Assembly: GCA_949840905.1 (NCBI GenBank)
Contig: CATKXW010000020.1
Coordinates: forward strand, 1-43,606
Direction of reading: 5' to 3'
Length of the DNA stretch: 43,606 bases
From: an uncultured Eggerthellaceae bacterium
Lineage (GTDB): Bacteria; Actinomycetota; Coriobacteriia; Coriobacteriales; Eggerthellaceae
The position numbers and the translations under genes are program-made. The notes under the pieces are model-generated. The model worked only from the letters and a program-made list of their open reading frames with translations, did no database searches and was not told the origin of the DNA. This document shows, in pieces, positions 1-43,606 of this stretch. Positions within the stretch are counted from its first letter, which is position 1; every line of letters starts with the position of its first letter.

Positions 1-171
1 CACAGGACGATGGGCGGGCTCTTGCGAATTCCTTCTCTGTTCCTCTTTCATCTTGTTCCTTCTTCGTCTCTGTCCATATTGGTCGATTTTCCAACCGAGC
101 GAGCCTCTTGAGATGAAGTGGATCGACCCTCCCCAAAACAGATCATCAGCTTACCATAAAGACAGTGATAG

Positions 172-399
172 AAACCTACGGACGGAGGCCGCGCAGATGA
201 GGACTTCGCGACAGAGCTTGGTGATATCGCCTCTACGCTTAGCGAGATCGTCGATCCGAACGAACCTGAGGTCATCCCCTTCCCAGGCTTACCGCAGACC
301 GCAGGCCCTTCGACAGATACCTCCCTCCCAAATGCTGATGCCCCATTCATCCTTGACGATGCCCGCTCTAGTGCGCTAAAGTACTCCCCAATCAAATAG
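172..399 (+). pseudogene. C-terminal remnant of an unrecognised protein
   Basis: An open frame with protein-like composition (acidic, Pro-rich, containing DEDFATELGDIAS) runs to a TAG at 397-399, but it has no start codon with a ribosome binding site. A TAG at 169-171 closes it upstream. In another frame just before it (about 129-195) a short coding-like piece reads LTIKTVIETYGR, which suggests that a frameshift separates two parts of one older gene. I do not recognise the family. It ends about 45 bases before the T-box leader, so it is probably the decayed end of the upstream gene. Confidence 0.3.
353..382 (+). promoter_or_regulatory. Candidate promoter of the T-box/ECF operon
   Basis: TTGACG (353-358) is followed after 18 bases by TAAAGT (377-382). 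A transcript starting near 389 would carry the whole T-box from 441 on. The match is by eye, and it lies inside the end of the upstream remnant. Confidence 0.3.
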
Positions 400-440
400 C
401 TCGAAACCGTTGAGGCGAAAGTAAAGCTTATCGGGCACTT

Positions 441-700
441 ACAGAGAGCGGGCGATGCTGAGAATCCCGCAGAACGCCAGTAAGCAAATGGGTCGCCGAG
501 GGAAAGGGGAAAGGGCTCGCGTGCGGAGCCCGAGTATCTGGACCGTGAGCCCGCGTTAGAGGCAGGGTGGGTGATAGCCCGTCCATGAGTGGGCTGGAAG
601 CATGGGCTTTCAGCCAATCAAAGGTGGCACCGCAGGTTATGAAGGCCTGTCCTTTGAGACCTCGAGAGATCGAGGCTCCAAGGACAGGCCTTTTTTTGAC
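441..700 (+). promoter_or_regulatory. T-box riboswitch, tryptophan-type (specifier UGG)
   Basis: This leader RNA senses uncharged tRNA and controls the ECF operon. Stem I opens after AGAGAG (443-448) with a base helix GCGGGC (448-453) pairing GCCCGC (549-554). The specifier loop has the AGTA S-turn (533-536) followed by the codon TGG (539-541) and a conserved A, so it reads tRNA-Trp. The T-box core AAGGTGGCACCGCAGG lies at 621-636. Its TGGC bulge would pair with a tRNA ending GCCA, which fits the G discriminator base of bacterial tRNA-Trp. The antiterminator helix TCAAAGG (618-624)/CCTTTGA (651-657) competes with the terminator at 643-697. Specifier, discriminator and downstream TrpP-like gene all agree on tryptophan. 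High confidence. Confidence 0.92.
643..697 (+). terminator. Rho-independent terminator arm of the T-box
   Basis: Twelve-base arms at 643-654 and 680-691 pair perfectly, an inner CCTCGA-type stem extends the hairpin, and seven T residues follow at 691-697. Bases 651-654 are shared with the antiterminator, so tRNA binding should prevent this hairpin from forming. Confidence 0.9.
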
Positions 701-783
701 CTGTTGCAAGCTGATGCGACTTCGGGCGAGTTTGAGAAGGCAAGCTGCCAGATAGCATCCGCCCTAAGAGAAGGAGAACGACC

Positions 784-1422
784 ATGGAAGAAACAACGAA
801 GGACCGCAAGCCTCGTACCATCCTCGGCCAAGACGCCGCCGCCCAGGCCACCGCGAAACCAGCAGTGGCGGCGAAGAAGAGGACCGTCGTCGGAACCGAA
901 CAGAAGAAAGGGCTTGCTACCCAAGACCTGATCTTGATCGCAGTGCTGTTGGCAGCCGGTGCCGTGCTAAAGCTCACGGTGGCGAGCTTCCTCTCCTTCG
1001 CGGGCATGAAGCCGAACTTTGTGATCGCCATGTATTGCCTGGCCATCATCCTCACTCGTCCGAACATAGGCCAGTCGCTGGTCATCGGCCTTTTGGCCGG
1101 CCTCATGTGCCAGATTCCCATGCTGAACGCCACGCCGTTAGTGAACATTCCTTCCGAGATGCTAGGTGCGCTGGCATGTGGCCTGCTCATCCATGCGCCC
1201 ATGAAGCTCGCAGACAAGGTTGACATCAACCCCTTCGTGAACACCTTCCTCTCGACGGTGGTTTCGGGCTACACCTTCGCCATCATAGTCGGCCTCATGA
1301 ACGGGCTCGCCCTGCCGGTCATCTTCGTCACCTACGCCGTCATGGTATTCGGGACCGCCCTGTTCAACTCCGTGCTCGTCCAGATCCTCACGCCGCTGCT
1401 TCGCAAGGTGCTGAAGCGCTAG
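784..1422 (+). CDS. trpP: TrpP-like tryptophan ECF transporter substrate-binding (S) component
   Basis: This is the membrane substrate-specificity subunit of an energy-coupling factor importer. The 212-residue protein has an unusual charged, Ala/Lys-rich N-terminal extension of about 45 residues, then five to six membrane segments. The core matches Bacillus TrpP in pattern: a GMKPNF stretch after the first membrane segment, a LVIGLLAGL segment and a PNI/IPSEMLGALACG region. The start at ATG 784 is supported by AGAAGGAGAA just upstream. The Trp T-box in front and the ATPase/EcfT genes behind make tryptophan import the best reading. TrpP is often encoded alone and shares a housekeeping ECF module; here it heads its own. 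The substrate is inferred from family and regulation. Confidence 0.85.
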   Translation: MEETTKDRKPRTILGQDAAAQATAKPAVAAKKRTVVGTEQKKGLATQDLILIAVLLAAGAVLKLTVASFLSFAGMKPNFVIAMYCLAIILTRPNIGQSLVIGLLAGLMCQIPMLNATPLVNIPSEMLGALACGLLIHAPMKLADKVDINPFVNTFLSTVVSGYTFAIIVGLMNGLALPVIFVTYAVMVFGTALFNSVLVQILTPLLRKVLKR

Positions 1423-1462
1423 CGATGAACGCTCAACTTCGAAGAGAACAGGAGAGAACGCC

Positions 1463-2302
1463 ATGATCGAGATCGAGGAGCTGACGTTCCAATACCGGGA
1501 AGCCGACGCACCAGCTATCGAAGATGTGAGCCTTTCCATCCCTTCAGGGACCTTCGCTGGCATCATCGGGCCTGCTGGCTCGGGGAAGTCTACGCTCACC
1601 TACGCGTTGAACGGCATCGTGCCCCATTGCTATCCGGGCGATCTGTACGGGTCGGTGCGGATCGAGGGGCACGATACTTGCGACACCGCCCTCACAGACC
1701 TCTCACGAATGGTCGGCAGCGTTTGTCAAGATATCGACTCTCAGTTCATCTCAGCTGTCGTAGAAGATGAGATGCTGTATGGGCTAGAGAACTACGGAGT
1801 GCCCCACGACCAGATCGAGGAACGCGTGAAAGAAGCGTTGGACGCCATGGGCATCGCCGAGTTGCGCCACCGGTCGATCGCCAGCCTGTCGGGCGGTCAG
1901 AAGCAGAAGGTGGCCATCGCCTCCATCCTCGCGCTGCGGCCTTCGGTGCTGGTGTTGGACGAACCTACCGCCGAGCTCGACCCCGCTAGCTCGCGCAGCG
2001 TGTTCACGCTGCTGTCGCATTATGTCGAAGCCCACGGCACCACCGTCGTAGTGGTGGAGCAGAAGATCGCGCTGCTCTCGGAGTTCGCCGACCTGCTTGT
2101 CGTGATGGACGGCGGTCGCATCCGATTCGCTGACGCCCCCGAAGAGGTGCTGGCTCATTCTGAGGAGCTGCTGGAGATCGGCGTGAACTGCCCTCGTTGC
2201 ACCACGCTGATGAATCGGCTTGCAGCGGGCGGCCTCTACGAAGGACCGGTGTGCACCAACGTCTCCTCTGCTTGTCGCGCCCTTTGCGAGGTGGCCGCAT
2301 GA
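1463..2302 (+). CDS. ecfA1: ECF transporter ATP-binding protein EcfA (first)
   Basis: One of two ATPases that drive the importer. The 279-residue protein has Walker A GPAGSGKST (residues 36-44), the signature LSGGQKQK, Walker B VLVLDEPTAELD, and an H-loop position reading VVVEQK instead of the usual His. Its C-terminal tail after about residue 235 is unusually Cys-rich (NCPRC, then VCTN, AC and LC), which is not usual for EcfA; a metal site or disulfides are possible but unproven. The start ATG at 1463 follows GGAGAGAACGCC. It lies 40 bases after the S component and overlaps the next gene by ATGA, so it belongs to the same operon. Confidence 0.9.
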   Translation: MIEIEELTFQYREADAPAIEDVSLSIPSGTFAGIIGPAGSGKSTLTYALNGIVPHCYPGDLYGSVRIEGHDTCDTALTDLSRMVGSVCQDIDSQFISAVVEDEMLYGLENYGVPHDQIEERVKEALDAMGIAELRHRSIASLSGGQKQKVAIASILALRPSVLVLDEPTAELDPASSRSVFTLLSHYVEAHGTTVVVVEQKIALLSEFADLLVVMDGGRIRFADAPEEVLAHSEELLEIGVNCPRCTTLMNRLAAGGLYEGPVCTNVSSACRALCEVAA

Positions 2303-3201
2303 TAGAGTTCCGCGATGTGCACGCCTCTTACGGCGACGCGACCCCTATCCTCAAGGGCATCGACCTGACGATCGAAGACGGCGAGTTCGTAGCCTTCGTA
2401 GGCACGAACGGCGCAGGGAAATCCACCACCATGCGCCTGATGAACGGGCTCATGAAGCCAGACCAGGGCACCGTGCTGATCGACGGCGTGCCCACCACGC
2501 AGCTGAAGACCAGCGAACTGGCGCGCCGGGTGGGCTTCCTCTTCCAGAACCCCGACAGGCAGATCTGCTCGAGCGCCGTGCGCGACGAGCTGCTGTTCAG
2601 CTTCCAGGCGGTAGGACGCCTCGACGATGAAGCTCGACGTCGGGTAGAGCGGATCATCGAAGAGCTCGGCTTCGATGGGGACGCCGACCCGTTCCTGCTG
2701 AACCGCGGTACGCGCCAGCTTCTGGCGCTGGCCTCCATAGTGGTGCTGGCTCCGCCGGTGATAGTGTTGGACGAGCCGACCACAGGGCTCGACTTCCGTG
2801 AATGCACGGAGGTGATGGATATCATCTCGCGGCTGCATCGAGCGGGCACCACCGTGATCATGGTGTGCCACGACATGGAGGTGGTAGCCGACTTCGCCGA
2901 GCGCGTGGTGGTCATGGCCGATGGGCGCGTGGTCGGCCAAGGACCCACGTTCGAGGTGCTGCGCGATCGGCGCATCATGGAAGAGGCCGACCTCGTCCCG
3001 CCGCAGATGGTGGACATATCCCTGACGCTTGCCACCGCGAGCCCGCGCTTCGCCGACGCCCCAGTGGCTACGGCGAACACGCTCTGCGAGATGCAGGCGG
3101 CTATCGAGGATATCGTGGTCGGCGACGCCGCCGCCCCAGCCATGAGCAAGGGAAACCCTGAAGATGCGCCTTTCCAAGGCGCCGTTCGGAAGGAGAGGTA
3201 G
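2299..3201 (+). CDS. ecfA2: ECF transporter ATP-binding protein EcfA (second), degenerate signature motif
   Basis: Second ATPase of the ECF module, 300 residues when started at the ATG overlapping the previous stop (ATGA, 2299-2302). Walker A GTNGAGKST (residues 35-43), Q-loop FQNPDRQ, Walker B VIVLDEPTTGLD and H-loop VCHDM are all intact. The ABC signature, normally LSGGQ, reads LNRGTRQ, so one of the two composite ATP sites in the EcfA heterodimer may be weak or inactive. Asymmetric sites are known in ABC heterodimers, including ECF modules, but this substitution pattern is strong. The last 40 or so residues are Ala-rich and probably flexible. Confidence 0.9.
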   Translation: MIEFRDVHASYGDATPILKGIDLTIEDGEFVAFVGTNGAGKSTTMRLMNGLMKPDQGTVLIDGVPTTQLKTSELARRVGFLFQNPDRQICSSAVRDELLFSFQAVGRLDDEARRRVERIIEELGFDGDADPFLLNRGTRQLLALASIVVLAPPVIVLDEPTTGLDFRECTEVMDIISRLHRAGTTVIMVCHDMEVVADFAERVVVMADGRVVGQGPTFEVLRDRRIMEEADLVPPQMVDISLTLATASPRFADAPVATANTLCEMQAAIEDIVVGDAAAPAMSKGNPEDAPFQGAVRKER

Positions 3202-3969
3202 ATGGACGGTTTTCTCGAATACGTGCCAGGAGATTCCCTGCTTCATCGGTTGAACCCTGTCACGAAGATCGCGTTCGCGATGCTCTTCGCCATCGCCTGC
3301 TTCTGCACAAGCGACCTGGCGTTCCTATGCCTGATGCTGGTCTTCGGCATCGCCATGGCAGCGTCATGTTCCATGCTGCGTCAGACCGCGGGGCTGATGA
3401 AGGCGGTGTTCGCCTTCTCGCTGGTGCTGGCCGTGCTCTTGCTGCTGACCACGCCGAAAGGCGATCTTCTGATAGATCTGCCATGGGGATACGTTGGCAC
3501 TGGCTCGGTCCTGGCAGCCATCGCCACGGTGATGAGGCTGGAGGCCGCGGCCATCCCGTTGTTCCTGACGTTCTATGTGACGAAGATGACCGACCTTTCG
3601 AATTCTTTCGTGAAGGTGCTGCACGTGCCCTATCGTTATGCGTTCACGTTCGCCTCCACCGTGCATTTCATACCAGTGTTCATGAATGACATGAAAGGGA
3701 TAATGGAAGCGCAGACAGCCCGCGGCATCGAGTTCGACCGGGGCGGGATAGTGAAGAAGATCCGCCTGATGATGCCGTTGTGCGTGCCATTGCTGGTGAG
3801 CTCGGTGCGTAAGACGAACAGCTCGGCCATCGCAGCAGAGGTGCGCGGATTCGCCCTGCGCACGCGCGAGAGCGGCTACAAGAACTATCCTATGACCCGC
3901 ACCGACTGGGGCGTGCTGGTCCTGGGCGTGGCCATACTGGCGATCGCGATATCTCTCAACTTCCTCTAG
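3202..3969 (+). CDS. ecfT: ECF transporter transmembrane component EcfT
   Basis: The scaffold that couples ATPases to the S component. It has 255 residues and about five membrane segments. The two coupling helices carry ARG-type motifs (AQTARGIEFD near residue 175 and AAEVRGFALR near residue 215), the hallmark of EcfT. The N-terminal HRLNPVTKI is also typical. It starts immediately after the ecfA2 stop, with an AAGGAGAGG ribosome binding site inside the end of ecfA2. It completes a self-contained tryptophan importer with the three preceding genes. No clear terminator is visible between it and the AraC gene. Confidence 0.9.
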   Translation: MDGFLEYVPGDSLLHRLNPVTKIAFAMLFAIACFCTSDLAFLCLMLVFGIAMAASCSMLRQTAGLMKAVFAFSLVLAVLLLLTTPKGDLLIDLPWGYVGTGSVLAAIATVMRLEAAAIPLFLTFYVTKMTDLSNSFVKVLHVPYRYAFTFASTVHFIPVFMNDMKGIMEAQTARGIEFDRGGIVKKIRLMMPLCVPLLVSSVRKTNSSAIAAEVRGFALRTRESGYKNYPMTRTDWGVLVLGVAILAIAISLNFL

Positions 3970-4087
3970 AGGATCAGATGAGCCTAGGCGGCACGTTCGG
4001 CATAGTCTCTGAAGATCGCGCAATTTCATTCAAGATTCGCTCGCCTGGTAGGAATATCGTGGTTCTGGAGAGAAAAAGGAGGGTCGG

Positions 4088-4942
4088 ATGGAGCTTAGTG
4101 CGGCCAGATGCGCCGTTATCTCGGATATGACGAGCGAGAAGGAGCATGCAGAACGAAGGGTCCGATGCGCTGTGACCCCGATCCCCTGCATCGGAGGCGA
4201 GCGCCGTGCATATCGAGAGCTCGCGCAGCCTTTCGCCGCGCACTTCCACCGACATTACGTCATCGGCAAGGTCGAAAAGGGAGAAAGGGAGCTCGATCTT
4301 AATGGGGAGCGCATGCGCCTCGCTCCTGGCGACCTCATCGTGCTCAATCCCGGCGATGTGCACGGATGCCGTCAGGCGAGCGACGCGCCGTTCTCATACG
4401 ATAGCGTGACCGTGGCGGCCGAGGTGCTGGATAACGCGTACCTGCGACCCCCGAAGAACGACAGGAGCGAGGCGCTGGAAGCCTTTGACGACCTTTTGCG
4501 CTGTATCGACAGCGAAGCTGATGGGAAAGCGGAAGCGCTCGAACGGACGCTCTATCTTGCGAGCTGCCTTGATGCCGGAGAGGGCCCTTCTTCGGCTCCG
4601 TCCATCCATGAAGGGTCAGCGCTTCGCGTGTTCGCACATCTGCGCGGGCATCTAGCCGAGCCGCACGCTATCGCCGACCTGGCCGCCGCGGAGGGCATTT
4701 CCGAATACGCGCTCATTCGCGCCTACCGGAGGCGATTCTCCATCACCCCGCTGCAACACCTCATGTCGCTTCGCGTCGAGTGCGCCTGCGAGCTCCTTTC
4801 CGAAGGGGCTGCACCTGCCGACGTAGCCGCCGAGACGGGATTCGCGGACCAGGCGCATCTCACGCGCGCCTTCAAGCAGCGCATAGGGACAACGCCTGCC
4901 ATGTACGGGAAGATGGCAATAGGGGGCGGTATTCGGGAATGA
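4088..4942 (+). CDS. AraC-family transcriptional regulator
   Basis: The 284-residue protein has an N-terminal AraC-type cupin sensor (about residues 45-125, with HFHRHYVIGKVEKG and LAPGDLIVLNPGDVHG), then a double helix-turn-helix DNA-binding domain at the C-terminus (IADLAAAEGISEYALIRAYR, then PADVAAETGFADQAHLTRAF). The start at 4088 is set by AAAAAGGAGG 6 bases upstream. It overlaps the following exporter gene by ATGA, so it probably controls that exporter and its own operon. The ligand is unknown; this cupin type usually binds a small metabolite such as a sugar or amino acid. Confidence 0.9.
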   Translation: MELSAARCAVISDMTSEKEHAERRVRCAVTPIPCIGGERRAYRELAQPFAAHFHRHYVIGKVEKGERELDLNGERMRLAPGDLIVLNPGDVHGCRQASDAPFSYDSVTVAAEVLDNAYLRPPKNDRSEALEAFDDLLRCIDSEADGKAEALERTLYLASCLDAGEGPSSAPSIHEGSALRVFAHLRGHLAEPHAIADLAAAEGISEYALIRAYRRRFSITPLQHLMSLRVECACELLSEGAAPADVAAETGFADQAHLTRAFKQRIGTTPAMYGKMAIGGGIRE

Positions 4943-5838
4943 GATACCATCTCGTAGCCCTCTTCACCATACTCGTGTGGGGAACGACGTTCGTGTCCAC
5001 GAAAGTGCTCCTCGTGAGCCTCTCGCCTCTTTGGATCCTCCTGCTCCGATTCGCGATCGGATCCATCGTGCTCTGTGCCTTGCGGCCCCACATCCTTCGG
5101 TTACGCGACAGGAGACATGAGCTGCTGTTCGCGGCAGCGGGCGCGACCGGCATAGCCGCATATTACCTGCTCGAGAACGTAGCTCTCGTGTTCACGACAG
5201 CTACCGCCGTAGGGGTCATCGTCGCTGCGTCCCCGTTGTTCACAGCTGTCATCTCGGCGCTTCTCGGCGACCGCTCCTTTCTGAGCATCAGGTTCTTTGC
5301 AGGGTTCATGCTAGCGATGGGAGGCCTCATCGTGGTCGGCCTTGCAGCTGGGTCGGATGACGCAGCTGCATCGTTTGGGGCAGATGGCCTCCTCGGGGAT
5401 CTTCTCGCCCTTCTTGCCGCGCTCGTTTGGGCCATCTATTCCATTCTCGTCCAGAAGATAGCCTCGTTAGGCTATGAGACGATCGCATCGACCAAGAGGA
5501 CCTTTCTGTGGGGACTCGCCTTCATCGCTCCTGCCACCTTCCTGTTCGGTGGGGATCTCATGCCGCCGATGGTCCTGCTCCAATGGGACGATGCGCTGAA
5601 CTTGCTGTTCTTGGGGGTCGTTGCCTCGGCGGCATGCTTTGTGACATGGGGCGTCTCGGTCAAGCATCTCGGTCCGACGGTTTCCACCACCTACATCTAC
5701 CTGGTTCCCGCCATCACGGCCACGGCATCGATACTGCTTCTCGGAGAGCCGTTGAGCTTTCCGATCGTGGCGGGCGTCTTCATGACCGTTGCCGGGCTTC
5801 TGCTGTCTCAGAAGCGAGAGCTTGCACCCATCTGGTGA
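4939..5838 (+). CDS. EamA-family (DMT superfamily) transporter
   Basis: The 299-residue inner-membrane protein has ten predicted membrane segments in two repeated EamA halves, each with the typical WGTTFVSTK-like and LLALLAALVWAIYSI segments. The family mostly exports metabolites or amino acids; the substrate here is unknown. I start it at ATG 4939, which overlaps the AraC stop. An in-frame extension upstream would lie entirely within the AraC gene and has no membrane character. A perfect REP hairpin begins 13 bases after its stop and may stabilise or terminate the mRNA. Confidence 0.9.
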   Translation: MRYHLVALFTILVWGTTFVSTKVLLVSLSPLWILLLRFAIGSIVLCALRPHILRLRDRRHELLFAAAGATGIAAYYLLENVALVFTTATAVGVIVAASPLFTAVISALLGDRSFLSIRFFAGFMLAMGGLIVVGLAAGSDDAAASFGADGLLGDLLALLAALVWAIYSILVQKIASLGYETIASTKRTFLWGLAFIAPATFLFGGDLMPPMVLLQWDDALNLLFLGVVASAACFVTWGVSVKHLGPTVSTTYIYLVPAITATASILLLGEPLSFPIVAGVFMTVAGLLLSQKRELAPIW

Positions 5839-5850
5839 CACAGCTGGCAG

Positions 5851-5914
5851 GGATGACACAGGACGGGGATAATGTCATCAGCCTTGATGACATTATCCCC
5901 GTCCTGTGTCATCC
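5851..5914. repeat. REP family A, paired inverted copies (perfect 30-base arms)
   Basis: Two copies of the repeat face each other: 5851-5880 and 5885-5914 are exact reverse complements with a 4-base loop GCCT. The core GACGGGGATAATGTCATC recurs at 7201-7261, 10158-10186, 11021-11049, 16583-16610 and 17277-17305. Extra partial copies of the outer end (TGTCATCC, TGCGTCATCC) trail to about 5950. This is a BIME-like arrangement; the RAYT gene at 10185-10991 is the likely mobilising enzyme. Confidence 0.85.
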
Positions 5915-6096
5915 ACTCTGTGTCATCCACTGCGTCATCCTCATCCTGCGTCGTCGAGGGCCGTCCCCTTGACTCCTCAAGCTGCTTTCGAAGCCCGGAT
6001 CGTGCAGCTGAGACCACGCAGAATGCAACCATCCGTTTGCAGCCTTGTACGTCGCTGCGCCCACCCCTATGCTCTTCAACAAAGGAAAGGACATGG

Positions 6097-6534
6097 ATGA
6101 AGCTGAACGTGAAGGAAGATCCCGCTGCCACAGAGGTCGTGGTAACCGTGGTGTGCCCGCGCGTCGACGCACGAGTGCAGCGGATCATGGCCGCAGTGGA
6201 AATGGAAGACATGCGACTTGCGGGAATCATCGACGGCTTCCTGTGCATTCTGGAAGCGCGCGAGGTGCTGTACGTCGAAACCGTTGATGAGCACACGTTC
6301 CTTTACGGAGCGAAAAAGGTGTACGAGTCGACGGCTACGCTGGCGGAGATAGAAAGCCATCTCGCTGGAGAGGAGTTCGTGCGCGCATCACGCCAGACGC
6401 TAGTGAACCTCGCGCACGTGAGGGGCATCAAGCCCTACCTGAACGCCCGTCTCGAACTGGTCCTCGACAACGACGAGCGCATCATCGCATCACGCCAGTT
6501 CGCACCTCTCATCAAGAAACGCATAGGACTTTAG
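6097..6534 (+). CDS. LytTR-domain DNA-binding regulator
   Basis: The 145-residue protein has a short N-terminal region of about 45 residues without a receiver domain, then a C-terminal LytTR domain (about residues 50-142; LYVETVDEHTFLYG, EFVRASRQTLVNLAHV, IIASRQFAPLIKKR). I chose ATG 6097 because AAAGGAAAGG lies just upstream; longer in-frame readings run into the REP repeat. The adjacent DUF3021 membrane protein gene, 14 bases downstream, forms with it the common LytTR/DUF3021 pair, in which the membrane protein is thought to hold the regulator in check. The stimulus is unknown. Confidence 0.88.
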   Translation: MKLNVKEDPAATEVVVTVVCPRVDARVQRIMAAVEMEDMRLAGIIDGFLCILEAREVLYVETVDEHTFLYGAKKVYESTATLAEIESHLAGEEFVRASRQTLVNLAHVRGIKPYLNARLELVLDNDERIIASRQFAPLIKKRIGL

Positions 6535-6548
6535 GAAAGGATTAGCAC

Positions 6549-6980
6549 ATGAGCAATTTCGCAAAAAGGATCATGATCGCCGCATGCGTGATGTTCACCC
6601 TGTTCATGACGATCGGGACGATAACGGCCATCGCATTCATCGGTCCTCAGTACGGACTGGTCATGACGCTGAGCTTGCTCCTGGCAGCGGTGGCATTCTC
6701 TCTGCTGCAGGCGCTGTGGTTCACCGATAGGGTCATACACCAGCTGGCGTATCCGGTGCGCATCATAGGGTTCGGCGTGATGGGGTTTGCCGCGCTGGCG
6801 CTATGCGCGTGGGTGGGAGCGTGGTTCCCCATGAACGAAATCGGAGCATGGGCCCTGTTCGCCGTCATATTCTTGGTGACGCTGGGGGCGTTCTGCCTTG
6901 GATATCAAATCCACTTCAAGCGTACCACGGGAAGCTTCGACGCCGCCTTGCGCGCATACCACGAGCGCATGGGCCGATGA
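6549..6980 (+). CDS. DUF3021 family membrane protein
   Basis: The 143-residue protein has four predicted membrane segments (about residues 8-30, 38-58, 68-92 and 100-120) and a short basic cytoplasmic tail (YQIHFKRTTG onward). Size, topology and position directly after a LytTR regulator match DUF3021, the usual membrane partner and inhibitor of such regulators. AGGAAAGGATTAGCAC precedes the ATG. The pair is most likely co-transcribed. Confidence 0.85.
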   Translation: MSNFAKRIMIAACVMFTLFMTIGTITAIAFIGPQYGLVMTLSLLLAAVAFSLLQALWFTDRVIHQLAYPVRIIGFGVMGFAALALCAWVGAWFPMNEIGAWALFAVIFLVTLGAFCLGYQIHFKRTTGSFDAALRAYHERMGR

Positions 6981-7017
6981 TTGCGCAGAACCAGAAGGAA
7001 GGCCGTTCCCTCGATTC

Positions 7018-7064
7018 GGGGGCTGCACGAGCCAGGGGGCAGCTCCCTCGACCCATGCAGCCCC
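7018..7064 (+). terminator. Stable hairpin after the DUF3021 gene
   Basis: Arms GGGGCTGCA (7019-7027) and TGCAGCCCC (7056-7064) pair perfectly, and an inner GAGC/GCTC stem extends the structure. No T tract follows, so a classical terminator is uncertain. The rest of the gene-free stretch 6981-7480 holds only this hairpin, the REP pair at 7201-7261 and a TAGAAT (7443-7448) that could be a -10 element for the next gene. Confidence 0.4.
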
Positions 7065-7200
7065 TCGCCCTCTCGCCAAAGACGATATGAGGCAATGCGC
7101 ATGCCAATGCGCAGGTGCGGATCAGACGTCCGCTCCTGCGCCGGCTCAGTGTCCTAGCTGGATCGAACTACACAACACGGGAAGCCGTCGGAGATGACAG

Positions 7201-7261
7201 TGACGCAGGACGGGGATAATGTCATCATCCAGGATGATGACATTATCCCCGTCCTGCGTCA
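7201..7261. repeat. REP family A, paired inverted copies
   Basis: 7201-7230 and 7232-7261 are exact reverse complements (30-base arms around one central A). The core is the same GACGGGGATAATGTCATC as at 5851-5914. This copy uses the TGACGCAG variant of the outer end instead of TGACACAG. It lies in an otherwise empty intergenic region. Confidence 0.85.
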
Positions 7262-7480
7262 TCCAGAGGCGACCAAAAGCCCGGCGTTATGCCCGCGGCC
7301 GCCCATCAGCGCCCATCAGCACAGCGGGCGATTCTCTGCGCTATAGCCGGTTCTCCGTACTGCCTTGGAGCATATCCAGCCTCACACCCATCTGATGCCC
7401 CCTCGCTGCGCCAAAAGAGAACGCCTCCGGCACGTCTCGGTGTAGAATCCTGACAAGCGATCGTTAGGAGCAAAGCCCGC

Positions 7481-7954
7481 ATGAGACGCAAGGACCGCGA
7501 GATGGGTGTCGACTTCGCCATGGGCGTGCTTGCGCGCTGCGATTTCGCGACGCTAGCCATGACGCTGCCAGACGGCAATCCGTACTGCATCCCCATATCG
7601 CCTGCCTTGATGGACGGGATCGTGGTGTTCCACTGCGCTCCCCACGGCCTGAAGGTCGACGCCATGCGCGCGAATCCCAGCGTGTGCCTGTCGGCGGCCT
7701 GTGATGTCTCGCCGGTCCCCGAGGAATTCACCACCGAATACGCAAGCGCCATCGCCTTCGGCACCGCCACCGAGGTGACCGATGATGCCGAGAAGGTGGC
7801 GGCCCTGCACGCCATATGCGAGCGCTACGCGGCTTCGGAAATGGGGGGATTCGACGAGGCCATCGAGCGCAGCCTGCACCGCACGGCCATCTGGCGCATC
7901 GACATCGACGAGTTGACGGGCAAGTGCAAGAACGTGACGAAGGGAGAGCGATGA
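7481..7954 (+). CDS. Pyridoxamine 5'-phosphate oxidase-fold flavoprotein
   Basis: The 157-residue protein has the split beta-barrel fold of the PNPOx/NimA-like group: MRRKDREMG at the N-terminus, a first strand region DFATLAMTLPDGNPYCIPIS, the FHCAPHGLK loop typical of phosphate/FMN contact, and VCLSAACD. Members bind FMN or heme; some are nitroimidazole reductases. The overlap (ATGA) with a pyridoxamine kinase gene suggests a link to vitamin B6 or flavin redox chemistry. I cannot tell whether it is a true PNP oxidase; the sequence resembles the NimA-like group more than PdxH. Confidence 0.82.
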   Translation: MRRKDREMGVDFAMGVLARCDFATLAMTLPDGNPYCIPISPALMDGIVVFHCAPHGLKVDAMRANPSVCLSAACDVSPVPEEFTTEYASAIAFGTATEVTDDAEKVAALHAICERYAASEMGGFDEAIERSLHRTAIWRIDIDELTGKCKNVTKGER

Positions 7955-8913
7955 GCGAACAGGCGGAGGGTCCGTCGCACGACGTGCGACGGACGCCCGG
8001 ATACGTTGGTGCCGGATGCGCTGCCACGCCCCAGGACGACCGGCCTTCCATCCTGCTGGTCAACGACATGGCCGGCTACGGCAAGGTGGCGCTGTCAGTG
8101 ATGATCCCTCTGCTCAGCGCTCTACGGCTGAACGTGTACAACCTGCCCACCGCGCTGGTCTCGAACACGCTGGACTACGGCAAGTTCGACATCTTGGAGA
8201 CGACGGACTATATGCGCAGCACGCTGGGGGTCTGGGACGAGCTAGGCTTCACGTTCGATGCGGTGGCCACAGGCTTCCTCGTGTCCGAGGAGCAGAGCCT
8301 GCTGGTGTCGGACTACTGCCGCACATGCAAGGACAAGGGCGTGCCGGTGTTCGTCGACCCCATCATGGGCGATGAAGGTGCGCTATACAACGGCGTCTCC
8401 GAGGCCAGCGTTCAGCACATGCGCAACATGTGCTCGGTGGCGGACGTCATCATGCCCAACGTCACCGAGGCACAGCATCTCACCGGCATGCACGTGGGTA
8501 AGAGGACGCTTCGAGAAGAGGAGTTGCTGAGCATCGCCCAAGCGCTCCACGACAGGGGCGCGAAGTCGGTGGTCGTGACCAGCGCGATGGTGGAAGGGAC
8601 GAACGCGGCCTCGGAGACGGGAGAAGGCGAAGATGCCGCGCGCCACGTGACGCTGGTGTCGCAGCGCTGTCGCGCCGACGAGGACGCCCACACGACACTG
8701 CTGCCCTATGAAGAGATCCCCGTGCGCTTGCCCGGAACAGGCGACATCTTCTCCAGTGTGCTGATAGGGCGCTATCTGAACGGCTGCACGCTCACGGAGA
8801 GCGTGCAGGCTGCCATGGACGTCGTCGTGGATATGCTGCAGCTTTGCAAGGACAACGACGACAAGTACAAGGGCGTTCCCATCGAGCAGTACCTTGACCG
8901 TGTGGCGCTGTGA
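7951..8913 (+). CDS. Pyridoxamine/pyridoxal kinase (PdxY/PdxK-like, ribokinase fold)
   Basis: It probably phosphorylates B6 vitamers. The 320-residue protein starts at the ATG overlapping the previous stop, after an AGGGAGAGCG site. After a 30-residue leader come SILLVNDMAGYGKVALSV, NLPTALVSNTLDYG (the vitamin-binding PTA.LS.T region), VFVDPIMGDEGALY, MPNVTEAQHLTG, and the ATP/anion-hole motif LPGTGDIFSS with the catalytic Asp. These are in the order of the PdxY branch rather than ThiD. A loop of acidic residues (around TGEGEDA) is inserted relative to typical PdxY. Translationally coupled to the PNPOx-fold gene. Confidence 0.85.
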   Translation: MSEQAEGPSHDVRRTPGYVGAGCAATPQDDRPSILLVNDMAGYGKVALSVMIPLLSALRLNVYNLPTALVSNTLDYGKFDILETTDYMRSTLGVWDELGFTFDAVATGFLVSEEQSLLVSDYCRTCKDKGVPVFVDPIMGDEGALYNGVSEASVQHMRNMCSVADVIMPNVTEAQHLTGMHVGKRTLREEELLSIAQALHDRGAKSVVVTSAMVEGTNAASETGEGEDAARHVTLVSQRCRADEDAHTTLLPYEEIPVRLPGTGDIFSSVLIGRYLNGCTLTESVQAAMDVVVDMLQLCKDNDDKYKGVPIEQYLDRVAL

Positions 8914-8914
8914 T

Positions 8915-9034
8915 GCGAGTCAGGTGAGCCATGGGAAGGCGATTCTCTTGACTCGCCGGCTAACCAACACAGGGCTAACGCAGGGGACGGTTCTATGCGC
9001 TGCCACCCAGCACGTGCCCAACGCGCTGAAACGT
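8915..9034. repeat. Degenerate repeat region after the kinase gene
   Basis: Arms GCGAGTCA (8915-8922) and TGACTCGC (8949-8956) form a hairpin resembling the CTTGACTC hairpin at 17216-17262. Next comes GCAGGGGACGGTTCTATGCG (8980-8999), which resembles REP family B (28915, 29558, 35980), with a partner CGTCCCTGC near 9032-9040. Up to the next gene at 9171 I see no open frame worth calling. Confidence 0.45.
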
Positions 9035-9170
9035 CCCTGCACTGTTACCCTACGCTTTTGGCAGTTTCTGTTCTATTAACGTACAACTTGTTCGATATCG
9101 TCCAATAAACCCCTCTCATCTGGCCGAAAATGATGGATCGGACCTGCCTTGTCGCAAAGGACACAAGCCT

Positions 9171-10094
9171 ATGGTTTTTGAAGTCACGCTCGAGCAGATG
9201 ACCATATTCTTCCTGATCTTGGCTATAGGATTCGCCGCCGCGAAGACAGGCATCGTCAAGCAAGAATCCATGCCAGCTTTTGACCAGCTCATCACCAAGA
9301 TCTTGCTGCCCGTGATGATCTTCTATTCCACGTGCGCGAACTGCACCCGCCAAGACATCTTCGACAACGTTGCGCTCATAGGCCTCTCGGCTCTCTTCTA
9401 TGCGGTCATATCCTTGCTGATGTTCATCCTTGCCCGCCTACTGAAGCTGCCCCATGACAAAGACCGCATTTTCCAATTCTGCTTCATATTCGGCAATACG
9501 GGATTCGTCGGCATCCCGCTCCTTGCATCTGTATTCCCGCAGGGAGGCCTCGTCTATATGATGATGTTCTCGATAGTCGACCAATTGGTCTTTTGGACCT
9601 ATGGGATATGGCTATCGACCGGCCGCTCGCATGGCCACAAGCATCGATTCGCTATCAGAATGCTCCTTACGCCGAACGTGGTAGCGCTCTTCGCTGCGGT
9701 CATATTCGTCTTGTTGCAAATACCGATCGCAGATCCGCTCAACATGACACTGGGTACCGTCAGCAATGCCACGAGCGCTATGTGCATGATCTATCTCGGC
9801 GTCCTTGTGTGCTTTTCGAATGTGCTCTCGGTCCTCAAACGTCCGGAAACCTACGTGGGCATCGGCATCAAGATGATCCTTCTGCCAATCTTGGCCGGCA
9901 GGCTCCTGTCGTGGACGCCGCTGCCTTCAGATATGGTCTCGGCTCTTGTCATCATCATGGCGCTTCCTACAATGACCGTGGTTCCTATGCTAGCCGCCCA
10001 GAATGGCGACGAAGGCGAATACGCAGCAGGAATAACCGTAGTGACGCTCGTGACCAGCATGGCGACCATACCCCTGGTGGTGTTTCTCGCATAG
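9171..10094 (+). CDS. AEC (auxin efflux carrier) family transporter
   Basis: The 307-residue inner-membrane protein has about ten membrane segments in two halves. Family features include an N-terminal FLILAIGFAAAKTGI, the FGNTGFVGIPLL signature of the first half, LLTPNVVALFAA opening the second half, and ALPTMTVVPMLA. Bacterial members usually move malate, malonate or related organic acids; the substrate here is unknown. The ribosome binding site before ATG 9171 is weak. No operon partner; a REP repeat and the RAYT gene follow. Confidence 0.88.
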   Translation: MVFEVTLEQMTIFFLILAIGFAAAKTGIVKQESMPAFDQLITKILLPVMIFYSTCANCTRQDIFDNVALIGLSALFYAVISLLMFILARLLKLPHDKDRIFQFCFIFGNTGFVGIPLLASVFPQGGLVYMMMFSIVDQLVFWTYGIWLSTGRSHGHKHRFAIRMLLTPNVVALFAAVIFVLLQIPIADPLNMTLGTVSNATSAMCMIYLGVLVCFSNVLSVLKRPETYVGIGIKMILLPILAGRLLSWTPLPSDMVSALVIIMALPTMTVVPMLAAQNGDEGEYAAGITVVTLVTSMATIPLVVFLA

Positions 10095-10157
10095 GAAACG
10101 CAACCTGATCGATCGCCGGCTGAACACAGGAGCCGAACATGACACAGGAACATGACA

Positions 10158-10186
10158 GGATGACACAGGACGGGGATAACGTCATC
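10158..10186 (+). repeat. REP family A, left bracket of the RAYT gene
   Basis: One 29-base copy of the repeat, with ATAAC in place of ATAAT. It overlaps the stop codon of the reverse-strand RAYT gene. Together with the opposite-facing copy at 11021-11049 it frames the gene in inverted orientation. Confidence 0.8.
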
Positions 10187-10991
10187 AACGAAGAGAAGGC
10201 ATCGGGCATTTCTGGATGATACCCCTTCCGACCCCCGTAAGCCTCTCGATTTGCCGCACCGACAGCCCCATACCTCGCAAGCGCCCGATCACCGCGTCGC
10301 GCTCTTCCTTTGGCGACGCAGCGATCGAGTTGGCGAATTCGTCCCCGCAGAGCTTCTTCGCCATCTCGACCGCTTCCCCGTCGGAGACCGCTTTGCGCCT
10401 CAGCGAGGAAGCGCCACCGTAGGTGGCGAACTCCATCAGCTCCTGGTCGTCGACCACGTCGTCGTGGAACGCGATGAACGCCTTCGCGCCGCCGAGCATA
10501 TCGAGGACGGTATCCACCTCCAAACGAGGGTGCCCCTCAAGGTAGAACTTGAAACTGCTCCACTCGTGATCGCGATGCGCACATACGCCAGCGACTTGAG
10601 GATTGTGGTGAATATAGCGGACGGTCTCGAGCAGCTGAGCATCCGTTCCTATGGGAATGCTCTTGTACCTGTCCTGGAACACCGGGCCCACATGCCCGTG
10701 GCGCCCGTTATAGTAGCGCGCGAAGGACGTATTGAGAGAGCGCATCAACGACTCAAGGTCTCTGAGCCGCACGCGCAGCAGCAGATGCACGTGGTTCTCC
10801 ATGAGGCACCACGCCAGCAGGTCAACTTCCCCCTCCCCTCTGCCTACGTATGCGAAAAGCCTTTCGACGAAGAACCGCCGGTCCTCGTCATCTTCGAAGA
10901 GCAGGCGACGCCCTGCGCCTCGAACGATAACATGATAGATGTCGCTGGAAGATTCTTCACGCTGCCTTCTCGTCATGGCTTTCCTTTCCAT
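10185..10991 (-). CDS. REP-associated tyrosine transposase (RAYT, TnpA_REP, Y1/HUH)
   Basis: A single-strand DNA transposase of the IS200-like HUH superfamily. The 268-residue protein has YHVIVRGAGRRLLFEDDED at the start of the Y1_Tnp domain, the HUH metal motif in MENHVHLLLR (His67, Val68, His69), and RYIHHNPQVAG, whose Tyr126 is the probable nucleophile. The C-terminal 80 residues end in a helix-turn-helix-like segment (LSVRQIERLTGVGRGIIQ), as RAYTs often do. The gene is flanked by inverted copies of a REP found at several other sites in the window, which is the diagnostic context. RAYTs are usually domesticated or vertically kept rather than freely mobile. It looks intact. Confidence 0.9.
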   Translation of the reverse strand: MERKAMTRRQREESSSDIYHVIVRGAGRRLLFEDDEDRRFFVERLFAYVGRGEGEVDLLAWCLMENHVHLLLRVRLRDLESLMRSLNTSFARYYNGRHGHVGPVFQDRYKSIPIGTDAQLLETVRYIHHNPQVAGVCAHRDHEWSSFKFYLEGHPRLEVDTVLDMLGGAKAFIAFHDDVVDDQELMEFATYGGASSLRRKAVSDGEAVEMAKKLCGDEFANSIAASPKEERDAVIGRLRGMGLSVRQIERLTGVGRGIIQKCPMPSLR

Positions 10992-11020
10992 TCGTTTTCG
11001 CTCGCCATCTTGATCCTTAC

Positions 11021-11049
11021 GATGACATTATCCCCGTCCTGCGTCATCC
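11021..11049 (-). repeat. REP family A, right bracket of the RAYT gene
   Basis: A 29-base copy in opposite orientation to 10158-10186, followed by two partial outer-end copies (CCTGCGTCATCC near 11054-11065). Confidence 0.8.
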
Positions 11050-11113
11050 TTCCCTGCGTCATCCTTCCGATGGAGCCGATGACCGGCATGGTAACTCGTC
11101 TCAAAAACGATCA

Positions 11114-11144
11114 TTGCACTTCGACCATAGTTTAGGTCAATAAT
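11114..11144 (+). promoter_or_regulatory. MerR-type promoter of the merR-cupin unit (19-bp spacer)
   Basis: TTGCAC (11114-11119) and AATAAT (11139-11144) are separated by 19 bases, the overlong spacer typical of MerR-activated promoters. The spacer holds a dyad GACC-ATAGTTTA-GGTC. The core ACCATAGTT is shared with the reverse-strand promoter at 14288-14318, so one regulator probably served both. Confidence 0.6.
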
Positions 11145-11168
11145 GTATTCACTGATGCTCGTTCGACG

Positions 11169-11646
11169 ATGGAGACGATGTCCATGGAAGAAAAGCGCTA
11201 CACGATAGGCCAGGCGTCCGGCATGCTGGGGACATCTTCGTCCACGGTCAGATACTACGAGGCCAAGGGTCTGCTTCCCAACCTAGGCCGCACCGAGGGA
11301 AGCATTCGGACCTTCACCGATGGGGATCTTGATCGGATGAGGCCCATCTGACACTTGAAGATGTCGGGGGATGACCATCGGTGAGATACGCGAGTTCATG
11401 AGCCTCTATCAACAAGGTGATGAGACCATCGATAAGAGGCGCGCCTTCGTGCAAAAAAGGCGCGATAAGATCGAGCGCCATCTGGAAGAACTCAAAGGTG
11501 CTCTCGACTTCATCACCTACAAATACCGGCACTACGGTACGGCAGCAGAAGCAGGAACCTGCGATGCTCCTCACAACATGAGCGAAGATGAGATGCCTGC
11601 GGAAATAGCGACCATAAAACGAAAATGCCGGATCAGCTCACGCTGA
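11169..11646 (+). pseudogene. MerR-family regulator, broken by an in-frame stop and a frameshift
   Basis: The N-terminal part has a clear MerR helix-turn-helix (YTIGQASGMLGTSSSTVRYY, then EAKGLLPN). Translation stops at TGA 11349-11351, between DRMRPI and HLKMSG. The reading then shifts by one in a run of five G (11366-11370) before MTIGEIREFMSLYQQGDE, the expected continuation of the effector/coiled-coil part, which runs to 11646. Two independent lesions argue against a single sequencing error. Likely starts are ATG 11169 or ATG 11184. In life it would have controlled its own promoter and that of the aldo/keto reductase operon. Confidence 0.8.
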
Positions 11647-11684
11647 TCGAAGCGCTCAAGAAGACCATCGAAAAGGAGAATACC

Positions 11685-12437
11685 ATGCCAAAGGTAGTAC
11701 AGACAGCAGGAAGAACGCAGCTAGGAGACTTCGCCCCGATGTTCGCTGAGCTCAATGACGATGTGCTGTTCGGGGAAGTGTGGAGCGATGATGCGCTTTC
11801 GCTTAAGATGCGCTCGGCTCTCACGATAACGACGCTTGTGGCGAAAGGGCTTGTTGATGCCTCGTTCGAATACCATATCCAAACGGCGAAGAGAAACGGC
11901 ATCACGGCAAACGAGATGGCGGCCATGCTTACGCATGTCGCTTTCTATGCAGGATGGCCTAACGCCTGGGCGGCGTTTCGCGTGGCCGCGAGGGTCTATA
12001 CGGACGATCCGCAGGGACTTAGCGAGCCCGAGGCTCACGGCGGCGTGTTCGGGCTGGGGCAACCAAACGACGCCTACGCTCAGTACTTCACCGGAAAATC
12101 CTATTTGAACCCCCTGACCGATCCGGATAAAACGCAATTCGTCGCCAACGTCACCTTCGAGCCGGGTTGCCGCAACCATTGGCACATCCATCATGCCGAC
12201 GAGGGCGGCGGGCAGATCCTGCTCGTGACTGACGGTTGCGGCTGGTATCAAGAATGGGGCAAGGAGGCGCGAGCGCTGAAGCCAGGTGATCGCGTCACTA
12301 TCCCTGCGAACGTGAAGCACTGGCATGGTGCCACCAAAGACAGCTGGATGAGTCATGTGGCATTTGAGGCATGCGGCACGAACATGAGCAATGAATGGTG
12401 CGAGCCTGTGAGCGACGAGGAATACCTCAAGCTCTAG
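11685..12437 (+). CDS. Carboxymuconolactone decarboxylase-like/cupin fusion protein
   Basis: The 250-residue protein joins two small domains. Residues about 20-105 are CMD/AhpD-like (MRSALTITTLVAKGLVDASF, EYHIQTAKRNGITANEMAAM, FYAGWPNAWAAF) without the CxxC pair of AhpD peroxidases. Residues about 150-235 are a cupin with metal ligands in NHWHIHHADEGGGQ and the later His of VKHWHGA. ATG 11685 follows AAAAGGAGAA at the right distance. It lies just behind the broken merR and probably shares its promoter. Similar fusions sit beside aldo/keto reductases and flavodoxins in gut anaerobes; the substrate is unknown. Confidence 0.85.
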   Translation: MPKVVQTAGRTQLGDFAPMFAELNDDVLFGEVWSDDALSLKMRSALTITTLVAKGLVDASFEYHIQTAKRNGITANEMAAMLTHVAFYAGWPNAWAAFRVAARVYTDDPQGLSEPEAHGGVFGLGQPNDAYAQYFTGKSYLNPLTDPDKTQFVANVTFEPGCRNHWHIHHADEGGGQILLVTDGCGWYQEWGKEARALKPGDRVTIPANVKHWHGATKDSWMSHVAFEACGTNMSNEWCEPVSDEEYLKL

Positions 12438-12525
12438 GTCGGCTCCCTGAACGCATTTCCCGATCGCGCTGCTTGCTATTGTTCGGAAGCATGTGCGAGC
12501 AGCGCGATCATATGAAGTCTGCAGA

Positions 12526-13226
12526 CTATCGGACCTCTTCCATCCATGTGTCGATCTCCTGCCGAGGGGCATTGCTCGCGAAACGCCTGCCCTCGCCCCA
12601 CTCGGCCTCTGGCGCGGCGGCATGAAGCTCGTCGATGCTTCCCGAGACAGGGCTTGAACCCGACGTGCAGGAGGGAATGATCCGCTTTCCCGTCGCATCG
12701 ACGCCTTCTAAGAACGTAAGGATGACGCGCGGTGCCTTGCCCCACCAGATGGGGTACCCGAGATACCCACCAGATGGGGTATCCGAGATAGACCGTGCCC
12801 CATTCCGCAATATCCGGGACGGGGCTTGCCAGAGCGGGGCGCGCGCTTCCGTTCTCCTGCTCGAAGTTCGCGCGGCGATCGGAGTTGTAGTCGAGGTCTT
12901 GGGCGGTATAGGGCTCGGCAGCCTCGATGCGCGTGAGCTCGCCATCTGCAGCCCGAGCGACCTTATCCGCCACCGCCTCGGTGTTGCCGGTACAGGAGAA
13001 GAATACGACAGCTGTTGCGTGATCGGAGGAAATCGGCTCTTCCTGAGGTGCGGATGACGATCCTTGCTGTGCGCTGCTCGAGCTGCTCGTCTCATCCTCC
13101 TGTTCCCGATGATCCTTCGAGCTGTTCGAGCTCGGCTCTGCCGCGCATCCGACCGAACCCCGCTGTTGCGAGCGCGCCCACGCCGATGCATCCCATCTTC
13201 AAAAGGTCTCGCCTGCTAACCGGCAC
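12526..13226 (-). pseudogene. Flavodoxin-like lipoprotein with Tat signal, broken by two frameshifts
   Basis: Reading down from a GTG start at 13226 (AAGGAGGAG just upstream, overlapping the end of the aldo/keto reductase gene) gives SRRDLLKMGC, a twin-arginine signal, then a hydrophobic stretch. The expected lipobox and Ser-rich linker (GCAAEPSSNSS) continue only after a one-base shift near 13145-13155. The flavodoxin core follows (VVFFSCTGNTEAVADKVARA, VYLGYPIWW), then a 25-base tandem duplication at 12741-12790 shifts the frame again, after which PRVILTFLEGVDATGKRIIP and a normal C-terminus ending at 12526 can be read. As it stands, no full-length product is made. It would have been an exported FMN protein acting with the reductase upstream. 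Confidence 0.8.
12741..12790. repeat. 25-base tandem duplication inside the flavodoxin gene
   Basis: Units 12741-12765 and 12766-12790 differ at one base (ACCCGAG versus ATCCGAG). Because 25 is not a multiple of three, the duplication shifts the reading frame right after the conserved LGYPIWW motif, which is itself duplicated. Confidence 0.9.
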
Positions 13227-14250
13227 GGATCTCCTCCTTCATCTTGGGGCGTATCGTGCCTGCGATGGGCTTCTCGCCCGGACGGGCAAGCGGCCCTACC
13301 AGTTCGTGGGCCCTGTAAGGTCCTTCCAAATAGTCCATCTCTTCCTTGGAAAGCTCGATCTGTACCGCTGCCAGCGCATCATCCACGCGCGAGGGCTTCG
13401 AGAAGCCGATCGTGGGACTTTCCACGCCCTTGTTCAGATGCCACGCAATGGCTATCTGCGCCAGAGGAATGCCGCGCCGTTCTGCCAGCTTCGCGACACG
13501 CTCGATGACGGGACTATCAAGGGATCTCGCCCGGTCGTATTTATCTGCCATGGTAAGGTCTGTCTTGCTGCGTAGCGAACCCGAATCCCACGCCTTGCGC
13601 GTAAGATGGCCTGAAGCGAGCGGGCTGTACGGGGTGAGCGCCATATCGAACTGGCGGCAGACCGGTATCATCTCGCGCTCATCCTCGCGATAGAGCAGAT
13701 TGTAGTGGCATTGCATGTTCGTGAATCTCTCCCAGCCGTTCTGCTCTGCGACTACCTGCATGTTGTGGAGCTGGTAGGCGAACATCTCGCTTGCGCCGAT
13801 GGCGCGCACCTTGCCCGCGCGTACAAGACCGTCAAGCGCCTCCATGGTCTCTTCGATGGGCGTGTTGTAGTCGAAGCGATGGATCATGTAGATGTCCAGG
13901 TAGTCGGTGCCAAGGCGTGCGAGGCTGCCGTCGATCTCGCGATCGATGGCCTCCTTTGAAAGGCCGCCCTCGTTGAAGAACACCTTGCTCTGCAGCACCA
14001 CCTCATCGCGGGGCACGCCGATCCTCTTGAGCGCGCGACCGCTGTATTCCTCGCTCGTGCCGTGGGCATAGCAGTTCGCGCTGTCGATGTAGTTGATGCC
14101 GTTCTCGAAGGCGTGGGCGATGACCGCCTCGGTGTCATCGGGGCCGAGCGTCCACTCATGATTTGCCGCATCGGGCTCGCCAAAGCTCATCCCGCCGATG
14201 CAGATGCGGGACACCTTTATCCCTGAATGCCCGAGCTTTGCATATTCCAT
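13216..14250 (-). CDS. Aldo/keto reductase family oxidoreductase
   Basis: NAD(P)H-dependent reductase with a TIM-barrel fold. The 344-residue protein has the catalytic tetrad in place: Asp in INYIDSANCY, Tyr in the same segment, Lys in VVLQSKVFF, and His in IYMIHRFD. Cofactor-end motifs include IAIAWHLNKGVESPTIGFSKP. I start at ATG 14250 (EYAKLGHSGIKVSRI), with GAAAGAAGG upstream; an in-frame Met at 14289 lies in the promoter. It heads an operon with the broken flavodoxin and is transcribed from a MerR-type promoter at 14288-14318. Substrate unknown. Confidence 0.9.
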   Translation of the reverse strand: MEYAKLGHSGIKVSRICIGGMSFGEPDAANHEWTLGPDDTEAVIAHAFENGINYIDSANCYAHGTSEEYSGRALKRIGVPRDEVVLQSKVFFNEGGLSKEAIDREIDGSLARLGTDYLDIYMIHRFDYNTPIEETMEALDGLVRAGKVRAIGASEMFAYQLHNMQVVAEQNGWERFTNMQCHYNLLYREDEREMIPVCRQFDMALTPYSPLASGHLTRKAWDSGSLRSKTDLTMADKYDRARSLDSPVIERVAKLAERRGIPLAQIAIAWHLNKGVESPTIGFSKPSRVDDALAAVQIELSKEEMDYLEGPYRAHELVGPLARPGEKPIAGTIRPKMKEEIRAG

Positions 14251-14287
14251 AGGGCCTTCTTTCTTGAACACGGTCCATGTTGCTATC

Positions 14288-14318
14288 ATTCTGGAATTTC
14301 AACTATGGTTCAAGTCAA
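14288..14318 (-). promoter_or_regulatory. MerR-type promoter of the aldo/keto reductase operon
   Basis: On the reverse strand TTGACT (14318-14313) and CAGAAT (14293-14288) are 19 bases apart. The spacer contains ACCATAGTT, the same core as in the promoter at 11114-11144. Confidence 0.6.
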
Positions 14319-14448
14319 GAGCAAAAGCCGTGGAAAACAACGGATAGCCTGTCATCGTGCTCGATTGCGACTCGCGCATGCCTCATGCCACTTGAGCGTG
14401 CCCGCACAACCATCTAGTACGCCCGGGGTCATCAAGAGGCTGAGCTAC

Positions 14449-14613
14449 ATGCCTCGGCTGATAACGTTCGGCATCGCGCTCTATGGGATGCTCTACGCGC
14501 GTGGCATAGCCTTCGGCTGGTTCCCAGCCCATGATACGGGCACCCTGGTCGGCTCCAACATAACCTATCTTGTGACGATCGGGATCCTGCGCGCAATTCT
14601 CACGGTGATCTAG
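14449..14613 (+). other. Possible membrane-protein fragment
   Basis: A 54-residue reading from ATG 14449 has two hydrophobic segments (LITFGIALYGMLYARGIAFG and YLVTIGILRAILTVI) and stops at 14613. There is no good ribosome binding site. It could be a real short membrane protein or the relic of a larger one; I do not recognise it. From 14614 to about 14780 I see nothing else. Confidence 0.25.
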
Positions 14614-14786
14614 CGCGAGAACGTCGCCGCCTTGAACATAGGGCTCAGAGACTTCAAGGAAAAGATGCGAGCCATGAGAGGTTCATGCTCTCTCTTCGCC
14701 GTCCCCCTACGTTAGGCGAAGCGGCATTCCCAAATAGTCTTGGTGGGCGTCGCTTCGTGCCGATCACTGTGGAATGCGCATCCAGC

Positions 14787-14837
14787 TTGACACATCTCTC
14801 ATGCAATATATAATTGTCACGCAATATATATTTTGCA
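14787..14837 (+). promoter_or_regulatory. Strong promoter with overlapping repeat operator for the XRE unit
   Basis: TTGACA (14787-14792), a 16-base spacer and TATAAT (14809-14814) form a near-consensus sigma-70 promoter. The -10 lies within GCAATATAT (14803-14811), repeated as GCAATATATATTTTGC at 14821-14836, a near-palindrome. The two copies flank the start of transcription and are a likely autoregulatory site for the XRE protein encoded next. Confidence 0.65.
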
Positions 14838-14865
14838 TCTGAGGATTCGAGCGAAGGGAGATGCC

Positions 14866-15066
14866 TTGGAGGGCGCACGGAACGAGCGAATGAGGAATGC
14901 CCGCATGGATTCGGGCCTATCTCAGCAACAGCTCGCTGACGCTGTGGGGGCGACACGCCAGACCATAGGCCTCATCGAGGCGGGGCGCTACAACCCGAGC
15001 CTCAAGCTCTGCACGGCCATCTGCAAGACGCTCGGCAAAACGCTGGACGACCTTTTCTGGGAATAG
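14866..15066 (+). CDS. XRE-family helix-turn-helix regulator (small)
   Basis: The 66-residue protein is almost entirely a Cro/CI-type helix-turn-helix (MRNARMDSGLSQQQLADAVG, then TRQTIGLIEAGRYNPSLKL and a TLDDLFWE end). This is the short stand-alone class that usually pairs with a membrane protein. I choose TTG 14866, with AAGGGAG 5 bases before it; ATG 14890 is a possible internal alternative. The next gene begins 9 bases after its stop. Driven by the promoter at 14787. Confidence 0.85.
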   Translation: MEGARNERMRNARMDSGLSQQQLADAVGATRQTIGLIEAGRYNPSLKLCTAICKTLGKTLDDLFWE

Positions 15067-15075
15067 GAGTGCGCC

Positions 15076-15639
15076 ATGTACCTTGCAAGAAAATGGAACG
15101 AGATCATGGGACCGAAGGACGAGAGGCTTGAGGCCGAAGTGAACAAGGGCGCAAAGGTTTCGGCGAACATTCTGCTCATCGGCTCCATCTTGAGCCTCTA
15201 TTACGCCATCATGTTGAACCAGGTGGCTTACACGACCGACAGCCCTATCCTTACCAGCCTCGGCGAGAACATCATCCCCGTTCAGTTGCCCTTGGCCCTC
15301 ACGATACTGATCGCGGGGGCAACGACGGTAGCCATGCAGACCAAGTCCGGCTTCTTCTCCAGCAGGAAGCGATTCGCCGAAATAGACAGCATGCCCTGGG
15401 ACTACGTTGCGGCCTTCGCGGTATTCTGCGGTGCTGTTATCGGCATCCTCACATGCGTTATGCGCATCGTGGCCGAGATCCAGATCGTGGGGTTCGAGCA
15501 TGTTGCATGGCTTGGCAACCTTGCCATCGGGGTTATCTTCTTCGGCATGGGGTTCGCCCTCGGCTTCGCCGCCATCGCCCTATCGATCCACGATGCGATC
15601 AAGCGCCGCCGCGAGATCGAGCGCGAGCTCGAAGCCTAA
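15076..15639 (+). CDS. Four-segment membrane protein paired with the XRE regulator
   Basis: The 187-residue protein has four predicted membrane segments (about residues 28-50, 68-90, 112-138 and 148-172), a polar N-terminus rich in charged residues and a basic C-terminal tail (KRRREIEREL). TAGGAGTGCGCC precedes the ATG. Small XRE genes followed by such proteins are common in Gram-positive gut bacteria, but I do not recognise a characterised function. The gap 15640-15829 shows no gene. Confidence 0.7.
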   Translation: MYLARKWNEIMGPKDERLEAEVNKGAKVSANILLIGSILSLYYAIMLNQVAYTTDSPILTSLGENIIPVQLPLALTILIAGATTVAMQTKSGFFSSRKRFAEIDSMPWDYVAAFAVFCGAVIGILTCVMRIVAEIQIVGFEHVAWLGNLAIGVIFFGMGFALGFAAIALSIHDAIKRRREIERELEA

Positions 15640-15829
15640 AGAAGGCCCTGTCTGGCGACATGAGGGAACGTGAACGGCTGCTCGTAAGGCACGGATATAA
15701 ACCCCCATTTCAGAGCGGGATGTAAAGAGCTTTCGACATCCTTGTTGCCCTTGATGGAAGCCATGTTAAGCATCTTTGGTGGTAAGTTGTATCGCAATGC
15801 TGGAGCCTCGTCTCGGAAGGGAGGTGCCG

Positions 15830-16447
15830 ATGGAGCTGCCGAGGCAACTAAGGGCTAACCGCGAACGCTTGGGCCTGTCCCAGGAAGACGTTGCGCACGC
15901 GATATACGTGTCGCGCCAGACGATGTCCAGCTGGGAGAGGGGCAAGACCTATCCCGACGTGCAGAGCCTCATGTTGCTCAGCCAGCTTTTCGGCGTCTCC
16001 ATCGACGAACTCGTGAAAGGAGACGTGGTTTCAATGAAGGAGATGGTCAGCAAAGATGCGGTGGTGATGGAGAGGATGGCGCTCGGATCTGTAATGCTCA
16101 TGCTCATGGGCATTGCCTGCATGGTCGGGCTGAACGCCGTCTGGAAGGACTCCTCGCCGGTGCCGTACATGTCGATCGGCTCTCTTGCGGGAATAGCTGC
16201 GATGGCCGCATTTTGGATCCCCTCGCTCGTGCTTTCGATGCGGATAGAGAAGATCAAGAAGGATCATAGCCTGGTGACCTACCGCGAAATCAGCGCCTTC
16301 ATGGATGGCGAGGAGATTCCCGAGGAGAGCAAGGCGCTTTCCAGAAGCAAGCCCCTGCTGTCCAATATCGTGAAGCTTGTCTGCGGTGCCGGTATTGGGC
16401 TGATCGTCGCATTCGTTCTCACGCTCATCGTCAATGCGCTGCACTAG
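15830..16447 (+). CDS. XRE regulator fused to a membrane domain
   Basis: The 205-residue protein has an N-terminal helix-turn-helix (residues about 6-62; LRANRERLGLSQEDVAHAIY, SRQTMSSWERGKTYPD, VSIDELVKGD), a linker, then two closely spaced membrane segments (about 85-105 and 115-138) and another near the C-terminus (180-203). Such proteins are thought to be membrane-tethered regulators responding to envelope state. ATG 15830 follows AAGGGAGGTGCCG; a longer reading upstream lacks a ribosome binding site. It stands alone. Confidence 0.85.
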   Translation: MELPRQLRANRERLGLSQEDVAHAIYVSRQTMSSWERGKTYPDVQSLMLLSQLFGVSIDELVKGDVVSMKEMVSKDAVVMERMALGSVMLMLMGIACMVGLNAVWKDSSPVPYMSIGSLAGIAAMAAFWIPSLVLSMRIEKIKKDHSLVTYREISAFMDGEEIPEESKALSRSKPLLSNIVKLVCGAGIGLIVAFVLTLIVNALH

Positions 16448-16489
16448 CCGCCGATGCGAAGACCGCCGTCCTGCGTCACTAGCGTCACT

Positions 16490-16610
16490 AGCGCACAAGA
16501 CCCTCCGCTGCTGCAACACTAGCGCTAGCGCGCAAGACCCTCCTCTGCTGCAAGATGCTCGATGACGCAGGATGACGCAGCAGGATGACGCAGGACGGGG
16601 ATAACGTCAT
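16490..16610. repeat. 27-base direct repeats, then REP family A (single copy)
   Basis: AGCGC(A/G)CAAGACCCTCC is the start of a 27-base unit present at 16490-16516 and 16527-16553. Then the outer end of REP A is repeated in tandem (GATGACGCAG at 16561 and 16571), leading into one REP copy at 16583-16610. These fill the gene-free stretch 16448-16769; otherwise only the ribosome binding site of the next gene is visible. Confidence 0.7.
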
Positions 16611-16769
16611 TTCTTTGCGCCATCCCCTGGCTCGCTCGCGCTCAGCGGGAGGTGCTTTGCCTCATCACCTCTCAAAAACGTTAGAGACCGGTAAGGCAAA
16701 TCGATGGCGGCTGCAGCATCGGAGCGGCATCATCGCCTTACGGATTAGAACGACCAAGGAGAGTGACCC

Positions 16770-17141
16770 ATGAGCAAGCAGAGAACGATGGTGATCGCAT
16801 CAATCGTTATCGTCGGATTAGTGGCGGTTCTTCTTTTTGCCGCGTCGATGACGAATTTGCTCTTAGTTGGCGACTACTACGTCAGGATCGATAACGCCTG
16901 CGTTTTTGAGAATGAGCCAAGCGGTGGAGTTATCAATTTAGGGTCGAGCGAGCCGTACCTCTACGAACTTGAGGCAGTCAACGCGACAGGAGACAAGGCT
17001 GAGATAAAATTCGGAACCTCTCGAGAACTGCGCCAGGATGCTTTTATAAAACTGGACCTTCAGCCGATTCGCGGGGTCGTCGGATGGTCGGAAGTCTCAA
17101 AAGATGCGCTTCCAACCAATGTTGCAGAAGTCCTTGCGTAA
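16770..17141 (+). CDS. YxeA family protein (DUF1093)
   Basis: The 123-residue protein has one N-terminal membrane or signal segment (residues about 7-32), then an extracellular small beta domain. The family pattern is clear: a Tyr-rich start (GDYYVRIDN), YLYELEAVNATGDKAEIKFG, the basic T/S-SRELR element, FIKLDLQPIRGVVGWSEVSK, and DALPTNV at the end. Function is unknown. AAGGAGAGTGACCC precedes the ATG. It lies alone between two oppositely facing REP A copies (16583 and 17277). Its base composition is lower in GC than its neighbours, so it may be a recent arrival. Confidence 0.85.
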   Translation: MSKQRTMVIASIVIVGLVAVLLFAASMTNLLLVGDYYVRIDNACVFENEPSGGVINLGSSEPYLYELEAVNATGDKAEIKFGTSRELRQDAFIKLDLQPIRGVVGWSEVSKDALPTNVAEVLA

Positions 17142-17215
17142 CACGGAGTGCGTAACGCATAACGCAAGGGATGTGAGTCAAGTAGATCAACAGTGAAGGA
17201 AGTCGAGGGGATACA

Positions 17216-17262
17216 GGCGTGAGTCAAAGAGTCAAGCGGACAGCTCTCTTGACTCCCACGCC
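17216..17262. repeat. Two-tier inverted repeat after the YxeA gene
   Basis: Outer arms GGCGTG (17216-17221) and CACGCC (17257-17262) enclose inner arms GAGTCAAG (17229-17236) and CTTGACTC (17248-17255). CTTGACTC also occurs in the hairpin at 8915-8956 and, unpaired, near 5967. This may be a third repeat family or a terminator without T tract. Confidence 0.45.
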
Positions 17263-17276
17263 GCCTTGAGCCGTCC

Positions 17277-17305
17277 GATGACATTATCCCCGTCCTGCGT
17301 CATCC
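17277..17305 (-). repeat. REP family A, single copy with partial copies
   Basis: One copy in the orientation opposite to 16583-16610, so the pair flanks the YxeA gene as inverted repeats. Partial outer ends (TGCGTCATCC) continue to 17345. Confidence 0.8.
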
Positions 17306-17423
17306 TGCGCCCTGCATCCCCTGTGCGTCATCCCTGCGTCATCCTCCGAGCCGATTTGATTCCACCCTGTCCTTGGGCGTACTATGGACGCATCTTCTTC
17401 CCGACAAGGAGCAAGGGAACAAC

Positions 17424-18263
17424 ATGACCTTCGACACGCTGAACGAGCGCGAGCTGACGACGGAGCAGGGGTCGATCCGCTACTGGATCGGCCGGGCGGG
17501 AGCGAATGCCGACGTCCTTCCTTGGCTTGTCTTCCTGCCAGGGCTTACGGCGGACCATCGGCTATTCGACAAGCAGGTGGAGCATTTCGTCGGGCGTGCG
17601 AACGTGCTGGTCTGGGACGCTCCTTCGCATGGCGAGTCGCGGCCCTTCGAGCTCGCATGGACGATGGAGGACCTGGTGCGCTGGCTGCATGACATCCTCG
17701 AGCGAGAGGGCGTTATGCGCCCTACCCTGGTCGGCCAGTCCATGGGCGGCTACACGGCTCAAGCGTTCATGGAGCTCTTCCCCGGCGAGGCGGCCGGGTT
17801 CGTGTCGATCGACTCCTGCCCCTTGCAGCGCAGCTATTACGCCCGATGGGAGCTCGCCGCGCTCCGCCATACCAAGCTCATGTACCTCTCCTTCCCATGG
17901 AAGGCGCTGGTGGCATTGGGGTCGAACGGCACTGCCACGTCCGCATGCGGGCGCGCTCTCATGCGCGAGATGATGCTCGGCTACGGCAAGAGGGAGTACT
18001 GCGAGCTTGCCGCCCACGGCTACCGGGTGCTGGCCGATGCTATCGCGGCGGACCGGCCGTATCGCATCGACTGTCCGTTCATGCTGATCTGCGGGGAAGA
18101 GGATCACGCGGGTTCGGCCAAGCACTACGACCGCGCATGGGAGCAGCGCACCGGCAACCCGGTCCGCTGGATCGAAGGCGCAGGCCACAATTCCAACTGC
18201 GATGCGCCCGAAGAGGTCAACGCCGCCATCGAGGAGTTCCTAGCGAAGCTGCGGGCCGACTAG
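17424..18263 (+). CDS. Alpha/beta hydrolase
   Basis: The 279-residue cytoplasmic protein has an alpha/beta hydrolase core: oxyanion region FLPGLTADHR, nucleophile elbow GQSMGGYTAQ (Ser), acid in ICGEEDHAG, and the catalytic His in GAGHNSNCD. A helical cap lies at about residues 135-215. ATG 17424 follows AAGGAGCAAGGG; an upstream in-frame Met at 17373 lacks a site. Family members hydrolyse esters, amides or C-C bonds, and nothing here fixes the substrate. Confidence 0.88.
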   Translation: MTFDTLNERELTTEQGSIRYWIGRAGANADVLPWLVFLPGLTADHRLFDKQVEHFVGRANVLVWDAPSHGESRPFELAWTMEDLVRWLHDILEREGVMRPTLVGQSMGGYTAQAFMELFPGEAAGFVSIDSCPLQRSYYARWELAALRHTKLMYLSFPWKALVALGSNGTATSACGRALMREMMLGYGKREYCELAAHGYRVLADAIAADRPYRIDCPFMLICGEEDHAGSAKHYDRAWEQRTGNPVRWIEGAGHNSNCDAPEEVNAAIEEFLAKLRAD

Positions 18264-18389
18264 GCTACCGCTCTGCCCCTCTCGCACCGGCCGCGAAGCG
18301 GCCGGAGAAGGTGACACGGGCGCCGTCTTGCGCCATCATGGTGAGGCTGAAACGTAACGGCGCGAAACCGATGGTACCAAGGAGCGATG

Positions 18390-18605
18390 ATGCCTCATAT
18401 CACGATCGAATCCGGAAAGCTCACCAACGAGCAGAAGCGCACTCTCGTGGAGCGCCTGACGGCGACGTCCTCCGAGGTCATGCGCATCCCTCCTGAGTTC
18501 TTCAGCATCACCATCCATGAAGTCGATGACGCGAGCTACGGCATCGGCGGCAGATGCATCGACGTCGTGAAGCGGGAGTACGCCGAAAGGCGGTCGCAGC
18601 GATGA
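18390..18605 (+). CDS. Tautomerase family protein (4-oxalocrotonate tautomerase-like)
   Basis: The 71-residue protein begins PHITIESG after Met removal, so Pro is the N-terminal catalytic base of this superfamily. Of the two adjacent ATGs (18387 and 18390) the second must be used, or the Pro would be masked. [20 protein letters not shown] and FFSITIHEV follow the beta-alpha-beta pattern of the family. AAGGAGCG lies in front. The ATGA overlap with the GNAT gene indicates co-translation. Confidence 0.88.
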
Positions 18606-19168
18606 TCCTGGAAACGGACCGACTCGTCCTGCGCCCCTGGCGGGAATCCGACGCGGAGGCCCTCTACCGCTATGCGAAGGACCCGGACGTGGGGCCGATC
18701 GCGGGCTGGCCGCCGCATGAAAGCGTCGAGCACAGCCGCAAGATCATCCGCGATGTGCTGTCCGCGCCGGAGACCTACGCGGTCGTCCTCAAGGAGACCG
18801 GCGAGCCCATCGGCAGCGTGGGCCTGCTCTTCGGCGGCAGCGGCACGGTGCCGCTGCCGGAAGGCGAGGCCGAGCTCGGCTACTGGATCGGCAGGCCCTA
18901 CTGGGGGCGCGGCCTCATTCCCGAGGCGTCGCGCGAGCTCGTCCGCCACGCGTTCGAGGACGTGGGGGTCGATCGCCTGCGGTGCGCCTGCGACGACACG
19001 AACGACAAGTCGAAGCGCGTCATGGACAAGTGCGGCTTCGCCTTCGACCGCATCGAGAAGGGCGTGCCCTGCGAGCTCATGGGAGACGTTCGGGACACAT
19101 GCTTCGCCGTGCTGCCAAAGGAGCGGTGGGAAAGCGAGGCGGGGGCCGGACGAGGCGAAAGGCCATAG
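18602..19168 (+). CDS. GNAT-family N-acetyltransferase (RimJ/RimL-like)
   Basis: The 188-residue protein opens with [19 protein letters not shown], the typical RimJ/RimL start, and has the acetyl-CoA binding stretch [20 protein letters not shown] and the later [15 protein letters not shown] motif. Such enzymes acetylate protein N-termini or small amines. It starts at the ATG overlapping the tautomerase stop. The last 20 residues are Gly/Ala/Arg-rich and probably disordered. Confidence 0.9.
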
Positions 19169-19256
19169 CCCTCGCATCATCGGATGCCGTCGAGCATGGC
19201 TTCATCCATCCGCCCTCTAGGCGCATAATGAGCTCATCCAAACCGAGGGAGGCGCA

Positions 19257-19691
19257 ATGCAGCACCAATGCAAGGTGACGGTTCTCGAAACGAAGTGCTT
19301 CGATGACCTGCAGGCGGAATACCTTGCCGATCCGCACAGCGGCCCATGCCCGTGCTTCGCGGCCGGGGACGAGTTCCTCTTCCAGCGCACGCCCGAGCAT
19401 GACGACTTCTACCATCTGGGCCGCGGCACGCGCCTGCGCGACGGCGGGGATTGGCCGTGCGGTGAGGCTTGGGATGCCATCAGCCGCTACCTCTACGCCG
19501 CGCTCCAAGGTGGCTCCATCATGCATGCGTGGACGCGTGACGAGCGGCTGATGATCGCCTGCTGCAACGATGGGACGCGCCCTGTCGTCTTCAAGCTCGA
19601 GCGCATCGACGTCTCGGAGACGGAAGAGGAGGCCGCCTGGCTTACCGGCCAGGATTTCGTGAACAGCGCGGAAGACGCCTACACAGGTTAG
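19257..19691 (+). CDS. TIGR04076 family protein
   Basis: The 144-residue protein begins CKVTVLETKCFDDLQAEYL and has GPCPCFAAGDEFLF, CGEAWDAISRYLYAALQGGS and LMIACCNDGTRPVVFKLERI, matching the TIGR04076 family pattern. Conserved Cys residues (GPCP, ACC) suggest metal or redox chemistry, but the function is unknown. GGGAGGCGC lies upstream of ATG 19257. Monocistronic by spacing. Confidence 0.85.
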   Translation: MQHQCKVTVLETKCFDDLQAEYLADPHSGPCPCFAAGDEFLFQRTPEHDDFYHLGRGTRLRDGGDWPCGEAWDAISRYLYAALQGGSIMHAWTRDERLMIACCNDGTRPVVFKLERIDVSETEEEAAWLTGQDFVNSAEDAYTG

Positions 19692-19880
19692 GCGCGGCAA
19701 CAGCTCCCGCAGAGACCTCGGAGCCAACGGCCAATAGCGCAAGGGGAAGGTTCCGTACCTCCCCGGTGCTCCCCATGGCGTCGATCCAGACACGGGAAAA
19801 GCCCGCATCGGACAAGTCGCAGCCCTGCAGCTCGACCACGATGTCGCCAAGCGACCGCGCTTCATTCTTGACACTGACGA
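19692..19880 (-). pseudogene. Possible reverse-strand gene remnant
   Basis: In one reverse frame a coding-like stretch reads SVKNEARSLGDIVVELQGCD and continues with DAGFSRVWIDAMGSTG and LPLALLAVGSEVSAGAVAA. It runs without a stop from about 19880 to beyond 19692, yet lacks a proper start. I do not recognise the family. It may be a fragment; the evidence is weak. Confidence 0.25.
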
Positions 19881-19918
19881 CATGAAGAATAAGAATAGAA
19901 TTCTATATTTCTAGAAAT
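19868..19918 (+). promoter_or_regulatory. Promoter and palindromic operator of the Fic locus
   Basis: TTGACA (19868-19873) is followed after 16-17 bases by a TAAGAAT-type -10 (about 19890-19896). Two perfect palindromes follow, AGAATTCT (19897-19904) and ATTTCTAGAAAT (19907-19918), placed where a repressor would block transcription. The partner protein encoded next is the natural candidate to bind them. Confidence 0.5.
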
Positions 19919-19935
19919 CTTACTTTGAAAGGGGT

Positions 19936-20265
19936 ATGGTGTACAAGGCTCCTAAACCGGCATCGTTCGAGGATTTTCTTGGGGCCCCTACTCGCCTTTC
20001 GGAACGGGAGAGGACGCATGCCGGCAACTCCGGCAGCGAAGCGCCGGCACCCGCCGCCAGGCCCTCCCTGGCGCGTGGCGCGAAGAGCCCCAAGACTCCC
20101 TCCCAAAAGGTGAAAGTGGGGCTGACCATAGACGAGAGCCTTGTCGATGCCGTCGACGACTACATCTACCACGCGCGAAAGCAAGGACGCCGGCTTAAGA
20201 AGAACAGCGTGTACGAAACCGCTCTGCGCCGATTCCTCGAAGCCGAAGGGATCGACGTCCGATGA
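19936..20265 (+). CDS. Putative antitoxin/DNA-binding partner of the Fic protein
   Basis: The 109-residue protein has a Pro/Ala/Ser-rich, probably disordered N-terminal half (to about residue 58) and a C-terminal domain KVKVGLTIDESLVDAVDDYI...KKNSVYETALRRFLEAEG. This resembles a ribbon-helix-helix fold: a strand, then two helices, as in ParD/CopG-like regulators. The stop overlaps the Fic start by ATGA, the classic toxin-antitoxin layout. Start ATG 19936, GAAAGGGG upstream. I infer that it represses its own promoter at the palindromes upstream; it does not resemble the FicA inhibitor helix. Confidence 0.65.
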   Translation: MVYKAPKPASFEDFLGAPTRLSERERTHAGNSGSEAPAPAARPSLARGAKSPKTPSQKVKVGLTIDESLVDAVDDYIYHARKQGRRLKKNSVYETALRRFLEAEGIDVR

Positions 20266-20930
20266 CCGCGAACGGAAGGCTCTCCCTCGAGGACAACATC
20301 TTCCTCGCCAAGCGGAACTTGGTGGACAGCATCTGGAAAGAGGCTCGCCTCGAGGGTATCGCCGTCACGTACCCCCAGACCGCCGATGTGCTCGAAGGCC
20401 GCGTGGTGGCCGACCTGAGCCTTGAGCAGAACCTCGCCCTCAACAACCTGAAGCAGGCATGGAGCTATGTTCTCGATGAACCCCACGCCATAGACTTCGA
20501 CGCCCTGCTGCATCTCAACCTGCTCATCGGCCAAGGCGGAGTGGTTCGCTATGCGGGCGAGCTGCGCGACGGGCTTGTCCGCATCGGGGGCACCGAGTTC
20601 ATGCCGCCCGTTCCCGACGAGGACCGGGCCCTCAGCGAATTTGAGCGAATTCTTTCCGTGGACGAACCCGTCATGCGCGCCTTGCTCGCGTTCGCATGGA
20701 CGTGCCGCTCGCAGCTGTTCCGCGACGGCAACAAGCGGACCGCCCAGCTTGTCGCCAATGACATCCTCATCCATTCGGGCGAGGGCATTCTGGCTGTGCC
20801 CATTGACGCCCAAGAGGAGTTCTTCGGATTGCTGGTGGAGTTCTACGAGAGCAACATCCCGGACGAGCTCATCTCGTTCCTGCGTGAGAAGTGCATCGAA
20901 AAGCCTGCGATCGGGAAGGCCGACGCTTAA
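20262..20930 (+). CDS. Fic-domain protein with catalytic His replaced by Gln
   Basis: The 222-residue protein follows the Fic layout: N-terminal NIFLAKRNLVDSIWKEARLE and GIAVTYPQTADVL, a flap region near GGTEFMPPVP, and the Fic motif at residues 151-160 reading QLFRDGNKRT. Canonical Fic enzymes have His at the first position (HPFxxGN) to activate the target hydroxyl for AMP transfer; here it is Gln151 (CAG at 20712). The anion-binding GNKR part is intact. Either AMPylation is lost or a different chemistry is used. I believe Gln/Ser variants occur in related Firmicutes proteins, so it may be a subfamily rather than a dead copy. Confidence 0.88.
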   Translation: MTANGRLSLEDNIFLAKRNLVDSIWKEARLEGIAVTYPQTADVLEGRVVADLSLEQNLALNNLKQAWSYVLDEPHAIDFDALLHLNLLIGQGGVVRYAGELRDGLVRIGGTEFMPPVPDEDRALSEFERILSVDEPVMRALLAFAWTCRSQLFRDGNKRTAQLVANDILIHSGEGILAVPIDAQEEFFGLLVEFYESNIPDELISFLREKCIEKPAIGKADA

Positions 20931-20947
20931 CAACCGTGAGCTCCTGC

Positions 20948-21100
20948 ATGAAGTGGGGCATCCTCTGCCTCCCTGAGCCCGAACTGGACTGGACGTTCCT
21001 GGAGCGCATGGCCGATCTCATCACTCACGAAGCCTTCGGCCTCTGTTGCGTCTGCTACGACCTGACCCCCAATCCCATAGGCACGGTGGAGTGGGAATGA
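20948..21100 (+). CDS. Short hypothetical protein
   Basis: A 50-residue reading from ATG 20948 contains LDWTFLERMADLITHEAFGL and ends CVCYDLTPNPIGTVEWE. Its composition is protein-like, but its ribosome binding site (GTGAGCTCC) is poor. It could be a short gene of the Fic operon or the end of a decayed one. Not recognised. Confidence 0.35.
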   Translation: MKWGILCLPEPELDWTFLERMADLITHEAFGLCCVCYDLTPNPIGTVEWE

Positions 21101-21168
21101 CCATTAACGACTCGGCTCGGAGGTGCGTGCGCTGTTGCCGAAAAGTCATAGGCTCAACTGCCCAGAGA

Positions 21169-21744
21169 TCACGGTCGCTTCAGGAATCCATTCACGCCAC
21201 CGCAGACGAGCTTCACCGCCATGTCGGATATCTCTTCCTCCGACAGCGACTTCCCGGAGGCGACCCACTGACGGTAGATGGCCAGCGTCGACTCGGTGAT
21301 GAACGTCAAAAGGACGTCTTGCTCGGCACCGCTTCTTCTGCCATCGAAGCTCCGATCGTGCGTGCTCTCATCAATCACGCGACTCGTCATCGTACGGCTC
21401 AGGTCCCGGTACGCCGGAGCGCAGATTATGCGTTCGAGCGCCGCACCCTGGGATATGGTGAATCGGAAGAACTCGCGCGTGATCTGCTCCAGGTCGTCAG
21501 GAAGCTCGAGTCCCTCGGTCTGCTTCATATAGTCTTCGAAAAGCCCGTCCTGTAGCTCGAGCAGCAGATCGCTGAGCGTCGGGTAATAGCGATAGAAGGT
21601 CTTCTTGTTGATGCGTGCCCTGTCGCAGAGCTCCTTGACGGTGATGTCCTTGTACTCCTTCTCGCAGAGCAGCTCTTCGAATGCGGAGTAGATGCCATCT
21701 ATGGTCTTTTGGACGCGAAGGTCTTCAGTGCCGGTCAGTCTCAC
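21169..21744 (-). CDS. TetR-family transcriptional regulator
   Basis: The 191-residue protein starts at GTG 21744 (AAAGGTTGTCCC upstream); the longer reading upstream extends through the divergent promoter region. The N-terminal helix-turn-helix is clear: TIDGIYSAFEELLCEKEYKD, ITVKELCDRARINKKTFYRY and YPTLSDLL. The C-terminal ligand domain ends GGVNGFLKR, as in the TetR_C subgroup related to DhaS/AcrR-like regulators. It is divergent from the aldo/keto reductase gene at 21977 and probably represses it. Confidence 0.88.
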   Translation of the reverse strand: MRLTGTEDLRVQKTIDGIYSAFEELLCEKEYKDITVKELCDRARINKKTFYRYYPTLSDLLLELQDGLFEDYMKQTEGLELPDDLEQITREFFRFTISQGAALERIICAPAYRDLSRTMTSRVIDESTHDRSFDGRRSGAEQDVLLTFITESTLAIYRQWVASGKSLSEEEISDMAVKLVCGGVNGFLKRP

Positions 21745-21976
21745 GGGACAACCTTTCAGTTCATGCGCATCGGTTCGCTGGGCCTTTGGCAGCGAACCGC
21801 GAAAGGCCAGTGAACGTTTTGGCAAAATAAGCAACCTTTTCTTGCTCAGGGTCGCATATGTCACGGTTCTTAAGAAGCCGACCATCGACAACAGTGGCTC
21901 ATGCAAGTTAAATCACTATTAGGAATTATGAAACTTTGGTTTCCGAACGTCCAGGACCCACAGGAAAGGCAGAACC

Positions 21977-22855
21977 ATGAGCACGACGGAAGAGATGCTC
22001 GAAGAGCAGACCCATATCACGCTGAACGATGGCAACGTCATCCCGCAGTTCGGCTTCGGCGTCTTCATGATCGAGGGCGATGACGCCACCGAGAAGGCCT
22101 GTACCGAGGCGATGGGCCTCGGCTACCGCCACATCGACACGGCCCATGCCTATCAGAACGAACGCGGCGTCGGGGCGGCGGTCGCAGGAAGCGGCGTTCC
22201 CCGCGACGAGGTCTGGATCACCACGAAGCTCTGGCCGAGCGAGTACGGCGAGGGCAAGACCAGCGCCGCCATCGACAAGATGCTCGATCGCTTGGGCACC
22301 GACCACATCGACCTGCTGCTCCTGCACCAGCAGTTCGGCGATCACATCGGAGCCTGGAAGGACATGGAGAAGGCGATCCGCGACGGACGCGTGCGCTCCA
22401 TCGGCCTTTCCAACTTCGAGTCCGAGCGTTTGGAAGAGGTGCTGGAGGCCGCCGAGATCATGCCGTCAGTGCTCCAAGTGGAATGCCACCCGTACTATCC
22501 GCAGCACCAGCTGAAAGAGCGCATCGCGCGCTACGGCATCGCCATCGAGAGCTGGTACCCGCTGGGGCATGGCGATGCCGGGCTGCTCAACGAGCCCGTG
22601 TTCGTCGAGCTCGCCGAGAAGCACGGCAAGACGCCCGCGCAGATCATCCTGCGCTGGCACATCCAAGAGGGCAACATCGTCTTCCCAAAGACCACCGATC
22701 CCGAGCACATGAAGCAGAACATCGACATCTTCGACTTCGAGCTGACCGACGACGAGATGGCGCGCATCGGCGCGCTCGACAGCGGCAAGCGCTTCTTCAA
22801 CGTGCCTCTCGAGGAACAGGAGCGCACCCTCGGCGCATTCGTGCCAGCTGACTAG
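21977..22855 (+). CDS. Aldo/keto reductase (2,5-diketogluconate reductase type)
   Basis: The 292-residue NADPH-dependent reductase has the tetrad Asp/Tyr in YRHIDTAHAYQNERGVG, Lys in VWITTKLWPSEYG and His in IDLLLLHQQFGD. Cofactor motifs are IILRWHIQEGNIVFPKTTDP and the IGLSNF segment. The tail (TLGAFVPAD) is short. Length and pattern fit the AKR5-type small-aldehyde/keto-sugar reductases. ATG 21977 follows AGGAAAGGCAGAACC. Divergent from the TetR gene, which likely controls it. Confidence 0.9.
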   Translation: MSTTEEMLEEQTHITLNDGNVIPQFGFGVFMIEGDDATEKACTEAMGLGYRHIDTAHAYQNERGVGAAVAGSGVPRDEVWITTKLWPSEYGEGKTSAAIDKMLDRLGTDHIDLLLLHQQFGDHIGAWKDMEKAIRDGRVRSIGLSNFESERLEEVLEAAEIMPSVLQVECHPYYPQHQLKERIARYGIAIESWYPLGHGDAGLLNEPVFVELAEKHGKTPAQIILRWHIQEGNIVFPKTTDPEHMKQNIDIFDFELTDDEMARIGALDSGKRFFNVPLEEQERTLGAFVPAD

Positions 22856-22916
22856 CCAATAGCTTGATTCTGACGCCTGTAATGGGCGCCCTTTCCTTTT
22901 TGAAAGGAGCCTGCAT

Positions 22917-23051
22917 ATGGCGGAGACGAAGAGAGGGCCGCTCGGATTCGATGTCATAGGACTACCTGTTAGCGCCAATGACATCGGCGTCTCGCGAACT
23001 TCTCCGAGAGCGACCTCGCATCGTATGGAGTGGTTCGATGGCCAAAAATGA
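22917..23051 (+). CDS. Small open frame with strong ribosome binding site
   Basis: A 44-residue reading starts at ATG 22917 with TGAAAGGAGCC 6-7 bases in front, one of the best sites in the window. The peptide (MAETKRGPLGFDVIGLPVSA, then NDIGVSRTSPRAT and EWFDGQK) is not recognised. It lies between two aldo/keto reductase genes and stops 25 bases before the second. It may be a real small protein or the truncated head of a lost gene whose ribosome binding site survives. Confidence 0.4.
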   Translation: MAETKRGPLGFDVIGLPVSANDIGVSRTSPRATSHRMEWFDGQK

Positions 23052-23076
23052 TCAATACCGTTCATAAGAGGTGGCA

Positions 23077-24043
23077 ATGGAAGAGAGAATGCTGCGGGAT
23101 ATCGAGGTGTCCGAGGTCGGCATGGGCTGCATGGCCTTCAGTCACGGCTATGGCAAGATCCCGCCCGAGCGGTATAGCATCGAGGCGATTCGTGAGGCCT
23201 ATGACCACGGGTGCACCTTCTTCGATACGGCCGAGATCTACGGACCGAACTTAAGCCCTTTGCACAGGGGCCATAACGAAACGATCCTAGGGAAGGCACT
23301 GGCGGATGTTCGCGACGAGGTCGTGATCGGAACGAAGATGATGCCGCGCGGCGGCATGGGGCGAAATGCTTACCGGGAGCTTCGTCAGCATCTGGACGGG
23401 TCGCTTGAGCGTCTGCGAACGGACTACATCGATGTGTATTACATCCACAGAACCAGCGGCGAGGCGATCGAGGATGTAGCATTCGCGATGGGTCGGCTCA
23501 TGGACGAGGGCCTGATCCGCGGATGGGGCCTCTCTCAGGTCGATGTTGACGTGATCGACCGGGCTCAGCAGGTGACCCCGTTGGCTGCCATCCAGAACAT
23601 CTACTCCATGGTCGAGCGCGACTGCGAGCATGCCGTCATCCCCTATTGCCTGGAGCACGATATCGGGTTCGTGCCGTTCTCGCCCATAGCGAGCGGGCTC
23701 CTCTCGGGGAAGATCACGCCCGAGACGAAGTTCGAGCGCCACGACGACGTCCGCAACTGGGTGCCTCAGCTCTCGAAGCGAAACATCGAAGGGAATCAGC
23801 CCATCATCGACGTCATCACCGAGTTCGCCGAGCTGAAAGGATGCATGCCTGCCCAGATCTCGCTCGCATGGATGCTGCACAAATGGTCGAACGTCGTGCC
23901 CATCCCGGGCTCCAAGAACAAGGAGCGCATCATCGAGAACCTCGGGGCTTCGAAGGTGGAGCTCACCGGCGCCGAGTTCGCAGCGCTCGAAGCGGCGCTC
24001 GACGAATGCACCGTGCACGGACATCGGGGGCTTGGGGGCTTCT

Positions 24044-24045
<2 letters not shown>
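23077..24045 (+). CDS. Aldo/keto reductase family oxidoreductase
   Basis: The 322-residue protein has VSEVGMGCMAFSHGYG at the first strand, tetrad residues in CTFFDTAEIYG, VIGTKMMPRG and VYYIHRTSG, and FVPFSPIASGLLSGK plus VVPIPGSKNKERI at the cofactor end. This is the YhdN/AKR13-like group. ATG 23077 follows AAGAGGTGGCA. It probably shares a transcript with the reductase upstream. Debris of a third reductase follows directly. Confidence 0.9.
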
Positions 24046-24314
<269 letters not shown>

Positions 24315-24369
24315 TGGCGAGGCCCCATCGTGTCTTCTGCTTGTTGCCGTGAGGATGCTGCCGGTATAT

Positions 24370-24440
24370 AATCCAGGACACGTGGACTGGCCTTCGAGGT
24401 CCGGGTCCACCCTGCGGCGGGGATATGCCCCGCCTTTTTC
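24370..24440 (+). ncRNA. Structured leader RNA upstream of DUF3800 gene
   Basis: Two hairpins in series. The first has arms GTGGAC (24382-24387) and GTCCAC (24405-24410), with an inner CCTTCGAGG. The second has perfect arms GGCGGGG (24416-24422) and CCCCGCC (24428-24434) with loop ATATG, followed by TTTTT (24435-24439), and so looks like an intrinsic terminator 24 bases before the start codon. Conserved RNA motifs upstream of DUF3800 genes (the DUF3800 RNA motifs) have been reported from comparative genomics; this fits that context. I cannot assign a subtype. Confidence 0.6.
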
Positions 24441-24463
24441 ATATCTAGGGCTAGGAGCGGCCT

Positions 24464-25141
24464 GTGTCCGATCTGGACATATTCATCGATGAATCAGGGG
24501 ACGTGGGCTCGAACTCCGAGTTCTATCTGATCACGCTCGCGTTGCACGACCAGGCATATCCTGTTATGCAGCAGGCCTCCAGACTCTCCGAGAGGCTCGC
24601 GCATATAGGGCTTGCGCCGGATATGGCCGTCCACTCTGGGCCGATCGTTCGCAAGGAGGAGGACTGGCACGCTGCCGACCTGACCACTAGGCGAAGGGTG
24701 TTCTTCGCTATGTTCGACTTCGTGCGGCACTGCGGCATCTCGTACAAGACCTTCGCCGTCAGGAAGAGCGAGTGCGCTGACAGGTTCGCGCTGCGCGGCA
24801 GGCTGGCGAACGAGATGGGGATGTTCCTCCGAGACAACTTGTCGTTCTTCCAGGGGTTCGACAAAGTAATCGTCTACTACGACAACGGCCAGGCCCTCGT
24901 CACCGACTTGATCAACACCGTCCTGTGCGCATATCTGTCAAGGGTCGATGTTCGCAAGATTGTTCCGCGCGATTACCGGCTGAGCCAGGCAGCGGACATG
25001 CTGTGCACGATAGAACTAATGGGACAGAAAGCAGACCGGTCCTGCCTCAGTCGGTCCGAGGAGGTCTTCTTCGGGAGCAGGAGATCGCTTGTAAAGAGTT
25101 ACCTCAGGCCGATGGAGAGACTCTCATTTAGAGAAACCTGA
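24464..25141 (+). CDS. DUF3800 domain-containing protein
   Basis: The 225-residue protein begins LDIFIDESGDVGSNSEFYLI, the diagnostic acidic motif (IDESG) of DUF3800, a predicted RNase H-like fold. Further family features are FDKVIVYYDNGQALVTDLI and the late PRDYRLSQAADMLCTIELMG, giving the set of Asp residues expected for a metal-dependent nuclease-like site. GTG 24464 is chosen because AGGAG lies 6 bases upstream. Function is unproven; many such genes sit in defence or mobile contexts. The base composition is slightly lower in GC than its neighbours. No partner gene is adjacent. Confidence 0.85.
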   Translation: MSDLDIFIDESGDVGSNSEFYLITLALHDQAYPVMQQASRLSERLAHIGLAPDMAVHSGPIVRKEEDWHAADLTTRRRVFFAMFDFVRHCGISYKTFAVRKSECADRFALRGRLANEMGMFLRDNLSFFQGFDKVIVYYDNGQALVTDLINTVLCAYLSRVDVRKIVPRDYRLSQAADMLCTIELMGQKADRSCLSRSEEVFFGSRRSLVKSYLRPMERLSFRET

Positions 25142-25287
25142 AACTCGCTCCAGCTTGCTAGACTGCCTTCTTCGAGCGCACCGGAACCCATGACGAGCTG
25201 TTCGGGCGATGCTGATACGCTCGAAGCACATTAGCCGTATTGCAGGCTTCCTTTTCTGGTCAGATCGCGGTTTGCGACAAGCCTGCC

Positions 25288-25923
25288 CTACGCGGGCCTC
25301 ACGGGAATGCGGATGACCGTTCTCAGGCGCTCGGGGACGACCCGCCTCGGATCTGAGAGGTAGACCTCATGGTGGAGGCGCTGCTCGCTTAGATCGAACC
25401 GCATGCCCTCTGACTCGGCGTAGCTTCTCAGCGCGTCGATCGTCGCAGGCTCGTCGTCGTAGGGCCCGATGTGCATGCACTGCACGCAGAGCCCCTCGTC
25501 CACCGTGACCATCTCCGCCTTCGAGAAGTCGGCCTTCTTCTTGCGCGCTGCCTCCTGCACTGCCCAGTCGAACACGCCGGGCGTTACGAACTCGGGCAGC
25601 CGGATGCAGCTCATCCACTCGAGTTCGACCTTGCGCTTCGGGTCCAGATGCTCGATGGGCTCCGGAAAAGTCCAGAAGCCTTCCAGCGGCGGAACGACGT
25701 AGGGCGTATATCCCTCGATGTCGTAACCCGACTTGGGCGACATCTTGATGGTGAAGGAGATGCCGTAGAGCAGCTGGAGGGCACGCTGGTATTCGCCATC
25801 CTCCTCGTTCGGGTCCCCCTTGCCGCGCACTGCCACGTAGGCGATCGGCGGCACCTCTATGAGGGCCGGCTTCTTCGACGGCTGGTAGACGTCCTTGTGC
25901 TCTTTCTTGTAATCAAACGGCAT
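25288..25923 (-). CDS. GyrI-like small-molecule-binding protein
   Basis: The 211-residue protein reads FDYKKEHKDVYQPSKKPALI, then EVPPIAYVAVRGKGDPN, typical of stand-alone GyrI-like (SOUL/BmrR-effector fold) proteins that bind hydrophobic or cationic small molecules. VQCMHIGPYDDEPATIDAL and RLHHEVYLSDPRRV at the end complete the family pattern. I start at ATG 25923, with AAGGAGC in front; longer readings lack a site. It stands alone; 25142-25287 on its downstream side holds nothing recognisable. Confidence 0.85.
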   Translation of the reverse strand: MPFDYKKEHKDVYQPSKKPALIEVPPIAYVAVRGKGDPNEEDGEYQRALQLLYGISFTIKMSPKSGYDIEGYTPYVVPPLEGFWTFPEPIEHLDPKRKVELEWMSCIRLPEFVTPGVFDWAVQEAARKKKADFSKAEMVTVDEGLCVQCMHIGPYDDEPATIDALRSYAESEGMRFDLSEQRLHHEVYLSDPRRVVPERLRTVIRIPVRPA

Positions 25924-26080
25924 GGGGCTCCTTGCTCCTTTGCTAGCGCTTGCTGCTTGCAAGATGGCCGCATACGCTCTGTTTTCCCACAAACGTCATG
26001 ATGAGACTAATCGAAGTTTCTGCTGGGTATTGTAGGCTATAATTTCAGCATAGATTCCCAGTAATACATAAGGAACGCGG

Positions 26081-27091
26081 ATGAGCGCAGCCAGAAGTCA
26101 ACGAGTAAGCTTGATCGCCTTCTGCGCGGTGTGTGTGGCCCTCTATGCTTATGGTGTCGCCTCTGCGCCGCGCATACCGAGCCACATCGAGGGCATCGCC
26201 CTGCCGATTGATTTCATGGTGGGGATACCGCTTGGCTTCTATCTTCTCGTAGTTAGGCCGAGAAGGCTCACGCTGCTCTCGGTCATTCCCGTTATTTGGA
26301 TCGGCTATGCGCTAAGCGTGCTTGCACTCGGATCGCCAAACGCAGGCATCCTACCGGCCCTACTCTCCGCGCTGATCCCCGTGGAGCTCGCCATCGCCGT
26401 GAGGGAGTGCCTGAAAATCACTCGCACCTTCAAAGCTGCCAAGGCGAAGAGCCCCGACCCCATGGTCTGGTTCAGGGAGACGATGTGCTGCCTCGTTCGC
26501 AAGGATACCGCCGCCAACATGACAGCGGCCGAGCTGAGCGTTTGGTACTACGCGCTGCTCTCGTGGCGAAAGAAGCCCTACGCGCTGCCAGGCGAGCGAG
26601 CGTTCGGCTACCATAACGCCGGTGGCTATATGAATATGATGCTCGGACTCGCGCTCGCGTTCCCCGCAGAGATCGTCGCGGTGCACCTCCTGGTGTCACA
26701 GTGGAGCGTTCCGGCCGCTATCGTCATTACGGCACTTTCCGCTTATGCGGCCGTTTGGCTCGTGGGAGACGCGCGTGCTCGCACAATGCGCCCCATCGTG
26801 GTTGGGGAAGGCTCTGTGCGTCTGGAATGCGGCATTCAGATGGAGGCCGTCATCCCCGTCTCCAATATCGAGATGGTTGCGCTTTCGGATTACGAAATCG
26901 GGCATATTGAGGAATCGGACAGGCTCAACTACGGCGTGTTCTATCGTCCGGATGTGTGGTTGGCGATGCGAAGCCCCGTTGAGGTTCGGACGCTTCTGGG
27001 CACGAAGCACGTGCGCGCCATCGGTGTGAGCATTGACGACCCGAAGGCATTCGCCGCCGCGATTCAAGAGGCTGCAGCAAGCGAGAGCTGA
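26081..27091 (+). CDS. Membrane protein of unknown function
   Basis: The 336-residue protein has about six membrane segments: residues 10-28, 42-60, 65-85 and 90-108, then, after a cytoplasmic region with the CCLVRKDTAANMTAAELSVW stretch, a pair at 183-225. The C-terminal 100 residues are soluble and beta-rich (IVVGEGSVRLECGIQMEAVI, EVRTLLGTKHVRAIGVSIDD), reminiscent of the PH-like domains of bacterial membrane proteins. AAGGAACGCGG precedes the ATG, and TATAAT at 26038-26043 is a probable -10. I do not recognise the family. Confidence 0.75.
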   Translation: MSAARSQRVSLIAFCAVCVALYAYGVASAPRIPSHIEGIALPIDFMVGIPLGFYLLVVRPRRLTLLSVIPVIWIGYALSVLALGSPNAGILPALLSALIPVELAIAVRECLKITRTFKAAKAKSPDPMVWFRETMCCLVRKDTAANMTAAELSVWYYALLSWRKKPYALPGERAFGYHNAGGYMNMMLGLALAFPAEIVAVHLLVSQWSVPAAIVITALSAYAAVWLVGDARARTMRPIVVGEGSVRLECGIQMEAVIPVSNIEMVALSDYEIGHIEESDRLNYGVFYRPDVWLAMRSPVEVRTLLGTKHVRAIGVSIDDPKAFAAAIQEAAASES

Positions 27092-27334
27092 TTGACTTTG
27101 CCTGCCGTCAAGTCAACCGATGGTTGACTGCCAAGCCCCTCCGAAAGAGAGCCGCAAAAATCGATTGGCAGAGGGGAGGGCCTGAAGCATCTGCAACAAC
27201 GGCCTCTCTCTTTCGCCATCGCCTCCGCCTTCCTTGCGTTTAAAAGCCCGGAATACTCCACAAGTGCCTACAGCCACCGATTGCAGTCATAAATCATCCC
27301 TATAGACGCCATAAGATTTTGGCCTATGGGATTA

Positions 27335-27374
27335 CTTTCATACTGAATTGGGGATAAAATATCCGTATGAAAGT
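27335..27374 (+). promoter_or_regulatory. AbiE promoter with inverted-repeat operator and probable leaderless start
   Basis: Arms ACTTTCATAC (27334-27343) and GTATGAAAGT (27365-27374) are perfect reverse complements around the -10 TAAAAT (27355-27360); TTACTT (27332-27337) sits 17 bases upstream as a weak -35. The second arm contains the abiEi start codon (27367). Transcription should begin at about 27366-27368, at the ATG itself, and there is no ribosome binding site, so the mRNA is probably leaderless. AbiEi proteins are known to repress their own promoter through inverted repeats. In 27092-27330 I see only a short palindrome (AGTCAACC/GGTTGACT, 27111-27129). Confidence 0.65.
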
Positions 27375-27969
27375 TAGTATTTACACGGAACGGCTCGATA
27401 AGCTGCTCATCGAGGGGGCTGGGATCCTCACGACGTCTGCCGCAATCAGATCAGGGATTCCCAAGGATGCTTTCTACCGCTATGTGCGCAACCACAACCT
27501 TGAGAGGGAGTCCCAAGGGGTGTATATGGCGGAAGACGCCTTCCCGGATGAGTTCGCGCTGCTGCAGACGCGCTTTCCAAAGGCGATCTTCTCGCACGAC
27601 GCCGCGCTGTTTTTGCATGGAATGAGCGAGCGCGAGCCCATTCCGCTGTCGGTCAGCGTGGAATCGGGCTACAACTCGCGAGCGCTCAAACAACAGGGAG
27701 TGCGGATATACTACGTAAAGCCCGAGTGGTATGACCTCGGTGTGTGCAGTGCGGACACACCGGAGGGCAACGCGGTCAAAACTTATGATAAAGAACGCAC
27801 GATCTGCGACATCATCCGCAAGAGAGCCTCCCTCGACGTGGCTGAATTTAACTATGCCGTCAAGTCCTACGTCTCCTCGAAAGACAAGAACCTCGCTCGG
27901 CTGTCGGACTACGCACGGACGATGAACATGGAGTCGCGCGTCTGGGACGCAATGGGGGTGCTTCTATGA
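27367..27969 (+). CDS. abiEi: AbiEi-type antitoxin of a type IV toxin-antitoxin system
   Basis: The 200-residue protein has an N-terminal winged helix (ILTTSAAIRSGIPKDAFYRY, then LERESQGVYMAEDAFPDEFA) and the AbiEi-type C-terminal domain (FPKAIFSHDAALFLHGMSER, TYDKERTICDIIRKRASLDV, and LSDYARTMNMESRVWDAM at the end). It neutralises the nucleotidyltransferase toxin without binding it and represses the operon. It overlaps abiEii by ATGA. The start coincides with the palindromic operator. Confidence 0.92.
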   Translation: MKVSIYTERLDKLLIEGAGILTTSAAIRSGIPKDAFYRYVRNHNLERESQGVYMAEDAFPDEFALLQTRFPKAIFSHDAALFLHGMSEREPIPLSVSVESGYNSRALKQQGVRIYYVKPEWYDLGVCSADTPEGNAVKTYDKERTICDIIRKRASLDVAEFNYAVKSYVSSKDKNLARLSDYARTMNMESRVWDAMGVLL

Positions 27970-28814
27970 TCGACAATCCCAGGAAGGTAAAGGATCTCAT
28001 CAAGAATCTCGCCAAGGGCGACAGCGGCAAGGCGCAGCTCCTGCAGCGTCGCTATGCTATGGAGCGCTTTCTTGAACGTGTGGCGGAATCGGGCTACAGG
28101 CAGAATCTCGCTCTTAAGGGCGGCATGCTCGTTACCTCGATGCTCGATATCGGCCAGCGCATGACAAGGGACACCGACGTCACCATGCTGAATAAAGCGC
28201 TGAACACCGAAAGCGCGGTCGAAATGGCGAGAGAAATCGCCTCCATTCCTCTGGAAGACGGCATGACGTTCGACATAGAGGAGGCCTACGAAATCATGGA
28301 GGATTCCGAGTACGGCGGTGTCCGCATTGAGATGACCGCACGAATGGGCCGCACTTCCATCCCCATGAAACTCGACATCTCAACAGGAGATGCACTCACT
28401 CCCTCTGCTGTCAGCTACACCTACCGGCTCATGCTTGAGAAGCGTGACATCAACATCCTCGCGTACAACGTGGAGACCGTGCTCGCCGAGAAAATCGAGA
28501 CCATGCTCGTACGATCCGCCCTCAACACGCGCATGAGGGGCTTCTACGATATGTGGGCGCTCTCGAACATGGGAGTCGACATCGATTACAGCACGCTTGC
28601 ACAAGCAATTCGCGCGACAATCGCCACGAGGGGCCACGGTGCGGATCTGGCCGAACATGGACGCATTATCGCCGCCCTTGAGGCGAGTGATGCCATGGCG
28701 AAGAATTGGGAGAGGTATCGTGCGAAGAGTGACTTTGCCTCCGGCCTGTCGTGGCTGGATGTTCTCGATGCAGCACGGCGCCTCTGCAAGAGAGCGGAAG
28801 ACTCCGAAGAATGA
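27966..28814 (+). CDS. abiEii: AbiEii-type nucleotidyltransferase toxin
   Basis: The 282-residue protein belongs to the DNA polymerase beta-like nucleotidyltransferases. NLALKGGMLVTSMLDIGQRM, then TRDTDVTM, supplies the GG element and the DxD metal ligands, MKLDISTGDAL the third acidic strand, and YNVETVLAEKIETMLVRSAL the motif with the catalytic Lys seen in AbiEii enzymes. Known members stall growth by modifying tRNA ends with pyrimidines and can protect against phage. All key residues look intact, so the pair is probably functional. Confidence 0.92.
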   Translation: MIDNPRKVKDLIKNLAKGDSGKAQLLQRRYAMERFLERVAESGYRQNLALKGGMLVTSMLDIGQRMTRDTDVTMLNKALNTESAVEMAREIASIPLEDGMTFDIEEAYEIMEDSEYGGVRIEMTARMGRTSIPMKLDISTGDALTPSAVSYTYRLMLEKRDINILAYNVETVLAEKIETMLVRSALNTRMRGFYDMWALSNMGVDIDYSTLAQAIRATIATRGHGADLAEHGRIIAALEASDAMAKNWERYRAKSDFASGLSWLDVLDAARRLCKRAEDSEE

Positions 28815-28816
28815 GG

Positions 28817-28846
28817 CCTTGGCTCCCGGGCGTTCCCGAGCCAAGG
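28817..28846 (+). terminator. Hairpin after abiEii
   Basis: CCTTGGCTC (28817-28825) pairs with GAGCCAAGG (28838-28846), followed by a short TTT. A plausible terminator for the AbiE operon, though the T tract is weak. Confidence 0.55.
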
Positions 28847-28914
28847 TTTCTGAGTAAATACCCCCAATTATTTGAAAGAGCCAGCGCAGCAAAGCACCGA
28901 ATTCCACCTTTGAA

Positions 28915-28963
28915 GCACAGGGGACAGTTCTGCGCGTTCCATATTGGAGCGCCCCATACCTCG
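28915..28963 (+). repeat. REP family B copy
   Basis: GCACAGGGGACAGTTCTGCG is followed by TTCCATATTGGAGCGCCCC and CATACCTCG. The same order of elements occurs at 35980-36060, and the first 22 or so bases occur inverted at 29558-29580. A second repeat family, unlike family A. Confidence 0.7.
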
Positions 28964-29048
28964 CATCATCAACAACGCGGGGGCATATTAGTGTCACAAA
29001 TCGAAATCATGACTGTATGATCTGAGCTGCAAGCTTTAACTTTTGTAG

Positions 29049-29524
29049 GTGATCATCTTGTCTCTTCAGCAAATTGCTTTCTTGGTACCTCCTGAGCTTG
29101 ATCTTGGCCTAGCAACTGGCGAGCTCATTCGTTATGGTGGCGTTGTGCGCAATCAAGCAGGCGAGATCGTTGCGCACCTTGAAGAGGTGGATATCTCACT
29201 TGGCGATGCTGTTAGTGAAGCTGTTAGCAAAGCAGTTGCAGTTGTCCGCGACAACAAGGGCAAGGCAATTATCGTTGGGGTTACCGTCGCTGGCACGGCT
29301 GCCTAAGTTTCATATGAACGCATGGTAAATGCCAAATCGAATCAGCGGGACGGCTCCAAGAAATAAAGGATCAGCATTTTCAGGCCATTTCCAATGGCGT
29401 CCTGGATGAGACTGTTGTCGATGAAGCTATTGCCGTCATCGATGCTGCTAATTCCACTTGCGCGGAAGGAGCAGCGAGATTTCTCTATCGCAAAGCGTCC
29501 TCAATTCTCTCTTCTCAGCAATAG
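29049..29524 (+). pseudogene. Frameshifted gene of unknown function
   Basis: The first part (GTG 29049, or TTG 29058 with GTAGGTGAT in front) reads LSLQQIAFLVPPELDLGLAT, IRYGGVVRNQAGEIVAHLEE and KGKAIIVGVTVAGTAA, then stops at 29304-29306. A second frame from about 29318 reads QEIKDQHFQAISNGVLDETV, VDEAIAVIDAANSTCAEGAA and ends ILSSQQ at TAG 29522-29524. Together they look like one protein of about 150 residues broken by a frameshift or short deletion near 29310-29350. I do not recognise the family. Inverted copies of REP family B flank it. Confidence 0.6.
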
Positions 29525-29538
29525 AGAATTGAGGACGC
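29495..29538. terminator. 16-bp hairpin at the end of the broken gene
   Basis: GCGTCCTCAATTCTCT (29495-29510) pairs exactly with AGAGAATTGAGGACGC (29523-29538) around a 12-base loop. It spans the last codons and the stop. There is no T tract; it may be a terminator or part of a repeat element. Confidence 0.45.
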
Positions 29539-29557
29539 CGCTAAAAGAGCGACGGTA

Positions 29558-29580
29558 ACACACAGAACTGTCCCCTATGT
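29558..29580 (-). repeat. REP family B copy, inverted
   Basis: On the reverse strand this reads ACATAGGGGACAGTTCTGTG, close to the copies at 28915 and 36000. From here to 29945 I find no convincing gene; one short frame (QPDLCETIPPVVESSATAVM, about 29614-29705) may be debris, and TACAAT (29898-29903) is a possible -10 for the next gene. Confidence 0.65.
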
Positions 29581-29945
29581 TTCTCCGCTCGCCCCACGTA
29601 TACCCCCGGCGAGCAGCCGGACCTCTGCGAGACGATCCCACCTGTGGTCGAGTCGAGCGCGACGGCCGTGATGGAGCGAGCGTGGAGTCGAGGCCGATTG
29701 AGGTAGCATGATTCGTGGTGAGCCCCTCTCATGTGTGGCAACCTGGGAAGAATTGCCGGTTGTATCGACGCGACCATTATCAGCCCAAAGACCCACGGTC
29801 AGATAAGAAGACGGTGTGAAGCAGGGGCTCACCATGTTCTGCTCATATCGTCTTTTCCGCTCGCACCCAGGGAAACGCAACAGAAACAACGACGTCCTAC
29901 AATAGGCGGCGCAAAGTAAAGCATGGACACGGGACAGGGTAGCTG

Positions 29946-30554
29946 ATGGAATCGGAGCGAAAGAGGGAAGGCATACGCCTGGTTGTCGCTGAGGATCGCC
30001 CCTTCATCCGTCCCCTCCTCACGGCGGGGGACCAGCCGGAGGAAGGCTACGTCGTCATAACGACCGCGCGCACGGGAGAAGGCGCGCTTGAGATCGCCCG
30101 CGAGCTCGCGCCTGACTGTCTGGTGATCGACGCCTCCCTACCCGACACGGCCCGGGTGCTTCGCGTAGCAGAGAGGCGGCCGATCTGCGCCCTGGTCGTC
30201 GTACGCTCCCCATCAGCCTCCTCCGCCGCTGGCAAACAGGGCTCGCTTGTGGAGCTCGCCCGCCAAGGAGCGATCGTCTACAGCAGCCCCGCGCCCGCCA
30301 GCCAAGACCTCATCTACGCCATCGAGGCTGCCTGCGGCTGCTTCAAACGCGAGCGCGCGCTCCACAAACGCATCCAGCAGCTGGAAGAACGCATGGAGAC
30401 GCTTCGCCTCACCGACCGAGCGAAGTCGCTTCTCATGCAGCAGGGCCTCACCGAGGAGGAGGCCTTCTCCCTCCTCCAGAAGACCGCGATGAACACGCGC
30501 CGACCCCTGCGAGCCGTGGCGGAGGCCATCATCCTGACTCCGCCACGGCCGTAG
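29946..30554 (+). CDS. ANTAR-domain response regulator
   Basis: The 202-residue protein has an N-terminal receiver-like domain (about 10-125; probable phospho-acceptor Asp in CLVIDASLPD), a coiled linker (ALHKRIQQLEERMETLRLTD) and a C-terminal ANTAR RNA-binding domain (RAKSLLMQQGLTEEEAFSLL, NTRRPLRAVAEAII). Proteins of this layout (EutV, NasT, AmiR) prevent transcription termination by binding paired RNA hairpins in leaders; EutV does so for ethanolamine genes. The receiver lacks an obvious acidic pair at its start (VVAEDRPF has one E/D pair), so phosphorylation is likely but not certain. It converges on the P-II gene, 63 bases away. No cognate histidine kinase is adjacent. Confidence 0.88.
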   Translation: MESERKREGIRLVVAEDRPFIRPLLTAGDQPEEGYVVITTARTGEGALEIARELAPDCLVIDASLPDTARVLRVAERRPICALVVVRSPSASSAAGKQGSLVELARQGAIVYSSPAPASQDLIYAIEAACGCFKRERALHKRIQQLEERMETLRLTDRAKSLLMQQGLTEEEAFSLLQKTAMNTRRPLRAVAEAIILTPPRP

Positions 30555-30617
30555 GGCCGGCCACTGCCCGGCCCCTCTCCGGCCGCCCGTCCCCGCACGA
30601 CCCTGCCGGGACAGGGT

Positions 30618-30959
30618 TTACAGAGCCTCGTCGCCCCGCTCGTTCGTGCGGATCCTCACCGCATCCTGAATGTTCTTGACGAACACCTTCCCATCCCCGA
30701 AGGTTGCGTTTCCCATATCGGCAACCGCCTCGTCGATGATCGCATCGACGAGCTCGTCGCGCACCACCGTGCGCACCGACACCTTCGGCAGCATATTTAC
30801 CCCCCGGTCGTCATCGCGGGTGTACACCTGGCGAAACCCCTGCTGGTGCCCGTACCCGAAGCCCTGACTCACGAAGATTCCGCTCTTCGAGTGAGCCAGC
30901 AGTATCCGCTTGACTCGCTCCAGCTTATCGCCGTTCACGATGAACTCTATCTCCTTCAT
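30618..30959 (-). CDS. P-II family nitrogen regulator with atypical T-loop
   Basis: The 113-residue protein has the P-II fold: MKEIEFIVNGDKLERVKRIL, FVSQGFGYG, LPKVSVRTVVRDELVDAIID, FGDGKVFVKNIQDAVRIRTN. ATP/2-oxoglutarate-site features (GDGKVFV, VRIRT) are kept. The T-loop reads QVYTRDDDRGVNML: Tyr46 is present, but residue 51, the uridylylation Tyr of GlnB/GlnK, is Asp. It cannot be controlled by classic uridylylation. ATG 30959 follows GAAAGGATCTGCCC. It is last in the operon with permease, PLP enzyme and kinase, so it probably regulates that pathway or its transporter by nitrogen state. Confidence 0.88.
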   Translation of the reverse strand: MKEIEFIVNGDKLERVKRILLAHSKSGIFVSQGFGYGHQQGFRQVYTRDDDRGVNMLPKVSVRTVVRDELVDAIIDEAVADMGNATFGDGKVFVKNIQDAVRIRTNERGDEAL

Positions 30960-31005
30960 GGGCAGATCCTTTCCATTCTCGCGTTTGACCGAACGCCATC
31001 CGACG

Positions 31006-32004
31006 CTACCCGAAGAGCTTGAGGTAACGATCCACCAGCTCCATCGTGCCATCCATGTAGCCGTCCATGTAGCCCTGCACGGGCGTGGAGTCCTGATGAC
31101 TGCCCATCCACGCCAGCATCTGGATGCGGCGTTGCAGGATGAACGTGTCGATCTCGGAGAAATCGGTGTCGGTGAACGGGAGTACCTTGCGATAGCCGTC
31201 AAGCCACGCGTTCACGAGATCGGGCACGTCTTCGCGCTCCTCGATGAAAGTGAGTGCCCCAGCCAAGTCGTGCAGATGCCAGCCGAAGCCGAAGTCGTCG
31301 AAGTCGATCACCTTGATCTGGTCTCCCTCGACGATGATGTTCGTGTCGCGCAGGTCCGCATGGATCACGCCGTAGTTCTGGTCGTTCTTGCCATACCGCT
31401 CAAGCCGTCGCTTGATGATGGCACAGCACTGGGCGATCTTCGCCTCCTGCTCGCTGGTCAGCTCAGGGTAGTCGCGCCAGTTGCCCCAGAGGCCCTCCTC
31501 CCCGATCATGTTCTCGTAATCCCAGTGGGCGCGCTTGATGTCCTTCGTGCCGTTCCAGATCTCAGTTTGGCGGTGAAGGTAGGCCGTCGTCTCGCCCAGC
31601 GTGCGGAAATGGCCGGGGGCCGCCTCGGGGGAGTTGTCGTTCTCCAGCGTCGCGCCCGACAGGAACTCCGTGGCCATGCAATAGTACACCGCCCCATCGG
31701 CCTCAACCATCTGGATATACGACCCGTCGCTCGCTGCAAGGGGATTCGCCACCTTCAGCGGCGTATAGTCGTTGATCTGACGTAGCCAGTCGATCTCGCT
31801 CTGGTATTCCTCGAGGGTGTGGTAGCCGGGACGGCCCACACGCAGCACGCACAGGCTCTCGCCGGTCTGCAGGTCGTAGATCAGGTAGGTCGCGTTTTCC
31901 GAGAAGGCCAGCAGCTTCGCCTCGGATCGCTCAAAGGGGTAGCGTTTCGCCGCCGTGCGCGCCACCTCTAGAAATAGTTCGGGATTCTCGAAGTTGTTTG
32001 CCAT
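31006..32004 (-). CDS. APH-family small-molecule kinase (amino-alcohol/hydroxylysine kinase-like)
   Basis: The 332-residue kinase has an aminoglycoside phosphotransferase fold: nucleotide Lys region around SLCVLRVGRPGYH (residues 50-62), hinge CMATEFLSG, catalytic loop YGVIHADLRDTN (His215, Asp217, Asn222) and metal Asp in KVIDFDDFGFG (234-237). This fold covers choline, ethanolamine, homoserine and hydroxylysine kinases as well as antibiotic kinases. Encoded next to a phospho-lyase-type PLP enzyme and an ethanolamine-type permease, it most likely phosphorylates an imported amino alcohol. A role in antibiotic resistance is unlikely from context. ATG 32004 (MANNFENPELF) is the natural start; the longer reading upstream is not conserved-looking. 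Confidence 0.82.
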   Translation of the reverse strand: MANNFENPELFLEVARTAAKRYPFERSEAKLLAFSENATYLIYDLQTGESLCVLRVGRPGYHTLEEYQSEIDWLRQINDYTPLKVANPLAASDGSYIQMVEADGAVYYCMATEFLSGATLENDNSPEAAPGHFRTLGETTAYLHRQTEIWNGTKDIKRAHWDYENMIGEEGLWGNWRDYPELTSEQEAKIAQCCAIIKRRLERYGKNDQNYGVIHADLRDTNIIVEGDQIKVIDFDDFGFGWHLHDLAGALTFIEEREDVPDLVNAWLDGYRKVLPFTDTDFSEIDTFILQRRIQMLAWMGSHQDSTPVQGYMDGYMDGTMELVDRYLKLFG

Positions 32005-32108
32005 CGAGACCGACTCCTCTCTCTTCCTTATCGTGCTTTCAATGGATTGCCGATGCCACGGCGGGGCTGACCGCCTCCGACAGCCGCAAGCGACGGGCCG
32101 AGCGAGGA

Positions 32109-34145
32109 TCAGCCCTCCTCGACGGCCGAGAGCGACGCGTCGAGCGCTTCGATGAAAAACCACAGGTCATCCTCGCCGAATACGAGCGGCGGCCGGATCT
32201 TCAGGACGTTGCCGTAGGCGCCGCACAGCGAGATGAGTACACGGTTCTCCCGCAGCACCTCGATGAGCTTCACGGCAGTCTCGCGGTCCGCCTCGGTGGT
32301 GCCGGGCCGCACGATGTCCACGCCCAGGAACAGCCCCGCGCCACGCACGTCACCCAGGCAGCGATGGTCGCCCGCCAGCTGCCGCACCGCGGCAAGCAGC
32401 CGGTCGCCCATGACGCGAACATGGTCGAGCATGGCAAAGTCCTCGATATAGCGGAGCACCGCCTGGGCTGCCGCCATGGCGACCGGGTTGCCGGCAAAGG
32501 TGTTGAAGTAGGGCGCGCTCTTCGCGAACGCATCGAGCACGTCTTCGCGAATGGCCATGGCAGAGCAGGCGATGCCGTTGGCCATGGGTTTTCCCATCGT
32601 GACGACATCAGGCATGATACCGTGCCTACCGAAGCCCCAGAACGCCTCACCGGCCCGGCAGAAGCCCGGCTGCACCTCATCGGCGATGTAGAGGCCGCCC
32701 TCCTCGTGGACCAGGTCGACCACCGGCTTTAAGAAGCCCGGCTTGCCGGGAATCACGCCGTCGGAGGAGAAGATGCTGTCAAACAGCACACCCGCGAACT
32801 TGATGCCATGGCGACGCATGTCGGCAATCTGCTCGCGAATGCGGGCGCACATCCAATCGCCGATGTCCTCCGTGCCGAGGCGGTATGTGTCGGGGGTGGG
32901 GATCATACGCATGGTGGGGCTCATCGCGACCTCATTGCCGATGGAAGGCGAGAGCCCGGAGATCAGCGCGGTGTTACCGTGGTACGCCTCAGCCGTCACG
33001 ATAATGCCCTCGCCGCCCGTGTAGCTTTGGACGCAGCGCACCGCCAGGTCGTTTGCCTCCGAACCCGAGCACATGAACATGATGCGGTCGATCCCATCGG
33101 GCAGGGTCTTAAGCAGCCTCTCCGCGTAATCGAGTATGTTCTCGTGCACGTAGCGCGTATGGGTGTTGATGAGCTGCAGCTGATCGGTGACCGCCCTGGT
33201 CACGTAGGGGTTGCTGTGCCCCATGGAGGGGATGTTATTGTACATGTCGAGGTACTCGGTGCCATCCGCGTCAAAGAGGCGGCAGCCTTCCCCGCGCACC
33301 AGGTGCAAGGGCTTCTGGTAGAACAGTCGGTAACATGACCCCAACGCCTTTCGTCGCTCGACGAGGTCGCGCAGGGTACCGTCGAGCTCATCGACACGCC
33401 GCATGTCGAAGCTGTTCGACTCCAAGATGCCCACGTTGCTCTCGGCCGATTCCATGGATCTTCTCCTCACCTTCGTTTCTTTCACGGTGCGCAGCAACCC
33501 CTCGTAGGGCAGTTCTGCGAATTCGCGCACGGCACGGTGCGCCGCAAGCCTCAGTTCCTCGAACGTGCCCGCCTCGTCGGTGTCGTAGATGCCCACCGTG
33601 GAGTAGCCCGCCTCGTCCATCGCACGGATCGCGTAGACGGAGTCGTCGATGCCCCAGATGGCATCGGGGGAAGCCCCGAGTCGGTCTGCCAGCCGCAGGA
33701 AGAAGCGGGGGTCGCGCTTCGACGCCCCCTCGTCCTCAGCCGACACGACGAGGTCGAACAGGTCGAGCATTCCCGCCCGCTCCAATCCTGCTTCCAGGAA
33801 AACCCGCGGGCTCGATGAGGCCACCGCGAGGAGGAGCCCCCGGCTGCGAAGCGCAAGGGCCAGTTCAGAGGCCCCTGCACGGGCCGCCACGCGCTCACGA
33901 TAGCCGGCCAGGAGAAGCGCGAACGCGTCGGCGAACAACTCGTCGCGACTCTTCCCCACCCCATAGCGGTCGTGGAAGAAGGCGACCGTCTGCGAGAGCG
34001 TGTTGGCGTTCAGCTGCTCGACCTGCTGTGGGTCGAGGCGGATTCCAGCCTGCCGAGCGAGGCCGGACTCCATGGCATGCCATACGTCCATTGAGCGCAG
34101 GAGCGTCCCATCGCAGTCGAACACCACCGCCTTGGTCGCGCCCAT
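32109..34145 (-). CDS. HAD phosphatase-class III PLP phospho-lyase/aminotransferase fusion
   Basis: One continuous frame of 678 residues. Residues 1-225 are a HAD hydrolase: VVFDCDGTLL (Asp10, Asp12), AVASSSPRV, SKRDPRFF and GIDDSVYAIRAMDEAG. Residues about 245-678 are a class III PLP enzyme: LFDADGTEYLDMYNNIPSMG, INTHTRYVHENILDYAERLL, MFMCSGSEANDLAVRC, LYIADEVQPGFCR and VTMGKPMANG with PLP Lys519. The NTxxRYxHxNIxDYAxRL and MGKPxxNG pattern is that of the ethanolamine-phosphate and phosphohydroxylysine phospho-lyases (AGXT2L type). Met231 (33455) has GGTGAGGAG just upstream, so a free 448-residue PLP enzyme may also be made. The frame begins 3 bases after the permease stop. Confidence 0.85.
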   Translation of the reverse strand: MGATKAVVFDCDGTLLRSMDVWHAMESGLARQAGIRLDPQQVEQLNANTLSQTVAFFHDRYGVGKSRDELFADAFALLLAGYRERVAARAGASELALALRSRGLLLAVASSSPRVFLEAGLERAGMLDLFDLVVSAEDEGASKRDPRFFLRLADRLGASPDAIWGIDDSVYAIRAMDEAGYSTVGIYDTDEAGTFEELRLAAHRAVREFAELPYEGLLRTVKETKVRRRSMESAESNVGILESNSFDMRRVDELDGTLRDLVERRKALGSCYRLFYQKPLHLVRGEGCRLFDADGTEYLDMYNNIPSMGHSNPYVTRAVTDQLQLINTHTRYVHENILDYAERLLKTLPDGIDRIMFMCSGSEANDLAVRCVQSYTGGEGIIVTAEAYHGNTALISGLSPSIGNEVAMSPTMRMIPTPDTYRLGTEDIGDWMCARIREQIADMRRHGIKFAGVLFDSIFSSDGVIPGKPGFLKPVVDLVHEEGGLYIADEVQPGFCRAGEAFWGFGRHGIMPDVVTMGKPMANGIACSAMAIREDVLDAFAKSAPYFNTFAGNPVAMAAAQAVLRYIEDFAMLDHVRVMGDRLLAAVRQLAGDHRCLGDVRGAGLFLGVDIVRPGTTEADRETAVKLIEVLRENRVLISLCGAYGNVLKIRPPLVFGEDDLWFFIEALDASLSAVEEG

Positions 34146-34148
34146 GGC

Positions 34149-35585
34149 CTACTTCAGCTCCGACTCGGCCGCCTGGAGGGCGGCGAACTCCTCCTCGGGG
34201 GCGTTGCCCACTAGGTGCTTTCGGGAGTACAGGAAGAAGTACGCCATGAGCACCACCATGACAACCAGGGTGCAGCCCGCTGCGAAGCTGTCCACGACGA
34301 AGGTGGAGACGATGGCCACCAGCGAGAGAACGAAGGAAATGCCCGTCAGGACAACGCCGCCCGGGGCGACGAAGCCGCGTTCCATGTTCGGCTCCTTCTT
34401 GCGCAGGATGATATGAGAGAGGTTCATCATGGCGTAGGACACGCACGCCGCGAAGACGGCCATGTTCAACAGGATATCGCCATGGCCCACGAACGCCGCG
34501 AGGATAAAGCCGATGGAGCCGAGAACCAGAAGCGCGATGTAGGGGGTCTTGCGGGAGCCGGTGATGGAGAGGAACTTGGGCAGGTAGCCGGCCCGGGAGA
34601 GGGCGAACGCCTGGCGCGAGCCGCTGAACACGGTGGAAAAGAACGACGCCACCAGCCCCGCGAGGCCAACGTAGTTCACGAACACCGCTAGGGAGCCCTC
34701 GCCCACCTCGTTGAGGGCGTCTACGAGTGGCGCCCCAGCCTCTCCGGCGAAGAGCGCCCCGGCGCCCCCGGCGGTAAGGACGACGACGAGCGCACCGGTC
34801 AGCATGAGCACGCCGATGGCGCCCAGGATGCCACGCGGCAGATCCCTCTTCGGGTTGGCCGACTCCTCGGCAGCGAGCGGAACGCCCTCGATGGCCAGGA
34901 ATAGCCACACGCCAAACGGCAGCGCAGCGAGCACCCCCTCGAAACCGAAGGGAAGCCACACCGAGTTACCAGCGGTGGGGGCGATGTCGAAGAGGTTCGC
35001 TGCCTCGAAATGAGGCGCCATGCCCACAAAGAAGGCGACGAGCGCAACCATGGCGATGGCCGTGATGCCGAACACGATCTTCAGCGCCTCGCCAGCGCCA
35101 AGAAGGTGGATGCCCACGAACACGATAAAGAAGAAGGCGATGATGGCCTCAGCGGGGACGCCCGGCAGCAGGTTCAGCGCCTGCACGTAGGAGGCGATGA
35201 AAGTGGAGATCGCCGCAGGGCAGATGGTGTATTCGATCAGGATAGCGAAGCCCGTCAGCGCGCCGCCGACCCGGCCCATGGCACGACGGGCAAACCCGTA
35301 GCCGGCTCCCGCCGTGGGCATGGCCGAGGACATCTCAGCCAAGCCGAGCACCATGAACAGATACATCGCGCCCATCACGACAAAGGCGATGACCATTCCG
35401 AGCCAGCCGCCATAGGCGATGCCGAAGTTCCAACCCGAGAAGTCGCCAGAGACGACGTAGGCAATGCCCAGGCTCATGAGCAAAACCCAGCTCACCGCGC
35501 CCTTTTTCAAGGAGCGCCTTTCGAAATATTCCCTCGATTCGGTTTTGACGCCGTTCAACACGGCGACATCAGATGGAGGCGTCAT
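34149..35585 (-). CDS. APC-family permease, ethanolamine-permease-like
   Basis: The 478-residue protein has twelve membrane segments. YVVSGDFSGWNFGIAYGGWL, then LAEMSSAMPTAGAGYGFARR, AILIEYTICPAAISTFIASY and VGIHLLGAGEALKIVFGITA follow the pattern of the ethanolamine permease (Eat) branch of APC transporters rather than general amino acid permeases. LAIEGVPLAAEESANPKRDL is the usual mid-protein loop. ATG 35585 follows AGAGAGTGAGAATCTC. First gene of the reverse-strand operon. It most likely imports ethanolamine or a related amino alcohol; transport of an amino acid is the main alternative. Confidence 0.85.
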   Translation of the reverse strand: MTPPSDVAVLNGVKTESREYFERRSLKKGAVSWVLLMSLGIAYVVSGDFSGWNFGIAYGGWLGMVIAFVVMGAMYLFMVLGLAEMSSAMPTAGAGYGFARRAMGRVGGALTGFAILIEYTICPAAISTFIASYVQALNLLPGVPAEAIIAFFFIVFVGIHLLGAGEALKIVFGITAIAMVALVAFFVGMAPHFEAANLFDIAPTAGNSVWLPFGFEGVLAALPFGVWLFLAIEGVPLAAEESANPKRDLPRGILGAIGVLMLTGALVVVLTAGGAGALFAGEAGAPLVDALNEVGEGSLAVFVNYVGLAGLVASFFSTVFSGSRQAFALSRAGYLPKFLSITGSRKTPYIALLVLGSIGFILAAFVGHGDILLNMAVFAACVSYAMMNLSHIILRKKEPNMERGFVAPGGVVLTGISFVLSLVAIVSTFVVDSFAAGCTLVVMVVLMAYFFLYSRKHLVGNAPEEEFAALQAAESELK

Positions 35586-35623
35586 GAGATTCTCACTCTC
35601 TTTTCATCTTTCGGCTTGAGATT

Positions 35624-35656
35624 GCAGACCCACGGCCTCGAGGCCGCTCTGTCTGC
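35624..35656 (-). promoter_or_regulatory. Hairpin in the leader of the permease operon
   Basis: GCAGAC (35624-35629) pairs with GTCTGC (35651-35656) around a perfectly palindromic GGCCTCGAGGCC (35634-35645). It lies about 40 bases before the permease start on the reverse strand. I could not identify the double hexanucleotide-loop hairpins of known ANTAR targets, but this is the most structured part of the leader. Confidence 0.4.
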
Positions 35657-35853
35657 GCCCTCCAGGGAAACAGTTCGCCTTTGAATCTGTTTGGAACGCC
35701 ATCACCTGTCAGCACGGGCCCCATTGCCCCCTCGCAGGTAACGCCGATATGAAAAGGAAGCGCGCCATTGAGCCTCCGTAAGCCCATGATAGTAGCCCGC
35801 CGGAAAATGTCAGCACCGCCTCGCGGGGTTTTACAAGCTGGCAATACAATAGA

Positions 35854-35879
35854 AAACGCCAGGAACGATTCCGGCGTTT
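35854..35879. terminator. Symmetric terminator upstream of the permease operon
   Basis: AAACGCC (35854-35860) pairs with GGCGTTT (35873-35879), with inner GGAA/TTCC. On the reverse strand it is followed by TTTTCT, a good intrinsic terminator 270 bases before the permease; on the forward strand only by TTTC. If the operon promoter lies further upstream it could be an antitermination site; otherwise it ends upstream transcription. The remaining stretch 35586-36197 contains the leader hairpin and a REP B element. Confidence 0.55.
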
Positions 35880-35979
35880 CAGACGGCTCATCGGCCAGGC
35901 AGCGCTGCTACGACAACGGGCTGCGGCTGGTCAGCAACAGCCCTGGCCATCCTGCGCCCGCTCATAGGGAGGGGACGCG

Positions 35980-36060
35980 AAACACAGGGGACAGAAACAC
36001 AGGGGGCAGTTCTGTGTGTTCCATATTGGAACACCCCTCCATACCTCGATCCCCTGTGTC
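35980..36060. repeat. REP family B, most complete element
   Basis: AACACAGGGGACAG is repeated in tandem with a variant AACACAGGGGGCAGTTCTGT (35994-36013), followed by TTCCATATTGGAACACCCC and ending TCGATCCCCTGTGTC (36046-36060), whose CCCCTGTGT is the inverse of the first unit. The whole therefore folds as a long imperfect hairpin. It shares TTCCATATTGGA with the copy at 28915. Confidence 0.75.
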
Positions 36061-36197
36061 AGAGGCGCGCCCCTGCGAGTTTCTCGTTACAAAAGATCTA
36101 CGACGATGTAAAAACCGCTTTCACCTCCGGCGCGCCCCCTTTCGGCTCTGTTCCGCAATGGCTACGGTAAAGGGGTGGAAAACGAGAGGAGGAAGCC

Positions 36198-36539
36198 ATG
36201 TCTTCGATCAGCCATACCGTAGCTAAACCAGCCATTAGCCAATCGGCATCCGAGAAAGCCCAGCATAAGCAGCGCGAAAAGCGAGACATCGTTGCCGTCA
36301 TCAGCCGTATTGCCTCCGTCCTCTCGGTGCTTATGTATGTGTCCTACCTCACTCAGATCGCCAACAACATCGGCGGCAGCCCCGGCAGTCCGTGGCAGCC
36401 GCTCTGCGCGTTCTTCAACTGCACCATGTGGACCATCTACGGCTTCATGAAGCCCCAGCGCGACATCCCCATCATCGTCGCCAACGTCCCCGGCATCATC
36501 CTCGGGCTCGTCACCTTCATCACCGCCATCGCGCACTAA
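36198..36539 (+). CDS. SemiSWEET-type sugar transporter
   Basis: The 113-residue protein has a 35-residue polar N-terminus, then three membrane segments (about 33-52, 63-82 and 88-111) forming one MtN3/SWEET unit; two copies dimerise to form a pore. The motif SYLTQIANNIGG, the WQPLCAFFNCTMWTIYG helix with Asn, and PQRDIPIIVANVPGIILG are typical of bacterial SemiSWEETs, which carry sugars such as sucrose or glucose by facilitated diffusion. GGAGGAAGCC precedes the ATG. Monocistronic. Confidence 0.88.
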   Translation: MSSISHTVAKPAISQSASEKAQHKQREKRDIVAVISRIASVLSVLMYVSYLTQIANNIGGSPGSPWQPLCAFFNCTMWTIYGFMKPQRDIPIIVANVPGIILGLVTFITAIAH

Positions 36540-36777
36540 CGCTGTTTCGCAGCGGAAAAGAGAACGCGAACCTGCCCAACACAGGGGATCGCCCCCCGCG
36601 TTGGGCCGGCGAAATCCGCTTTGAACATGTACCGCAATTCCAGTCTGGCTCCTGCGCACCACACAACGTGAAGAAGGAAATCCGTTGGCCGCGCAGGCGG
36701 CGGCCCTATCATGGGCGTAATAGCGTATTATCTTGCGAGCAGGAGACGGGCATGAGCGAAGGCACAGGAGCGGCATC

Positions 36778-37476
36778 ATGAAAAGAGTGCTCATCGTCGA
36801 GGACGAGCGCGAGCTGGCGCAGCTCATGGGCCGCGCGTTTGAGGCGAACGGTATCGCGGCCGTTATCGCCGGAAGCGCCGAGGAGGCGTACGACCTTCTG
36901 ACCAGCGCCGTCTTCGACTGCCTGATGGTGGACGTGAACCTTCCTGGCGACGACGGCTATGCGCTCTGTCGCAACCTGCGCGAGCGCAGCGGGGTTCCCG
37001 TGGTGTTCGCCTCGGCGCGCATCGAGCCCGACGCGCGCATCCGTGCGCTCGAGGAAGGGGGCGACGCCTACCTCTCCAAGCCGTTCAGCCTGCGGGAGAT
37101 GCTCGCGCAGGTGAAGGCGCTCATGATGCGACCCGAGCGCAGAAGCGGTGCCGACGAGGCCGTGCTCTCCGCCGGCCCGTTCGAGCTCGACCTTCGCGCC
37201 CGCACCATCAAGAAGGGCGGCTGCGAGGTCGCCCTCTCCCCGCGGGAGTTCCAGCTCGCGTCCGCCCTCATGGGCAATGCTGGCAAGAGCCTCAGCCGCG
37301 ACGCCCTTCTGGCGAAGGTTTGGGGCGCTTTCGCCGAGGTGGAGCCGCAGACGGTCTCGGTGCACATGAGCTGGCTGCGCGCCAAGCTCGAGGACGACCC
37401 GGCTCATCCCGTCTACTTCAAGACGGTTCGCGGCGAAGGCTACCGCTTCGACGCGCCTGACGAGGGCGACCGCTGA
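36778..37476 (+). CDS. OmpR-family response regulator
   Basis: The 232-residue protein has a receiver domain (VLIVEDERELAQLMG; phospho-Asp in CLMVDVNLPGDDGY; Lys in DAYLSKPFSLREM) and a C-terminal winged helix (VALSPREFQLASALMGNAGK, VSVHMSWLRAKLEDDPAHPV, VRGEGYRF). ATG 36778 is used; CAGGAGCGGCATC is upstream. Its stop overlaps the histidine kinase start (TGATG). It probably binds the direct repeats at 38821-38838 and controls the ABC exporter. Confidence 0.92.
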   Translation: MKRVLIVEDERELAQLMGRAFEANGIAAVIAGSAEEAYDLLTSAVFDCLMVDVNLPGDDGYALCRNLRERSGVPVVFASARIEPDARIRALEEGGDAYLSKPFSLREMLAQVKALMMRPERRSGADEAVLSAGPFELDLRARTIKKGGCEVALSPREFQLASALMGNAGKSLSRDALLAKVWGAFAEVEPQTVSVHMSWLRAKLEDDPAHPVYFKTVRGEGYRFDAPDEGDR

Positions 37477-38723
37477 TGGCGAAGCAGGGAGAGCGCCTGA
37501 CGAAGCGGCTTGCCGGCGCGACCGTCGCCTCCGCGCTCGCCGTCGTCATCGCCGGCGTCGGGGGCGTTGCGGCAATCGTCAACGGCGGCGAGGAGACGCT
37601 GAGGAACCAGGTGGTCGAGCTCAACGACGTCCGCGCGGCTCTTACGGAGGGAGCGGAAGCGCCCGCGGAGGATGCCGCTCCCGGGGATGTCGGCAGCTCG
37701 TTCGAAGGTCGCGCTGCCACGCTCGAGGCGGCCGACCAGGCGCTCGCAAGCGCCCAGGATGCGCTGCGAGGCGCCGCCGAGTCCCGTAGCGGTGCGGCGG
37801 CCGGCGCCGTAGCGCTCGTCGCGCTCGTCGCGATCGCGGCCATCGCCTTGATAGCGCTCTACCTGTACCGCGCGGTGGCGCGCCCCTTCGCGCGGCTGGA
37901 GGGCTTCGCCGAGGCGGTCGCCGCCGGCGACCTCGACGCTCCTCTCGCCTACGAGCGGTCGAATCCGTTCGGCAAGTTCACCTGGGCGTTCGATCACCTT
38001 CGCGGTGAGCTCGCCCGCGCCCGTGCGGATGAGGAACGCGCCCGGGAGGCCCACAAGACCGCGCTCGCATCTCTCTCGCATGATCTGCGGACGCCGCTCG
38101 CGTCCCTTCGCGCGTACGCGGAGGCTCTTGAGATGGGCCTTGTCGTCTCGGATGCTGAGCGTGCAGAATACGAACGCGCGATCATGCGCAAGTGCGACGA
38201 GGCGTCGTCGCTGGTGGAGGACTTGCTCCAGCACGCGCTCTCCGACATGGACCGCATCTCCGTGCAGTGCGCGCCTGTGCGGGCGACTCCGGTCATCAGG
38301 CGCTGCGCGGCCGACGCGTCGGGCCTGGTCCGGGTCGCATGCAAGCGGCTCGACGATGCCGTCGTGAATGCGGACGAGGCGAGGCTCGCGCAGATCGTCG
38401 ACAACCTCGTCGGGAACGCGATCAAGTACGCGAGCGGCTCGCCCGTGGAGATAGAGGCCGTGGTCGAGGGCGGCGCGTACGCGATCAAGGTCCGCGACTT
38501 CGGCCCGGGCATGCCGCCCGAGGACGTCCCGTTCGCGACCGAGCGCTTCTTCAGAGGGTCGAACGTCTCCGGCCAGCCGGGGTCGGGGCTCGGGCTCTTC
38601 ATCTCGGCGTACCTGGCAGAGCACATGGGCGGCCGGCTGCGCGTGGAGAACGCCCATCCGGGGCTTCAGGCGACGGTCGAGCTTCCCCTTGCGGACGACA
38701 TGCCGGAGGAAAGCGCCAGATGA
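37476..38723 (+). CDS. Sensor histidine kinase
   Basis: The 415-residue protein has two membrane segments (about 14-35 and 108-132) enclosing a short, Ala/Glu-rich extracellular sensor of about 70 residues, a HAMP-like linker (VARPFARLEGFAEAVAAGDL), the H box ASLSHDLRTPLASLRAYAEA with the phospho-His, and an HATPase_c domain (DNLVGNAIKYASG, VRDFGPGMP, GSGLGLFISAYLAEHMGG). It works with the regulator encoded in front. The small sensor suggests that it reads envelope state or the ABC exporter rather than a ligand of its own. Confidence 0.92.
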   Translation: MAKQGERLTKRLAGATVASALAVVIAGVGGVAAIVNGGEETLRNQVVELNDVRAALTEGAEAPAEDAAPGDVGSSFEGRAATLEAADQALASAQDALRGAAESRSGAAAGAVALVALVAIAAIALIALYLYRAVARPFARLEGFAEAVAAGDLDAPLAYERSNPFGKFTWAFDHLRGELARARADEERAREAHKTALASLSHDLRTPLASLRAYAEALEMGLVVSDAERAEYERAIMRKCDEASSLVEDLLQHALSDMDRISVQCAPVRATPVIRRCAADASGLVRVACKRLDDAVVNADEARLAQIVDNLVGNAIKYASGSPVEIEAVVEGGAYAIKVRDFGPGMPPEDVPFATERFFRGSNVSGQPGSGLGLFISAYLAEHMGGRLRVENAHPGLQATVELPLADDMPEESAR

Positions 38724-38820
38724 CGCAAACGCCAGCCCTTGCGCGATCGGGCCATGAGCTGTGGCTTTCCGACAGCGTTCGGCAGCCCTCCGGCAATCTG
38801 ACCCTTCGGCACGTCTCGCT

Positions 38821-38854
38821 CTTAATGATTCCTTAATGCCCGCGCTCGTAGGAT
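38821..38854 (+). promoter_or_regulatory. Response-regulator operator and promoter of the ABC exporter
   Basis: CTTAATG occurs at 38821-38827 and 38832-38838, one helical turn (11 bases) apart, in the -35 position before TAGGAT (38849-38854). Such direct repeats are the usual binding sites of OmpR-type regulators at MacB-like exporter promoters. Confidence 0.6.
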
Positions 38855-38888
38855 GGGCGTGCATCGCAAGCAAAGGAAAGGTGGCATC

Positions 38889-39668
38889 ATGCGCGAAGCC
38901 ATACTCACAGCCCGCCGGCTGGCGAAGACCTACGTGGCCGACGGCGTGCAGACGCACGTGTTAGGGAGCGTCGACCTCGAGCTGTACGACGGGGACTTCA
39001 CGTCGGTGATGGGGCCCTCGGGCTCCGGCAAGTCCACTCTGCTCTATTGTCTCTCGGGAATGGATGCGCTCACCTCGGGCGAGGTCGTGTTCGAGGGCGT
39101 GGACATCGCCCGCCTCGACGAGGGCCGGCTCTCCGAGCTTCGGGCGCAGAGCTTCGGGTTCGTCTTCCAGGCAGCGAACCTCGTGAGCAACCTCACGCTG
39201 TACGAGAACGTCGCCGTGCCCGGCTATCTGAAGCGCGGGCGCAGCGTCGCCCAGACGCGGCGCGTGGTCGATGGGCTGATCGAACGCATGGGGCTCTCCG
39301 AGGTCGCCTCGCACCTTCCCAGTCAGGCGTCCGGCGGCCAGAAGCAGCGATGCGCCGTGGCCCGTGCGGTGGTGAACGAGCCGGCGATCGTGTTCGCCGA
39401 CGAGCCCACCGGCGCGCTCAACCGCGCGAACAGCCTGGAGGTGCTCGACCTTTTGAGCGAGCTCAACCGCGACAGCATCAGCGTCCTCATGGTGACCCAC
39501 GACGTGCGCAGCGCCATCCGCGGCAACCGCGTGCTCTACTTCGAGGATGGCGGCATCCGCGGCGAGCTGGAGCTTGCGCCCTGGGATCCGTCGTTCTCCA
39601 GGGATGAGGCTTACGTCCGCGAGCGCGAGGCCATGGCGAGCGCCTGGCTTGCGTCGCTGTCTTGGTAG
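38889..39668 (+). CDS. ABC transporter ATP-binding protein (MacB/LolD-like)
   Basis: The 259-residue ATPase has Walker A GPSGSGKST, Q-loop FQAANLVSNLTLYENV, signature ASGGQKQR, Walker B IVFADEPTGALN and H-loop MVTHDVR. The family pairs with FtsX-type permeases to pump peptides, lipids or antibiotics by mechanotransmission rather than by transport through a channel. AAAGGTGGCATC precedes ATG 38889. It lies 10 bases ahead of the permease gene. Confidence 0.92.
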   Translation: MREAILTARRLAKTYVADGVQTHVLGSVDLELYDGDFTSVMGPSGSGKSTLLYCLSGMDALTSGEVVFEGVDIARLDEGRLSELRAQSFGFVFQAANLVSNLTLYENVAVPGYLKRGRSVAQTRRVVDGLIERMGLSEVASHLPSQASGGQKQRCAVARAVVNEPAIVFADEPTGALNRANSLEVLDLLSELNRDSISVLMVTHDVRSAIRGNRVLYFEDGGIRGELELAPWDPSFSRDEAYVREREAMASAWLASLSW

Positions 39669-39678
39669 GGGGTGCGCC

Positions 39679-42126
39679 ATGGAACCGTTGCGCACGCTCG
39701 TGTTCGCGGGGCTGCGGAAGGACAAGGGGACGTTCGTCGGCCTCGCGCTGCTCTTGTTCCTCGCCGCCCTCGCGCTGACGCTGACCACCAGCCTCTTCGT
39801 CGACCTCTCCGCGCGCGAGGAGGCCTTGCTCGACCAGGTTGCAGCAGGGGATGTTGCCGCCAATGACCTGGTCTCGAATCTTACCGACGAGGACGTTCGA
39901 GAGATAGAGGCGCTTCCCGAAGTGGAGGAGGTGAAGGTGACGGAGGCCTTCACGGCCCCGACGCGCGTCGAAGACGCCCAAGGGAACGAGATCGTCAAGA
40001 CTGCTCCACCATCGGCGAGCGCCTATGAGGCCTGGGGCTCGTCCCTCGACTTCAACGTCTTCACCGACGACCTCTCGTCATATCGAGACGCCACCAGCGG
40101 ACCGGCGGATGATGAGGCGTACGTTCGCATCGCGGAGCGCACCCTGCACAATATAGAGATAGGCGATTACCTGGTGCTCGACATAGGAGGGCGCGAGACT
40201 TCCTTGCGCATCGCAGCGTTTTATGAGGATCCGCAGATGGGGACGCCTTTCATGGAGACGAAGCGCTACCTTCTGTCTCCCGGCACCTTCGAGAAGCTAT
40301 TGGCGGATGTCGAGAAGACGGGCTCATCCGGCGCAGGTGTCGCCAGCGGCGCCATGGCCATAGAGAAGGAGGCCTACCCCATCAGGGAGATCAACGTGGT
40401 GCTGACGTCCGAAGCGCTATCCCAGGGCATCGACGGCCGGGATCTGACGCAGCTGATCGACGACGAGACCTCGTGGGGCGAATCTGCGCACACGCTCTTC
40501 TCCCGGCAGACCCTTTCCGGCTACAGCCTTCTGGTCGTGCAGGTCATCACCGCGGTGCTCGCCGTGTTCTCGCTGATCCTGTTCGTGGTGGCCCTCATCT
40601 TGTGCTTGCATACGGCGTCCTCGAGCATACAGAGCGGCTATGCCGACTGGGGCGTCCTGAAAGGTGTTGGGCTTCCGCGCAATGCGCTCCGCAGGGCCCT
40701 CATCGTGCAATACGCCCTCTCCGCGCTCGTCGGCCTCGCCCTCGGCTTCATCGCGGGCTGCCTTCTGGAGCCGCTCTTCTGGCCGACGTTCCTGCTCATC
40801 ACGGGGATCCTCGTGGTCGAGGCATCCTTCCCCTGGGCGGGAATCTGCTGTTGCGTCGCCCTGTTGGCGGCCCTCGTGGCGTGCATTGCCGTAATGGCGC
40901 GCAAGATAGGGCGCATCACGCCTTTGGCGGCGCTGAGGCAGGGCGACGGCGACGTCCGCTTCTCTCCCCGCGGGGCGAGCGCGATATCGGGCAGTCGCTT
41001 GAAGGCGTCGCTGGCGTGGCGCGCGATCGCATCCGAGAAGGGGCGCTATGCAGGCATCGGCATCTGCTCTCTGCTACTGTGCGCCTTCGTCGCGCTGTGC
41101 TTCGGAATCGGCGGCGCAGTTGCCGGAGACGACGCAGTGTACAAGGCCTTCGGCGTGTGGAAGAGCGACGGCTCGGTTCGCTTCGATGCGCAGGAGGTGA
41201 GCCTCGACGAGGTGCGCGAGACCATAGAGGGCGTTTCGCCTATAACGCGCGAGTGGGAAGAGGGCGCTGCGGTGCTCGACCTGAACGGCGAGGCTCGCAC
41301 CTTCGTCGGGCTTTCCGATACGGGCGTTCTAGAAGAGGCGTCCATCGTTTCGGGGCGGGCGCCAAAGCATGCCAATGAGGCGCTCATAGGATTGAGCCTT
41401 GCCCGTGCCAGGGGGCTTTCGGTGGGCGACAAGCTGCAGGTGCCGAAGAGCGACGGCGAGGAGCGAACCTACCTTGTGAGCGGTTTGCTCTCGTCGGTGC
41501 TCAATGGTGGCAATGGCATCGTCCTCACCTACGAGGGATTTCAGGAGCTGTTCGAGCCGGGATCGGAAGCCGCTGACGTTTCGCGCCAGTACCAGCTGGC
41601 CGATCCCGGCAAGGCCGATGAGGTGACGGAGGCGCTTGCGAGCCGGTTCGGAGATGGCGTCGACACCGAGCTGACCGGGTTGTTCGGGTCGAGCACGAAC
41701 ATGCTCCTGCTCGTCAGGGATATGCTCACGACCATAGGGTATGCCATGTCCGCCTTCGCGCTGGTCCTCGCCTGCGTTGCCGTGATGCTGATAAGCAGGC
41801 GAACGCTCCTTTCCGAGCGCCGTGATATGGGCATCTATCGCGCCATGGGATTCACGCTGGCCTCGTTGCGCACCTCGTTCGCACTGCGCTTTCTCGGCGT
41901 GTCTGCGGTAGGCGCCCTGATAGGGTCGGCCCTTACGATGGCAGCTGGGGGTGCACTGATCAGCATGCTGTTCGGCCTTTTCGGCGTCGGCGCGTTCGGT
42001 CTCGCGCTGCCTGCCTGGGAGGCGCTTGCCATCAGCGCGGTCTTCGCCCTCGCCTTCGCGCTCTCGGCCTTCGGAATGTCAAGGAGGATCAAGGACGTGA
42101 GCGTCCGCGAGCTGGTCGTGGGGTAA
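39679..42126 (+). CDS. FtsX-like ABC transporter permease
   Basis: The 815-residue protein has two FtsX-type units: an N-terminal anchor helix (residues about 15-37), a large extracellular domain to about 285, a three-helix bundle (290-410), then a second anchor near 455-475, an extracellular domain, and a final bundle (about 680-810; GYAMSAFALVLACVAVMLIS, ERRDMGIYRAMGFTLASLRT). This layout, with its own ATPase and two-component system, is typical of exporters or sensors for antimicrobial peptides and cell-wall stress. Substrate unknown. ATG 39679. Confidence 0.9.
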   Translation: MEPLRTLVFAGLRKDKGTFVGLALLLFLAALALTLTTSLFVDLSAREEALLDQVAAGDVAANDLVSNLTDEDVREIEALPEVEEVKVTEAFTAPTRVEDAQGNEIVKTAPPSASAYEAWGSSLDFNVFTDDLSSYRDATSGPADDEAYVRIAERTLHNIEIGDYLVLDIGGRETSLRIAAFYEDPQMGTPFMETKRYLLSPGTFEKLLADVEKTGSSGAGVASGAMAIEKEAYPIREINVVLTSEALSQGIDGRDLTQLIDDETSWGESAHTLFSRQTLSGYSLLVVQVITAVLAVFSLILFVVALILCLHTASSSIQSGYADWGVLKGVGLPRNALRRALIVQYALSALVGLALGFIAGCLLEPLFWPTFLLITGILVVEASFPWAGICCCVALLAALVACIAVMARKIGRITPLAALRQGDGDVRFSPRGASAISGSRLKASLAWRAIASEKGRYAGIGICSLLLCAFVALCFGIGGAVAGDDAVYKAFGVWKSDGSVRFDAQEVSLDEVRETIEGVSPITREWEEGAAVLDLNGEARTFVGLSDTGVLEEASIVSGRAPKHANEALIGLSLARARGLSVGDKLQVPKSDGEERTYLVSGLLSSVLNGGNGIVLTYEGFQELFEPGSEAADVSRQYQLADPGKADEVTEALASRFGDGVDTELTGLFGSSTNMLLLVRDMLTTIGYAMSAFALVLACVAVMLISRRTLLSERRDMGIYRAMGFTLASLRTSFALRFLGVSAVGALIGSALTMAAGGALISMLFGLFGVGAFGLALPAWEALAISAVFALAFALSAFGMSRRIKDVSVRELVVG

Positions 42127-42153
42127 CGCGACGCCGCGCGCCCACAGGGTCGT

Positions 42154-42188
42154 CCCTGCTGTCGGCGGCCCGGAAGCCGACGGCAGGG
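42154..42188 (+). terminator. Hairpin after the ABC exporter
   Basis: CCCTGC(T)GTCGGC pairs with GCCGAC(G)GCAGGG (42154-42188). No T tract follows; a run of nine G (42221-42229) comes just before the IS element. Confidence 0.5.
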
Positions 42189-42237
42189 GTGGCTCGTTCC
42201 CCATCCTGCACATGCGGCGAGGGGGGGGGTTCCTATG

Positions 42238-43604
42238 GTTTTGTCAAGCGTTCCACCTGATCCCTTTTCTCGCATCGGGCAACGCTGACGCGAGCCTCTT
42301 TCTCGGAGGCTTCCGCCTTTCGTGTCCAGTGCGGCTCGCTAGGCTGCGTACGGGACCTTGTCCCTCATGATCGCGTATATCGCCTTGATCCTCTTACGTG
42401 CGACGGCCTTCAGGGCGGCCTTGTGGCACATTCCGCGCGCACGGCAGTTTCTGTAGTGTTCGCCGAATCGGCTTCTGCTCCTCGTCAATGAGTTGCAGGA
42501 GAAGATCAGCAGGTTCTTCAGCCCCTTGTTGCCCCTCTTCGATGCGCTCGTCGATGACACGGAGGCGCCGGAGCGCCGTACCTTCGGAGCGATCCTGCGA
42601 TACGATGCCAGATGATCGTGGTCGGGGAAGTCGTCGATGTCGATGGATACGACGAGCTCCGAAGCCGTGCGCGGCCCTATCCCCGGCACGGTGAGCAGGC
42701 AGGCGCAGACGGGATCGTCCTCGAGCGCCTCGGCGATGAGCGCATCGAGCGCTTCGGCCTCCTCGCGGGATCCCCCGATCCTTCTCGCCAACGTCCTGAT
42801 ATGCCGGTTCTCCGCTGCGACCAGAGGATCTTCGGGCCTGGTCGAGGCCATGATGGCATCCCAGGCGGCATCCACCTTGGATCCGTCGGCTCCTCGGGTC
42901 ATCGCTCCCGATCTCGCTTTCCCCGCATCGGCGATGGCCCAAGGCCCTCCTATCCTTTCGAGCACGGCGAGCCGATGGCGATCCGATAGGTCGATAAGGG
43001 CCTCGAAGGCGGGGCACGATCCGAGCAGGATGGAGCGCAGGCGGTCCTTGTCGCGCGTGGAGCAGGCGACCATGTGATCCCTCTGGGACGCCATCGACCT
43101 CGCCGCATCGATCGTCGCGCTCTTCTCGGGAGCGGGCAGCAACGCGTCGGGCACGCCGAGAGCGGTCTTGGCGATCACCATGGCGTCGCGCTCGTCGGTC
43201 TTAACGTCGCCTCCGAACAGCTTCGCCGCACCATGGGCCGCAAGGCCCGGCAGATACGCCGCATCGAGGCCTGCCAGCTTCGCGCGTCTCAGGACGAGCG
43301 TTCCTATATTGCGTATCTGGTCGACCACCACCAGCGCCCCTTCAGCGCGCGAGAGGAGCGCATCGATGTCTTTCTCTCTGTTGGCCACGGGGGCGCGAGA
43401 GGACGACCTCGCCCTCCCTCGTCACGAGGCAGGCCCGATGAGAGCCCTTGCCGACGTCGATCCCGAGAACGGACGCGTGCCCATGCGATGCTGGCTTCAT
43501 GATGGTATCCTTCCGATCAGCCGGTCGATCGGATGCTGGCTCGCGCGACACCCACATTACATGGCCGTGATGCTCTTCTCAGGGGGATCCGGCAGGTTCC
43601 TATG
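42238..43604 (-). mobile_element. IS110-family insertion sequence
   Basis: The transposase gene (reverse strand, 42339-43500) is flanked by GGTTCCTATG at 42228-42237 and again at 43595-43604, consistent with a core repeated at both ends, as in IS110 elements, which lack terminal inverted repeats. The element would be about 1.37 kb; exact ends are inferred. About 100 non-coding bases lie on each side of the transposase; in IS110 elements such DNA encodes the bridge RNA that picks the target. The window ends too close to see what lies beyond. Confidence 0.6.
42339..43500 (-). pseudogene. IS110-family transposase, frameshifted
   Basis: Started at ATG 43500, the first 37 codons (SVLGIDVGKGSHRACLVTRE, then GEVVLSRP) give the RuvC-like DEDD N-terminus. 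A run of five G on the forward strand (43389-43393) shifts the frame. The rest (VANREKDIDALLSRAEGALV, KTDERDAMVIAKTAL) continues in the next frame from 43388 to 42339 and includes the Transposase_20 domain with the helix-hairpin-helix LLTVPGIGPRTASELV and the catalytic Ser region KVRRSGASVSSTSASKRGNK. The product needs frameshifting to be complete; either slippage or inactivation. I call it probably inactive. Confidence 0.75.
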
Positions 43605-43606
43605 AG

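Follow-up and report, generated by a model that had tools for sequence, protein, structure and literature searches.

The transposase gene and its facing repeats

The window, meaning the whole 43,606-nt stretch that was analyzed, carries on its minus strand a gene (10185-10991) for a 268-aa HUH Y1 transposase of the RAYT/TIRYT type, with HVH at residues 67-69 and Y126 in YIHHNP. The protein matched PF01797 (2.4e-11) and scored 61.8 bits against the NCBIfam model REP_Tyr_transpos (NF047646), under its cut-off of 80, which is the curated threshold of one model and not a biological feature. H67, H69, Y126, and N130 were invariant in 14 aligned sequences. The structure model built from a seven-sequence alignment (pLDDT 76; the single-sequence fold was poor, with pLDDT 39.5) had as its top fold match 4ER8, the E. 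coli RAYT-REP complex (E 4.2e-5, TM(target) 0.67), and IS200/IS605 transposases ranked after it. A profile search also returned E. coli TnpA_REP 4ER8 as the best solved structure (E 6.8e-4). The C-terminal end (RLRGMGLSVRQIERLTGVGRGIIQK) was conserved, and it is helical and HTH-like in the model. No Pfam HTH (Bac_DnaA_C, HTH_23, HTH_28) matched this protein, and sub-threshold HTH matches fell at the same place in relatives; based on those matches and the model, a C-terminal HTH is a tentative assignment. An IS200/IS605 insertion sequence was considered and rejected, as one full copy was found and the second unambiguous Y1 gene has 46% identity to it and a repeat of another type. Matches to the transposase on plasmids or in PHROGs were distant or none, and viral contigs held only distant relatives of it.

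Inverted copies of a repeat bracketed the gene. The downstream copy (10158-10186, plus strand) overlapped the transposase stop codon (10185-10187), the upstream copy (11021-11049, minus strand) faced it, and 834 nt lay between the two. This arrangement, the stop codon overlap, and six further repeat sites had been described in a sequence-only reading of the locus, and all were confirmed: GGATGACRCAGGACGGGGATAAYGTCATC had 8 matches in the window (18-mer, ≤3 mismatches) compared to 0.02 expected in shuffles. The two perfect hairpin pairs of that reading were likewise recovered, each with 30-nt arms. One spans 5851-5914 (5851-5879 plus, 5886-5914 minus, 4-nt centre) and begins 12 nt past an EamA-like transporter gene; the other spans 7201-7261 within the repeats at 7198-7226 (plus) and 7236-7264 (minus), with a 1-nt centre. 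What had been listed as single copies at 10158, 11021, 16583, and 17277 were correctly placed starts of the 29-mer, but they make up two further facing pairs, and the 8 window copies of the 29-mer form four face-to-face pairs. The quoted core was present but not exact at 10158 (...GATAACGTCATC, 1 mismatch) and 16583 (...GATAACGTCATT, 2 mismatches). A degenerate ninth half-copy, with the 5' half only, was located at about 16457-16478 (minus strand).

The fourth pair (16583-16611, plus; 17277-17305, minus) had members about 667 nt apart and enclosed a YxeA/DUF1093 gene (16770-17141). From the layout, one idea is that this pair could delimit a transposon with the YxeA gene as its cargo. Elsewhere, homologues of the gene had the upstream region in common, no repeats, and different neighbors. 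Adjoining this repeat cluster, two 29-nt units (CTAGCGCACAAGACCCTCCGCTGCTGCAA) at 16488-16553 were 93% identical and 37 bp apart. We also considered AAC/AAT variants as marks of the left and right ends; this was true at the RAYT locus and in Rubneribacter avistercoris but failed in genome G152 and in the G001 remnant described below.

The outer end of the repeat had been noted as iterated at several sites, and this was borne out in the window and extended to relatives, where the 5' half TGACRCAGGA is iterated on the outer side of copies. In the window, such half-repeats lay beside the first dimer (5915-5953, minus), adjoining the downstream (10124-10157, plus) and upstream (11050-11066, minus) bracketing copies, and beside the copies at 16583 (16561-16582, plus) and 17277 (17306-17348, minus). 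Among 113 copies from the window's genome and related genomes, 56 had an isolated extra 5' half no more than 60 nt away on the outer side and 15 had one on the inner side, compared to a baseline of 3% of random 60-mers. Because the distance from the last half-repeat to the copy varied from 8 to 58 nt, a fixed footprint seems a less likely source of the iteration than slippage or imprecise joining.

Each copy is an imperfect palindrome in which a 6-bp stem surrounds a loop of ~16 nt with AGGACGGGGATAAY. The stem comprises TGAC/GTCA and two outer base pairs, and the latter covaried across 112 distinct copies: Watson-Crick pairs occupied the first two outer positions in 85/112 and 55/112, compared to shuffle means of 49 and 38. 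No covariation was found farther out in the 112 copies, and since TGAC/GTCA was in the search pattern, the covariation evidence is limited to the outer pairs. The hairpin of a single copy was weak (-4.1 kcal/mol, z -1.8); dimers folded into very stable hairpins (-37 kcal/mol). That stability and the intergenic position of the repeats would fit transcription terminators or mRNA hairpins under selection, with the transposase incidental or domesticated, and RAYTs have been proposed as domesticated in other settings. However, repeat identity follows the transposase, copies bracket the gene itself, and copy number among relatives ranges from 0 to 50, and we consider such a role improbable.

Copy number in the genome and its relatives

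Pattern searches of the 1.98-Mb genome to which the window belongs returned 10 copies, 8 of them in one 11.5-kb stretch of the window; the only other pair was on contig C15. With one pair outside the window, 3 of the 4 loci that do not flank the transposase gene therefore lie within 7 kb of it (binomial P about 1.4e-6, for a model picked post hoc). The sequence-only reading had looked to a genome-wide count, and the outcome was divided: near absence elsewhere in this genome counts in part against a dispersed repeat family, whereas relatives carry 17-50 dispersed copies. The low count would be an artefact if the window's contig (C20) were a binning contaminant. The genome is a draft of 44 contigs; however, the same repeat family occurs on C15, the composition of C20 is in range, and the congener G001 carries both a RAYT remnant (65% identical) and 24 copies of the repeat, which together make contamination an unlikely explanation.

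Cognate copies were also in excess near the transposase, more mildly, in unrelated repeat families (G004, P 0.007; G055, P 0.03), and G152 showed a weaker excess of copies near its cognate gene. A broader rule, that repeats cluster near any RAYT, was rejected: the transposase close to the repeats in G068 and G107 is non-cognate, and these genomes were not counted for clustering because that transposase has a different repeat. Alternatively, a single transfer could have brought in the cluster as part of a donor genome rich in repeats, in which case the clustering would be due to transfer rather than local spread. This explanation is possible, though we do not favor it. Consistent with it, the neighboring genes are accessory and have 80-84% DNA identity to genes in other Eggerthellaceae genera, GC content along most of the window is 59% compared to about 62% in most sampled contigs, and relatives hold dozens of copies. 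However, the gene order was not seen in any genome of the family, the tetranucleotide profile was within the range of the genome's other contigs, and a one-time transfer does not sit well with the milder near-transposase excess in G004 and G055.

The second RAYT-like gene of this genome (G000:C24:12178-12930, 46% identical) was bracketed by another repeat (AGACAAAGGG..TAATGTCTCAT), of which three further, diverged copies lay within 6.5 kb.

The window's repeat was present in 11 of 138 genomes of the family. Dispersed copies numbered 50 in G018, 24 in G001 (the only congener), 21 in G024 (37 including a 25-nt form), and 17 in G004. A search of about 85,000 species, which may omit the window's own genome, placed the 18-nt core in Eggerthellaceae (Rubneribacter, Gordonibacter, MAGs); outside this family it returned only six lone, unpaired core matches in other phyla or classes. 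We found no reports of such systems in Eggerthellaceae in the open-access literature.

The proposed association of repeat and RAYT held in the window's own genome, where the gene is bracketed, but not in G018 and G001, which carry the repeat without an intact cognate transposase. No Y1 transposase was found in G018 despite its 50 copies, and the intact transposase of G001 goes with another repeat. REPs are known to persist after RAYT loss. In G001, a pair (C32:5506/5681) brackets a 40-codon remnant of the RAYT C-terminus, 65% identical, which is an internally deleted derivative bracketed by repeats. Many of the G018 pairs enclosed mosaics of other repeats, including another inverted-repeat family (GTGACAGGGGGACGTACGCTTTTGACAC).

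About twenty related genes in the order were arranged in this way, with a repeat particular to each gene, and inverted repeats of their own type bracketed most of these transposase genes. The three closest proteins (55, 55, and 50% identity) had the same repeat core as the window. Over 24 loci, protein and repeat divergence were correlated (Mantel r 0.40, P 1e-4), also when the three closest proteins were left out (r 0.22, P 0.01). G004 held 43 copies of its transposase's 33-bp palindrome, 34 of them identical, and G055 held 45 copies of its repeat, many as dimers spaced by 40 and 53 bp. Dimers of a sister subfamily had a constant 67-bp spacing in four genomes. The near-perfect palindrome of G004 (TGGCATAAAAGGGGACWGTCCCCTTTTATGCCA, seen on contig C1) has its cognate RAYT-like gene at 327616, and with its identical copies dispersed over a complete 3.4-Mb genome, the family looks recently active.

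Comparison with known repeat systems

Identity with a canonical REP, as put forward in the sequence-only reading, was not upheld, as the GT[AG]G foot was absent from all 24 repeat families compared, the window repeat included. TIR/TIRtron is therefore a closer name than REP. Di Nocera et al. 2013 (PMC3733652) described TIRtrons as a RAYT-like gene (TIRYT) with moderately abundant, non-GTAG inverted repeats; the main text has no mention of Eggerthella, Slackia, or Coriobacteria. Here also, non-GTAG inverted repeats flank a RAYT-like gene, and in TIRtrons such repeats often form dimers or clusters and sometimes overlap the gene end, as in the window. The window repeat differs in reading GGGGATAA rather than GGGGWSAS, a sequence that holds for the majority of TIRtron repeats and not for all, and in its 6-bp stem and 16-nt loop. 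Among the 24 repeats compared, GGGGWSAS was exact in 4 and GGAC was present in 18.

The E. coli residues that contact GTAG are W94, Q95, E100, H101, and R104 (Quentin et al. 2018, PMC6006769). By alignment, the corresponding positions here are F105, Q106, S111, I112, and G115, with Q alone retained. In that study, subclass 2.1 corresponds to Bertels group 1 and probably equals TIRYT, and no REP-like sequences were found near 2.1 genes. The window protein resembles subclass 2.1 in its Y---NP motif, its putative C-terminal HTH-like domain, and the replacement of the GTAG-contact motif, a placement made by features and not by the profiles of Quentin 2018. It differs in that the repeats are clear here and dispersed in relatives. 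The layout, the missing GTAG foot, and the altered guide residues fit a placement as TIRYT. A canonical GTAG-type REP/RAYT system would account for the bracketing inverted repeats, the dimers, and a best fold match to the E. coli RAYT. However, with the foot in 0/24 repeat families and only the Q of the contact residues kept, we regard it as very unlikely.

Some properties of canonical systems were nevertheless shared. Nunvar et al. 2010 (PMC2817692) reported REPs concentrated near rayt in four proteobacterial species, within stretches as long as 200 kb, interpreted the clustering as preferential REP production near the gene after its acquisition, and found rayt 3' ends caught between REPs. 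The window resembles these REPtrons in its inverted repeats around the gene, local accumulation, repeat at the stop codon, and co-divergence of repeat and protein, and the trapped 3' ends resemble the G001 remnant. In contrast, REPtrons have GTAG REPs and occur in gamma- and betaproteobacteria, and the region here is about 11.5 kb with another repeat type. Copy numbers above 100 are typical of canonical REPs, compared to 10 here. The REPINs of Bertels & Rainey 2011 (PMC3116915) are likewise facing dimers, and constant spacings were found here in the sister families; however, the window dimers differ in their centres and are too few for a replicating population.

Proposed mode of spread and insertion sites

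Taken together, these data most probably reflect a TIRtron-like REP/RAYT system whose HUH nuclease acts in trans to mobilize the repeats, caught at a stage of low copy number and local seeding. Where the DNA is single-stranded, probably on the lagging-strand template of a replication fork, each copy would form a short hairpin of about 6 bp that exposes the loop AGGACGGGGATAAY. The enzyme would cut and re-join at the hairpin through Y126, as the family suggests for both cleavage and the exact nick site, and repeats would be moved or copied in trans, often as facing dimers. At low copy number, new repeats may land preferentially near their own gene by short-range spread. Movement of the repeats was not observed. 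More tentatively, the locus could represent the founding stage of a subclass 2.1 repeat family, in which the loop (AGGACGGGGATAAY) is recognized instead of a GTAG foot and facing dimers are seeded by short-range single-strand transposition, before genome-wide spread as in Rubneribacter and other relatives.

A TIRtron-like system at this locus would extend TIRYT/RAYT repeat systems to gut Eggerthellaceae and tie repeats that are clear, dispersed, and dimeric to a subclass (2.1) described as "REP-less". Some relatives have the transposase and others lack it, and with copy numbers of 0, 2-4, 10, 17-24, and 50 they offer a natural series in which to ask how such families arise, expand, and persist beyond the loss of the enzyme.

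Array size at one orthologous site differed between Rubneribacter badeniensis (2 copies) and R. avistercoris (4 copies). The two genomes shared 1343 nt at 100% identity that ended in this array, which reflects either recent exchange or strong conservation. At the RAYT locus of R. avistercoris, the right flank was repeat-free in two congeners and the left flank was unmatched; the RAYT locus of G031 had no counterpart in its congener. Thus, no complete two-sided empty site was found for the two RAYT loci examined.

Two genes of the window had interrupted reading frames. The MerR-type regulator gene beside it (11184-11620) was broken, with the frame from 11184 ending after 55 codons and the remainder in another frame, owing to either a frameshift or an assembly error. 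The Flavodoxin_4 gene (12476-13191) was split over two frames, and a 25-bp tandem duplication at the junction (12741-12765/12766-12790) would cause its frameshift. Farther along the window, an HTH gene (15776-16447) is followed by the repeat. In G031 (C11:34633-36246), a RAYT-like gene lies directly 3' of the orthologue of this HTH gene, and the site after the gene is possibly an insertion hotspot shared by G031 and the window.
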